Source: Macrocystis pyrifera (lineage: Eukaryota > Sar > Phaeophyceae > Laminariales > Laminariaceae). Taken from it: a stretch of 64,000 nucleotides of DNA. The notes under the pieces were generated by a model that saw nothing but the letters and a program-made list of their open reading frames with translations, was not told the origin of the DNA and did not search any database. The first letter of the stretch is position 1. Every line of letters starts with the position of its first letter. The position numbers and the translations under genes were made by a program. The stretch lies in contig JASSKH010000028.1 of NCBI GenBank assembly GCA_031763025.1, forward strand, positions 9,439,359 through 9,503,358, written 5' to 3'. Below are positions 1-64,000 of the stretch, piece after piece.

Positions 1-73
1 CTGGTTCAAGACGCGGCGCTCGTGCAACAAAATTCCTCCCCCCTCCCCCCCGCCAAACAAAATAAGACGTTAC

Positions 74-3000
74 CTTGGGCATTCGCTGCAACGTTCCGAC
101 GTCTGCCGCCAAGCCGACCTTGACCTCAGCAATACAGAAGCTGGCGTCTTCAGAGCAGATCCTGACGTCGCAGGCGCACACGAGGTCCACCGCGGCCCCG
201 ACGCACGCCCCGTGGATAGCGGCAACAACTGGCTGTGGGCACCTTTCCACGGCCGAAAAGGACTCCTGCAATCAAATCGACCGTCGGTAGGGGGCGGGCG
301 GGTTTGCAGCTGGTTGAAGAGTGCTCGAGGTTGGAGGGGACGCCAAGGAATTGTCCCCTGCACTCCACTGTTTGAGCAACAGGTCGCCTTTGTTTTCGGA
401 GCATGATCCCAGCTTCTAGATCTGAGCATTAATGAAAATGTCTGTGAAATTTTTCATGGAAGTGTACCAGTGAATTTCAGTGCCCAAACTATCTAGATAT
501 ATCGTTTTGCCTTAACCTTAGGAGGGTGACGTTCATGCGGTAAGGCGTGAATAGGCACGCCCGGAAGACGAAAGAGCTGTTGCCGCGCCGAGCTTCAAAC
601 CGGCAGAAGGTCACGGGGGCAGTTTGTTTTCAGGTGGTCGGGATGGACGCCCACTTAGCCCGCCAGCGATGTTTTATTCCCGCGCGCTACTTACCCACGG
701 AAAATATGTCTGATGTTGGTTTAATTCGACGAGGTTTCTACTTGATACCCGTGCCGGGGGCGGGTAGAGTAACCCACCTGCATCGCCAAAGCCAGCTTGC
801 GGAAACGGAAGGCGCGTCGCGCCACGTCTTTCGATGTCTTGGCAATGTCGGTCAAGTTTGAATTGTCGGCCAGGTCCAGTCCTGCCGAGAAGTGGTCGCC
901 TGCAACGAAGAACAAATAGCGATTTCGCACAAGCGTGAAGGATAGGGCCATGGCAATTTTAACGTTCTCCCTATTGCAAAAACTACCAAATGCCTCTTCT
1001 ACGCAATGTGTCCACCAAAACTTGGGCGGAGATTTTGGAGGGGCTAACGCAAAGATGAAATTCGTTCGAAAACAACGAAATTAGTCAGGTTTCGAGTAGC
1101 AGCTCTATTTCTACACTTGATGTCACGAGAGGGACCGCGTTAAACAAAGAACCACACCGATTGCTGGTGTAGGGCCCCTTGTAATTACACGTAACAGAGG
1201 TGTCATTGCCCCGAAAACAGCAGTCGGTACGAGCCGCGAAAACCGACGCGTCGATCTTGTTGCGATACGTACGTACAATGGGTGTGGCGACCGGGTGTGG
1301 ATGTGACGCTTCCGGGTCAGGAGAAGCCGCAGCTATCGACAAAGCTCAGCAGCAATACTACCTATAGCGAGCTGCCTCTCTTCACGGCAGTAGAACTTCA
1401 CCTTTTGGGGCATAGCGCCTGAGGTTCGCGAGTTTGCAGGTCCTCAAGAAAACGAGTCCCACAGGTCAGGTCAATCACGGTTTTCAGTATTGCCTGCCGC
1501 AAAGTCTACTATTTTTACACGTATCGAACTTGTAGTTTTGTCTCAGAAACAAGGCGGTGCTCGAAAATACCACGTAATACCTACCGCTCAACAAGCAGAG
1601 TACGGAGCAAAAAAAATTGCTTGACCCAACGAACAAACAACGCTGTCACAAGGCACGAAGCACATCGCCCTCAGCATCATGCTGGTGGTGTGCACGGGAG
1701 CGAGGCGCACAACAACCAAGGTGATTGGTTGCCTCTTGCATCGCCAACCGTAAAGGACGTTGAGGACTGTTCTCAAGCGCTGTGAGCAAAATAAAATAAA
1801 ATAAACATCACCAGGGCTTCCCACGTGGTCCCCCAGCGTATATAGTACTAGCCTGGCTCGACGCTGCTTAACCTCACAGAGCGGACGGGATGTGGTGCGA
1901 TCGCCGTGGTATGGCCGTTCCTGATTTCGAAATAGCTAAGGCCCATCTATAACCCGAAAAGGGCAACAAAAGTCGCCGGACAAAGAGGTCTACCCTCGCC
2001 GCTGAGAAGGTGTCGGTGGTCGCGGTGTGGCTAATGGCGTCTCTCGCACATTGTACCAGTACACACGAAGACTACAGCAGCAGTACGTACACACGGCAGA
2101 AAGGATATAATGCCTCTACTCATAGAAAATTGTCCATGTCGCGGGCACCATCCACTTGCAGTACATATTATTGGACACGCTATTACTCTCTTTGTTTTAG
2201 AGGAGTCGCTCTCGTAACTTGTCCTTTGTATGAAACGCACTTTTTGTGCACATTGCCATGCATTTCTCTTCCGGGCGCGGCTCTTTTCTCGCGCTCTCGG
2301 CGCAGGGGGGGCGCGTGTATAGACTACGGAGCGAGTTTGGGCCCCGGCCGTGCTCTGTGTCGCGTGCTCTGGGCGTTGAAATCCGCGTGGAGTTGGCGTT
2401 TCGCGGGATCGCTTTCCGACGAGCCAGAGCCAAGCAGGACGATGGAAATCCAAACCGAAAAGAATCACCACACGGCAGGTTTTCCCACGTCCTGCTGGGT
2501 ATCACAGCTCGCAAATCAGGAGCCACCACGTCACGGCAGTAGCCACGCTTCAAGCTTTGTCTTTGTGGCAGCAACGAACGAGCTTCCGCCTGTGTGTGCG
2601 TCTGTGCGTCCGTGTGTGTGCCGTCGGGCTGCTATGGAAATTCGACATAGGATTTAATATACTACTGCAGGAACTGTAGGAATACAAGCAACTCAAAAGA
2701 ACTACGATGCAATTTCAGCTTTGTATCTGTACGTGTTTCGCTCTGCTGTCTGCTGCTACTTTGAATCTGTATCACACCGTCCTCCAAGCTCTTTACTCTG
2801 GAAACCACGGTACTGCAGCAGCCGCACTTTGAGGTCTTCCCTTGGTGACACCCACAGACGGTGCTTGCCTGGGTGTGTATGTGTGTGCGTGCGCATGTGT
2901 GCCATCCAACAGGAACCCGCACTTTTCCTCTGAAGTTCGAAAGCATGGGCACATAACATAGTCCAACAGCAGCAGCAGCAGCGATACAACAGCAGTGAAG

Positions 3001-3853
3001 CTGACATAGGCTCATGTATACACGACTAGGAACGCCTGTGTTCCCCCTTGTCAACCTGAGACACGGACGGCGCTTGCCTGGGTGGCGGTTGCCGTGGGGG
3101 TTGCCATGGTACCACCCGTGGCATGCCACGGCACCCCGCACGGCGTGCCATGCAATCCTATGCCACACCATGGGATGCCGTGGGGATGCCATGGTATGCC
3201 CTGGGTGGCACTATGGCCATGCCACGTAAAACTCAGATAGTGTAACCCTGGCGCGTGCGCATGTGTGTCATTCTCCCCCTGAAGTTCGAAAGCACGGGCA
3301 CATAATACAGTCCAACAGCAGCAGCAGCGATACAACAGCAACGAACCCGACACAGACTCATGTATACACGATTAGGAACACCTGTGTCCCCCCTTGTCAA
3401 CCTGAGACACCACCAGGATTCTAAGTCAGCCATGACATGATCCTACATACATAGGGCTGCTGGATGCAAACGATTTGTTGAATAGCTCGTCGTAGAGCAG
3501 CAGGCACTGCTTGGGAGTAGAGTTGAGAGTCTTCACATATCGCGGAGCTCATATCAAACAACTCCTTGCGTGAGCCGTTACCTGCATGCACCAAACAATG
3601 GCAGTATGCGACGGGGAATGACATTACTGCATTGCCCCAAACCCTACCGACGTATCATCTGAATCTCACCTACTCCAGAGACCATGACGGCGCGGGCGTC
3701 CGAATCTTCCGCGATTCGTTCGAAGCACTCCCGAAACTCTGTCCAAAACTTGGCGTTCATTGCGTTCCTCTTGGATGGGCGGTTTATCTGCACGTGCAGC
3801 ACGCATGGCCCTGGCGAGGAGACGATCAGGGTTTCAAAGTCGTCGTACATCAT
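74..3853 (-). CDS. ECH1: Delta(3,5)-delta(2,4)-dienoyl-CoA isomerase, 3' end beyond the window
   Basis: Three exons on the minus strand join in phase: 3853-3670 (61 codons plus 1 nt), 899-778 and 265-74, with GT donors at 3669, 777 and 73 and AG acceptors before 899 and 265. The product belongs to the crotonase family. It shows the N-terminal motif VQINRPSKRNAMN, the oxyanion-hole segments FSAGLDL and AAIHGACVG, and GLAADVGTLQR. By alignment to the rat enzyme from memory, the three catalytic acids are all present: Asp in AVDL, Glu in IAEV and Asp in AADVG. That set separates this isomerase from ordinary enoyl-CoA hydratase. The enzyme moves double bonds during beta-oxidation of unsaturated fatty acids in mitochondria or peroxisomes. 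The start is the ATG at 3853 or the next one at 3850; an upstream targeting exon cannot be excluded. The C-terminal exons lie left of base 1. Introns are 2.8 kb and 0.5 kb. Confidence 0.9.
2884..3411. repeat. Direct duplication of about 160 bp flanking a palindromic repeat
   Basis: Positions 2884-3064 and 3251-3411 are near-copies. Both run from a TGCGCATGTGTG segment through CTGAAGTTCGAAAGCA, a (CAG)n tract, GATACAACAGCA and ATGTATACACGA to CAACCTGAGACAC. The first has a longer CAG tract. The CATGCC-rich segment lies between them. Confidence 0.8.
3074..3228. repeat. Palindrome-rich CCATGG/GGCATGCC dispersed repeat, copy 1
   Basis: Dense alternation of GCCGTGG, CCATGG and GCATGCC gives many overlapping palindromes. 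A second copy lies at 56613-56955. The stretch around CCTATGCCACACCATGGGAT is almost identical in both, so this is a dispersed family rather than chance composition. Confidence 0.75.
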
Positions 3854-6800
3854 CCTTGCTTCCGAAGTACGCCGCAGCACTCCCGCTATGGGGTTGCTCT
3901 CCCGATGCTCCCCCCGTGGACACAAGGGAGTTCCATTTTCGGCAGAAGCGGTGGAGAAACCTTTGACGGGACTGTCAGGTTCTGTAACGGTTATACCAAT
4001 ATGTACTTAAATATAAGGACTATTTTAATGCATGTTAGTATTTAATAGGATATTATATTTTCGGACATAATGAACAGAGCACAGAGCACGAGCAGCCAAA
4101 GAGCCAGAGGTGTATACAACCGGTAGCCCAGAGAGCAGAGAGCGTAGAGCACAAAACACAGAGCTCAGAGTACAGGCGGCAAAGGGTATAATAATTTCCC
4201 ACTATAATTCCCATGGGCTGTGCGGCATGTCCACATGCCAGGTGGACCTGTGGGCTTCGCGGAAGGAGGACGTGCGGGGCAAAAGCCGAATCCAAAGATC
4301 CAAAGGTCTCCCTGGTATCCTACAGTAGTATACCGGTATCTGGCAACCTACAGTATATATCCTTTCGTTTTACGTACGCACGATTTCAGAGATAAGAGAT
4401 TTAGAAACATCCGGCATGTATTAAATATCATATAATGGTGATTTTCTTGCGAACCATTAAAACTTTCAGTCCGTTACCATGATGAGCAAAACAACAACAC
4501 CCGTCGATGCGCGGTTGATGCTGTGATACGTGTAAGAATCGACATTTTAAGAAATTGAGCTCTGGAATTCGCAGCCAATTTTTTCCCCTACATACTATTT
4601 CCAAGTATTTTTTCGCCAAAAACAAACATGGGGGGTGCAGTTCTAAAGTTAATATAAACGGGCAACAACTTTGCTGGCGTGTAAAACTGCTCATTTGCTT
4701 GTAATGTGTGCACAATGCACACGCTTTTATAGGGAGTGCTATCTTCTACGTACGGACAATCTGATCGCGAGGGTCTTTAGATATGAGTTGTTTTGGTCGT
4801 TTTTGCCTAAGTTTTGTGGCCATTAGCGCGGGATCAAGGTTCTTGGTGGGCTCTGTCGCCGGCAACATGTGTATCCAGGTTCAGTTCGGAGGGCTCAGGT
4901 CCGAGTGGGATCAGATCGGCGTGGGATCAGGGCGCCAAGCTGAAGCAGGGGGCTCGTATGGTCCTCTAAACGAATCTTGGAAATGTTCAAATCACTGGTT
5001 TCTTGATCCGAGGCCAATAAGAGCTACCCTCTGAGACCCTGCGACCGTTGTGTAATAACTGCTGCGCAGGTCTGCGTCACCCGTAAGCCCCCCTTCTATC
5101 CGCACGACCCGACGACAAAAGCCCCCGGGAGTCTGCTTAAACCGCCGCTTCCCACGCGTCCCGTCGTGTGTGACGGACTCCGCAGTCAGTCACTGGGCAG
5201 CGAAGAGGTGCTAGTGCCGCTTCTCTCGCAATGGCCACCATCACGTGAAGAGCATGCAGCACGTGGCGCCCGTTTCCATTTGGCAAACGTATCTCTCGAT
5301 GCCCTTGTTGGGTTGTCTTAAGACAAAGCACGCATGTCACGCCAGCTCGGGGGTCGCCGAGGAAGGCACCAGGGCGCGTCGGGTTTCCGGACGCTGCGCC
5401 CGACGCCCCGCGGGTCCCTCCAGCTGGTGCCACACGGGTCGGCAATACAGGCCCGCCACCGTCACATGTGGCTCCTCTCCCATTCGCGTATTTGAGTATC
5501 CGTTTACCTACCCCTCACAACCCGCCGGTCTGCGGGCCCGTCGGGATCCGCTGAACCATCTCCCGCGCCCTCTCCTTTCTCCCTTCGAGGTTCACACTCT
5601 CCGTTGCCACCCCTCCTATGGCCCGCGACTGCAGGCGGCGCGCTGCTCCCTCCCTAAGGGGTTCGCCTCCGATTCGTACTGATCCCTCTCCACCACTGCC
5701 TGCTCGTGATGCCCTCCCTGAACTGCCCGAGCGGTCTCGTCTTCACCCTGCGGCCGGTTCACTCCCCCTCGCATTACTCCGCATCCCCCGGGTGTTACGG
5801 AGGCGGCGCGGGGCCGTGTCAGGGAAGTGCCCGGACGTTCTGGTGGCATAGCATCCCTGCCGCTAGCGGTGTGAGTGTCCCCATAGATTCGCGCCTTCAT
5901 ACTCGAGCTTCCATCCTACCAACGACTCGCTGGAGCCGAACCCTACGGTGGTGACGCCATCGCTACCGAAACAGGAGGCAGCGCGGCTCCTGCTTTCAGG
6001 GCCTTTTGAACTCCTATAGGGTCGCTATTTCCAGGCGCCCCCCCTACGCAGCGTCGAGGCTAACCAGGTAACTCGTGCACGTGCGGTCTTGTTGCCAGCG
6101 TGGGCCGTTCACTCGCGCCGCAAGGTTTCGCTTCGGTCGCGTGTCGGCACGTTTTTACCAGCGGGTCGGTGTGATGGTTTGCATGCAGTGGTGGCCTACA
6201 ATAGCCACTGCGCTCAGCGCTAGACTCGCAAAACCAATTGTCTCGGGGGAGATGATGCGTTGGGCCGCCCTTTCCGGACAAACGTCACACCCGCGGGTGT
6301 ATGGATCTCCGCGTTATCCGCTTCCTGGACGACCCGGGATCAATGAAGATCGGGTTATCCTCCCCACGGTACACAACCGATATTGACGCCGAAAGTAGGG
6401 GATGCATTCACGCTTAGTATTTTTTTCGTAACTCGGACTGGTAGAGTCGAGATGGTTTTCTGTCGGGATCGACATGCGGCCGAGCGCAGCGGCTTGGCCC
6501 ATTGTTATAGTATCGTGGTTGCTTTACTCCTTTTCAATTCTCTTTCTATGAACGGGCTGAGACACTAGCCCCCCCTTTCGCGGTAGGCTGGTGTTTTTCT
6601 CGGTTGCTTTTATCAGGGGAGTGCCCTTGCGCATTTCTCTGTCTGCTTGATCAGGCGGTGCACGTGCGCTGGTGTTGCTTCTGTCATGTTGCTGCTGGAT
6701 AATCGCTCAACGTCTCGTTGTCCTGAACGGTATTTTTCGGTCCCTCCGCAGGTTTGGATTGTAATGTCCGCGTATCTTTGATTGTTACGATTTCGGCGCT

Positions 6801-7600
6801 TGATTAGTGGAGATGTTCCTTTTGGTTAGTCGTGCGAGGTAGGTAGGGTTTGTCAGTGGCGTGTGAGGCGCCGCATCTTACAGCCGTTCGTTGACAGAAA
6901 TCAAGAAAAACAACGCGTGCACACAAAAAAGTATACGTCTATTACCGATTTGAGAGAATGTAACGTACGAGTGGACCCTTTCAGCCCACCATCGTTCAAG
7001 CCATGCACCCTTCGTAACGCCTGTCTAGGTGTTTGTGTTCCGGTACAACTCAAAACCGACGTTGCTGGTACATCCAAACGCACACTCTCCCTGGAAAATA
7101 ACAGCGGCGACGAGACCCAAAGGACACAGCGACGGTACGTGGAGAAACCCAGGCACTGAGAAAATCTGGACAGTTCATCTCCTACCAACTCAATCATTCA
7201 TCATCACACCGATCGCGTCAGAGACATTATCCAAGGTAAAAAAACAATATGCCACGCGATGCCCATCTTACTCTATGGCTCTCAAAAGTAGCGTGGGGTG
7301 GCGGCTGCACGCCAACTGTTCTTCACAATCCTTACCAAGGTGTCTGTTTTCCCTGCAGCTCATAACCAAACAAACAAGTTTGAAGCTTTAATTCACTAAT
7401 CACCCTGCCCAGAATTGCGCCTTGCTCATGCCACCCCCTCCCGCCCCGGTAAAGTAGCTAGCGGGGCTGAGTGACTCCAGGGGCGAGTGAACATCTACGC
7501 TCAAAGTTGAGCGATTTAGAATGTTGAAATAAATTTATCGGAGGAAAAAACACCAAGTAATACATTCCTCTGAAGAGAAAGCGCCAAGTAAGACGGAGGG
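3854..7600. other. Intergenic, no gene recognised
   Basis: 4070-4190 is a low-complexity AGAGCACAGAGC tract. 5100-6600 is GC-rich with open frames on both strands. A minus frame at about 5137-5480 has scattered CxxC and CPVTDC cysteines and could be a decayed retroelement zinc finger, but nothing decisive was seen. It does not resemble rRNA. Confidence 0.4.
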
Positions 7601-7603
7601 AAT

Positions 7604-7738
7604 TTAGTCCACGTCCTCATGTACACTAGCCCAAGACGACGTCATATGATACAAACTGCTTTCTACTGAGCTGCCCGCAGGTAAAGGCGGGGTGAAATTC
7701 ACGAATTTTACCACGCCTCGGATAGCCCTTCTCACATC
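7604..7738 (-). CDS. Terminal exon of a minus-strand gene, function unknown
   Basis: The acceptor TCAAG lies just before 7738 and the frame runs to TAA at 7606-7604. It encodes about 44 residues beginning DVRRAIRGVVKFVNFTPP and ending ASVHEDVD. Codon use and the lack of low complexity look coding. It may be the 3' end of the gene that carries the exons at 8236-20049, but phase continuity is not proven. Confidence 0.4.
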   Translation of the reverse strand, partial: DVRRAIRGVVKFVNFTPPLPAGSSVESSLYHMTSSWASVHEDVD

Positions 7739-8235
7739 CTTGACTACAAGGTTGCGGTGTGTGCATGTCTCGCCTTCCTCCCATCTCCTGTGCCACAGCC
7801 GAGCGCTTTGTAGTCAAGTGGTACTACTACCTGATCATCGCGGTCGCCGGCAGTCGTGCTTGTTCTTCAGGAGCCCATCGCGCCTTGAAACGAGCTACGA
7901 CAGAACCCTGCTATACTGCTGTTGTCTCCCCGTATCCGCTTGGCACGCTACAGATCACTGGCACACGTATGTCACGCTACGGATCACTGGCACACGGACC
8001 GCCACCAACCTATGCCAGTTGATACTGCTTCCTCGTCGCTGTGGCCTTCAATCTCGGCGTGTGGGTTCTCTTGTGTATCGCTATCTATCGTACCACGCCA
8101 CAAGGGACTCCTGGAACGTACCCCCCCCTACTGTCTCAACTCTTACCACATACCCCGCCGTATAAACAAGGCACGCCGTCGTACTGCGCATACACCATCA
8201 TACAGTGATCCCTCCAGCGCTGTCACGGCCGGTAC

Positions 8236-8334
8236 CTTAGTCCACCACTCCTTGAAGTCCTCGCCGGCCAACTCCGACCATGGCGGTCCGACGAGTGCCT
8301 CGCCACCGGTGGCATCTTCAATGCGGCCGAGCAT
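8236..8334 (-). CDS. Probable coding exon, function unknown
   Basis: The frame begins MLGRIEDATGGEALVG and continues to FKEWWTK, then a GTACCG donor at 8235. It starts only about 30 nt after the stop of the kinase-like exon upstream and lies in another frame. It is therefore either a separate start or the continuation of that exon after a frameshift. Confidence 0.35.
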
Positions 8335-8364
8335 GGGCCACCACGTTTTGGGGCAAAGGCTTCA

Positions 8365-8562
8365 CTACTCGTTCCGATGGTTCATTTTCGTGGCCTCCGC
8401 AGCCGGTTCGCTGGTTGTCTCGGTGTCAAAGGATTCCATGGCCTTATTGAGTGCGGGATTCTCCATCCACAGCTCGGGGTGTTCGAGAGCATGCACAACA
8501 GTCCGCATGGAGATGCGGCTGCGAGGGTCGTTGGTCAGCATCACTGACAGAATGTTCCGTAA
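8365..8562 (-). CDS. Protein kinase C-lobe end (last helices), partial
   Basis: After a CACCGCAG acceptor the exon encodes LRNILSVMLTNDPRSRISM followed by ALEHPEL, then an acidic tail and a TAG stop. Just before the acceptor the same frame reads SPQ. The pattern SPxLRxIL-xxMLxxDPxxRI-xxxxxxHPxL is the classic end of a Ser/Thr kinase domain: the subdomain XI arginine and the helix ending in the final His-Pro. I did not find convincing ATP-binding or HRD/DFG exons upstream, so the kinase call rests on this segment alone. Confidence 0.5.
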   Translation of the reverse strand, partial: LRNILSVMLTNDPRSRISMRTVVHALEHPELWMENPALNKAMESFDTETTSEPAAEATKMNHRNE

Positions 8563-9236
8563 CTGCGGTGACACCACGTGATAACGCGCACACACCGAAA
8601 GATGTCGTAACAGAAAATAGCGCGGCGTTGGAAGAAGAGGTCAGCTTTTTTTTTTTTGCTTATCCTGCGGCAGATGGGTGACAAATAACCCTTGATACAA
8701 GCTCTCAAAACTTCCACTTATAGTATGTATGCCGTGTGTAAGTTTTAACTCTGTTGTGACACTCAACGAACGGGTTGTTGTAGTACCCAACCCGTGCTGC
8801 CTGCCGTACCCTTGGACGCGTGAGTACGTCGACCCGACCTGAGGGAAGATAAAACGTTCCAGCATAACAGTAATGCTGGCGCGGAAAATAAAGGTGCGCT
8901 GCCTTCGGGTACTCGCTCCAGCAGAAGATACGACTAATAGACGCTATTCCATCCGTCTAACAGAGGTACACTTCCCAGCCAACACAACACGATCTCTTCC
9001 GGCATTGGAAAATAGAGCTCCGATGCAAGCGTGTGACCAATGTGCAGCGTCGATCGATAGGCCGCGGCGCCTGCAGTGCACGGCTGTACTGGAGGCGTTG
9101 CAGTTGGACTGAATGAACACTGGCAGGATAAAAAACCTACACAGCTACGTCAAAGGGCCTCAATGGGCCATGCTTCGAGATCCCTATCAATAATGGGAAG
9201 AGGCGGGAGCCATCACCCGACGTCGTCAAGACTCAC

Positions 9237-9312
9237 CTCGCCAAGATGCCCCAGCCCCCACCGTTCCTTCCAAATACGGGGCGACAGCATGTATTCCCTC
9301 GGAGGGCTCATC
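9237..9312 (-). CDS. Possible short exon, function unknown
   Basis: The frame includes MSPPREYMLSPRIWKERWG and ends LGHLGE at a consensus GTGAGT donor (9236). It is short and not assigned to any family. It is kept because of the donor and the position between stronger exons on the same strand. Confidence 0.25.
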
Positions 9313-9895
9313 TTAGCTCGCATTCCTGCGTGGAGGCCCTTTTGCCAAAGACGATCGAGTGAGACAACAAAAACGTGCCATTAGTAGGTGTTACGTGCGT
9401 GAGACACCACGAACAAACATGTACAATTATTAGGTGCTACGTACGTGCTTTGTGCGGATATAAGGTAGAAAGCAAGGCCACTGAGCGCTTTCGAACACCT
9501 GCCGCAGCGGATTATTTATTACGAATCACCCAAATGCATAGCGGGGGGCGAAGAAAAAGGAGTGGGTTGGAGTCTGTTAGTTTTTGTCAGAAAGCACGCG
9601 TTTAAAATCGAGCACGAGAAGCTTGCCGAAGAAAAAAACTGCTGCGTTCGACACTTGCAAGGGCTCGTGCCGGATACGACACTATTTCAGACGAGCCCTC
9701 CGCACAATGTAGCCGCTCTACTGCACAACATCCAACCCGCCCAGCTAAATCATAACGCAAGCTAAGCAGATCAACGCGTCAACGAAAACGACAACAACAA
9801 CACCTTGAACACGAAACTCGTCCTGACAAGCACCACGGTAACATAGCAACATATTCAAAGCTACACATGACACAGCGCAGGCTGAGGTGACTCAC

Positions 9896-10060
9896 GATCA
9901 GCCTCACGTGGTTCCGCCTGGCCTCGCCCAAGGCGTTCTTGTCGGCTTTAGATTTTGGGTTCTTCGCCCTTGCGAGGAGGATTTCCACGTTAGTCTCGGC
10001 ACTGCGAAAAGCTTCGGCATCTTCGGGAGGGCAGATAATGCCATAATAGCGTGATAGAAC
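9896..10060 (-). CDS. Coding exon, function unknown
   Basis: The exon is exactly 55 codons in phase 0, from an ACCGGCAG acceptor to a GTGAGT donor. It encodes a soluble charged segment beginning VLSRYYGIICPPEDAEAF with AETNVEILLARAKNPK further on. Both splice sites are good and no stop interrupts it. The family was not recognised. Confidence 0.5.
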
Positions 10061-10481
10061 CTGCCGGTGGTGATTAATTGTGGAAGCAGAAGATACGCGC
10101 GCGTTGAAACTATGATGCCACGGCGAATGCGCTTGAGCAGCAACAACGCAAAACCTATTTATCGTTTTCCTGGGACTTTATTTGCCCCTGAGCAACATAA
10201 CTAAAACGCATCATGTCGTGCAAATGAAATGGAAACGGTCGTAATCCAAGTGATGGCAATAGCAGCTTACAGCGATGCCGTCGGAAAAGAAAAAACCGTG
10301 TCGAATTTTCGGGTTTGCACGCGGTGTTTGTCGAATGGCTATAGTATTGCTGTAAGTTCCTATCACACCATCGCTGCAGTTTATGACACGTCTTTGGACG
10401 AGTCATAGGGCGAAACAACGTGCACCGTTAATGCTCACATCGCCGTCAGTGGGTCCCGCCGTCCGCTTTGGCGCTCATCAC

Positions 10482-10608
10482 CTCCGGGGCTGCGTAGACC
10501 ATCGTTATCATCGCCACTTTGTCGATGCCGACTTCTTCCAAACGCCGGGGGGGCATACCGACGTAGGCCAGGCGGTAGAGGTATCCCAAATGCAAGAGAA
10601 CACATATC
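10482..10608 (-). CDS. Possible exon with a YAAPE motif
   Basis: The frame reads PPRRLEEVGIDKVAM, then ITMVYAAPE, and a GTGATG donor at 10481. YAAPE resembles the APE of kinase subdomain VIII, which would fit the kinase tail at 8365-8562. The DFG part is not seen and the acceptor is uncertain. Confidence 0.3.
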
Positions 10609-10893
10609 TACGTGGGTCTGTATGCGAGAGTACGAACCCGGTTTTGCAGGGTTATCTGTGTGAGGCTGCTAATTTTAGTAGTGGAGGGCGAGGGTCAAGT
10701 AAGGGCAGGGCAAGGCTGCGGGCTTTATGGATCCTCAGAGCCTACTTATCTACCGCCTCGCAAATACGTGAACATTACAGCAACCAGAAACGCCACCACA
10801 GCAACACCACACCTCACTATTCTACAACGCATATGAATATAAGCTCAAACAATAATTATGCGTCGCTGGTGTGGCACAGCCCCCAAGAAATCA

Positions 10894-12055
10894 AGGGGGT
10901 GGGGGAGGGCGTACTCATTACCGGTAGTTGTTTGCCTTAGTCACTTGACCATTGACTACGCATCCCTTTCGAGACGGAGCACCGATCCTACTCCTATCAA
11001 AGACACCTCCAACATTTGGGCGCTCATTACGTTGTTTCCATATATTACACAGTTTTTTTTTCGCTGATCTTATCTCCTTCCTGTTTCGTACCCTGTGGCC
11101 ACCATCTATCTCCTAGGATAGCGATTGTTTTCTCGCTAGTATCTAGTGTACCAAACTCCTTCATATCACATTCGTCTATTTCCCTCATCTCTTCTACTGT
11201 AGCACATCCCGGTCCTCCTTGTGCATTTCACATTCTCCTACTACGTGAGTTCTACCCTCTATTGCTTTGTCACACGGGCACATATGTATATCTACTTCCT
11301 CCTCCTCCCGGCTACTGGTGTACCTCTTTCTTCTTTCTGGCAGGGCCACGTCACCTACACGAAATTGCAGTTTCAGCGTTTTCGCGAAGTCCATTGGGCC
11401 GTGCAAATACGTTTTCATTCCTGTTCCTTCGCTCAAACTGCCGTATATCTCTAAATGTTTTCCCGATTCCGCCTTTGTTTCTTAGCGCTAGCCTTTCCCT
11501 TCTTTCTACCCTTTCTTCTACTTCTGCCTTGTACCTCCCAAACTTCCCGGCGGACATCACCTCTTCTTGATTTCCCTCTATATCTTTCCATACTTTCTCA
11601 ACTACGCCATCCCACCTTATTCCAGTTCGTTCTTTGGTTACTTTCTCCCATACAGCAACTATGGCTGGCAACCTCTTTTTTAGCATGTTCCTTGCTTTAT
11701 GTTGTTTCAACTTTCTCATGTCTCTACTTGTCTTGAGTGGGTGCATTCCCAGTTCTGCTCTCGATACTGTATTACTAGCCGTACTTGAGCATCTCGGTAT
11801 TTTTTTAGGTGCTATCATCTGTACTGTTTCCAACTGTTCTACGAGTTTCGCGTTCCCTTCCCATACTTCTCCAGCACACTCTAGCTTTGAAACTATCACA
11901 TTCATCAGGATACACCTCTTGGTCCTAGTGTCAAGGTGCGAGTCTGTTAGGATCGCATCCATCTTGCCCACGTGTGCTTTACCCTTTCCTATTAAGTTTG
12001 CTATATGTGTATCCCAAGAGCAGTCTTTTGAGATCTCTACGCCAAGGTACGCACC
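10894..12055 (-). mobile_element. 5'-truncated, degraded LINE, copy 1
   Basis: The minus strand carries the C-terminal part of a LINE ORF2 (frames 11971-11351 and 11436-11194): LGMHPLKTSRDMRKLK, RTGIRWDGVVEKVWKDI and MKTYLHGPMDFAKTLKL, interrupted by a frameshift. The same protein occurs in copy 2 at 26450-28071. Its 3' end on the plus text is a G-rich run (10894-10908) followed by GCGTACTCATT, so the transcript would end AATGAGTACGC plus C-rich sequence. The reverse transcriptase core is missing through truncation at about 12055. Confidence 0.85.
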
Positions 12056-12759
12056 TCAACCATGTTTCATGTTGTCGTGAAAACTCTCCTCCATACAAAC
12101 ACAACATTCCTTAGACGACCATTCTCTACGCGCTTTATAGTATTGAGCTGTACCTGGTACACTTTTTGCGACTCGTATTGGCCAATCCACCAGAAATAAA
12201 AAAAGTATGTTTGCGCAGAAAAATAGACTGAATGCCCCCGCAAGGTCGCGGGGCATAAGACCCCCGCCGAAATAGGCTTCCAAACTAAGGTGTGAAAAAA
12301 CGTGTTCAGGCATGACAAAAAACGGGTGTAGGGAGCTACAGGCTCTAAGCGTAGAGCATTTCCGGGAAAAGAAGCATGTCCATTTCGATTCTTTACACAA
12401 ATTCAATATTGGCTAGACGTAAGAGGGGCAATAGAAAACCCCCACCGACCAAATACGCTCAGGGTTGCCTCAAGCACGGGATGGGGCACGGCGCTCTCGA
12501 GGGCTGAGGCTAGGTTTAGGTTCAATGCCAATGTTAGGGTTGGTCCGGCTTGCTAAATACAACAAACAAATGCAGACGTCTACAAACACAAATTGTTTCC
12601 CCCCTCTCCTCTGCAGTGATAGCAACCTTCGAACGGAGCACAAAACAAGTTGTTCGTTTCGCAAGTTCCCATGTGTGAATGGGGCGCAAGTATGTGCGAG
12701 CTAAACCTGGGTTGATCCGCTTTTTTCCGCGTGCGTCGACCCCCCCAGATATTTCTCAC
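12056..12759. other. Intronic or intergenic, nothing recognised
   Basis: Open frames here have no recognisable motif and no coherent splice sites. The region separates the truncated LINE from the next exon. Confidence 0.4.
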
Positions 12760-12912
12760 CTAACCATCTGGGCCCCAGATGCGTTTTCCAGTGGACGTTT
12801 GTCGTCGAGCAGCGCCTGAATATCCCTGGACACTTTCTCCATGACGACCGTCCTCTTCGTGATGTTGGTGGAGAAGACGTCAATAATGTTCGAGTGGCAA
12901 AGCGGCATCAGC
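12760..12912 (-). CDS. Coding exon, function unknown
   Basis: A strong acceptor TTTCTCGACAG precedes 12912 and a GTGAGA donor follows 12760. The exon encodes about 50 residues containing HSNIIDVFSTNITKRTVV and VSRDIQALLDDKR. It enters with one leftover base and leaves in phase 2. It is helical in character and not assigned to a family. It is probably part of the same minus-strand gene as its neighbours. Confidence 0.55.
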
Positions 12913-12930
12913 CTGTCGAGAAACAACCCG

Positions 12931-13172
12931 GGTGGGGAGTGTAATCATTGTCGTGCATGGCCGTAATCGTGCGACCATAGACCCTTGCATCCCTACAATG
13001 CCGGGACGGAGCACCTCGGGGTTTTCACCGTCCAGGCAGACATTGCTTGCACCAAGTGCGAAGCGCCGTGATGTGTTGGGCGGGTCGCATAAAGGGTGAG
13101 CTACATCCTAATAAGAATCGATTGCGAGGCGGACTTTCTTGCATGGGATGACAGCGTCTAATTAATTGATAG
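12931..13172 (-). mobile_element. C-tailed short interspersed repeat, copy A (5'-truncated)
   Basis: Near-copy of the unit best seen at 25211-25726 and 47050-47591. It shares ATGGCCGTAATCG, AATGCCGGGACGGAGCA, CAGGCAGACATTGCTTGCAC and GGTGAGCTACATCC. On this strand it begins with a diverged GTGTAATCATT end and is cut off beside a G-run (13172-13187), as expected of a 5'-truncated insertion. Confidence 0.85.
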
Positions 13173-13509
13173 GGGGGGGGCAGGGGGCTAAGAAGGTAAA
13201 AGCAGGAGCATGAACGCGCTCTATACTTGGTTTATTTTCACTTCGGAGGGCGACTCCGAGCAGAGTTAGACGCCCGGGGTGCTGCGTTGCACTCGTGTTG
13301 CCGTTTCGTCCCGTTTACATGCTATCAACCATTTAGGAAATTATGGATGTTACCGGAGTAGCGAGCGAGGCTGCGCGATGGCGTTGTATCGCCTTATTAC
13401 TGCAGTCCATCACCACATTTAAAGCCCGGACATCCAATTATGTGACAAGAGGCAACCCGTAAGTAATTGAACCCGAAAAATAAAAGAACAGACTACGTGC
13501 TAATCGTAC

Positions 13510-13656
13510 CTTGCCATCGCGCGAATCTCCCTCTAACAGTTGGCTTCCTCTCCCTGCATTGGCTGTCCACAGCAGTGTGAGGGTCATATATGGTGCATCA
13601 AGGTCGAGCGGTTTGCTTGGGGGCACAAGAGGCTTCGTGAACGTTTTGGGGGCAAA
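13510..13656 (-). CDS. Coding exon, function unknown
   Basis: Exactly 49 codons in phase 0 lie between a GTATTTAG acceptor and a GTACGA donor. The exon encodes FAPKTFTKPLVPPSK, then DLDAPYMTLTLLWTANAG. Phase 0 matches the donor at 15533 upstream, so the 1.2 kb hAT-like element would sit inside the shared intron. Family not recognised. Confidence 0.5.
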
Positions 13657-13986
13657 CTAAATACACTTTAAGGAGTGTATGCGTAAATCGCAAGCACAAC
13701 GGTGATACAATGCGTAAAACTCAAGCTTGACGCGATGATAGAAACGATTCGGCCTCATCTAGGAGGAATATCACAGCCATTGTCCGCTCGCGACAGAACA
13801 ATCTAACCCCGTGGCACTCTGACATACAACAAGAATCATCCCATGAAGAGGAAGTGACACGCAGCATTTTATGCACTCTCAGAATGCTCCGACGGTAGTA
13901 ATGTCGACGAAAGCTTGCACCATTACGCGTACGCGACAACCACGGCGTCGCCGCTCGTATATACCGTACCGACATACCTAAATATC

Positions 13987-15173
13987 AAGGGTGTGTTCGG
14001 TACGGTACGGGTACGCTCGGTACCGGTATGGACATGGTACCGAACGTACCGAAATTCTCGGTAAGGGTATGGACATGGTACCGAACGTACCGAAATTCTC
14101 GGTACCGGTATGGGCATCGTACCGAACATACCGAGCTTCTCGGTATCGGTACGGTGTATCATACCGATACCGCCGGTAAGGGTACGGACATCGTGCCGAA
14201 CGTACCGAAGTTTTCGGTAGGGTATAGAACTCCAGACCGAACGTACCGAAATTCTCGGTACGATTTAGAACTCCATACCGAACGTACCGAAATTCTCGGT
14301 ACGGTATAGACCTCCATACCGGTACCGTACCGCAGATACCAGCGGTATTTGTCAAACCGAGCGTCGCTCCACAGCAGTACCATGGTATTGCCCATCAAGA
14401 ATGTGTGTGTCTGCGACAGTTTTTTTTTTTTTTTTTGTTTTGTCATCACATTCATTTCCAGAGTTCGATGGGCGCCTTACCACACCGGGTATTATTTGTC
14501 TTGCCTGAACGTCCACGACCTCTGCCTCGACAACGTCTGCCTCCGGAGGAGCTGGCGCCGGCGCTGGCGATGATGAGCTTTGGTCGCCAGCGGCGGGGTC
14601 ATCATTGTCGTTGTTGCTGGGGGGGGGTGTTGTGGTGCTCATGAGGGCCGCTGTACCGATGAGGCAGGGTACGCTGCTGTGCTGCTGTGCTGCTGCGTGC
14701 TATGTGTGTGGCGGTACTGTACCGGCACCGGGTTGTCCCGAGCCTAACTTCCCGATTAGCCCGGGATCGGTACTCTCGGTAGGGTATAAGCTCGGTATCG
14801 GTACGTTGTGTCATACCGATACCGCCGGTACGATATGGACATGGTACCGAACGTACCGAGGTTCTCGGTAAGGGTATGGACACGGTACCGAACGTACCGA
14901 AATTCTCGGTACCGGTATGGGCATCGTACCGAACATACCGAGCTTCTCGGTATCGGTACGGTGTATCATACCGATACCGCCGGTAAGGGTACGGACATCG
15001 TGCCGAACGTACCGAAATGTTCGGTAGGGTATAGAACTCCAGACCGAACGTACCGAAATTGTCGGTACGGTATAGAACTCCAGACCGAACGTACCGAATC
15101 CTCTCGGTACAGGTATACCGGCGGTATTTTACCGCCGGTAGGCCTCGGTAGTACCGTACCGAACACACCCTTG
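13987..15173. mobile_element. Non-autonomous hAT-like DNA transposon with GGTACCGAA arrays
   Basis: The terminal inverted repeat CAAGGGTGTGTTCGGTACG (and a few more bases) is perfect at both ends. The flanks are TAAAATAT on the left and CTAAATAT on the right, an 8 bp duplication apart from one base slip in an A-run. An 8 bp duplication with CA..TG ends is typical of the hAT superfamily. Inside, two copies of a 330 bp block built from GGTACCGAACGTACCGAAAT units (13995-14340 and 14770-15120) flank a unique core. On the minus strand the core encodes an ATG-started frame (14642-14352) beginning MSTTTPPPSNNDNDD, which may be the N-terminal remnant of a transposase. Confidence 0.8.
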
Positions 15174-15532
15174 CTAAATATGACCGTCACCAACGTTCAG
15201 CCTCAAGTGCCAAATCTAGAAGGTCGAAAATGCTCGACATGGATCAACAAGCTTTATCGTATATACGGAGGCCAAAACCCGTCTGCCAACATTGCACGGA
15301 CTACGTGGGTCCGTCTTTTCCTCTGACACGACCTCTGTCGTAGGAAAATCGCCACTAAGATAGCACAGCCGCCGCAAGGAACTCAAAGGATAATTGTAGC
15401 TGTAGTAAAACTTGTGAGCGTTGGTATGGGCGTATGGCTGACTATTCGGGCACGAAAGAGGTTCATGATGTATGTCATTGGCGCCGTCAAAAGTAACAAC
15501 TTGCAATCATTTGAAAGTAGTGCGGTGCTCAC

Positions 15533-16617
15533 CTTTTTGAACGTCTTGAGAACGACACCGGCGCCCGCGGTGAAGCTCAGCAATTCTTCCTGCAGATCAG
15601 AGTCCACCATCTCGAGCTCAAAGATGTCTCCGCCCCCCCCACCTCTAATCCTCTTTTCCTTCGCCACCTCGCCCCCGTTCATGTAGCTAAGTGACGCCAT
15701 GAAGCCCGCTCCTTCCGCCTGGTGCAGCATTTCAGTGCGAGCCGACGTTACTTGGACCTGTTCCCTGGAGAGGGTAGCCCGTTCTTCCTCGAAATCCTCA
15801 GAACACTGGGACGACGAGGCAGAACAGGAAGAAGAAGAAGAAGAAGAAGAAGAAGAAGAAGAAGAAGAAGAAGAAGAAGAAGAAGAAGAAAGAAGAAGAA
15901 GAAGAAGAAGAAGACGAAGATGAGGAGGAGGGGGAGGAGCAAGACGCCCAGTTGCTCATGATGTGCACCGGTAAATCCTTCTCGGCCTGCGCTTGGGGGG
16001 TGGAGGACGAGGACGAGCAAGACGCCCACTTGTTCACGATGTGCTGAGGCAGATCGTTGTCGGTCTGCGCCCGGGGAATGAAGGAAAGGGAAGAAGCGGG
16101 TGTGATGGAAGAAACCTCCGCCTCCTCGTGGTCTGAAACGTCCTCCTCTGAATCATCCTTGCCGGAGTCATTCTTGTTGGAGTCGTACTTGTAGGAGTCT
16201 TCTTCGCCTGAAGCGCCATTTATTCGCTCCGATCGTTCAAAGTCATATTGGATGGCTGGGGGGGCTGAAGGTGAGGTGGAGGTACTGCACATGGCTGTCG
16301 CTTCGCATCATGACTGCTCCTTGTCTGGAGATGAAAGAGCAACGGGGCTCGACGGGTCGGGAGCACCACCAGCTTCCGTTTTCGGAGCCATCGCTGCTTT
16401 CGCCTTGACGAGAGGTCCGGAAAAAAACAGGTCGGATACATCGGATTCCGAAGAAGCCATTTCCGCTGTGGTCTTCGCAACAGCGGTGGGAAACGTCGGA
16501 GTCTTCGGTGACGAAGACGAAGAAGGCCTCGGTGCCTCGTCTCCGTCGTTCGCATGTCCATCGCAGGTGATCGTCGCCTCATTGGTGTGGACGGTTGCCA
16601 ATGGTTGCCTCTTCGAC
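15533..16617 (-). pseudogene. Ser-rich/acidic coiled-coil exon, broken by an in-frame stop and a microsatellite frameshift
   Basis: Reading 16617 to 15533, a continuous frame contains PRPSSSSSPKTPTFPTAVA and MASSESDVSDLFFSGP, hits TGA at 16310-16308, then resumes in the same frame with FERSERINGASGEEDS and two near-repeats of NKWASCSSS / SNWASCSSP. It enters a (TCT)n poly-Ser tract (15829-15912). One extra base in that tract near 15889 throws the frame into poly-Phe and a stop. Shifting back by one gives poly-Ser followed by EDFEEERATLSREQVQV and FTAGAGVVLKTFKK up to a GTGAGC donor at 15532. Either this is a decayed gene or the tract and stop are assembly errors. Function unknown. Confidence 0.5.
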
Positions 16618-17333
16618 CTGTAGACGGCATTGTCGTTTTGCAGGGGGCACGAGTCGTTTTACTTATTCACCCCTGTAAAATATCACCCACGGTTTTAGGG
16701 GTAAAAAAAAAACTTGAATTTGGAGTTGAGCCATTGTTTTCGTAGTGAAAAGGGGTTGATGGGGACTGGAGTACGAGTAAAAACCGGCGCAAGAGTGCAA
16801 TATTCCGCGGACGGCATTGTTGACACGAAGAAGACCCTAAAGAATGGTACGGTTCAGTCTCAGTCGACTACCAACGGCAGCCATGTCTCACGAAACTAGT
16901 TCCGTGATGGTAGTCCGTCGGGCGCATGCCGTGCCACGGTGGGGGTTACCCTTTCGAGCCCAAAACAGATCCCAGTGGCGATCGGAACTCTGCAACTAAG
17001 GAGCTACCTTCGATGCGTAGTGTCTTCGGATCCGGTGTGTACGCGCTTTAATTTACAACATACTACTATTATTCGTTAGATACGTACCAGATGTGTATAC
17101 GTAGCCCGATGGGATCGTGTGTCGGGTCTTCTCTTTCACCCCTTTCTTCTGAAAGTCGGTTGTTGGAGTATATAAGGTAGGTAAAGAGCTCCTCGCGTCA
17201 GAAGCTTCAGAAAGTCTGGGTGCCATAAATACATAAATACCCGTATATACCGCACAGTAGCTTGCGTCAGATCTAATCGAGGCTGCACACTGTACACTGT
17301 ACACTGTACACCAGCGACGACATACATACATAC

Positions 17334-17483
17334 GTCGGCGGCGGTGGCGCGCGAGAAACCGAGAGTCAAGCAGGCATCTCCAGTAGCACATTTCCTGCAA
17401 CTCTTCCAGGTGCCTGTCGACGGCCTCCGTCCGAATTTGCTGTTCCCGTCCGCCATTGCTCGCTCCTTGGTAGTCTTGTTCAG
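17334..17483 (-). CDS. Coiled-coil exon
   Basis: Runs from a TTTCCAG acceptor to a perfect GTATGT donor. The protein contains EQDYQGASNGGREQQIR and AVDRHLEELQEMCYW, an amphipathic helix. It completes the split codon left by the exon ending at 17558 (a + ct), which supports both exons. A diverged inverted copy lies at 18430-18710 on the plus strand. Confidence 0.6.
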
Positions 17484-17557
17484 CTGGAAATTGACGCGTT
17501 TGAGTTAAGCATCTTGGACTTGAAGAAGGGGGTCGAACACCCGAGCGCACGGCTTAC

Positions 17558-17820
17558 TAGCTCGAGAAACGCCAGGGCGACCGGCGGAAACTTCTAGCCT
17601 GAGATATCCCAGCTCTTTCTGTATCTCTGACACATTGGAGTCCCCACCCTTAATCCGGTCCTCGCACCAAACCCTCCACTCTGGCGCTGGGGGGCGAGCA
17701 TTCTTGTGGGAGACATGGGCCACTCGAATGTAGTCACGACGAGCATGTATTTTCTTAAGGACAGCTCCCGCAGCCACAATTGCTCCACCGAGTAGATTTT
17801 GTTGTTGTCTGCCCACTATA
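17558..17820 (-). CDS. Coiled-coil protein exon
   Basis: Encodes GRQQQNLLGGAIVAAGAVLK, then EWRVWCEDRIKGGDS and VSEIQKELGYLRLEV, ending at a consensus GTAAGC donor (17557). The downstream exon at 17483 matches in phase. The acceptor is at about 17820 or 17815. Family not recognised. Confidence 0.6.
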
Positions 17821-18906
17821 CTCTCGGTTTCGCGAGGAGCAAACCTTTTTTTTTCGTCATCGACACGTTCGGTTTTAAACCCTTTTTCGGCACCCTGGCA
17901 ACTTGAAGCTCCAAGCCAACTGGCACGAAGTCAAAGGTGTGAGGGTGCAGAAAAATAAGATAAAACAGAGGGTGCCGTCGGTATAAAAGCCGTCGTTGTC
18001 GTTTCGAAGCCACCAGTTGCTGTAGCCCGACCACCCGTCGAGATTAACTTGGGTCGACCGCCTAGGGGAATTCCCCCCCGCGCGACCGGGAATACAATGG
18101 GCAGGCGACAGTAAAATCTGCATCGCAGACCAACCGTGGTTGCCGAAGCTGTGCTCGACAAAAATCAACCGTGTCGCGACAACGTCTGAGCGGCCCATCA
18201 CTCCCACTAGTCATCTCGCCCTCCAGCGCCAGAGTGGAGATTCGGGTGCGGGGGTCGAGGTGGGGGTGGGGGCTGAAACACAGCAAAATTACAGATCGAG
18301 CTTGAACGTGCCAGGCTAGAGGCAGCCGTCGGCCGCTGCTCGTGCTGGTAAGCCGTGCGCTCAGGTGTCCGACTCGGTTCTCCAAGTCCGAGCTCGAACA
18401 TTTCAAATCTCAGCTGAGCTAGGCCATCAAGGGGCGAGCAATGACTGCCCTCTTGTTGAACCAGGAAGATAAACTCAGGAAGGAGGACTCCCACAGGAAC
18501 CTGGTAGCATTGAAGGAGAAGAGGCTAGATGCTACCTTGCGCAGTTGCCTGATAGGCTTGCGTTTTCTCGCACGCAGCCACCACCAACGTACGTATGTCG
18601 TCGTTGGTCTGGGGTGTACAGTGTGCAGCCTCAGCAAGGTCTTACGCGAGCTACTAGAGCTATTTGTGTATTCATAGCACCCAAAGTTTTCGAGGCTATT
18701 GACTACCTACCAACCGAACTTCAGAAAAAGTTAAGAAAGCACAGACACCCTTCGAACCACCGAAATCCCATTCATCACCGTACATGACATACCCACGTCT
18801 GAATAAATTCTCGGGTATAGGTTTTCTCCTTCGTCGGGAGATAAAACAAGAAGATATATCAGGCGACTCTTATCTTAACATACATCATGCTAGAGAGACT
18901 TCGCAC

Positions 18907-19023
18907 CTGGCCTGGGTTTTGTTGGAACGCGACCCACGCCGCCGTCAGCTTTTCCAGGCGGGCCGCACATTGTGACCGCGCTACGTCCTTCGCCGCTTGC
19001 GCTGCATTCCCGTTCGAAGGAGA
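18907..19023 (-). CDS. Coiled-coil protein exon
   Basis: Exactly 39 codons in phase 0, matching the phase of the exon ending at 19879. It encodes NGNAAQAAKDVARSQCAARL and EKLTAAWVAFQQNPGQ, ending at a GTGCGA donor. Helical, Ala/Gln-rich. Confidence 0.55.
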
Positions 19024-19878
19024 CTGTTTTCTCCCAGTGAAAAAAACACCACAGACAGGCTGGCGCTCAATATAGTTGAAAATACTGCACCCAAGTGGTG
19101 GAGCTTTTGGATACCTCATTGTCGCCGACGAAAGCACATTGCCTCATATCTACAATAAACCCACGGATTGTGCCGTACGTACGATGTCTGTCGCGCAATG
19201 GCACAAAACTAACCGTCTCGTGAACGTGGTTTTTCGTGATCATTGCTCAACCATCGGTGGCAAGGGCAGACAAGTGTATATTCGGCTGAAAAACTTTCCA
19301 TCCGTTTATTTCGCAGAGGCGGCCAGATGTGTGCTAAGGTATACCAGGTATAGGGATATATAGCGATTGGTTTTTCTGAGACTCCTCGCTCGAGAAAGCT
19401 CCAAAAACCTCAACCAGCCACAAACGACCTTTTGTGACAAAACTAGTAAGTTAAGCCCCACACACGACCTATCCCATAGTAGGCTAGGTCCCTTAACGCA
19501 TTCATTCAACACAGGTAACATCGGATCCAAATATATTGGCCAGTTTGAGCGTTGAGGACTTCCCCTCTGTCAGTAAGAAATTGCTTGAGCTCATGAATGC
19601 AATCCCTAATTGCAGCCCCTACCGTAGCCCGACCCGGCAGTGCGACCCCTATCGTAGCACGCCTCCTCACAAGTGTAACCCCTATTTGCAATCCCCTAAT
19701 TACCCCTCATTGCAACCCCTACCGTAGCCCGGGCCGGCAATGCGACCCCTATCACAGCACGCCTGCTCACAAGTGCAACCCCTAATTTTAATCCCTGACT
19801 AGAACTCCCGATTTGAAATACCTGCCGTAGCCCGGCCCGGCAGTGTGACCTCGAACGCGCTCTTCCTTCGGCATTTAC

Positions 19879-20049
19879 CTGAACGGGAGGCGCGGAAATG
19901 TTGGCCGGTGGTGGTGACCGTACTCCCAGCTGCTCCCTCAGCGCAGAAACGAGGTGCTGGCTCTTGGAAAGCTCGCCCTCGGTGGCTGCGAGCTTGATGC
20001 GCATCTGTTTCAGGCTTACCTCGTACTCACACTTTTTTTCACGCTTGCT
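19879..20049 (-). CDS. Coiled-coil protein exon
   Basis: Encodes KREKKCEYEVSLKQMRIKL, then ATEGELSKSQHLVSALREQL and a Pro-rich end up to a GTAAAT donor (19878). The heptad spacing of hydrophobic residues indicates a coiled coil. It joins in phase to the exon at 19023-18907. The acceptor could be here or about 18 bp upstream. The first exons of the gene were not found; the next kilobase upstream is a repeat. Confidence 0.6.
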
Positions 20050-20149
20050 CTTTGCAACACCGCGTACCTTGTGTGTGACAACATAGTATACGTGGTTGCG
20101 TATTGTGGGGGTTACGTGCAGAGAGGTCAGGAAGGTAACTTCCATCACC

Positions 20150-20599
20150 AACCAAGGCACCGTTTTTCTTTTTTCTTTTTTCTAGCGGTCGGTAACAGCC
20201 GGTGGTCGAGTTAATTAGATCATTTGTGAGGGGGTGAACCTTTTACTCCGCACAAGGAGAGTGATCGCATCACGTTGTGTTTATGGTAAGGCACCCAAGA
20301 GGCAGATACATAGTACTCCCATTGCTGTATCTGGAAGTGGACACACCGGAGATTAAATGAACTAATTGAAGCTGTCATCCATGTGCAAATCCGCCTCACA
20401 AGCGGTTCTTGGTAGGACGCAGCTCACCCTTCATGCGACTCGCCCAACACCTCACGGCGCTTCGCGCTTAGTGCAAGCAATGTCTGCCTGGTGGGTGAAA
20501 ACCCGACGTGCTCCGTCCCGGCATTGTAGGGGTGCGAGGGTCTATGGCCATATGACTACGGCCATGCACGATAATGAGTACCCACCCCCCCCCCCCCCC
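20150..20599 (+). mobile_element. C-tailed short interspersed repeat, copy B
   Basis: Same unit as copies C and E, on the plus strand. It runs from a truncated 5' end at the CACCG-T-rich tract through GTGGTCGAGTTA, CACCCAAGAGGCAG and GCGGTTCTTGGTAGGA to GATAATGAGTAC, followed by a C-run (20584-20599). Confidence 0.85.
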
Positions 20600-21400
20600 T
20601 GTCTCTTTTCGTACGAATAATATAGCCCTACAGTAATTGGTGGTGCTTTTCAACACAGCTCTAAGACCCGACTGCTACGTCTTAATTATTTACTATTAAT
20701 ATTACTACTACAAACAGCATACCAGATAATAAACAGTACGTTGATGGCTGATGTTGTACTATTAGTATACCAGGTATTGTATACCAGTTACTCTACGTAT
20801 ACTGCCGGTGCGACCACAGCTCCGCCCGTGGCGCTTCTAACTGTTATGCGTTGCCGATTGGTGTTGTATATGTTAGGCGTGTGGTGTGGTGCGTAAAATA
20901 GTTAACAACATACTAGTGAAAGGTGTGTCGTGCGGGCACGAAGTGATAAAGTAGGGTACTATGTCCCGGGAAGATATTGCTTTATATGCTAGGACCTGGC
21001 GGTATTTGCATTGCTGGCGATCCGGCAATACATCCTCAGTTCTTTACACTTGACTTTACGTCGACGGCTGATATTTATGCTACGTAAAAAAAAAAAAATC
21101 CAAGGGCTCCTTATGCAGGGCACGGCGGGAGTTCGACTTGTTCGATTCGATAGACAGCGTAAAAAAACAAAATGAAAAATACACACGTACTCGTCCTCGT
21201 TCTGTAAATTATTGCTACGAGTTCAATATATAGCCTAGACCATGCCCTTTCTTATATGCGAATCCGATTCCGATCTTCAGACGTGATCGGATTTTCAAGC
21301 AAAAAAATTTACGACGAGTCTACCTACCGTGTACTGCTGCCAGCGCGGGTATTATTACCGGATTGCCGGTAATATACGGTAACCGAAAGAGGAGAGGACG
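20600..21400. other. Intergenic, no gene seen
   Basis: AT-rich sequence with ATACCAGGTA decamers near 20768. 21255-21300 resembles the CGGATTTT-rich ends at 41.95 and 42.6 kb. No coding motif. Confidence 0.4.
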
Positions 21401-24040
21401 ACATCGACGGAGAGTCCACGCCACCTCAGCAACCACAGGTGGGACACCGTGCGGGGCTTGTGGGGGACACGCCATAGCCCGTCAGGGGTTCGCTTTCGCT
21501 GGTTGGCTTGCTCACACGGAGTGTGTCGTGGAAAGCGTACAGGAGGGCTTCGACAGGGGCGACGACCGGTTTGGGCTAGCCACAAGAGAAAGGAACAGCC
21601 CGCCCCATCGGAAAACGTTTATCCTTGCGCAAAATACTGCCGAGGATTCACCAATGATGTGACGGCGCTACGGAGTGGGGCGTCCATCGACGGGGACAGT
21701 TAGACGGTTTTGGTGGCGAGCGATTTCGGAGGAGGAGGATGCGGCGAACCAAGGTGAGAACGACCAAGATATTGAAGGGAGGGGGGGGAGGAGGCACACG
21801 CATCGTGCACGTACTGCGGTCGGTCTCTGGACGACCTGGCAGAGGGATCCGGGGACAATCACATGCGGGTACTCGTCCCGTTCCCTTACGGAGGGTTGGT
21901 GCAGGTCCGCTGCATGTTGGAGCGCGCGGACCGCATCGCACGAGAGCGTGTAGACCAGAGACTCAGGCCGCTCCGAGTGGGCGGGGAAGTCGACCCCCCC
22001 CCATCCGGAGGAGCTTGCTAGAAGGCTGCTGCCAATGACCGAGACGGGGGGGAAGGTGGGCAGCGTTGAGGAGCACTACGCAGTTCGACGACCGATTTCT
22101 GCGGGACGTCCGCAGACTGAGGCCGCCTAATTACTTAACAACCGGCGTTTTACAGCTTGTTCGAGCTCATGGTTATACGTGCCCCCAGGAGGAGCCCAAC
22201 CTCTTCGTTTCTCTTGTGTTCTCTGTTCAGCGATGCTCTGGGCCTGCCTCAAGGAGTTTATATCGATTTGCCCCGCCCGAGAAAATGGGAAGAATACTGC
22301 TGGTCGCTACCGTGCGCTGTTCGACGCATTCGGTATCCGATCACAGGATACCCTGGTCCAGGTGACAACCTGGAGACTCTACATTGGGCCTCACCTCCAG
22401 GAATATCTGGCCGTCCCCGACACCGAGTGGGAAGAATGTTCAACATGCCGCACCCCTCGGGGTTCAAAACGCGCTGGAGGAAGCTGTCGCGCTGCCTTTC
22501 TTTCTGGTGGAGGTGGTGGCTTCGCCGAGGGGAACGGGGCTGGCGCTGGAGAACGACCGGACATCGAGGGGACAGCTTGAGCAAGAACGTGGAGCTCCGG
22601 GCGCCACAGAAAACCACCGGAACGAGGGAGGCAGGAATACCAAAACAGTGGGACAACCCGAAACCTCCGACGTAGACGAGGGAATTGCTTGCGAGTGACG
22701 CCCGGGTGGTGAGTACGCCTCCCAGGCACTCTTCGACGTCACCAACTCCCGCAGCGCCCCATCGGGTCCCGGAAACGGCAGTCAACAGTTCGTACACCTG
22801 AAGTCAATCATCTACAACGACACCGGGCGGAAGAAGTTTGTTCGGGGCAAGACAGGTTTCTGGCGGAGAATCGTTGACGAGCCGGACACATTCCCGCCAG
22901 GGGCCTGGCAGCTCTTCTTGCAATCAAGCTTCGCTGCGTTGGGGGAAAGTGTTGGCCGGTATATGTGGACATGACATATGGAAGGCTCATCACCTCAGGG
23001 AGTAAGCGGCAGTGGCGACCGCGGTTGGAAAAAGGTGACCGAGAGAAGATGCGGCAGTTCGGGGTTGCCGTACCTGGAGGAATGGAGCATGTGGGACTGA
23101 GGGCACGAATGCTACACGAGTCGAGAAACTGGTTCGATATCACCGACTTCTTCAATGCCTTCAACACTGTGACAATAACGGCAGCACTTTTGGAGGTGAC
23201 CAGCTGCGTGCCAGCGCTTTCGCCGCTAGTGGCCAAGTGTTTGGTACAGGACCAGCTGACGTGTTTTTTCGGATAGACTCCAAGGAGGCTAGGACGGTTG
23301 CTTGCTCCAGCGGTGTCCAGCAGGGGGATCCCATGGGGCCGTCAATTCTCTGTCTGTCTTTGCGACAGAGGCTGAAACGTTTCAGAGAAGAGTTAGAGAG
23401 AGAAGTAGTGGAGGCCTTCACGTACATTAGCGACATATCTCTAGGCCACATGGGGGTCACGGCCAACACAATTAAAGTCGTTGCCTTCTTCCGGCGCGAG
23501 ATAGACGGCATCTACATCGTAGTCAACCCCGCCCATACCGTGGCACTCACCGAAAGGCCACACCCCGACGGCGGAAGAGGTTTCGCTCCTGCAAAGCCTA
23601 GGCGTTCGAATTTCGGACGAAGTTGGGGTGCCTGCGGTTGGTGTCCCGATTGGCACAGACGAATACGTGCTGAGGCGAGCAATGAAGATAGCGAAGGGTG
23701 GAAGCGCAGACCGCCTTACGCGCTGCCTCGCAAACATGCCGGACAAGCAAGCAGCGGCCCTCATCGTCGTCGAACCCCTTAGGCAGAGAACAAGTTACCT
23801 CGAACAAGCGCTGGACACGGGGCTGTCCTTTGAAGCTTGCAGGAGGGCATACAACAGGGCGCAGCATGCGTACGAGAAAATCCTCGAGCTACCGGGCGCG
23901 GCGGAGGCCCAGTCGTTTTTCCGGCTAATATTGCAACCTCACCAGCAAGCCCAAGCATGTCATTCTATGGAGCGGGAGCGATGGAGCTTCCGCCGCCGAA
24001 AGCGGGGTGAATGTCTACCTCGATTGGGAGCAAGGTAGCG
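21400..24040 (+). mobile_element. Degraded LINE-type retrotransposon (second family)
   Basis: Frames on the plus strand carry, in order: a zinc-finger-like CGACGGHAIARQGF plus HTEC segment (21440-21550), GFWRRIVDEPDTFPPGAWQ (about 22850-22920), and reverse transcriptase motifs FGVAVPGGMEHVGLRARML, WFDITDFFNAFNTV, SGVQQGDPMGP and EAFTYISDISLG. The connection segment follows as VGVPIGTDEYVLRRAM and RCLANMPDKQAAALI. The reading frame changes at least twice between 22.9 and 24.0 kb, and the catalytic Y-x-D-D reads YISD. The copy is therefore inactive. It is unrelated in sequence to the LINE at 26450-28071. Confidence 0.85.
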
Positions 24041-25200
24041 ATTCCATTGGAGGTTCTGGCAGATCTAGTGACGAGGGGGCTCCCCGAATCGAGCAATATC
24101 CCTCGGCTCGGAGGCAGCTTAGGGGAAATTCGAGACACCTGAGAGGTACCGAAGGATACGATGGCAGGCATCGTCCCTGAATCTCGGCTGGATTTGGGTC
24201 TAGGTGCAAGGGGGGACAGACCCCAAGGCCTCAATAGGCCGACATGCTAGCGGCGCATGATGCGGTCATCACCAACTCCAGGAAAACCGACAGAAGTTGG
24301 GGAAGCTGGTCAACCTGGGCCGGCACGCCGCGCGCACAGCTTCTCTGGACCAGCCGCCGGAGACGGCACGCCCACCGGGACCGGACGACCCACTGGGGGG
24401 AAGGGGATACCAAGGCGTTCACCAAGGCTTGATACCATACCCTGCAAGGGGCAGGAGCCACCGCATGCCTTCGGGCGCGGTCACGGACTCGTGCCGTGTC
24501 ATACCCGCATAGTAATTCGTGGGAATTGGAGGGCTCTACACGGGGATTGAGGGAACACGTGGCAGCGAGGTGGCCCTGCTGTGATGCAGTCGGCGTGGAC
24601 ACCCCGACACGCACGCACCGGTCCTAGAGCCGGGCAAAAAAGCCAACACCAGCCGCTTCTCCACGCGATCTCCCCACGCTGAAGCGACTTGGGATTCCTC
24701 ACCAACTTGAGGGCGGGAAACCCTTCACGGTGGACAGGATCTGCGGATGGACATCGTCTTAAGGTGAGGGGGTCTCCGGGACGCTCCGAACCGAGACTAC
24801 AGGTATAAGCCCATCCATCTGGACGTCACCAATACAGATCCACAAGCGCAGGTACACCTGCGATGATACAGTGCTGACCACCATGGATCAGTTGCCTCTA
24901 CCGCCGAGGCGTGCAAGCGTCAACACTACGCTCGTCCGGGACATGTGTTCTTCGGCGAACTGAGCCACAAACTTGCCACTTTAGCGGTGGAAAGCTTTGT
25001 GCGTCTCGGTGTAGAGGGTACCAAAATGTATCGACCAGCTGAAAGCAAGCGTCGCGGGGGGGAGGGATGGAGGATCGATGGCGAAGAAGGGGGTGGCGAA
25101 GGCACGTCTCCTGCAAATAGCCTCAGTGACACCACAGATCGCCATTTCGATGAGGGCGTCGCGCTTCAAGCTCCAGGTTAGGGATCGCCCGGGAGCAAGA
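24041..25200. other. GC-rich stretch, probably LINE remnant or flank
   Basis: No motif could be assigned. Open frames exist on both strands without recognisable domains. Confidence 0.3.
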
Positions 25201-25210
25201 AGGAACCGGA

Positions 25211-25726
25211 GGGGGGTACTCATTTTCATGCATGGCCGCTGTCGTATGACCATGGGCCCTCGCATTCCTACAATGCCGGGACGGAGTATGTCGGGTTCTT
25301 ACCGACCAGACAGACATTGCTTGCACCATGCGCGAAACGTCGTGAGGTTTTGGGCGAGTCGCGTGAAGGGTGAGCTGCATCCTACTAAGAACCACTTAGA
25401 GGCGGATATTCTTGCATATGGATGACAGCGTCAATGAATTGATTCATTTTCTGGTATTGCCACTTCCAGAGACAGCAATGGGGTTGCTATGTAACTGCCT
25501 CGTGGATGCCTCACCATATACACACTTGTGCGGAGTTGAGGCTCTCTCCGCAAAAAAAGGATCTAACTCGACCACCAGGCGTAGTAGGCGCAAAAAAGAA
25601 CAAAAAAACGGTACCCTGGTTGTGTAGCTCGCGCAGTGAGAGGCGTGGTTTAGAGTGTCGTCGCCAACCGACGCCAACCCAACATTTATATATACCAGGT
25701 ACATACTTCAAGGAACCGGGGGGGGG
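25211..25726 (-). mobile_element. C-tailed short interspersed repeat, copy C (near full length)
   Basis: Reads on the plus text from G-run + GTACTCATTTTCATGCATGG to TATATATACCAGGTAC. The flanks AAGGAACCGGAGGGGGG (left) and AAGGAACCGGGGGGGG (right) form a duplication of about 15 bp that includes the G-run. The unit is about 500 bp with an internal A-rich tract and has no protein-coding signature. A conceptual translation is shared between copies only because the DNA is. Confidence 0.85.
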
Positions 25727-26312
25727 AGATGACAGGCCCACACCAGTGGCGTGGGGATGGAACCTGGACGCGGCTCAGGATTTAAGGGTTAAAGGTAGAG
25801 GAACATGCAATGAGAAGGAAGAAGTAACGTCAGCGTGTTAAGCATATAGAGGTCGAGCCAAAAACAGGTACAGAGAGGATTTAGCCTTTGTGTACAGGTT
25901 TCTTTTTGTTTTAGTTTCCCTAGGTTTTTTCGATTCGGGGAATGCTTATGAGTGATCAACGAGAGTTGAAGCGATGGCATGTTGTCACCGCGGATCGCTG
26001 GCCTCCCCTCGATGAGGCAACAGCATTGAGTGTGAGCATTCTGGTTTTATCACGGTGTCACTATATGCGTAATAATATACAACATCAGACGCGGAGGTAT
26101 CCCGAGCAGCCCGCGACATGTATGAGTCCTTGTCACGGGGATGCAAACTACAGGGGGTGCAAGTAGTTTACCGACCGACGCCGTGTATGTTTTAGACTGC
26201 ATGGATTGCTCGTCGCCTAGTAATGAAACGTCTCCCTTGATATTAGTTTCCGCGTCATCATCATGCACCGTTTTGGGTATGTTGTGGTTGGCCTCTCTCT
26301 GGCCAACCAGCT

Positions 26313-26430
26313 GGGGGCGGGGGGGGGGGGGGGGGCATGTACTCATTATCATGTATGGCCGTAGTCGTATGACTATAGACCCTCGCACCCCTAAAATGCC
26401 GGGACGGAGCACGTCGGGTTTTCATTGACC
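26313..26430 (-). mobile_element. C-tailed short interspersed repeat, copy D (5'-truncated)
   Basis: Only about 95 bp of the unit's 3' end, from G-run + CATGTACTCATTATCATG to GCACGTCGGGTTTTCA. It is inserted exactly at the G-run that forms the tail of the LINE at 26450. Confidence 0.85.
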
Positions 26431-26449
26431 AGGGGGCGGGGGGTGGGGG

Positions 26450-28071
26450 CGTACTCATTTGTTGCTTGCCTTATCATTTGACCATTGACCACGCATCCAT
26501 TTCGAGACGGAGCACCGATCCTACTCCTAATAAGGACACCCCAAACATTTTGGCGCCCATTACGATGTTTCCATATGGTACATAGAGTTTTTTTGCTAAA
26601 TTTTTCCCCTTTCTGTTTCGCAGCTTGTGGCCACCATTTATCTCCCAGGATAGCGATCGTTTTCTCGCTGCTATCTAGTGTACCAAACTCCTCCATGTCA
26701 CATATCGTCTATTTCCAACATCTATTCTTCTAACACATCCCGTTCCTCCTTGGACAGTTCACATTCTCCTACTGTGTGAGTTCTGCTCTCTATTGCTTTG
26801 CCGCACGAGCACGTCTGTGCATCTACTTCCTCTCCCTCCCGGCTACTGGTATACCTCTTTCTTCTTTCTGGCAGGTCCAGATCACCCACACGAAATCGCA
26901 GTTTCAACGTTTTGGCGAAATCCATTGGGCCCTGCAAATACGTTTTCAGTCCTATCCCTTCGCTTAATCCCCGTATATCTTCAAGTGTTTATCCGAGTTC
27001 ACCTTGTTTCTTAGCGCAAGCCTTTCCCTTTTTTCTATCCTTGCTCCCGTACAGCTCTATCAACTATGCATAGCCGGAAACCTCTTTTTTGGTATATTCC
27101 TTACTTTATATCGCCATTTCAACTTTCTTATGTCTCTATTTGTCTTGAATGGGAACATTCTCAGTTATCATACTGTACTAATAGTCGTACTTGAGTATCT
27201 TCGTATTCTTTTAGCCGCTGTCATCTGTTACCGTTTCCAACTGTTTTACGAACTTCGCGTTCCCTTCTCATTGTTCTCTTGCATATTCTAGCTTTGGTAC
27301 ATTTACATTCATCAGGATACATCTCTTGATCCTAGCGTCAAGGTGCGAGTCTGCTAGGATCGCATCCATCTTGCCTACGTGTGCTTTACCCTTTCCATTT
27401 ACTTTTGATATGCGTGTTTTGCAAGAGCAGTATTTTGGGATCTCTACGCCAAGGTATGTATACTCGTCTACGATCGGCAATTCATCTTCTCCCCACTTCC
27501 AACTGAAATTTACCGGGTTCACCTTTTCACCTTATTTTCGTTACATACAACTACTGCGCACTTCCTTACGTTCGCCGCCACCCTTCATTTCCTACTGTAT
27601 TCTAACGCCTTCTCCATTTGTTTCTCCAATCCTTCGGGTGTTACCCCGTCCAGCATCACAGCGCTTCTCGCGCATTCCGTCATATGTTTCATCATTCTCC
27701 ACATCTTTCCTCTGATCCCTATTTCCCACAGCCTTTTCCACAATCCTTTTCTCCATACTGTGTCGTAGGCCTTCTGTACATCTAGAAAGAAAAAGTACGT
27801 TGTTAGCCCCGCGTCTTTCCTACCTTGGATTATCTTACCTAATGTGTACGCATGGTCTACGCAGCTACGGTTTGGCCTAAACCCTGCTTGCCCTTCGCAT
27901 ATTTTGTCTTCCTTTTCCACAATTGTTCCCATTCTATCGTTCAAAATCTTACTTGTTTTGCCTACCGTGTTCATGGTAAGCATTATCCCTGTATAGTTCC
28001 CCGGGTCAGCCATATTTCCTTTCTCGAATAAGTTTACTACGACTCCTTCTCTCCACCTCCTAGGTCCAGCT
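26450..28071 (-). mobile_element. 5'-truncated, degraded LINE with C-rich 3' end, copy 2
   Basis: The minus strand encodes reverse transcriptase pieces: CEGQAGFRPNRSCVDH, FFLDVQKAYDTVWRKGLW and MLDGVTPEGL (28013-27585). After a deletion that removes the Y-x-D-D region come YTYLGVEIPKYCSC and ILADSHLDARIKRCIL (27522-27268), then the C-terminal part shared with copy 1 (26937-26391). The 3' end on the transcript strand is AATGAGTACGCCCCC. CCAGCTGGGGG occurs at both outer edges of the LINE plus copy D (about 26307 and 28066), consistent with a target-site duplication. Confidence 0.88.
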
Positions 28072-28079
28072 GGGGGGGG

Positions 28080-29130
28080 TGTAACTGCGGCATGGCGCCG
28101 TCAGATATAATACTAGCGGAATGCGGTTGCGACGACGGGTGGTGTGTTTGAGCTTGCCAAATCGAGCGTGGTAGGAATGCAGCCGTAAGAATACCGTCAC
28201 ATTTTTTGGCGACAAGGGCGCTGCCACACAAGAGTGTTGCGACAAAGGGGTTGCCAAGGGTGGGACAAAGTACGAAAAGTGCCGATTCTGTCCGAAACCA
28301 AGGGGGCGATGATGAAGAAAACCTCAAGGCTAGATGCCTTCTTACTTTTTCTGTGGAAGCGAGTGAGCTGCCCTCATGATCACAAGTTTCATCTTCGGCG
28401 AACAGCAAACTCAATTTACTCTGAGTCTTGTGCCAGCCAACAACCGCCACGGAGTGGCGAAGCGAGGAGAGGAGTCGCCGCAGCAAGCGCATCAACAACG
28501 GCATACATTTACCGCGAGTACACAGGTGCCAGTCTTCCATTGAGCTTGTCGAGCTCTCTGCCCAAGCATGGCGGGCAGAATGGATTCGATGACCCCACGT
28601 GCGCGGTAAGAATCTGGAGCCTGTGGGGTGATATACAGGATTCAGTGCCTGTGCGTGAGAGGTGGAGCACCACCGTCCCTCTGAGGTGCAGGAGAGGTAG
28701 AGACTTCGTAATAGAAGCTCAGCTCATGCTGCACACATTGTCAGATGGCAAACAAGTGCAATCCAAATAATAATCGCAATGAGAATGGCAGCTATACAAC
28801 TCACAACTTAGCACACAACAAGATGGTAATCAGCATCGGTAGTAGCACCAGGAAGTAGTACCAGGTAGTAATAAGTTACTGCTGTAATACGCGCTCGTGA
28901 TATAGTAACATAGAGTAAGTAGTATTAACAGGGTAGATTCTTAGTAGTGCTGTTTGCAGTAGTTGTAGTACAGTAGTAGTGGCAGTATTAGTATAGTAGT
29001 CCTTACTGCAGCAGCAGTAGTACCAGGTAGTCCTTACGATTGATCATTAACAATACTCTTGCGCAGTAGTAGTACTTCGAAGTATGCTACTGCGTAAGAG
29101 AATTCGCATTGCAGCAGATGTTCAAAACTT
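28080..29130. other. Intergenic, no gene supported
   Basis: 28080-28770 has open frames on both strands without motifs. 28820-29090 is a diffuse AGTAGTA microsatellite with scattered TACCAGGTA. Confidence 0.4.
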
Positions 29131-29143
29131 GGTCGGTTTTGCG

Positions 29144-29212
29144 TAGCATGTTCGTTTATAAAGGTTAAACCACTGAGCTACTCAGTAAGCGCTGACCGAG
29201 TAGCTCTGAGGT
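29144..29212. repeat. tRNA-like foldback repeat
   Basis: GGTTAAACCACTGAGCTACT followed by its near-complement GAGTAGCTCTGAGGTTTAACC forms a hairpin with about 23 bp arms. The arms match the D-arm/A-box (GTAGCTCAGTGG) of tRNA genes. Confidence 0.75.
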
Positions 29213-29458
29213 TTAACCTAAATATTTTGAACCAAAGAAGTACCTGTGGGCTCGATACAGCCTCCCGCCGATAACAGCGTCCGGGGTTGATCAAGCCCCT
29301 AATCAGCGCCTGGTTTACTCTTCATTCGGTCCCCCTCCCTAGTCGTGCGTAATTTTACCCAAGTGGTTCGCTCCATTTTCGGCTTTCTGGTCGAGTGTTC
29401 TTTTATCGTAGTTCTCTCCACATGATTTTCCTTTTTCTATCAACGGCAGAAATAGCGG

Positions 29459-29549
29459 AAATACAACGTCTGGCGGGACTCGAACCCCGGACTTCTTTTA
29501 TTCGCTATATTTATGGTAAGCCACTGAGCTACTCAGTCAGCGCTGTACG
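29459..29549 (-). repeat. tRNA-derived SINE head or tRNA-like sequence
   Basis: The reverse complement contains GAGTAGCTCAGTGGCTTA (A-box like) and CCGGGGTTCGAGTCCCG (B-box/T-arm like) at tRNA spacing. The acceptor and T stems do not pair fully, so it is not a functional tRNA. A sister copy is at 35057-35140. Confidence 0.6.
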
Positions 29550-32500
29550 TGGGTGTACTTTATGCGCCACAAGTCGGACGCCGCGGAATTGTTCGAGCAG
29601 TTCCTCGCAGGTTCTCGTGCAGACGATGTTCCTTCTAGGGTGGTCATCGTCCGATTTTATGGGGATGGTGAATTTCGCGGGAGGGAGTTTGGAGACCTGT
29701 GTAGATTAAGAGGGATCAAGCAAGAAATCACGACGGCTGACAGTCCCCAATTCAATGGAGTAGCAGAGCGCGCGCCACAAGTTTGATTGAGAGGGCCGAA
29801 TCCAGGCTCCTGAGTTTTTTCCCGGCGCGCAACTCCCGGCCACTGCGTTGTGGGCGGAAGCGTCCCACTGGGCGTGTGATGCCGTGAACCGTACAGCAAC
29901 GGCAGCTAAGCCAGAGAGCAAGTCGCCGCATGGGATGTAGCATGGTAGCTCCCCCCCGGTAGTACTGCTACTGCTACCTTTCCTTAAGCCTGGCTACTGT
30001 AAGATGAAGAGGAAAAACAAGTCACAAACGCAAAAGCGCAAGCATGTTTTTACCTTTGCCCTGCACCCAACTACTCCCGAGACTCAGCACGAGTACTGAG
30101 GAGGCAACGCACTGTGCTAATCACGCAAAATGTCATCTGGCAACGCGTGTAGTCTGCACCCGTACCTGCTCAGGCGAATCACTCCCTGTCTACGAGAGTG
30201 GGGGGGTCCGAGGCAGACGACGTGAGCGCGTCGGATCGAGGTGGTGGGGGGGGTGGCGGATGAGCTGGACGATTATCTGGCTCACTTGAACGACCTCGAT
30301 CTGGCGTGGGGTTTCGATCTGGACGCGTTTGTGCAGGAGCGCGCACAGCAGGCATCGGTGGTCCTCCTTATTTGGTAAATTAGCGGAAGCTTCCAAAACT
30401 TCCATTTTGACTTTCAAAAAGAAGTTTATAACTTCCAAATGGAAGTTTTTGACTTCCAGATAGAAGTTGTGGAAGTCAAAATGGAATTTGTTTACTTCCA
30501 AATGGAAGTTGTGGAAGTCAAAATGAAAGTTTTGGAAGTTTTTGACTTCCAAATGGAAGTTGTGGACGTTTTTGACTTCCAAATGGAAGTTGTGGAAGTC
30601 GAGTGGAAACTTCCATTTTGCCCACGATAGTTTCCATTTCGGAAGCTAGTGCAAGCCAGTGGAAGTTTCCAAAGTGTGGAAGCAAGTGGAAGAAAAATGG
30701 AAGCTTCCACAGCCATGCCCGGTGGAAGAGGCGTTCTACGATAAAGCTTCACCCTAATTTTTCTGAGGCTCCTCACTTGAGGAGCTCCATACCTCACCCA
30801 ACTACTGACTTCAGCAAAAATCAAATTGCAATCCCGATGAATCCCCCCATGGCCCAAGTATACAACTGCGTCATTTTTCAAAAAAAGATTGGCATTGCGA
30901 CGATTTTGGGTTAAGGAGCCTCGTCATTCACAAAACATTTTAGCGGAAACGTGCTACCTCTATCGTAGAACGCGTCGGAAGCTTTGTCCAGCTTCCACTT
31001 AGCTTCTATACACCTTGATATACTTTCACCTACTGTCACCCACTTCCACTTCACGTCTAGAAATTCCATTAGACTGCTACCTTCAAGGAAACTTCCATCG
31101 GCGTCCGCGGAATCTTCTGTCCACTTCCATACTCGACCGTAACTTCCACTTACTTCCACCTACTTGCATTCGCTTCCATTCAACTTCCACAACTTACGTT
31201 TGGCTTCCAAAACTTCCATTTTACTAATATTTCGACGAAACTCCGCATCTGAGTACGAAGAATCTCTGACCACTCAAGCGCGACTTCCACCTATTTGTAC
31301 ATACTTCTCACGCACTTTCATTGAACTTCCAATAGCTACAGTTTACAGTTTACATATTTATCTTCCCTTTAACTTCCATTTCAATGGAATCTTCTACCTA
31401 CGTCCGCAGATGCCTCCACGTCCTCATTATTTGGTAAATGAGTGGAAGCTTCCAAAACTTCCGTTTGGAAGTCAAAAACTTCCAAACCTTCCATTTTGAT
31501 TTCCAACCAGTCAAAAACTTCCATTTGAAACTCCAAAATTTCTATTTTCACTTCCAAATGAAAGTTTTGGAAGTCAAAATGGAAGTTTTGGAAGTCGGGT
31601 ATGAACCTACCACGCGATTTCCATTCTCCTTTCAACTTCCACAACCTCCATTTTGACTTCCAAATGGACGTTTTTGACTTCCAGGGAAGTCAAAATGGAT
31701 GTTTTGGAAGTTTTGGAAGCCAATGTGGAAACTTCCACCCGACTTCAATTTTGACTTCCACAAATTCCATTTTGACTTCCACAACTTCCATTTTGACTTC
31801 CATAACTTCCATTTGGAAGTCAAAATTGAAGTTTAAAAAGTCTTTGACTTCCAAATGGAAGTTTTGGCAGTCGAGTGGAAGCTTTCACCGATTTACCCAG
31901 GTGGACTCCGCCGGCGAGATCGGCGACGGGACAGCCGAGACGATGGATTCGTCTCAAGGGGGTGCGGTTGACGCCTCCTCGGGCCGAATATGGAGGGCCG
32001 AAACGGCCGAGACGATGTGTTCGTCTCAAGGGGGACGCCTCCTAGGTTCCGGCAAAGAGGGCCGAAAGCGACCCGGGCGCAGCATCAGCCTCCGACAGCG
32101 GCCAAGGGAAAGGTGAGGATTCCCCCGCGGTCCTGTCGGGGAGGCCAGCACACGAATTCAGTAGATGGGGACCGTTCCCTCCGACAGTACCGGGCCGGAC
32201 CCGGGGTCAGAGCCAGCTCCTTGAGGGTGAACCTGCTGTGCACCAGCTAAGGATGAACGATGAACTCGACGCGCTGCTTGCGGCGGCGTACGAGTGGTGG
32301 ACGAAGCCTGGGAGCATCCTGAAACGTACATCCTGACGACGGAGGACGCTGTGGCCTTGCTTGCCGAAGGACCTGCTGTGGAGACCAAAGGGGAGTTGAG
32401 CGTGTGCATGTCGAGTGGTTTCCCGGAAGACGTAGAGACGCCCCCGCAGTTCGTAGCAGATGTAGAGCGCTCCCAGCATAAAGCGGCGTGGCACCAGGTC

Positions 32501-33984
32501 ATGAAAATTGAGTTGAACGGCCACAAAACGACCGATATACGTACGAAGCCGCGACACCGCCACAAGGGCGGAAACCTGCAGGTGCGAAGTGGCTGTTTAC
32601 TTACAAGACGGATAAGGATGGCCTGATAGTAAAGACGAAGACCATACTTGTGGCGAAGGGTGATAGCCAGGTGCAGGATGTAGGTTACTGTCAAACGTTT
32701 GCACCAACTCCCTCGTCAGCGTCAGTTAAAATTCTGGCGGCTGTTACCAATGAACAAGGTTTAAAGATTTTTTATCTAGACGTCGCACAAACTTTTGCTC
32801 TCGCGAAACTCGACGCCGAGATATATAACAGACTACCCGGTGGGTGTTGTGACATGTCGGGGTAGGATCGTCCGCCTACACAAATCACTGTATGGTCTAA
32901 ATAAAGCAGAGCGGACGGCAATGGGTCTGATTATCGGTAGAAAACGTGGTAGAGTACGGTATGGAGCAGTGTAGGTCTGACCCGTGTGTGTTTCGAATGG
33001 TTGTGGACGGTAAGGTAGAACTGATCATAAACGTTCATGTAGATAGCATCGTGATTGCAGGATCAGACCGAGACACAGGCTTCTATACCGAGTTAGTTAC
33101 GAAATTCCCCACGAATAGCCTCGGCGAACTGACTTGGCACACTGGTTGTGCTTCCAAACACGACTGGGATTTGGGAACATTGGATTACGCAGAAGGCGCT
33201 TATTGAAAGCATGCTGAATCGTTTTGGCGTTAACTCATCCTCTGACATCCCCTCGACCCCCGGTGTGGAATTAGGTCCAAGAAAGGAGGGCGAGATTGGA
33301 GGAGACTGGCCGTGCAGGGAGGCTGTGGGCGATGTGGCTGCCGACCATGACGAGGCCGGCCATCTCGAACGCTGTACGTGCTGTGGCGCGCCACTCCCAC
33401 AACCCTACGGAGAGGCACCGGAAGGCAGTTTTGAATATTATAACCTACCTTCACGAAACCAGGTTTTTGGGGTTGGTTTTTGTGCGGGGGTCGGGATTGG
33501 ATTTGACCGCGAATTATGATGCAGGTTATGCTGAGAAGTCGAACGGTAGGCGCTCGGTATCGGGGACGGCGATTACCCTGGGGAGTGCGGCCGTCAGTTG
33601 GGCAAGTAGTACGCAGAGGCGTGGTACGTTGCCGACAGCAGAAGCAGAGTACGTCGCCCTGGGTGAAAGGGTCCAGGGAGCTTAGTTTACGGGCGCAATG
33701 TTGTCGATTTATTGGTCCAGAGCTAAGCGGACCATGAGTCCGGGTTTTCGAGGATAACTCAGGGGGCCATAGCGTTGGCCGAGAACCCTCTTTGTTCTGC
33801 TTGGAGCGAGCATATCGACTTGCGCTTTCTTTTTGTTAGAGATCCACCTCGTGCGGAGAAGATCGACATTCAGTTCGTAGCTTCGGAAGAGCAGCACGCG
33901 GATATTTTGACGAAATCCCTTGCTGCGACCCCTTTTAAGTCTCACCGTAGGTTCTTGTTGAATCTGCCTTTGGAGGGTGAGTAA
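29550..33984 (+). mobile_element. Degraded Ty1/copia retrotransposon, 5'-truncated
   Basis: Order on the plus strand: integrase core (GDGEFRGREFGDLCRL and TADSPQFNGVAERA, 29640-29780); linker; foldback array (30373-31899); then reverse transcriptase pieces CQTFAPTPSSASVKILAA and FYLDVAQTFALAKLDAEIY (32690-32840), DPCVFRMVVDGKVELI with HVDSIVIAGSD (32975-33070), and RFGVNSSSDIP. RNase H follows as GRRSVSGTAITLGSAAVSW and PTAEAEYVALGE (33540-33680), then HIDLRFLFVRD and EEQHADILTKSLAATPF to the stop at 33984. Integrase before RT defines copia. Stops and frameshifts occur throughout and the catalytic VDD reads VDS, so it is dead. Gag and the 5' LTR are absent. Confidence 0.9.
30373..31899. repeat. 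GGAAGT/ACTTCC foldback array inserted in copia
   Basis: About 1.5 kb of short units such as ACTTCCAAATGGAAGTTTT in both orientations, so that almost any part can pair with another. The ends are inverted: TGGTAAATTAGCGGAAGCTT at the left, and a right end whose complement reads GGGTAAATCGGTGAAAGCTT. This suggests a mobile foldback element rather than simple expansion. An internal boundary near 31419 repeats the left end. Confidence 0.75.
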
Positions 33985-34950
33985 GGGGGTATGAGCAATG
34001 CTCGATGAGTACCATGTTTGACTGATGCGAGGGATAACGGGATAACTCGTCAGGTCGCCACCCTGCGCTACTTTGAAGGCCATTAGAGAGTAGCGCACCA
34101 CTTTTGGCATTTTATTTTCTGGCCATAGTCATCGTTTAGAATGCGGCCGTTGTTTCAAATGCAATGGTTTGGAGCTTTTATTACGGTTCAGGACCGTTTC
34201 AGGAGTTACGACGACATGCGTTTTCGTATCGGTAGGGGCCGCGTCATTTACGGTCCCTCCCCAATTTGTGGATGGCTTTCCTTTTAGACGAACCCATCTT
34301 TGACCTGTGGTACAAAGCAATCATTCTACCGTCTACATAACTGGAAGACCATAACTGGGAGACCCCCTCCCTAACACCAGAAATACGCCTCGCCCTTCGG
34401 GGGTTCGTGGAGCGCACATCTCGACTCGGTCCAGTCTTCGCCAAACGTGAGGTTGGTATGATTATTATCTATTCTGTGCATCATGCAGGAATGTTAAGAC
34501 CCTCTGTTCAATCCTATATATACTTTAAACGGTAATCATTCGAGTACCTCATGGATAGCCCCTGCATAGTTTGCATTACCTCATCCTGACCCTAAATCTC
34601 ATGGCTTGTAGGCTCACGAACCACAACACACCTGTGGTGTACAGGGGGTTATGACCCGGTGGCCGGTTTTCCTAATGTGGCACTGTCGTTGCCTGTTCTT
34701 AGGTCCCAGCATGTCTTGAATGTCTATTCGGTCTCATCACTGCTGTGAAGAGCCAGGGAGGGTGTTCGTTTGGATCGTTCCAGCAGCGACGGTAACAGCT
34801 TGTAGAGGATTGCGTATGTTTTCGCGGGAGTTATTATGAGTTTTGCCGGGTGCTCATAAGGAGAGTTCGAGAACTCCGCCCCGCTTTCTCTCCTCCTCTG
34901 TCCTCTCTCATACAACGACCATAAAGAAAAGAGAGAAAAGTGCATCGTTT
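33985..34950 (+). mobile_element. Candidate 3' LTR of the copia relic
   Basis: Begins right after the pol stop with a purine-rich GTAAGGGGGTATGAG (polypurine tract then TG). No second LTR is present for comparison, so the far end is unknown. No other coding signal occurs here. Confidence 0.35.
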
Positions 34951-34960
34951 GTACAGGTCA

Positions 34961-35140
34961 AATCCACTAAACTACTCAGTCAGCCGCTAAGCCGCTGTCT
35001 GAGTAGCTCAGTGGTTCGGGTTGAGTAGTTTCAGTAGTTTACCTTAAGTATTTCGAATTGACTGGGTAGCTCAGTGGTTTAACCTAATGATTATATTAAA
35101 CCCAAAGAAGCCCGGGTTTCGAGTCCCGCTAGACGTTGTG
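34961..35140 (+). repeat. tRNA-like foldback and SINE head
   Basis: Contains CTACTCAGTCAGCCGCTAAG with its complement GTCTGAGTAGCTCAGTGG, then a second tRNA-like piece (35057-35140). That piece has GGGTAGCTCAGTGGTTTA and CGGGTTTCGAGTCCCG and matches the minus-strand copy at 29459-29549, including the AGACGTTGT that follows. Confidence 0.65.
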
Positions 35141-35214
35141 TTTCCGTCTTTTCTTGTCGTGTCCCCGGAGGATATTGTGGGCGGGAGGCCGTATCGAGCC
35201 CAAAATTTAAGGAT

Positions 35215-35325
35215 TACATTATTTAGTTCGTTCATAAAGGCTACACCACTGAGATGAGCAACTCAGTCAGCACTCAGTGTTACCTTGCTGAGTAGCTCAG
35301 TGGTCTAACCTTTACAAACGAACAT
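35215..35325. repeat. tRNA-like foldback repeat
   Basis: GTTCGTTCATAAAGGCTACA at the left and AACCTTTACAAACGAAC at the right are inverted complements enclosing GAGTAGCTCAGTGGTCTAAC. It is the same family as 29144-29212, with the outer arms preserved. Confidence 0.75.
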
Positions 35326-35336
35326 AGTGCCCCCGC

Positions 35337-35562
35337 GAAGTACCGGCTCTACCGAGCGCTACCAGACCGCTTGCAGACGCACGGCGGTCCCACGCCTCCC
35401 GCCCCCCCACAGCAGCCCTCCGTGTCCCCGGTGAAAGAAAAGGCGCCGGCGGCCAACTCGGCGAGTGGGGAGCGTGGAAAGGTGCCCTCCCCGCGACGGG
35501 TTGCTCGCTCCCGGGGAAAGGGGCGGATCCCCGCCACGAAGGGGGTGTCCTACTTCTTCTGA
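35337..35562 (+). CDS. Terminal exon of an unrecognised plus-strand gene
   Basis: The frame starts after an AG near 35336-35340, reads KYRLYRALPDRLQTHGGPT, then a Pro/Ala/Lys/Arg-rich tail ending ATKGVSYFF and TGA. GC-rich codon use contrasts with the flanks. No upstream exon was found, probably because transposons fill the intron. The basic low-complexity tail gives no function. Confidence 0.45.
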
Positions 35563-35666
35563 GGCGTTTGCCTCCCAGGTTATGTTCCGTGTCCCCTGTT
35601 ATGGGATTCCATTCCATTTATATGGAAGACCTTTTTTTCGGCGATGAACCACTGTCACACCCCCCC

Positions 35667-35735
35667 CCCGGGTAATTGCTGAGCGGTAGAACGCTCGATT
35701 CTGTACGCCAAGTCCGAGGTTCGACTCACATCTTT
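35667..35735 (+). repeat. tRNA-like sequence
   Basis: GCTGAGCGGTAGAACGCTCG followed at tRNA spacing by GTCCGAGGTTCGACTC gives A- and B-box-like elements. The acceptor stem does not close, so a SINE head or tRNA pseudogene is likelier than a working tRNA. Confidence 0.45.
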
Positions 35736-35936
35736 CGAATTATGTTTAGCCTTTTTTATTTGCATTGTTGTTGCTGTTGTATATATTATGGTAGATAGGT
35801 GTTATTGTGACTTCTTTTTATTTTTTGATTGTATGGCATTTTAGCATAGTTGTACTATACCAGTGCTTACTGTACCATGCTGTGTGTTCGAACATTATAA
35901 CTCACATACATTTCTTGAGTAAATACACACCACCGT

Positions 35937-36600
35937 ACGTGGGTGGGCGGGTGGGTGGGGTCGGTTTGTGGGGTGGGTGGTCGGGTGTGGAATAAACGTA
36001 CTACATTATTACTACATCGTGGGTGGGTTGGTGGGTGGTAGGGTTGGTGTAGGTGGGTAGGTTGGTCGGTTGGTGTGACGGCGTCACCTACGTACTGAGA
36101 CATAGGGGTGGGTAAAGTATCGATCGATTACCCAGCCCAGGGTAATCCTTATAACACTCTCCCCCCCTCTGAACGGCGGGGTCTTAAGGGCGTCAGAACC
36201 GTATACGTCTGTACCCTGACCTACCCGCTTCGTTTCATTAACTGGGGAAACAGGGAGATGTGTTTTGTTTTGTAGGCACCCGCAAGCGTTTCTGTAAAAG
36301 AAACGTTCGAAGTGAGGTTCGAACCCGTGACCTGGACGACGTCAAATAAATGTGACGGTGTCACCTACTGAGCCATAGGGGTAAAAGATCGATCGATTAC
36401 CCAGTCCGGTAGGGTAGTCCTTATAACATTGGTGAGTGGGTGGGTGGATGGGTGGGTGGGTTGGTGGGTGGGTGGGTGGGTGGGTCGGGTGGGTTAGTAG
36501 GTGGTGTGGGTCGGTGGTTGGGTGGGTGGCGTGGGGGTGGGCGGGTGGGTGGGGGTGGGTGGATGGGTTATGGGTGGGTAGGTGGGTGGGCGTAGGTGGG
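35937..36600. repeat. GTGGG minisatellites (two arrays)
   Basis: 35937-36065 and 36430-36605 are made of TGGG/GTGGG runs with strong G-strand bias. Each is followed or preceded by a copy of the tRNA-like unit described at 36303-36440. The G-runs could form quadruplexes. Confidence 0.85.
36303..36440 (-). repeat. tRNA-derived SINE head, second family
   Basis: The reverse complement has TGGCTCAGTAGGTGACACC and CACGGGTTCGAACCTCAC at tRNA spacing. The part from GTGACGGTGTCACCTACTGA to AGGGTAGTCCTTATAAC is repeated at 36070-36160, where the B-box half is missing. Confidence 0.6.
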
Positions 36601-36609
36601 TGGATATAA

Positions 36610-38890
36610 CACCAGCCCCACTGGCGCAGCGGTCGTCCCACACTACGGTTTACTATTATTATATTAGCAGTATATAGTGTTAGTGGTGGTACACTATTCC
36701 GAAGTAGTCTTGTGGAGATCGACACACTTGACCTGGGCAGCATCCAGGGAAGCCATTGGCCTATATCCTTGACAAGGAATTACATACCTGGTGGTATAGA
36801 ATACGTGCGTTCTGTGACGAGCACAGGAGCTACAGTTCGGCTTATTATAACACCTGTAAAATTCAGTAAAAATGGAACACAGATGAGACGTATTACGCAG
36901 CTTGCAAAGTTGAGTATCAGCTACTTAATTAATCAGTCGAACTCACAGCTGACGTATTTCAAAATTATGAAAACTACGTGCAACAACTATTATAACTCCT
37001 CCTGTATAATAATACTACACAAGTAGTAGTAGTACTGCTGTGATAAATAGTAGTAGACGTATTGTAGCATAACTCGAACACATGTACATCATTTCAACAA
37101 TGTGCATGAATGATTATAGGCGGTTCATACAAGGTACGGCTGCCGGCCGTCTGCCGTGACGCCCAGCTTCGAGGTCCGAGCACACGACAACGCAGGAATC
37201 GTTCGCAAGTCATCCTCTCAACATGCATCATGCTGACCTGTGACTGACTGAGCTCTCTCCCCCCACAAATGGCTGATAAAACAGCGCGAAGAACTTGCCC
37301 CCCCCTCACACTTTTATTCTTTTACCAAGCAGGTCAGACGACTCACTAATTTCTCAGAAACTGTTCCAGGATAAAGTCGGCGTCCCCGGTGGCTTGGTAG
37401 GTGGTCCGCGTGCCTGTCAAGATCAATTTCGTGGGTTCAAGTCCCATCGAGTGCATGCTCATAATAGGGACTTTTTCTTGCATAAAAAATTGATAAGCGG
37501 AAAGCGCGAAAGCGTGAGTTGGCTACATTCGATGAAAATCGACGAGCAGTGGGAATGCTGAACCCTATGCGCGACAATAAATAAAGGCACGTACCGGGGG
37601 GGAGAAGGGACGACACCTGTGACCATGGCTTGTCCAGAAGATCGTCGAGGGTAAAACTTCCTACGATTGGGCTGGGAAGTAAAAGTGATGGATAAAAAAA
37701 AAAAAAAAAAAGTACGTACGTATCCACCTGTCACCAGGTACGCAAAGTACACCATGATCGTGATTATGTAATACGTAAGACAAGTAGAAAAAAAGGAATA
37801 TATTAATCAGTCAAACTCACAGCTGACGTATTTCATAATTTTATAAAAAAGACAAGAAAGAGAGAAGAGGGGATGTGTGTGACCGTTCTTTCTACCCGTT
37901 GACAGCCAGCACAACCAGTGTCCGTGCCGATTCTTTAATCCTAGAGAAGAGATACAACACAAGTTCTGTGGCCACAAAGCTACGCCACAGAGATGCTATG
38001 TTGCAACGTACCAGTAAGCACAGGGCAATGCAATGTCATGTCATCAGGGTAGAACAGAAGGGGTATCGGGGGTATGATGCTCAGACATGGGACACATTTT
38101 TCTTGGACGCGTCAAGGCATTTTCACCCTTGCTTTGAATATTGTTTTTATAATAGCAAAGCGGACAGTCAAGGCGTCAAGCCTCGGTCTCCAAGTATCTG
38201 TTGCCAGTCACCATCAGTACAAGCATGGTTTCGGGCTATCTCTGATTGGTCCAAATGCTGGAAATTTCGGGCTCGAGCAAAACGAAAAGCAAGCCTCCGT
38301 GCGGTGGGGGGTTGGGGAGCGGGAAATCGAAACTCGGTAAAAGGGGAAACAAGGAGCACACAAGGGATCCCCCGCATTTGGGGTGCCGCACGAATCAACG
38401 TCTGGAGTCCCGGGTAATGGGACACACGTGAGCAAGCCTTTGCCATCATGTGGGGGCGCAAAGGAACCGTGAGGGAGCCCGAAAGGTGAGTCGGATGGCC
38501 TGGTTCTGTGTCATCATCACTCTCTGGTCAAAAAAAGCGTGGAAAGTAGAACAAAACGAGACTCGTCAGTATATCTGGTATTTTGGGCGATGAGAGAAGC
38601 CATTCTGTGTAGCAATCTATCAGTTCAATAGCAGCAACATGGTAGGGATAGAGAGAGGGGGGGAGAGAGAGCAACCCGACCTCTGACGTGAAAACGTCCA
38701 GGGGTCCTTGCGTCCACCGGCACCGCAGCCTCACTGCTTCTGTGGTGTCACGTGTCCCAATATGCCGGGCTAGTCTCCTTAAAACGAGAATTAGGAGACT
38801 GCTGTTCTCATCTTTTTCTTGAACACGATGAAACGCTCAACGCACAACGATAGTGTGTAGACTTTTACTCTCACGAGACTCACGACCAGA
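36610..38890. other. Intergenic with minor repeats
   Basis: Holds two copies (36925-36975 and 37799-37850) of a repeat with CAGTCGAACTCACAGCTGAC; an inverted third copy is at 41379-41430. A tRNA-like sequence is at 37377-37450. The 180-codon open frame at 37875-38417 has no recognisable domain. Confidence 0.45.
37377..37450 (+). repeat. tRNA-like sequence (Asp-like loop)
   Basis: GGTGGCTTGGTAGGTGGTCC and GTGGGTTCAAGTCCCAT form plausible D- and T-arms; the T-stem pairs fully with one G-U. The loop CTGTCAA would give a GTC anticodon, but the anticodon and acceptor stems are mismatched. It is probably a SINE head or pseudogene. Confidence 0.5.
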
Positions 38891-39325
38891 CGGAATTGCA
38901 ACCGCCTCCCCTGTGTACCCTCAGGGGGCAGCAGCAACAGCAGCACCAGCGAGGGCGTTGCAGCTCGGACACTCCCGTTAGAACAGCTGCAGAAGACGCC
39001 GCAGAAGGAACTCGTCGTCGCTGCATCTCTCGGAGGGTGCGCGTAGTGTCGCCCGTCGACTCGAGGCTAAGCTACTCGTCGTCGGAATCTACTACTTCTA
39101 CTAGTGCTGTCGAAATGGGTGCTTCTGCTGCTGCGGAGCTCGAGAACACCAACTACAACTCCGAGGGAGCAGGGGAAGCAGTTCGAGTTGGGGAAGCGGG
39201 AGGGGCAGGAGGAAAAGGAAGCGTCGGCAGGGGTAGCGGCAGCAGGGCAATAATGAGGAGGTGGTCGTCCCGGCGCCTGGAGCAGAAGGTTCTGCTCCAG
39301 GCGAGGGAGCCACCAGCGCGCAGCG

Positions 39326-40255
39326 ATGGCCACGGCGGCCTCGGCGGCGGCTCACGGCACCGACTCCACCCTCCACGCCGCCTTGGAGGGAAGGGAGCAC
39401 TATCAAATGCCAGCACTAGCACCACCACCACCACCACCACCACCACCGGGAGCAGGAGCAGCCGTTATAGCAGCAGCGCCGACTACGAAGGTGGCAACGC
39501 CCCAGCTCGCGCGCCGCCTCGGACGGCCCAGGTCTGTCCCGCACGCCTCAGACGTCGTCAACCCGACGACAGCCAGACGCGCCTCCTCCGGCTCCGACTC
39601 CCCCGCTCTCGGCTTGTGGGCAGCCGACTCGTCGTTGTCGTCGCCGTCGCCGTCGTTGTCCTCCTCTCCCTCGTATCCCTCTCGCGCGATGTGCTCGTAC
39701 TCCTTGCTGGACGCTAACCCTCAACACGCCGTTGCATCGATGCTTCTTAATGAGGGTGGTGGCGGCGGCGCATGTGGCGAGTTCGTCCGGGGAGGTGTAG
39801 GTGATGGTGGTGGTGGAGGATGCTGCGGCGGCGTTGAACTGCAACAGCAACAGCAGGAGGTGCCGGCGTCGCCGACAGCCTCCGTCTCGTCGGACACCAC
39901 CACCACCACCACCGCGCCTGGGTGGGCCGAGCGAGCGGGGCTTACGGGCGGAGTGACTGCCGCCTGCACGGCTGCGAGCCCTCTTGGGAGAGAGTCCACG
40001 ATCGTGGGCGCGGCGGAGGGTGACCGTGAGGTGCCTCGGTTTCTCCGCCCCGTGATCTTGCTGCTGACGCTGTCGTTGTTGGCCATCGTCGGCACCAGCG
40101 TGATGAGAGGGAGTGGGGGAGGGGGGGGGGTGATGTTCGGGCCTGCTGTGCAGGCTGCCGGGGGCGTGCAGCTGCCGGAGGAAGTGGTGAATGATATTTT
40201 CGACCGAGCGGATAAGGATCGGGACGGGGTTATCGCGGGCGAGGAGATTCGTGAT
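39326..40255 (+). CDS. Exon 1: N-terminus, membrane span, canonical EF-hand
   Basis: The ATG lies in a GCGATGGCC context and opens 310 codons with no stop. The first 230 residues are Ala/Pro/Ser/Gly-rich with poly-Pro and poly-Gln (LQQQQQE). FLRPVILLLTLSLLAIVG is a membrane span, probably a signal anchor. The loop DKDRDGVIAGEE satisfies all EF-hand positions (D, D, D, G, I, E) and is preceded by the helix LPEEVVNDIFDRA. The exon ends at a GTGAGT donor. A second long frame at 38896-39717 lies in another phase and is probably 5' UTR plus shadow. Confidence 0.8.
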
Positions 40256-43200
40256 GTGAGTGGGCTATGTACTACCGATCTGACCGAAAATATAACATCT
40301 ATTTAAACTTTATGAATCATATCAAACGGTGTTTATATTTACGGTCAGAGAGGTACGTACCTGTGTACTTCTGTGCGGTGCTTCGATCATAGTTGCATCA
40401 TACCACGAGCATATTTATACCCTGCTATTAATATTAATAGTTTCACCTGCTGGGTATTAATTACTGACTGCTGTGCAAGTAGCTTTTTGCTTGCTTGCTT
40501 TCTTTGCATGCTTGTTTTTGTTGATGCCTTCGTCGTTTTTGCTTCCTGTCTTTCGCTCTTACCTTTGGTTGCTCTCTTGTTTCCTTGCTTGCCTGCTTTT
40601 CTTGTTGAGACTAACAGACCAGGTACACACCGGTACTCCTTGGATTGCGTGTTTTGTTGCTCGCACGTTTTTATTGTACAGCAGTACGTACTGCTTGTGT
40701 ATTAATACTCGTGTTATCTGTTACATCGTACGTGTATAGAAAACCTGGTACAATCCAAAGTACCAGGTACTTGGTTTTTACGTTTTTTGCCGGTATGTAC
40801 GGCGGTGAATTCGATGCATGTCGGATGGCCCGTCACAGCAACTTCAGCTTCTTTTACCACCTGCCACAGCGGCTGACTGACTGATTGGTCTGTGTTTTGA
40901 TTGTTTCGCTCGCTCGCTCATTGTAGATACCGTGTTTTTGATCTCTTATGTATAAATTCGCACTGCTGTACGTCGTCTTGCTGCGTATCACAATAGTGGG
41001 CGCCCGCAGTTGAGAACATTCATTATTTTGAGAAAAATAGGCTCAGATCGGCACGAACACGTAAGAAAATACACAGCAGCTCAACAGCAGTGGGACCAAA
41101 CTCTAAATCCTACCAGATATAGACTACAAAAAAGTAAGATGAAAAGGTCCGAAAACACGTAAGACGTTGAGCCTGGACACCAAATTGACGTTTCTTAACA
41201 CCGGGCGCCCACTGCTGCAGGCCTGTGTAATCTACTATTAATATTACGGGGGAACATAGTAAGTAAATAGGACGTACGGTACACTCAAAACACCTATATA
41301 TTTCCCTATTTTTACTAACGTTATTTGGTCCTGTATAGTATTGTCCCCCGTAATAATATTGATAGTATTAACTACTGGTGTAATTTTATAAATTTTGAAA
41401 TACGTCAGCTGTGAGTTCGACTGATTAAATAGTTGGTGGAATTAAAAAACCCTCTAAAACTTCAGATCAGATAGGAAAGTTGACGATTGACGATACAAAT
41501 TGATTACAGCAACGGCTGCGTGCGTGATTGGGGAATGATACAAAATCGATCGGTGCTATTGTCAATAGTTTTGCAGCTACCTGGTACAACGGACCCAGGG
41601 TACACGCTGTTATGAGGCGCTCACGTTCTCGCAGCTAGATGGTTGGTATCGCGTTTGGTCGCTTAGAGTACCAAAGGAGCCCAACATAAGATAGACGGAG
41701 CGGCCATGGCTATATACAATGCGTACGTATCGGTTATGTCGGGTGCTTCTACAAAGCACAAAGTGCCAGGTACAGGTATTAATAGTACTATTTCGGGGGA
41801 CCATAGTTAGCAGGACCTACGGTACACAAAAAAAAAATATATATTTCCGTATTTTGACAAACAATATTTGGTCCTATTTACTATGGTCCCCCGTAATGTT
41901 AATACTGAGGGAATATCTCGGATTATCACGTATGTATGGGTTGTTTCCGTATGCGGTTCGATTTTTGAGCTTCAGATTTTGACCCGATCGCATTTTCAGA
42001 TGTGAACTTGGCAAATCGAAACAGCAGTCTTCCTATGCGGAAAAATCGAATTTATTGTGCGTGCAGAGATTCGAGCAAACGCCGAGACCAACTGCTGTTG
42101 TTGTGGTCTGGCGCCGCGAAGAGTCGCGCTGGGCGCGCCGCACGGGGCGTAGGACCTAAGCGTTCGAGCCAACGCTTGATGCTTTTGGTCTGACGGCGAA
42201 GAGACGTGCCGAGTGCGCTAGAGTCAACTTGTCTTGGTATTTTGTATTTCACAATGTGACTGACTGCTGCTGCTGCTGCTGTACGAGTCTAAGAGTGCGT
42301 ATCCACGGAGAGGTGCGCGCCGAGTGCGCTTCTCTTTGTCTCTAGGCCCGAGCCCGCGCCAGCCGACTGTAGTCTGGCCACGGAGAGACGCGCCGCCCGT
42401 CGACCGCCGCCGACCGCGCGTCGGGCGCAAAGAAACGTCGCTATATAGCTGTGTCACCATCCAACTCATCGATCGTTCTGCTGCTGCTGCTGCTGCTGCT
42501 TGCTGTCGTGAATGACATCTTGAATTTAGATACCATCCCAATTTTCGATTTTAAGACCTAATGATCGAAGTCATCGGATTTTGGGCCAAAATCTGACGAC
42601 TCAAATCGAAGAAAATCTGGTCGGATTTTGTATATTCGGACTGCATAAGCAGGTGCTTTCATGTTTGAGATCGAAACACACAAATCTGAAGCTCGAAACC
42701 GAACCGCATAGGCCGTTTGGCCGCGTTTATTAACTGGACTTTTTTTTTTTTTCTCTTTTCGCAGAAATTTGCCGGAAACGCGAAAAAAATGAGGCGGGTC
42801 GTACCATTGCCTGATATCAGGGTGTGTCTTAACCTCCCCCAGAGAGCATTGGAACAAACCGAATGCAATCTTGTTTGCCACATTAATTGGTGCTGATCGG
42901 TTATGGAAGACGAATAGATTCAGTGCAGCCCGAGAGAAACAGCAGTGTACCTTGAAAGAGGAAGAAGTGTTACCCTTTTTCTTCTTTGGGAGGACCGAAC
43001 GGCTGGACCGAACGGGAACAATTAGCATATCATTTGATGTAGATGGACACCACCGAAGATGGACGTGGACACTAATTTCCCGTGGCATGTGCAATAGATA
43101 CCGTTCGTACTGATTCGACCGGCGAGGCCCAGGATTCTGCATGAACCCAAACACGTGGTTTTTTCACACAGAAACGGGACGAATGACCACGAGCAGCCTC

Positions 43201-46200
43201 GTTCCGTTCCGCTCGTTCCCATGCTCTTTGGAGAGGATTAAGCTTTGGAGAGGATTAAGAGTCGCCCTCATGTTTCATGAGGTTGCGACGCTCGTTCACC
43301 TGATCGAATTCAAAACTAGCGTCGCGCGCGCAGGCCGCCCGCTTGATCGTGCCGCTAGAGGTGCCCCTGCTCCTAGACTAGAGACTCGACCGTACCTCGC
43401 CGTACCTCGCGAGCGTATGTAGCGTGAATCAACCTTCTGGCGCGACAAAGCCCTCCACGACATGAAGATAGCTGGCCATTTCGTGGTGATCTCAGCTATG
43501 TAGGTGAATCGGCTCTGTCGACCGGACGAATAGAGCTCTCGTGGTGCGCGGCGCTTTCTGCGACCAGCCATGGCCTGGCAATGACGCTGGGGGTGACCCT
43601 GATCTATCTACAGGATGCCTATTGGCGACACGGCTCACACCGTGCGCCTGCCTGCCCGACGACACAACATCTTTAGGAATTTTGGCGGGGCTGAAAAATT
43701 TCCGCTAAACGCGAAATATATTGCTGCGATCCGGGAATCGAAACGAGAAAGAAAACGTCCATTTAATAACGGCCCTTACAGCATTACGGTGAGGTCGTTT
43801 TTTGGTATGTTTGATTAGTCTGGCTCGCGGTAATTTCGTGACGCCCAATGTCCCCTATTCACAAAAGCCACGTATTTTTATAGGAAAACCCTTCATTTTT
43901 GTCAGCGGGAAAAGGACTCTGCTGGCAGCGCCGTGATTTTTGGGGTGAGCTTCGCCTGCGGCCACTACCAGCGGTATGGGGAGAGGAGGGACGTGTTGTT
44001 GCTGACGATCAGTTTCGAGCACGGCAGTTGCCGCACAGCTGCACAGACTTGCAACGGCGTTTCCTGGCGTTGCTTCGTGGACGTATACCGCTTGTCCCCT
44101 CCAAGATGGCATTGAAGACGAGGAGTAAGCCGGCTTCCCTTATTGGTGTCATGCTGACAAGAGGCTCACAGTAGTGCCCGCTGGGCGCTGCCTACAGACG
44201 AAGGCAAACATGTATATAAATTCAGATGAATAAAAAAAAAAAATTGAACAATGCGCTTGGCATGTTTTGGTATACCAGGTACACACTTCGATCCTAGCGG
44301 AGATGTTTCTCTAACGTCCCGTGTTTTTTTTCCCCCCCCATAATTACCCGTACGCGAAACCCCTTTTCTGCTTTTTGGCGTAGTACGCGAACGCGCGACC
44401 AATTATGGCCGTACTCCGACAAGTTTGCTACCGAGAACTGAAGTTCAACTACGAGTTCAAGCAGTAGGGCGGGCGGAATTTCTGAGTTTCGTGGTGCAGG
44501 GTCCCGCCGCATGTCTTGTGCTTCCTTCGTATGCTTGAAGACATTCCCTACCTAGGCAGCGAAGGCTCACCGACCGCCCTTTTCAGCGTATTTTAGTGCA
44601 CGACTGGGACGAGTAGCGACTCCGGAATTATACGTATGCGCACGGCACCAGTAGGAGCTTACGTACGTACTCATACCCGTCGAGCTTTCCTCGTACAGCA
44701 GTCGTGGGTGCACCCGCGTAAGAGGGGGCAAGTCGCTCTACTTGCACTTGTCTTACGTCCTGTTCCTCTCTATTGTTCGATATACGAGAGGATGTCTCTT
44801 TCATCGGATGACCGACATTAGAGAGATCTCGAAATCTCTCTCATATCGGCAGAAACAGGTTGTGCTCAGTTCATGACTAGATGCAGAGGGCGAGAGTGAC
44901 CACTTTGTTTTGGCTGGCATTTGGGCGCGGCAAAGGAAGTCTAAGTGAAAATATATGAAGAACACGCATGCTGCAACAGACGTGCACCATTTTTCTTTTC
45001 TGAAGTTCCCCGCTAGCTTGAGGAGCTCTTATACTATTAGTAAGTCGCCCTAGATCTGGCTTCAAGAAAAAACAAAGTGCGGTCGGATGATTTTTTTTTT
45101 TATGTCTTCGGTACACAAAAACATAATTTTGCAAAACACAAGTGCAAGTCCGACGGTTTTGGGTTGGGGAACCGCGTCGTTCAGAAAATATTTTGAACAA
45201 AATGTACTATTGATACCTCTATCTATCGTAGCACGAGTCGGAAAAAAAAACAAACGAAGCGGTGAGGTCGAAAACTTCCCCACAACTCATTTTTGCAAGT
45301 TTGGTGTGATGGTTCGATCGCGCGTTCAAAGGGGTGTGTAGGTTTTCATAGTTGTCTACAAATTATTATAGGTTTGAACACAAGGAAATCGCTGCCTACC
45401 GAGTGCCTGGTATACCATTAAGGCGACTGCTGTAGCTACGGTATACTCCCGGTGTGTGTGACGCCTCTCTTTGTTGCATTGGGGCGTCTCTGCGTGCGAT
45501 AACATTGTTTCATTGGCCGCTGTCGTGTTAACCCCACAGCAGTAGCAGTGCAGTCAGTAGCACCGTTGTATATACATACACCCACGCACACGGCCAGTAG
45601 GCGCCCCGTCCTCCGAACACGATAATTACTGTTCGTCGGCCTGCGGTCAACTCACGTCGCCACATCTTTCTCTCTCGAGGTATTGACTGCTGGAGTGAGA
45701 AGACTGAGGGGGACCACCAAACACACAACACGGCTTTCATTGCACGTGTGATCCACAGCAGTATATAGCTTGCGCTCGATTGAGGAGGGGTTCCCCATTA
45801 GGACTGCAATCCCGTTTTGGGCACAAACGACTCAAACTCTTAAGTAAGTTGTTCCCAAAGCGGGAACTGCGGTGCTAATAGAAGGGTCAATCCGAACATT
45901 TCCGTTCGATGTAAGAGAGTATTATAGTAGCGTCTTTCGTCCTAAAATTAACCCCTCTTATACTCGTAGGGGTGGCGGGTGTGTCAGCCCATTGACCCGC
46001 TCATCAAATCCTGACTTTCTCTTATATTCTGATTTCTCGTATATATATATATATATATATATCTCCTATATCGGTGTACCCACTGAGCTGCTGTACTTGA
46101 TGTATGGTGACGAGCTTTCATGTCGCCGCTATCCCGCAGCCCAGCAAAGCAGCACCAGATTTTCTGTATATATACACAACCAGTATGATGTCACCGATTT

Positions 46201-49200
46201 TATGTCTGTACCAGGTACTCACATAGAATGTACCAATACGCACATGTGTTTACTTACGTAGTGTGTATACCAGGTATGCGTTCGAGGAGCGTACGTACGT
46301 GCGTACCCCCCGCAGCCCCGTGCCAGTGGGCTCTTTTACTTGTAACAGCAGTCTTTTTGCCTCTTGAAAAACGAAACCGTTTGCTCCGAAAGCAGCGTAC
46401 AGAGTATTTTAATACCCGGTATACCATTCATACGGATAGTGTTCGCTGCGTCGCCGGCATGGTTTTGCCCTCTTGAAAGGTACCGGTGAAAAAATCCGGG
46501 GCGCGAGTGTTTTCGACACAATCCTGTGGGAGAAAAAACCACAGGTGGAACACTAGTACGGGAGTCCATAGTGAATAGGACTTATGGTATACACCAAAAC
46601 CTATATATTTACCTATTTTTTCCGAAAAATATCTGGTCCTTTTTACCATGGTCTCCCGATATAGTGTGCCAGATAATCTTAGTGTTGGTCACGTTTTTGT
46701 TGCGGGCCTTCTGGCGGAAACCCCGATTATTGTGGATAAAGTCTCGTGGGATCACGGCGCCTTCCTTGGTGGGCCCTGCTGGCGGCTACTATATTTTTTT
46801 TGCACCACTACTGCAAGTGGGAGCAGGGTGCCAAGTGTGATCAGTTCCGGGTGGGATCAGGGTACCGAGCGGGAGCAGGGTCGGCAACAGCGTCGACCTG
46901 TGACATTCTCTTCACAGGCTCGTGTGTCTACGAATAGTTCTTGCTCATGTTTTCGTTCGCTCGCCGAGCGTGAAGCTTGACTGGCTGACGCTGGTGCCTA
47001 CTGACGACGCACCAAGTGAAGTCCCGGAAGTTGCCCCCCCCCCCCCCCCTCCTATTATATATCTGGTATATATTATATATGGGTTGGGTTGGTGTCGGTT
47101 GGCAACGACACTGTAAAACATGCCGCTCACTACGTGAGCTAGACATCCAGGGTACCGTTTTTTTTTTTTTTTTTTTGGGCGGTCGCCCACAGCTGGTCGT
47201 CGAGTTAGATCATTTGTGCGAGGTAAAGAATCTTGACTCTGCACAAGGGAATTGATCGTATCACGTAGTGTTCAAGGTAAGGCACCCAAGAGGCAGTTAC
47301 ACAGTACTCCCATTGCTGTCTCTGGAAGTGGCTACACCGGAAATTAAACTGACGCATTGAGGCTGTCATCCATATGCAGGTCCGCCTCACAGGCGGTTCT
47401 TAGTAGGATGCAGCTCACCCTTCATGCGACTCGCCGGACACCTCACGGCGCTTCGCGCTCGGTGCAAGCAATGTCTGCCTGGTCGGTGAAAACCCGACAT
47501 GCTCCGTCCCGGCATTGTAGGGATGCGAGGGTCTATGGTCATACGACTACGGCCATGCATGAGATCGAGTACATCTCTGCTATCGAGTACACCCCCCCCC
47601 CCCCCCCCCCCCCCCCGCCCCGCGCCACGCTCTCTGGTAGCGCCTTCGTCAAAGCAAATTACATTATGTTACTTGAACTGACGTCTATTATACGTGCGAT
47701 TTTTTTACATGTTCTATTAGTGTACGTCGAAGTATAAGAGCTGCGAGTTGGCCTACCAGCACGGCAGAAGCGCGGAGACCAGATTGGTCGAAAGTCAGCT
47801 CTACAAGCCAAAAGTATGCCAGGTACCTGGTAATATATACGTGCTTGGAAAACTCGAATATTTGTACGGCAGTAGTAGGTAGTACACAGTGTACGTCGAA
47901 GTGACGCCTTCTTTTATACCTGGGGTGTAGTACGTACTCGTACACAACCTCAACACTGCAAGCGGTCCTGCTATTGCTGGTGGTGCTGTTGTAATATTAG
48001 TGGTCAGTGTCATGACAATAGTAGTTTCCCTTTGATTTTTTATGCTTCGTTCCCGCCCGCCCACCCACCCACCCACCCCCCTCAGCTCGTCGAGGGTGCC
48101 GCGGACTCCTCCCAAGGCGCCTCTGAAGACGATGCGTCTGGGATCAATGCTCGCATGAAGAGCATCATGAAGAACCTCGACCGGAATGACGACGACGCCC
48201 TCTCTCGGGCAGACGTCACGACCTCCTGGAATCGGCAGGGTGAGAGCGGAGCGGCAGTGGTCCTGTAATATCACGGGGGAACATGCTATCAATATTCAAA
48301 AACCTAACATGGTTGTGTAAACTTGCCGAGACGCATGGGTTTTAGGTCCATCGTTTTAGGTCCATCGTGGGTTTTGAGTACTCCTAACCCTTTTAGAACT
48401 GCAGTCCCTTTTGGGGGACTATCCACTCTAGTCCTAAGTACGTTGCCCCCAAAACGGGACTTCAGTCCCAAAACTATATCACCCGGTATGTTTTTGTTGA
48501 CCCAGCTTCGACAAAATGGTTGATGGTCCCACGACTAATCCCTCGTTATTTACGTATTCATTCCGAGAAAATTCCCCAGGCGGTCGAGGCTAGGGTTCGG
48601 GGTTGGGGTTTAGAAAGTCCATGTACAATTCAACCATTTTTGTACGTAGGGGCTGAAGGTTCGTACCAGCCCTCCGGAGCGGGGCGGTTCGGCCGGGTGA
48701 TATTTTCGTATTTCCGTATATTTATTTCGAGGTCGTGCGAGGAACGGCAGCAGCAGCAGCAGCAGCAGCAGCAACTGCAACAGCAACAGCAACAGCGGCC
48801 TCAAAGTCGATCAGTCCCATCGCGTGGCGTTGGGTGAGGGTCGCGTGTACGGCGTTGAAAGGCCAGTGCGACTGCTGTGTGATGGCCCCAAGGCCTCCCG
48901 TTTGTTTTTCATCCGACTGAACATGACTCGTGTATGGGTATGATACGTGCCATATCGCAGAGGCGATGCGGGGCGGGGCGGCGGAGGTTTTGAAAGGGGC
49001 GAAGACTAAAAACTCTCGATGACACCGCGGGGGTGGGATGGTTAGGGTGGGGCGCGGTGCGGTGCGTTGGGGTGAGGTGGAGTTAGCACGTTGTCGCGAA
49101 CGGTATGGTCTGCACAGGGTTACAATGTTTTCGCCGTCGAACGAGCTATAGCGGGAAAATCGTGTGAAAAAAACGCCCGCTAGTATTTTGGGGAGGGTGC

Positions 49201-50577
49201 TCTCTTTGACGGCTGGTGGTGGTGGCAACAGTGGCGCTGGCGGCGGTATAGCTCTCGCGCCAATTGTGTGCGTCGAAAACCACCGCCGATTTATTCCACT
49301 CGCTTCCGCGATGACGTCACAGCAGACGTGAGAGAGCGCAGTAGATATATAACCAGACCATGCCGTATCGTAAACCAGGTACCAGGTATACATCAATATA
49401 TGTGCGATACAAACAGTACCTGGTATACAAGCTGGTACTTGATTTGCTATTTGCTGTACGTGAGTACGCGTATTTTCTTAAAGGCGTTGAGCTTAACAGG
49501 ATGACGTGCATTTTTCCTGATTGATTTTTCCCCAGGGATGCTGCTGACAGCGGAAGAAGTGGCCCAGTGGGTTCGACACGCCGTACAGCTGCCCCAGGAC
49601 GTGGCCGACGCCTTCTTGCGCAACGCGGTCACGGGATACGACTTCCACGAGCTCACGCAGAACCAGGTAGGCACATGCGGGGGGGGGAGGGGGGTCGGAG
49701 CGGGGGGGGTGGCATCTAAGTACAACGATGCGCTTTTGCTCTTTTTTTTTCTGTCCTACTCAACATCGCACCCACGTGTTTGGACGAACTGCTGTACATG
49801 GTATGGGGGTTGAGTTGTGTTAGCGGAAGTAGGAGATGAGTTAACATCCTGGGGCGGTAAAAAATTGTAGGATCTCCTTTTTGTGTTGGGAAACCCGATG
49901 TGTTTGCGGAAGCTGGTGCTGCTGCTGCTGCTGGTGCTGCTGCTGCTGGTGCTGCTGCTGGTGCTGCTGCTGGTGCTGCTGCTGCTGGCGTTATTTGCGA
50001 CCCTGGTATCACACATCGGCACCGGTTGCTGCTACTTTTGATAGCATTGATGGTGTATGGCGCCGAGGTGTGCGAGGCAACCTGTTTTTTTTGTTCCGTC
50101 ATGGGAGTACGTGGGCAAGTGGTTTGGTGTAACCCCGCAGACGGTTTGTACGAGGCAACCTTGCGCACGCATTCATGGCGAAGAGCGTATACGCTCAGGC
50201 CGTGAAACTTGAGGGGTGATTGCTGCTTGGTTTAGCCACCGTGGAGCTTGGGAGGTCAAAAATTGCTTGGTGTACTTATTGTCCCCGTGAAACTTGTTAG
50301 GGGGGGGGGGGGGGGGGGGGGGAGGGGGGGCGTACTCATTATCATGCATGGCCATAGTTGCTGAAACTTGTCAGGGGGGAGGGGTGTTCTCGATAGGAGA
50401 GATGTACTCGATCTCATGCATGGCCGTAGTCGTATGACCGTAGACCCTCGCATCCCTACAATGCCGGGACGGAGCATGTCGGGTTTTCACCGACCAGGCA
50501 GACATTGCTTGCACCAAGGGGGGGGGGGGGGGAGGGGCGTACTCATTATCATGCATGGCCATAGTTGCATGACCATA

Positions 50578-50608
<31 letters not shown>

Positions 50609-52795
50609 GGTGAAATTGTTGCTTTTGGTTTTATTTTTACTCGACTCGAAAAAAGTTCGTTGTCCCGCGCACATTAATAGGTTGTTTTCGGTCCCCCGTC
50701 ACGTGACACGCAACCTCAGGGTGCTCTGCTGGAGAAGGACCTCGGAATCACGCGGCCGGCCTTCCGGAGGCGCCTGACGCAAAGCATGCAGTGGAAGCTG
50801 TGGAAGATGGGCGAGGAGCCGTCGGCACCCAGCGCCGTGCGCGCCTCGGACGCGTACTGCGGAGCCGTTTCCCTTTGGTGGAACGACACGAGCGAGGGCA
50901 ACGTTAGCTTCCCGGTGCACAAGTTCGTGCTCCGACGAGCCGCTTTGGGGCAGAGGGGGGGCGGGGGGGGGGGGGTGAAGGACTGGGTGACGGTGATGGA
51001 CGGAGCGGGCGCCGGGTTTCTGGACACCGGGGTGCAGTCGGGGGAGTCGTACCGTTTCAACCTGCAGGCTTGGAACGCGATTGGCCACAGCAGCTCTGTA
51101 GAGATCGATGTGACCGTCGCTACCAAAGGCTGCATATCCTGGTGGTTGTGGTGGAGAGGGGGGGCAGGGGAAGATCAGTTTCTCGCAGACCTGCTCGCGG
51201 CGCTGACCGCACTGGCCGCCGCAGCGCTCGGGTTTCGCGTGCTGGGTGGCCGTAGGCGAGGAGAGGCCGCCGCCACAGCCTCGGCCGCAGTTACAGGAAC
51301 AAGGGCCGAGGATGGCGATCGCGGAGGGGGAGGGGGAGGGGGGCGGCGGCGGCCCGACTCTCTCCCGCCAGCGAAGCCGGCGAAGCCGGTGGCAGTGCAC
51401 TTGTCTTCCCACGGCGAGGGAGACAGCGAGGGTCACCACACGGGGGGGGGGGGGGCGGGTCGCCGGTGTCGGCGTCAAGTAACGGGGGAAGCTGGTCCGA
51501 CAGAGAGAAGAACGACCTGCGTAAAATGCCGCCGATGTTGCGAATGGCGGCCCGCGGGCAGAAGCACAGGTTGAAGCGAGCTAGCAGCGAGGTCATGCCG
51601 GGGACGTCGACGGCGGGGGCGGGGGTTGGGGCGGTGGCGGGGCGGTCGTCGCCGCTGGGGAATGGAAGGGAGTCGGGTAGGCTGGACGCGAAGCAGCACG
51701 CCCTCGCTACCGAGAGCATGCGCAAGAAAGCGGCGAAAAGGCTCCTGCCTCGGCGGAGCTCCTCTCGAGATGAAAAGGAGGTCTGCAGAGTGTGCGGGAG
51801 AGAGTGGAGATGGTGAGCGGAGGGAGTGGTTGCTCTTTTTTGTCTTCCGGTTTTTGGATGGCCCGTCGCTCGGAGATTGTTGGTTTGCCAGGCAGCGATG
51901 ATAGCTAGCCTGGGGGGATAGGAGGGGTGGTTGTGTATCGTGTAGGAAGATGGTTCGAAGAGGATCAGAGGGCACTAGAGAGAGAGACAATGTGTTTCTG
52001 CTGGAACCGATTTTGCGTGTGCTGTTTTGGGAACGTTCGTGAGCTGACAACCCCTTACCATGCCAGTGAAGTGCCTGTGGGCCTTGTGATCGCTGAGCGA
52101 AGGTGCCTCGCTTTCGAGTGCCATAGGATTCGATACCATACCATACCACATCATATCATACCATACCATACCATACCATAACATCATACCATACCATACC
52201 ATACGATGCCACCACTGTTGCTGCTGGCTCGTGTTATCTTGTGCAAAATCGTTTTAAACAGCAAGCCCTCTGGCCATACCCTACCTTTGCGGCGTGAGAA
52301 TTGCACTGCTTCGCTCACCACCACTTTTTTTTACTTACCAGCGCCCTTTTTCCTGTTTTAATTGTCGTTTTCCCTATTTTTCTTTCCTCTCGTTTCGTGT
52401 GTTTCTGTTTTTTTTTTCGTGTCTTCGTTTTTTCTTCTTCGTGGCGTCTTCTCCGGCGGGACAGGTACCGACCCGGCAAGCACACGTGCGGCATGTGTCA
52501 CGAGCAGTTTTGCGACCGCAAAGACTGCGGAATAGCCTCTCATTCTTTCGGGGCGTGTCCCGTCGGGGGGGGACGTGCATGTGTAGCGCCTGTCTTGTTG
52601 ATTGCCGACGTCCCACGTCTTTCGATCGGTGAACGCAAGAAAAGACAGCAAGACAGCGCGTGCGCGAAGGCGGCGGCGAATAGTCTAGTATGGTGTCATA
52701 CGAGTATGGTTGTAGCGGAGGTGAGACGCGAGCCAGGCGGGGGGAGGTCAAGGGTGTGTGTGTGTTTTTTGTTTGTTTGTTATGTTTTGTGTTAA
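39326..52795 (+). CDS. STIM-like membrane protein: TM, EF-hand pair, SAM, FN3, TM, FYVE-like finger
   Basis: Five exons: 39326-40255, 48086-48239, 49536-49666, 50720-51812 and 52465 to about 52795. All junctions agree in phase (0, 1, 0, 2), except that exon 4 needs one extra base in a G-run. Order of the product: low-complexity N-terminus; membrane span about 239-260; canonical EF-hand; degenerate EF-hand; SAM; fibronectin III with NDT and NVS sequons; second span about 559-580; Ser/Arg/Lys-rich tail; Cys/His zinc finger. The EF-SAM unit with a non-canonical second EF-hand is how STIM ER calcium sensors are built. Sequons between the two spans suggest that part is luminal or extracellular. 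I infer a calcium-sensing membrane protein; location and partner are unknown. The 7.8 kb first intron is filled with repeats, and an extra small exon there cannot be excluded. Confidence 0.75.
41243..41356. mobile_element. MITE (ACGGGGGACCATAGT family), copy 1
   Basis: The ends ATTACGGGGGAACATAGTAA and TATAGTATTGTCCCCCGTAAT are inverted complements around an AT-rich core with CCTATATATTTCCC. Copies 2-4 share ends and core. Confidence 0.85.
41789..41899. mobile_element. MITE, copy 2
   Basis: TTTCGGGGGACCATAGTTAG at the left and ACTATGGTCCCCCGTAAT at the right, with a core containing AGGACCTACGGTACAC. Confidence 0.85.
41946..42714. repeat. Segment bounded by inverted repeats, with CTG tracts
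   Basis: The left end CCGTATGCGGTTCGATTTTT and the right end, which reads CCTATGCGGTTCGGTTTCGA on the other strand, are similar and both continue into GAGCTTCAGATTT. The core is GC-rich with repeated GCCGAGTGCGCT and two CTG tracts (42267-42283 and 42477-42500). Confidence 0.5.
45797..45880. repeat. Foldback repeat, copy 1
   Basis: ATTAGGACTGCAATCCCGTT pairs with AGCGGGAACTGCGGTGCTAAT. A related copy lies at 48393-48472 (GAACTGCAGTCCCTTTTGGG pairs with CCCAAAACGGGACTTCAGTC). Confidence 0.7.
46557..46663. mobile_element. MITE, copy 3
   Basis: TACGGGAGTCCATAGTGAAT at the left and ACCATGGTCTCCCGATA at the right, with the same CCTATATATTTACC core as the other copies. Confidence 0.85.
47050..47616 (+). 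mobile_element. C-tailed short interspersed repeat, copy E (full length)
   Basis: The most complete copy. A C-run (47034-47049) precedes the 5' end TCCTATTATATATCTGGTAT. The body holds a long T-tract, GCACCCAAGAGGCAGTTACA and the tail GAGTAC, followed by a 25 bp C-run. The pre-tail segment is duplicated (ATCGAGTAC twice). Confidence 0.88.
48086..48239 (+). CDS. Exon 2: degenerate second EF-hand
   Basis: A CCCCTCAG acceptor and GTGAGA donor bound 51 codons plus one base. The loop DRNDDDALSRAD lacks the central Gly and ends in Asp instead of Glu, so it probably binds calcium weakly or not at all. The flanking helices (MKSIMKNL and VTTSWNRQ) are kept. Confidence 0.75.
48393..48472. repeat. Foldback repeat, copy 2
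   Basis: Inverted arms of about 25 bp around a short loop in intron 2 of the STIM-like gene. A half-MITE (CACGGGGGAACAT) lies just upstream at about 48272. Confidence 0.7.
49536..49666 (+). CDS. Exon 3: first half of the SAM domain
   Basis: Runs from a TTTTTCCCCAG acceptor to a GTAGGC donor. The 5' split codon (g + gg) is completed from exon 2. It encodes MLLTAEEVAQWVRHAVQLP, then FLRNAVTGYDFHELTQNQ, which matches SAM helices 1-4: the W-V start, the F-x-x-N-x-V-x-G core and the L-T of helix 4. Confidence 0.8.
49917..49990. repeat. (CTG/GTG)n microsatellite
   Basis: Irregular GCTGCTGGTGCTGCTG tract in intron 3. Its frames read as poly-Ala, poly-Cys and poly-Leu and are not coding. Confidence 0.9.
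50294..50612 (-). mobile_element. Cluster of three truncated C-tailed repeats between G-runs (copies F1-F3)
   Basis: F1 (about 50331-50360) is only some 30 bp of the unit, flanked by TGAAACTTGTTAGGGGGG and TGAAACTTGTCAGGGGGG. F2 (about 50385-50513) reads from GATGTACTCGATCTCATG to CATTGCTTGCACCAA. F3 (about 50538-50578) is about 40 bp from CGTACTCATTATCATG, flanked by AAGGGGG on both sides. G-runs separate all three. Confidence 0.85.
50720..51812 (+). CDS. Exon 4: SAM end, fibronectin III, second membrane span, basic tail
   Basis: Begins GALLEKDLGITRPAFRRRL, the last SAM helices, in phase 0 with exon 3. PSAPSAVRASDAYCGAVSL through YRFNLQAWNAIGHSS is a fibronectin III domain with the Y-x-F-x-x-x-A-x-N-x-x-G-x-S signature. 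FLADLLAALTALAAAALGF is a membrane span, followed by GGRRR (positive inside). The frame changes at the G-run near 51442-51455. Beyond it the frame WSDREKNDLRKMPPMLR through KKAAKRLLPRRSSSRDE to EVCRVCGREWR is coding and joins exon 5 in phase. The run is one base short, or two long, for an intact frame. Confidence 0.75.
52131..52206. repeat. (ATACC)n pentanucleotide repeat
   Basis: About 15 units of CCATA/ATACC with a few CATC interruptions, in intron 4 of the STIM-like gene. Confidence 0.9.
52465..52795 (+). CDS. Exon 5: rest of a FYVE-like zinc finger
   Basis: After a GGGACAG acceptor the sequence YRPGKHTCGMCHEQFCDRKD completes CRVCGREW from exon 4. The pattern CxxC...KHxCxxC...FCxxxxC resembles FYVE-type fingers, which bind PI3P membranes, but the R(R/K)HHCR core is reduced to KHTC. 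Coding character fades after about 52740. The open frame ends with TAA at 52795, so the true 3' end may be an unseen splice. Confidence 0.6.
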
Positions 52796-52859
52796 TTTTG
52801 TTTTTGTGGCGTTCGGTGAGTGGACGTTTTTTTTTGACAGGGCAACAGGGCAACAGGGC

Positions 52860-52863
<4 letters not shown>

Positions 52864-52931
<68 letters not shown>
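52864..52931. repeat. Poly(G) homopolymer, about 68 bases
   Basis: Uninterrupted G from 52864 to 52931, preceded by three CAACAGGG units, just after the last exon of the STIM-like gene. No element is inserted in it. Confidence 0.85.
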
Positions 52932-52936
<5 letters not shown>

Positions 52937-54595
52937 CAGCATGTTCATGCGATGGCGGGGAGGTGGGGTGTGTGTGTGGGTTGTTTACCCACGTGGGAAT
53001 GCCGAAACAGGCGTTCTTCCTCGAACCTGTTTTAGTTGTCTTTTTGTTCTGCTTATTGCTGTCTTGACGGGAGGGACACTATTTGTGTCTTGTCTTTTTG
53101 ATGTCGCGGATGCTTTGGGTACAGTTTCGTTTACTGCGGCGTATGACGTGGCGCTCGCTTGAAGCGAATCGCACGCTTAAACAGAGCCGGTTCACGCGTT
53201 TATTTTTGTGTTTTACGTCGATCTGCTGATGGGATCATTCACAAGTCGATGGCTTTCTTTTCTCACGGGGAAAAAGTCTCGGCGACGCCCCGAAACAATT
53301 ATCCGCGTCGGCAAAAACTGTGCGACCTTGGTCGGTCACCGCTTGTCGGTATTTTGGCGTTTTACAGCAGTGGTGGGCTTTTTTTTTTTTTTTTTTTTTT
53401 TTTTTTGGGGGGGGAACGGAAGACGCGGGAGGGGAGCCTCTCTGGCATCACGTGTCGTAGCTCGTCGGGGTGATTTCCGATTCTTCCGTCAGTGGTACAA
53501 TTTTCAGCGATGTTACAGGTATTGTGTTTACGCCTCCAGCTTGTTCATCTCGTTTGTTTTTAATAGCTGCTGTTGCTTTTATAGAGAGGTGTAGGTGTAT
53601 GAAACATTATAATAAAATCGCGGCGGGGATGGCGGCGGCTGTACGCATCAAACGGTGTTTATATAGCTCTACCGTAGTCCCAGCAATATTTTCCCCTTTG
53701 TTGTTGTTGTTGTTATTGGGTTTTTTTTTAAGTACGGTGAGTACGAGTGGAGTGGTTTCGCGGGTCGTGAACGCCTCGTTTCCGGAAGAACGACTCGTCG
53801 TGTGGCTGTTGTCGCGATTTCCCTTCCCCCGCTCGGCTGAACGTGTATGTGTGCCGCCGTTGCGGGTTTAGACTGTTCGAGAGTGCGGTGCTTATTGCCG
53901 TAATTTGCCCGCGTTACGATTTCAAGGTTTCGGTCGCGATGGCCAGTGTCGCCTCGTCTCCGATGAGTGTAATACAACGTTTTTTTCTTGGTCCGGTGAC
54001 TTGAGAATGCCGTTTTTTTTTGTCATGACTTTTTGAGCCTGTCACATCCAGGCGCGTTAACAAGATCAGCACTATTAGTTTACAACCCGGGAACCCAACC
54101 GTCCCTGTCCCGGCGTGTCATACACATGGAAGCGCTGACTTGAGACGGCGATTCGTGCTTTTTTTTTTTCCAACGTTTTCCAAGCAAGTACTAATAGGCT
54201 ATATAGCGATGATGAGGGCGTTTACTTTCTGGCTTCGTGTTTGCGAGGTACCTGACTACACTTGTATGGCCTATTGCTTGTATGGCCACGCCTTTGCTGG
54301 TTGTTACGTCCGATGAGTCGCCGTTGTACGTAACTTGGACGCAAATAATTAAAAAAAATATCGTCGTTTCGTCATTTCCTTCCCATCCCAGACACGTTTT
54401 TTTGTTTTTTCTTCCCCAACGCCCCGCACGTGCAGAGGCAAGAGCAAAAAAAAACACAGCATACCCTCGGGACAAACACTCGCACAGCAGTAGCAGCAGT
54501 TAAACGGCAAATGAGGCACTCCATCCACCAAACACACTAAAAACATGACAAATCATAACGGTCACGGCGCTACCCGAGCAAGCAAGCAACCACTA
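52932..54595. other. Intergenic, no gene seen
   Basis: T-rich sequence with a T-run running directly into a G-run near 53380-53415 and a TTG microsatellite at 53698-53715. The region lies between the convergent 3' ends of the STIM-like gene and the minus-strand coiled-coil gene. Confidence 0.5.
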
Positions 54596-57500
54596 TCATC
54601 CCTTTCTTGGCACCGGGACGTACGGCTTACTCAACGGCACGACCGGGCGCTTCCAAACAGGGGTCGCCGCTATCCTCTCTCTCCTTTTTTTGCCACCGGC
54701 AGCAGTGCAAACTCCTCCGGCCGATCCCACGCTGGTGCCCGACGCGCTTGCGCTACCCGCTCCCCCGGGCGGCGACGTTGTTAGCGTCGGAGACATTGGA
54801 CTCGGTGCGAGATTATTCCCACCCGCTGCTGCCGCTGCTGGTGGTTTAGCGCCGTTGTTGTGAACGGCCCCGAAGGCACTACTGGTCCTGCTCCCGCCAT
54901 TTTGCTTGGCAGGCACAAAACCCCTCGTCTGGCTCGTCTGCGACAAAATGTGTCGGCTTAGAGCTCTTCTTTGGGCAATCTCGGCGGCGCGCAGACGGTA
55001 CTGGGTCTTCTGGACTCCTGGCTGTCCTCCTGCTCCATTAATAAATCCCTCCCCCCGCGCGAAGTGTTTGCCTCCTCCTCCTCCTCCTCCTCCTCCTCCT
55101 CCTCCTCCTCCTCCTTCTCCTCTCCCTCCGGATTTCTCAAAGTCGCCCTCCTCCTCGTCGTCATCCTCTTCGTCGTCGTCTTCAGGTACTCGCCAACTTC
55201 GGCGTCGGCGACTATGTGTTCCGAGGGGGGACGCGGCTGGTAGTGGACCTTTGTGGCTCCCTCCAGCGGTCTCGGAAACGGAACGCTGAGTGAGCCGGGG
55301 GGCGGGGCGGGGCGGAGAAGGGAGCACGATGCGTTTGGTGTATATAAAGCGGATGGAAATTCACGCATCGTCCGCGCTAAACGGGTTTTAGGTGGTGTAC
55401 GTGTTACTGCAGTGCTTGATTTTTTTTTAGTTTTGGGACGTTTTCGTACCGTCACGCTTGGAGGATAGGTAGGTGAGGGTATAAAATACGCGCCAGGTGC
55501 AAAAAAGGCCGAAACGCGGGGACTTTTCACATCGTAGACCAAACCACAGTCGGAGGGAGAAAAACATCACTGCTTGTGGCAAGCATAGCCCTCCTTCAGC
55601 CAACTTCACGTCTCCCCGTTTGCTTTCAAAAACGTAATACTGTCTGTGCCGGTATGTATCGGCATGCAGGAATACCAGGTACATTTTTACGTTGAATAGA
55701 CAACGCCGATAAAAAAAATCGTGGCATAATGTTGGAAGAAAGGAGAATCCCACCACTCTCCTACTCCCACTCTCTCACCGCCGACCCCGAGATGCTAAAA
55801 AACGAGCGAGCGGTCTGAACGGCGGGAGCAACGGGAGCGATGTCGTATCTCCTTCCGCCCTCATAGAGCCGCATCCGTTCCATCCTCTCGTCCTCCTGGC
55901 GCTGCAAGGCTAGCTGCCGACGCCTCCTCTCCCGCTGGATTCTGCGAGCCGTCTCCCTCCGCATCCGTATCTCGTGCTCGTCGGCTTGGGTCTCATCGTA
56001 CGCGAGAACCGCGGCCACCCTCTCCCTCTTGGCGCGCGCCTCCGCTCGCCGGGACCGCTCCACCTCTCGCTTTCGATGTCGCTTTTGCGCCGCCACGCTT
56101 CCCGCGCGAGCCACGGCCACGGACCGCAGTTCGTCCACCCTCGACGCCATCTCGGTCTCCTTCTGTCGCCTTTCTTCCTCCGCGCTGCACTCGGCCTCAT
56201 GTTTCCTCGCCAGCTCCTTCTGCTTCTGGTAAGCAACCCGCGCGAGCGCAGCGCGCCGAGACGCTTTGAAGTGCTGAATCTCGCTGGTGGTGGGTGCCCT
56301 TTTAGCCGGCTGTGTTTAAGGGTGGTGGGCAGGCGGGTGGGACGCGGCAGACACACAGCGCAGCGCGAATCGCGTGGACGTTGGCTACAAATCAGGTCAA
56401 TCGGGCGATACGTTTTTTTTTGCGAGTGGGCTAAGTGATCAGAATGGGGATCTTTCTGTTGTATTGTGTTGTTTTGGGTGTTGAGTTATTCATGGTGTGG
56501 ATGGGTGAGCTTTTCTGTATGTAGTATTTCGCACAGCATTGAGGCGTGGCTTGCATGCACGTGCCCACGACAAGGTCAAATGGTGTAGTACATTATTGTC
56601 TTTTTTCGCGACATGCCGTGGCATGCCGTGGCACCACCCGCGGCAAAACCTTCCACGGCATCTTCCACGGCATACCACGGAACCTTCCACGGACCTCCAC
56701 GGCATACCATGGGACCCTAACCCTAACCCTAACCCTAACCCCAACCCCAGCCTAGGTGCCGTGGACATTGGGGTGCCGTGGGGGTTGCCATGACATGCCG
56801 TGGGATTGCCATGGAGGGTTGCCATGGTACGACCCATGGCATGTCACGGCAACCCCCACGGCGTGCCATGGAATCCTATGCCACACCATGGGATGCCGTG
56901 GTGATGCCATAGTATGCCATGGGCAGTACCATGGCAATGCCGCGGCATGCCCACGACCAGGTCAAATAGTGTAGAACCCTGCAAACATCGCACCGAATAA
57001 CCAGCTTCTCTATGTACATTCGGTTAGACCCTTAGACCCACCTCTGAAGCTTTCGCCCTCTGATCGCCGCCGGCCGCGGCGTCGAGCTTCCGCTGCGAGA
57101 GAGCTCTGCGCCGGGCACGCCTTTGCGCTTCTCGTACAGCAGCAGTGTTGCCGCCATCGTCTCTGTCTTGCGGCCGCGACATTACGAACATGTCTAGCTC
57201 ACGCTCCATCCCAGCGGAGAAAGGGCTGGGCGACGAGTCTGCTCTCGCGGCTGTCGTTTCTCCCACTGACCCGAACGGGGCCGGTACTGTCGGGAGAGGG
57301 GTAAGTGGGGGGACAGGACGCGATTTTCCCTGGCCGGAACAAAGGCGGAAAGCAAGCGGCGCAGCGCAAGTGGCGAAGTCGTGATGATATCCATATATAT
57401 AGTTGTCGTTTGGTCTGTCAGGTCTCGTATCTGGTCGAGCATCTCCCTCCCTATTGTACGGCCGCTATGACACTTCGTTCTATAGCATAAAGCTACCCAT

Positions 57501-58357
57501 TGAGATAGTTTGCTAGTCTTGTTTGCTAAGCAGGCTACAGGTACAGTACTGTAGTATTATTCGTTCCCAAGAAGACAATATGGCACTTTCGGAGAGGGCA
57601 CCACGCCTTCGACCTGCTTGCGCACGCTGATCTCGGCGCGCTCTAAGCGCACCTTCCTCGGTAGCGCAATCGGTTCTTGTTGTTGTTCTTGTCCTTCTCC
57701 TACTCCTGCTGCTGTGCCTTCTTTCCCAACGTCGCCGTCCACATGCGGTCCCCCCTTCTTCCGCACATACAGCATAGACGCCATGTTGGTCTCGCCCACG
57801 AAGTCGCGGTCGAGCGAGACGCAAAACCCCCCGCCGGGCTCGAGGTCAGCCGGAACAACAGAGTACCGACCCCCGTCTACGCATACCTCGACGTCTCGCG
57901 TCAGTGCCCGCCGTGTTTGGGGCGGGGCGGAAATCCGGTTTGATCCCCGGACGACAGAAACGCCTCCGAGACGACGCCACCCTTCTCCTCGCGGGGGAGG
58001 GATGTCCGACGGTGGTCGCGCGCATATGTCTGGCGGCTCTTTGACGGGTTTTTGAGCGGCGGCAGTTTTTTTTTTTCTTGGGTCGATCCGGGCTGCCGTG
58101 GATGGCGGCGATGCGATGGCTGGCTTCGATGGTCGCTCTCTGGACGTCGTCTGCCACGGTGCAGAGAGCGCGGGCTTTCTCGATGAGGCTCAAGCCGTCC
58201 AGACCCAGCGACGACGCGCTAGCTCGAGGTTGCTGCTGCAGCTGGAGAGAACATTGGTTGTTTTTGTGGTCGTAGATACGGCGAAATCAGCGGTCAGCAA
58301 CGGAACATGTAATAGAGGGAGGCGACTTGTGCTTACTGAAGACAATATGACGGTCAT
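54596..58357 (-). CDS. Charged coiled-coil protein, function unknown, multi-exon
   Basis: Exons on the minus strand: 58241 to about 57560, 57286-57042, 56225-55779 and 55285-54596 (stop). The last two junctions agree in phase (0 and 0), with good donors (GTGGGT, GTGAGA) and acceptors (TTACCAG, CACTCAG). The first exon encodes GLDGLSLIEKARALCTVADD, then, after a shift in an A11 run near 58067, VCVDGGRYSVVPADLEP and FVGETNMASMLYVRKKGGP. The middle exons are strongly helical and basic (AKASE then KQKELARKHEAECSAEEERR). The last has an acidic block, poly-Gly, KTQYRLRAAEIAQRRALSRH and the end KPYVPVPRKG. A 21 bp first exon with ATG at 58357 (MTVILSS) fits in phase but is speculative. The junction between 57560 and 57286 is unresolved. 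Family not recognised. Confidence 0.65.
56613..56955. repeat. Palindrome-rich CCATGG/GGCATGCC dispersed repeat, copy 2
   Basis: Same family as 3074-3228, here longer and with ACGGCATCTTCCACGGCAT units at the left. It lies in the intron between exons 57042 and 56225. An array of CCCTAA is embedded in it. Confidence 0.8.
56714..56740. repeat. Interstitial telomere-type repeat (CCCTAA)4
   Basis: Four perfect CCCTAA units and a degenerate CCCCAA, equivalent to TTAGGG on the minus strand, inside the palindromic repeat. Confidence 0.9.
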
Positions 58358-58934
58358 CGTATGATCTCGAGCCGCCGCACAGCAGTGATTCGTATCAAGA
58401 CTGAAGGCGCATAAACACGTAGACACCATGCATACGTGTATGTGCAGTACCCGGTACACCTTACGTATATGTATGGTACAGAAAAAGTGGACACAAGTCA
58501 TCGTGGATAACGGCTATTTTTTTCGTGTGGTCGGAGCTGAAGAAAATGTACTGTTACAGTACATACTATTAATAGAGTACAGCACTATACAATACAACAA
58601 CAGTTCTATTGTCCAATACAGCACAGCAGCAGTAGATACGTACGAAGCCAAAGCGCTTCATGTACTTGGTAGAAATTTCCGACTATCGCGAGCGTGTTGC
58701 AGTATGACCCTCCGGATCAGCAACCCGAACTTGTTTCACACCGACCTGGTAGACATTACCAGGTATTATTGTATGCCCTCGACCTCCGCTTGAACTCGTG
58801 CTAAGCTTGCACCTGGTATCGAAATGCACTGTATCCGCGCGAGAACTCTCCTTGTGCTCGCTCTACAGATATACAAGCCTTTTCAATAGTAGACTCACGG
58901 GCTCTCCTTTTTGAATGGATGATGACGAAGATGA

Positions 58935-59022
58935 TTCAGGAAGCCCTGGTGATCTCGAACCCAGGTTTCGAGGCTGCATTGCAGTCCCAACACCTCCACA
59001 ACAGCTAACCACTCTTGCCCGG
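58935..59022 (-). repeat. tRNA-like sequence (Cys-like loop)
   Basis: The reverse complement has AGAGTGGTTAGCTGTTGTGG and CCTGGGTTCGAGATCACC in A/B-box order, with a CTGCAAT loop between. Stems are imperfect, so a SINE head or pseudogene is likelier than a functional tRNA. Confidence 0.4.
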
Positions 59023-60335
59023 GTGTGACCTCTCTCCTTGCTTGACGATGGTGGTGGTCCTGAAGCACGCGATCTTGATCAACCTCCCGAAACCTAACAG
59101 AGTACCAGCAGAAGGTGCTTCATGCAACTACGACGACGCGCTACAGCGGTAACTACGCAGCTGCTGCTTTTATGTTGTTGCTGCTTGCAGCGAGCGGTAA
59201 ACGAATGACTGTCGGGTATGTATACAGTAGTTTCAAGGCAACGGCATCACCATATCCGCCTGGTCATTGTGTAGTCTTCAATGCCTTCGAATCATCATGA
59301 TGTCGACCAGGCCGTTGCAGCCTTTCTTGATGATATCAGAGTTTTCGAGTAGCTTCGAATGCTTTTACGAGAAGCTCTGCGCTGAGATTTGTTGTCGGCG
59401 ATCGGGCGACCAGTTGAAACGTGAAACCGATTTGTCTACTATATGGAGATTAGAGGGATATGATTATCCAGGTTTTTCGCACGAGTAGCCGAAGTCGAAG
59501 AGGCACCTGTTACCCCGCAACATTATTTCCGATTGTTTTTTTTACTCTGTTGCTCTGTTGTTTTTTGTCTCTGGGATTTTGGATTCATGCACGCACAGGA
59601 TCTTGACAGGATACATACCTCGTAAACAGACCGGCGTCCCAGAACATCATCATCATCATCAATACGAGTATATACTAGTAGGCACGTTGGCACATTCGTC
59701 ATTCGTCACGCCCTGAGGAATGTCTCCCGCGAGCTGTACGGACTATCACGACGTGCAACAGCCCTTTCGTAACGGGGCGGCGATATCGGCCGTTCGATAT
59801 CGTTGGCGATTGTAATCTTGTTGAGAGAAGATTGGGTACATACGCATCATAGATTTACACGTACTACTGTAGGTTAGACCCGCTTAGGTACTTGATATAT
59901 CTTGCCATCCGTTACCTGTAAACATTCATTCGCCCCACTCAGAAGATGAAGAAAAGGGGGTCGTCTCGACGACCGGTCGTAGTGGTGCTAATGCTGCTAC
60001 GTTAATACTGTAGTATCGTAGAAGTACTATACGAGGACATATTGAAGGGTGCGAAATGCGACAAACAGCGGGGTAGGGTATCGTAGCGCTTGCAGGGTGA
60101 GTTTGCTTGCGATGCTGCTATCAAGGGGCGATCGGAGTCTCTTGGTGCAATCCCCGCAGTAGGCGTGTGTGCGTGGCTCCTGAGTTAGATCAGGCAGCCC
60201 GCCGCAGAGGTGAGCACTTCAGCAGGTGTCGAGCCAACTGGTTGTTGTTCAAGCGTCAGCTCTCAGAAGAAATTATTAAAGAAAACGGCGCTCTTGTCCA
60301 GTGTCGACTATCGCTCTTGTCCAGCATGACAGGAT

Positions 60336-60410
60336 GAGGAGGAGGAGGAGAAGAGAAGAGAAGAGAAGAGAAGAGAAGAGAAGAGGAATGAAGTGAAGTG
60401 AAGTGAAGTG
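60336..60410. repeat. (GAGAA)n and (GAAGT)n microsatellites
   Basis: GAGGAG, then eight AAGAG-type units, then four GAAGT units. Confidence 0.9.
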
Positions 60411-61253
60411 GTCGAGTGTGCGTGTGCACCGCCGATCGATCACGGAGCTCTCAAGTTTCAAGGCCTCAGCATGCGGTGAAGACTAAAACTCGAACAAAAA
60501 AACTCGGCTGAACTCGAATCGGTATTTCGGGGTTCTGCCGCATGTAAACCCGAGATATCCGACTCAACAGAGTTCCACCGCATACTACTGAATCGGTATT
60601 GAACTTAAGGCCCTGCTTGTACTGCCGTAGCACTTTGTACTGCTGCTAGCAGCTGTGGTCTACTCGCTACACGCGACTATGAAAACGATCAGTGACTCGG
60701 TATAGACTACTGTCTAGTGCTGGGTAGCATGATAGCCATCCTTAATACGACCCCTCGATGGAGGTGACATAGTCTAATTTACTACATTCAACTATCAAAT
60801 TGGATTACCCAATAACTAGGTTCTAATGTACTCTTGCTTGATTCTTACTGTAAGTGTGGTAGTCTACTCCATTATATATTTTCGCAAGTTTCAACTCTCG
60901 TTACTTGGTCGGTGTACTTCCCTGTACTACTCGTCTGCCTATTTTACGTGTGCGTCCGTTGCCATGTCGCAATAAAAGTTCATTACTCCTTTGCGGCTTC
61001 GCAACAACATCGACCGTTCCTACTTTGCTTATGAGGGGTGACCAACCCTTGTACAGCTAATGCAACAACACGCATAACCTCCAGGGGCAACATGTAAGGG
61101 CATACTACTGCTGTGATAGGTTTAAAAGATGGACGAGCATGCAAACCGCAAAAATATCACGCAGATTTTTTATATATACCAGACAAATGTGCTCGGTACG
61201 ATAATACTTCGTACTCTAGCTAGTACGACGCCGCTATTGACTATAGTTATTAC

Positions 61254-61364
61254 TATTACGGAGGTCCATAGTTAATAGGACCTATGGTGCACATAAAAAC
61301 CTATATATTTACGTATTTTTACCAACAAAATTTGGTCCCATTAACTTTGGACCCCCGTAATAAT
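61254..61364. mobile_element. MITE, copy 4
   Basis: ATTACGGAGGTCCATAGTTA at the left and ACTTTGGACCCCCGTAATAA at the right, with core CCTATATATTTACG. Confidence 0.85.
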
Positions 61365-61789
61365 AGGAGAAATTATACCAGTCGGATAGCAGTGTTAAGT
61401 ATCATCCTTTGATTATAACACACCTTCCAAACTGGCATGCGTGGTGTTGTACTCCCCAAAGGGTGAATGAACAGTTGAAGACAGGGTTGTGTCCGAGAGA
61501 GACAAGACTGCCAAAAAATCACAACTGCATCTCAAGAATAAACCATACTTCGATGATCAGTTTGTTGACCTAGAACATAGAAATAAAGAAATAACTACGT
61601 GGCAGCCTACCACGTTTCTACCGCCCCCTCATACAAAGAAGACGTTTGGTGTTTCTACAAAAAAAACTTGCTCAAAGAGTCTACAGTAGTAGCAGCCGAA
61701 CCACGTTTCTGCCACCCTCCCATACAAAGAAGACCTGTGGTGCTACGTACTACGAGGTAAATACATCTTGCCGGTAAGTGGATGCGCCT

Positions 61790-62160
61790 CCGGGATGCAG
61801 ATGTCCCTCCCAGCAATTTAGATGATGTCCAGCGATCCCAGAAGCGATGTTCCAGCGCCTCTAAAGAGCGAAGATGTCCAGCGACCCCAGAAGCGACAAT
61901 CAAGCTGCCCTAAACGATCGATGATGATGCGGCGATTCCAGAAGACGTTCTTCCCCGGCAATCCCAGTAGATAGATGATACTGTGGCCCGATTCCGAAAA
62001 GACACTTCGGCGACCCCACGGTTCTCTCTGTTGTTAGTGCGGCGGCTCCGGACGCTCCGGCAGTCCCATCGAGCAGTGCCATAGCGATTCCTAAAGTTGT
62101 CTTTCCGGCAATCCCAAGTACTTTTGTTTGCAGCGATCCCGTGAAAGGTCTTTCTGGCGA
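61790..62160. repeat. Degenerate tandem repeat (GCGATCCCAGAAG-like)
   Basis: CAGCGATCCCAGAAGCGA, CAGCGACCCCAGAAGCGA, GGCGATTCCAGAAGACG, GGCAATCCCAGTAG and similar blocks recur at irregular 30-60 bp spacing. No gene is evident. Confidence 0.6.
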
Positions 62161-62204
62161 CCCTGCGTTGGCAAGGCTTCCCCTTGCATGGCTGGCGGTC
62201 CTTG

Positions 62205-62900
62205 CTACCTGGTAATTTTTCCCAAGTTAAAGTGCGAAGCCCCTGTCAAAGTCATCGTCAAAAATAACAACCGGCTTATGTCCGGTGTCATCGGGGCGAG
62301 TTGGGGCTCCCATCGCAGCAGCGGTGTGCGTACGACTCGCCTTTGGGTGCGTAGCCCCTCGCGCGTAGCAGTCGGCGTCGTTGTGCGTGGTCGTCTTGCG
62401 CACAGAGCACGACTCCTGCCCAGCACTGCCCCTTGATCCAGATTTCTTCTTCCGGCCGGCAGGCTTTGATGCTTTTCCCGTGGGCCTTGGTAGGCACGGC
62501 GCAGGCGCTCCTGTAATGCCCTGGCTTGCCGCAGTTGTGGCAGATAATAGCACTGGGATCAGGTGATGTTGATGCTTCTGTCATGGCCGTGCCACGTCCA
62601 GCAATCCGTCTCGTTTCGTTTCTCGACAGCCCGTCCAGGTAGAGGTGACGCAGTACAGACAGGCTGAGTCTTCAGCAGATCGAAGTCTGGGTCCTTCCAG
62701 GTCATCAGCTTGACGTCCCGGTACTCTTTCGTGAGACCTTGGAGAACGATGCCGGTGAAGTGCCTGTCCGTGATAGGTTCCTCCATCTCGGTCAGTAGGT
62801 AGCGCAGTCGCGTGAGCTCCTTTAAGTTGTTGTCTTGGTCCTGTCCCGGGCGTCAAGCTCGTAGTCGCGATTGCCTCCTGTGTAGCGAGTATCGTCTCGG
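62205..62900 (-). mobile_element. Degraded copia Gag fragment
   Basis: The minus strand encodes MEEPITDRHFTGIVLQGLTK and YRDVKLMTWKDPDFDLLK, then the CCHC zinc knuckle CHNCGKPGHYRSAC, then HPKASRTHTAAAMGAPTRP. Three frames are used, so frameshifts are present. The knuckle and preceding helices are those of copia-type Gag. Upstream, RDRDDTRYTGG-type sequence (to about 62900) may be the Gag N-terminal half. Integrase and RT are absent on this side. Confidence 0.8.
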
Positions 62901-63057
62901 TCGTGATCTTGTAGTATTTCGACTCCAGATCCTTGACGGCCTTTTACTCCGTTGGGGCGAGTTCCCCGTGCCCCTTTGCATGCTTCGTTATCAGCAGCGC
63001 CGCCGGTTTCTCGGTGATCAAGTACTGGTAGAGGATAGCAGTAGGAGAGGCTTCGGT

Positions 63058-63675
63058 GTCTGAAAGCGACCCGCGAGTAAGGCGGCAGGCAGAGCCAGGA
63101 GATGCTGGTTATGTTGCCGCGGGGAACTTTCGCACTGCCGGAGATGGGGATACCACGGCACCGGGACACTCGTCCCCCCTCCCGAGACAGCCCAACGCCA
63201 CTCCAACGACGGCGGGAGCCACAACCGAAGGGACGGACCCGGCGCGGGAGAGCAACCCTTTAGCAGCAGGAGTGACACCACCGGAAGGTGAAGCCCCATC
63301 GCCAGAAGGCGAGCCGGGGGTAAGAGGGCAGGCGGAACCAGGGCATGCTGCTTCGGTAGCCCCGGGGAACCCCCACACCGCCAGGGACAGGGAGGCCACG
63401 GCGCCAGGACGCTCGCCCCCCCCTCTGACACAGCCCAGTATCACCCCGGCAACAACTGGAGCAACTGCGTCCACGCCCACCGGCGCAGTAGGGGGTGGGG
63501 GGAGCGCAAGAGGCAGGCGAGGTCGACCGCGCGGATTTGGAAGGGGATCACGAGCGGCGATAAGTGGAAGAGGGGTCGCCACGAGCCGGGGGAGCATCTC
63601 TCGACCCGGGAGCGGCGAGCCGCCCCTGACCCCTGGCGAGGAAGGGGGTGGCGATGGAGGGAGTGAACTTCGCAG
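63058..63675 (+). CDS. Low-complexity exon with internal duplication and RGG-like tail
   Basis: The plus frame is open without stop and ends at an excellent donor, CGCAG|GTAAGG. It encodes two diverged repeats (VRRQAEPGDAGYVAAGNF / VRGQAEPGHAASVAPGNP, each with a TAPGHSS- or TAPGRSP-like part) and then RGRRGRPRGFGRGSR, an RGG-type nucleic-acid-binding tail. The opposite strand is also open for 228 codons because of GC content. The donor and repeat conservation favour plus. Start and acceptor are uncertain. Confidence 0.4.
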
Positions 63676-63679
63676 GTAA

Positions 63680-64000
63680 GGAGGGGACGGAGAAGGAGGA
63701 GGTCCAGCACCAGGGAGCGTATCGAAACTTGCATCGCAGACGACCAAAGCTGCACGACCTGCGGGGGTTGTAGAGCAACGATTGCTCGGGGACACCGAGT
63801 GGTGGGGTTACCTTGTGGACGCCAATATGCAATGCATGCGCGGTGCGTGGTGAATGCAGCCAGGTGAAGCGGGGCGCAGGCGCCGCTGCTCTGCGGCGCT
63901 AGGGGATGCACAGTTCGTCATGGAATACGGGAAACACTAGAAGCGGCAGTTCAGGCAGACCCCGGACTGCGCGTTACGGCAGCGGGACTCGGAGGGAGAC
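63680..64000. other. Right edge, nothing recognised
   Basis: GC-rich sequence with no assignable motif; it may be an intron of the exon ending at 63675. Confidence 0.3.

Follow-up and report, generated by a model that had tools for sequence, protein, structure and literature searches.

A split gene and its second copy

The window, which is the whole stretch of 64,000 nucleotides from Macrocystis pyrifera that was analysed, contains a gene on the forward strand whose first four exons splice into one frame of 689 amino acids, with AG upstream and GT downstream at each internal exon border. Exon 1 (39326-40255) is an open frame from an ATG to a GT donor and encodes an N-terminus of about 240 low-complexity residues, read from the open frame alone, followed by a first transmembrane span (TM1) and EF-hand 1. 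Exon 2 (48086-48239) encodes EF-hand 2, exon 3 (49536-49666) the first part of a SAM domain, and exon 4 (50720-51812) the last part of the SAM (50720-50788), an FN3-like domain and a second span (TM2), with the stop codon at 51572-51574. The gene is real, and these four GT/AG-bordered exons give a predicted order of TM, EF, EF, SAM, FN3-like domain, TM. Most of the original prediction of its architecture stands, part of it now confirmed. It had proposed five in-phase exons; exons 1 to 4 do share a frame with AG/GT borders, but the tail and finger lie in other frames and the frame of the membrane part stops at 51572.

A search of the genome assembly (537,376,219 bases in 223 contigs) identified a second locus, on contig C214, with an EF-EF-SAM unit (37% identity to the window gene), an FN3-like part and a FYVE-like finger in identical order. 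Introns around EF2 are placed alike in the two genes, and the paralog has a splice donor at the place equivalent to the end of exon 1 (EEIRD/DEIRE). Codon positions 1, 2 and 3 of the SAM agree between the copies at 32, 42 and 20 of 55, a mark of selection on the protein. The original prediction had set beforehand, as its refutation, that exons 1-2 and exons 3-5 come from different genes; the order and the EF2 introns repeated on C214 contradict this. Thus, exons of different genes have not been joined. In the paralog, a TM2-like stretch lies in a different frame from the end of the FN3-like part, and inspection by eye of the 12.5 kb upstream revealed no TM1. A search of viral contigs with two peptide patterns confirmed no relative. 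Of 22 long open frames listed elsewhere in the window, 7 were scanned, and none of these matched Pfam at E <= 0.01; ARAGORN found no tRNA in the window.

Domains of the predicted protein

The EF1 loop, DKDRDGVIAGEE (40211-40246, + strand), is matched by Pfam EF-hand_7 and EF-hand_6 and by the EF-hand loop pattern PS00018. The EF2 loop, DRNDDDALSRAD (48179-48214, +), has D, N, D, S and D at positions 1, 3, 5, 9 and 12; it too matches PS00018, and the EF-hand_7 match covers both hands. In a six-frame translation of the window, 127,996 residues in all, the pattern occurs twice, both times in this gene, which rules out chance EF loops. The paralog's EF2 loop is acidic at positions 1, 3, 5 and 12, although its positions 6 and 7 do not fit the pattern. 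In the window protein both loops are intact and the SAM begins 12 residues after the EF-hand pair. On the 159-residue spliced EF-SAM part, EF-hand_7 (1.7e-8) and SAM_2 (5.1e-6, the match ending at residue 428) are both above the Pfam cut-off; on the whole 689 residues EF-hand_7 lies slightly below it and SAM is unlisted. The paralog likewise has EF-hand_7 below the cut-off and SAM unlisted. Other genes joining the two domains were sought by eye in genome-wide lists: none of the 10 SAM_2 places lies within 100 kb of any of the 38 EF-hand_7 places. Both lists give minimum counts: the two kelp EF-SAM genes, whose exons are split, are absent from them.

TM1 (residues 239-260; 40040-40105, +) and TM2 (residues 559-577; 51179-51235, +) reach 19-residue hydropathy values of up to 2.27 and 2.01, respectively. 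With these values and the EF-hand_7 and SAM_2 scores, the two predicted spans, the canonical EF1 and the SAM first read from the sequence are all borne out. Arginines precede TM1 and follow TM2, where the sequence continues RVLGGRRRGE, and one more directly follows TM1; the RVLGGRRR arginines suit a cytosolic tail.

Between the SAM and TM2 lies the FN3-like domain (50819-51124, + strand, approximate ends). The two glycosylation sequons predicted in it are present at N460 (NDT, 50882) and N466 (NVS, 50900), both between the predicted spans, but the domain has no Pfam match and is classed as FN3-like from a two-member profile built with the paralog. Neither protein has an FN3 above the Pfam cut-off, the paralog part reaching 0.16 with a DSCAM-type FN3. 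Against the PDB, the pair profile has 18 matches: titin at 3e-8, though without any single passing stretch, and, as the best with one, myomesin-1 (5.8e-4) and a Cdon-binding protein (0.0048). The likeness to the FN3 domains of titin, myomesin and cell-surface receptors falls in the second half of the domain, around A-W-N-x-I-G-H-S; the kelp domain differs by an inserted G-rich loop. A single-sequence AlphaFold2 model of this part is uninformative (mean pLDDT 38).

Past TM2, the frame of the membrane part continues as a tail (51236-51574, +). The better open frame switches at a run of 14 G (51442-51455, +), after which another frame encodes a basic Ser-rich tail and the first Cys pair of the finger, CRVC (51456-51812, +). 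Exon 5 (52465-52632, +) encodes the remaining finger (FYVE_2 E 0.0011, below cut-off), of which the last, paralog-like Cys pair, CSAC, is in a third frame after a run of 8 G (52565-52572) and is followed by a stop at 52630-52632; the frame originally read for this exon continues to 52795. The predicted basic tail and FYVE-like finger do exist, the finger at both loci, but in this assembly the finger is not in frame with the membrane part, the switches occurring at the 14-G and 8-G runs.

The finger scores 19.5 bits with FYVE_2 (cut-off 27.2) in the window protein and 20.1 with FYVE (cut-off 27.8) in the paralog. The Pfam searches place EF-hand_7 and SAM_2 above cut-off on the 159 residues, but leave FN3 without a match and FYVE_2 below its cut-off. 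A profile of the finger pair finds the FYVE fingers of EEA1 (0.0036) and Vps27 (0.013) in the PDB, with which the first two Cys pairs and the H-x-C-x2-C-H-x2-F-C core common to both kelp copies align. A basic RRHHCR-type motif is a feature of FYVE fingers; the window finger lacks it, and phosphoinositide binding is therefore doubtful. Basic stretches lie upstream of the finger, in the shifted frame, and may or may not correspond to the basic lipid-binding C-terminus of STIM.

Comparison with STIM

Like STIM1 and STIM2, the kelp protein has an EF-hand, a second EF-hand and a SAM that align in order, with the EF pair directly before the SAM, and it is apparently a membrane protein with a basic tail past a span. 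A two-member EF-SAM profile ranks the STIM EF-SAM structure 6pw7_A second of 196 PDB matches (6.6e-5, covering 26-145 of 159). Among the 60 matches listed, STIM alone spans EF2 and SAM; the other 59 end at or before position 106. Profile-profile alignment to three animal STIM EF-SAMs (hhalign) gives a probability of 91% over 124 columns. The window EF-SAM alone finds STIM1 (2k60) 20th at E 0.12, after EF-hand proteins and the SAM of SAMD5, and a SAM-only profile places STIM third (E 0.26), after two non-SAM proteins and before SAMD5 (0.83).

Artificial EF+SAM chimeras, chance joins of listed EF and SAM places, served as controls. In the three-row test, from which three of the 10 SAM pieces (L021, L023 and L024) were left out because they are short, STIM scores 43.8 against 42.0 for the best chimera (mean 29.4, sd 5.9), and none of the 80 chimeras reaches STIM. 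Taken singly, the STIMs reach 24.1, 26.3 and 34.5, and the highest of 80 single chimeras, made from 8 of the 38 listed EF places and all 10 SAM places, reaches 33.2; only one of the three (6pw7) exceeds all 80. Homology to STIM on the 91% probability alone was dropped after these controls. Given the narrow margin over the chimeras and the E of 0.12 for the window unit alone, descent from STIM is not established, nor is the 'ancestral' EF-SAM sensor originally suggested.

The kelp protein also differs from STIM in several features. The second EF-hand of STIM is 'hidden', without calcium ligands. That of the kelp protein had been called degenerate, but DRNDDDALSRADV matches the EF-hand pattern, hence the likeness to the STIM 'hidden EF' falls; unlike that of STIM, the kelp EF2 looks able to bind calcium. 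STIM has a signal peptide and a single span directly after the SAM, whereas the kelp protein has two spans by hydropathy, about 240 residues before TM1 and an FN3-like domain between SAM and TM2. It has a FYVE-like finger, and SOAR, the coiled-coil region with which STIM opens Orai, is unlisted by Pfam for the protein or its tail (none appears genome-wide at E <= 1, where introns could hide one). The STIM EF-hand model, EF-hand_STIM1 (PF25578), is unlisted at E <= 10 for both kelp genes, although the listing may filter out faint matches; a control fragment resembling STIM scores 3.7e-11 with it.

Candidate calcium sensors in an Orai-bearing alga

The kelp genome encodes Orai, the channel opened by animal STIM: two exon matches are above the Pfam cut-off, and the closest PDB relative is the CRAC channel protein 4hkr (E 0.0027). 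An IP3 receptor gave no match in a genome search whose controls were likewise silent. Orai is a possible partner, not a relative, of the kelp EF-SAM protein. The kelp appears to have at least two related proteins of this type, one or both of them membrane-spanning, and the window gene encodes one; they are candidate calcium sensors in this alga. From sequence features, the reading we favour, with a probability of roughly 0.4, is a luminal calcium sensor or receptor that is somewhat STIM-like in its working and, by the tests made, not a member of the STIM family. The sequon-bearing part between the spans probably lies in the lumen of the ER or another store, with N-terminus and tail in the cytosol. 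In a full store, calcium would keep the EF pair folded onto the SAM; when calcium drops, the unit would loosen and self-associate, drawing spans and cytosolic tails together. The basic tail and finger could then bind a membrane protein, for which Orai is one candidate, or a membrane that is acidic or carries phosphoinositides. If the protein does sense store calcium, store-operated signalling either predates animals or arose twice.

It is possible, if rather unlikely, that the protein is instead a cell-surface receptor or adhesion protein, with EF-SAM-FN3 facing the wall and seawater and calcium permanently bound for folding; FN3 and SAM would bind a partner in the wall or on a neighbouring cell, and the finger would relay a signal or steer endocytosis. 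Extracellular adhesion proteins typically carry FN3 domains, and the PDB matches of the FN3 profile include two receptor tyrosine phosphatases and the adhesion protein that binds Cdon. The sequons between the spans are consistent with this placement, and so are EEA1 and Vps27 as relatives of the finger, since FYVE fingers work on endosomes. However, to our knowledge SAM domains outside the cytosol occur mainly in STIM, and both EF loops keep a calcium-binding form in one copy, while the other retains the four acidic positions of EF2.

Less probable is a cytosolic EF-SAM in an ordinary calcium-responsive membrane scaffold, one or both hydrophobic stretches failing to place it in a lumen (for instance because the pair is re-entrant or the N-terminus was misread). 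SAM domains are generally cytosolic, the 240 low-complexity N-terminal residues are read only from the open frame, and the paralog yielded no TM1. The hydropathy of both spans argues against this placement, as do the flanking arginines and the sequons within the loop.

We also doubt that the protein is a true STIM descendant, its EF-SAM dating back to the last eukaryotic ancestor and its flanks rebuilt in the stramenopile line. STIM is the sole full-unit match among those listed and outscores every three-row chimera, and the available text of one survey scores STIM1 as present in metazoa, viridiplantae and stramenopiles (PMC9804665). However, the margins are small, two of the three single STIMs fail to beat the chimeras, and the STIM EF model is silent for both copies. 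Other surveys, in the portions available, place the origin of STIM at the base of animals (PMC7016017), find it in animals and choanoflagellates and detect none in diatoms (PMC11085791), or report none in nine oomycetes apart from a SAM-only match (PMC4820453).

An equally doubtful proposal is that brown algae joined EF to SAM independently, giving a convergent store-calcium sensor in which the FYVE-like finger replaces the STIM coiled coil, either in opening or recruiting Orai or in tethering the ER to membranes that bear phosphoinositides; if true, this would be a second, convergent route to store-operated calcium entry. That the gene is an artefact assembled from exons of separate genes, or a pseudogene in decay, as the reading frame changing at two G-runs near the C-terminus might suggest, is very improbable. 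The frame is open from EF to TM2 over four exons, the order and the EF2 introns recur at the second locus, and both breaks fall within homopolymers of an assembly described, in the available text, as built from PacBio reads (PMC10498591).

Published surveys conflict on STIM in stramenopiles. For both views in the literature, the gene pair is a concrete object: its exons are located, there is a second copy, and its differences from STIM can be listed. The available text of PMC11085791 describes Orai-bearing early plants and green algae without STIM1, expects some other protein in the role of STIM, and reports Orai in brown algae and diatoms.

Gene model and domain content

The predicted STIM-like gene lies on the forward strand, with exons 1 to 4 at 39326-40255, 48086-48239, 49536-49666 and 50720-51812, and AG precedes and GT follows at each internal border. 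A single frame runs from the ATG through these exons to a stop at 51572-51574 (689 residues). The in-phase splicing of the original prediction holds for exons 1-4, but not for the FYVE-like zinc finger, which is out of frame through shifts at runs of G. When the frames are read separately and the bases left unaltered, the better open frame switches after a run of 14 G (51442-51455), and the first Cys pair of the finger is in this second frame. Its last Cys pair (CSAC) is in the third frame, after a run of 8 G (52565-52572). The assembly is described as PacBio (PMC10498591), and its homopolymer errors are the likeliest cause of these frame changes; decay of the tail is a possible alternative. 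A 287-codon open frame (38854-39717), which has a hydrophobic stretch of its own at its end, covers part of exon 1 in a different frame; in this low-complexity region either of the two could be the coding one.

When all six frames of the window are scanned with the EF-hand pattern PS00018, it occurs twice, as EF1 and EF2 of this gene. EF1 had been called canonical, as it is; EF2 had been called degenerate, but its loop DRNDDDALSRADV fits the pattern equally. The 159-residue EF-SAM part matches Pfam EF-hand_7 (1.7e-8) and SAM_2 (5.1e-6) above cut-off, while with the full 689 residues as query EF-hand_7 reaches 28.3 bits, slightly below the required 30, and the Pfam listing contains no SAM. Pfam gives no match for the FN3-like part, and the finger matches FYVE_2 below cut-off (19.5 bits).

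A second copy in the kelp genome

Searching the genome with the protein gave five matches, namely the four exons and one place on the minus strand of contig C214; the reverse search with this paralog gave three, two of them exons of the paralog and the third the SAM exon of the window gene. The parts of the paralog follow the same order as in the window gene (all minus strand, positions converted from the reversed region): EF1 at about 740440, EF2 at 739734, SAM at 738793, an FN3-like part in three pieces at 736918, 735822 and 735155, a hydrophobic segment at about 734900 that lies in a different frame, and a split finger at 730279 and 728465. The exon encoding the first predicted span was not found at this locus. 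In Pfam, the paralog has EF-hand_7 (2.2e-6) and FYVE (20.1 bits), both below cut-off, and its SAM is not listed.

Identity between the copies is 37% over EF-EF-SAM, 35% over the FN3-like part and 26% over the finger, where the first five Cys and two His are common to both and CSAC resembles the paralog's CDFC. The intron 5' of EF2 has an identical place and phase (0) in both copies. The intron 3' of EF2 also has an identical place, and phase 1 is compatible with both, the paralog donor having been picked among overlapping GTs; an intron within SAM is present in the window gene and absent from the paralog. Over 55 SAM codons, the copies agree at 32, 42 and 20 of the first, second and third positions and in 28 amino acids, which argues that both were maintained as protein.

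Profiles were also built from the two copies. That of the finger matches the FYVE domains of EEA1 (0.0036) and Vps27 (0.013) among 15 matches. The 18 matches of the FN3-like profile include titin (3e-8, though without any single stretch passing), myomesin-1 (5.8e-4) and a Cdon-binding protein (0.0048); a single-sequence fold of this part was uninformative (mean pLDDT 38).

Comparison with STIM and possible mode of action

The sequence of the window gene alone finds STIM1, the animal ER calcium sensor (2k60), in the PDB at list position 20 (E 0.12). The pair profile places a STIM EF-SAM (6pw7_A) second of 196 matches (6.6e-5, positions 26-145), the one match spanning EF2 and SAM among the 60 listed. 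Profile comparison with three animal STIM EF-SAMs aligned 124 columns (probability 91%). Controls with artificial chimeras, made by joining EF and SAM pieces of this genome, temper the case from such alignment scores. The best of 80 single chimeras reached 33.2, where the three single STIMs scored 24.1, 26.3 and 34.5. STIM as a profile scored 43.8, and the best of 80 three-row chimera profiles 42.0 (mean 29.4, sd 5.9). With a SAM-only profile STIM is third (E 0.26), below two non-SAM proteins and above SAMD5 (0.83). The Pfam model for STIM's EF-hand is unlisted for both kelp copies (control fragment, 3.7e-11), and SOAR, STIM's Orai-opening region, was not found in the genome at E <= 1. The kelp unit is thus similar to that of STIM in domain order, and shared descent is a possibility.

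No description of an EF-EF-SAM-FN3-TM-FYVE protein was found in the literature searched, judged from titles and abstract openings. In the excerpts available, STIM is placed at the base of animals (PMC7016017), is present in animals and choanoflagellates and absent from early plants, green algae and diatoms, with no statement on STIM in brown algae (PMC11085791), and is absent from oomycetes (PMC4820453, PMC9694693). By contrast, a survey whose set includes Ectocarpus scores STIM1 as present in metazoa, viridiplantae and stramenopiles (PMC9804665). The kelp gene may therefore be orthologous to one that has been scored as STIM1 before, its architecture being undescribed in the literature searched.

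Hydropathy predicts two spans (residues 239-260 and 559-577), with two N-glycosylation sequons between them and arginines after the second. The intervening segment would be luminal, since the sequons lie there and arginines flank it. The EF pair might hold two calcium ions, both loops being intact. By analogy with STIM, calcium loss would loosen EF-SAM and let it self-associate, after which the basic tail and finger would engage a membrane or a channel, for example Orai, the CRAC channel that STIM opens. Facing the ER lumen, EF-SAM could sense calcium; facing seawater, it would be saturated. The main rival reading, in which the protein is a receptor or adhesion molecule of the cell surface and calcium has a structural role, is considered somewhat less likely.

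Orai is encoded in the kelp genome: two exons on the same strand, separated by about 6.6 kb (C211:7475497-7475607 and 7482113-7482325), match in Pfam above cut-off (9.5e-7 and 0.0025). The sequence ALIAGFALVSLVEI aligns to the solved Orai structure 4hkr (joined query, E 0.0027). The gene retains the selectivity Glu (VSLVEI) and has Ser at the position aligned with human R91. A search for IP3 receptors gave no match in the genome, but controls were equally silent; such receptors are reported in brown algae in the excerpt available (PMC11085791).

Repeats and other open frames

An open frame at 11354-12055 (minus strand) resembles, by eye, a non-LTR reverse transcriptase in its end portion, and a 184-aa frame about 3 kb beyond the gene (55764-56315, minus strand) is charged and coiled-coil-like; neither has a Pfam match at E <= 0.01. 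The first intron contains three related ends, GGTCCT...GGTCCCCC (41324-41349, 41867-41892 and 46632-46657; three matches with <=3 mismatches, none in shuffles), which look like parts of short palindromic, MITE-like elements, and similar strings were seen by eye in translation near the paralog. Another repeat has inverted copies in two introns of the window gene (about 47460-47600 and 50371-50520; by eye, in translated frames), and fragments of it are also present in the paralog region.
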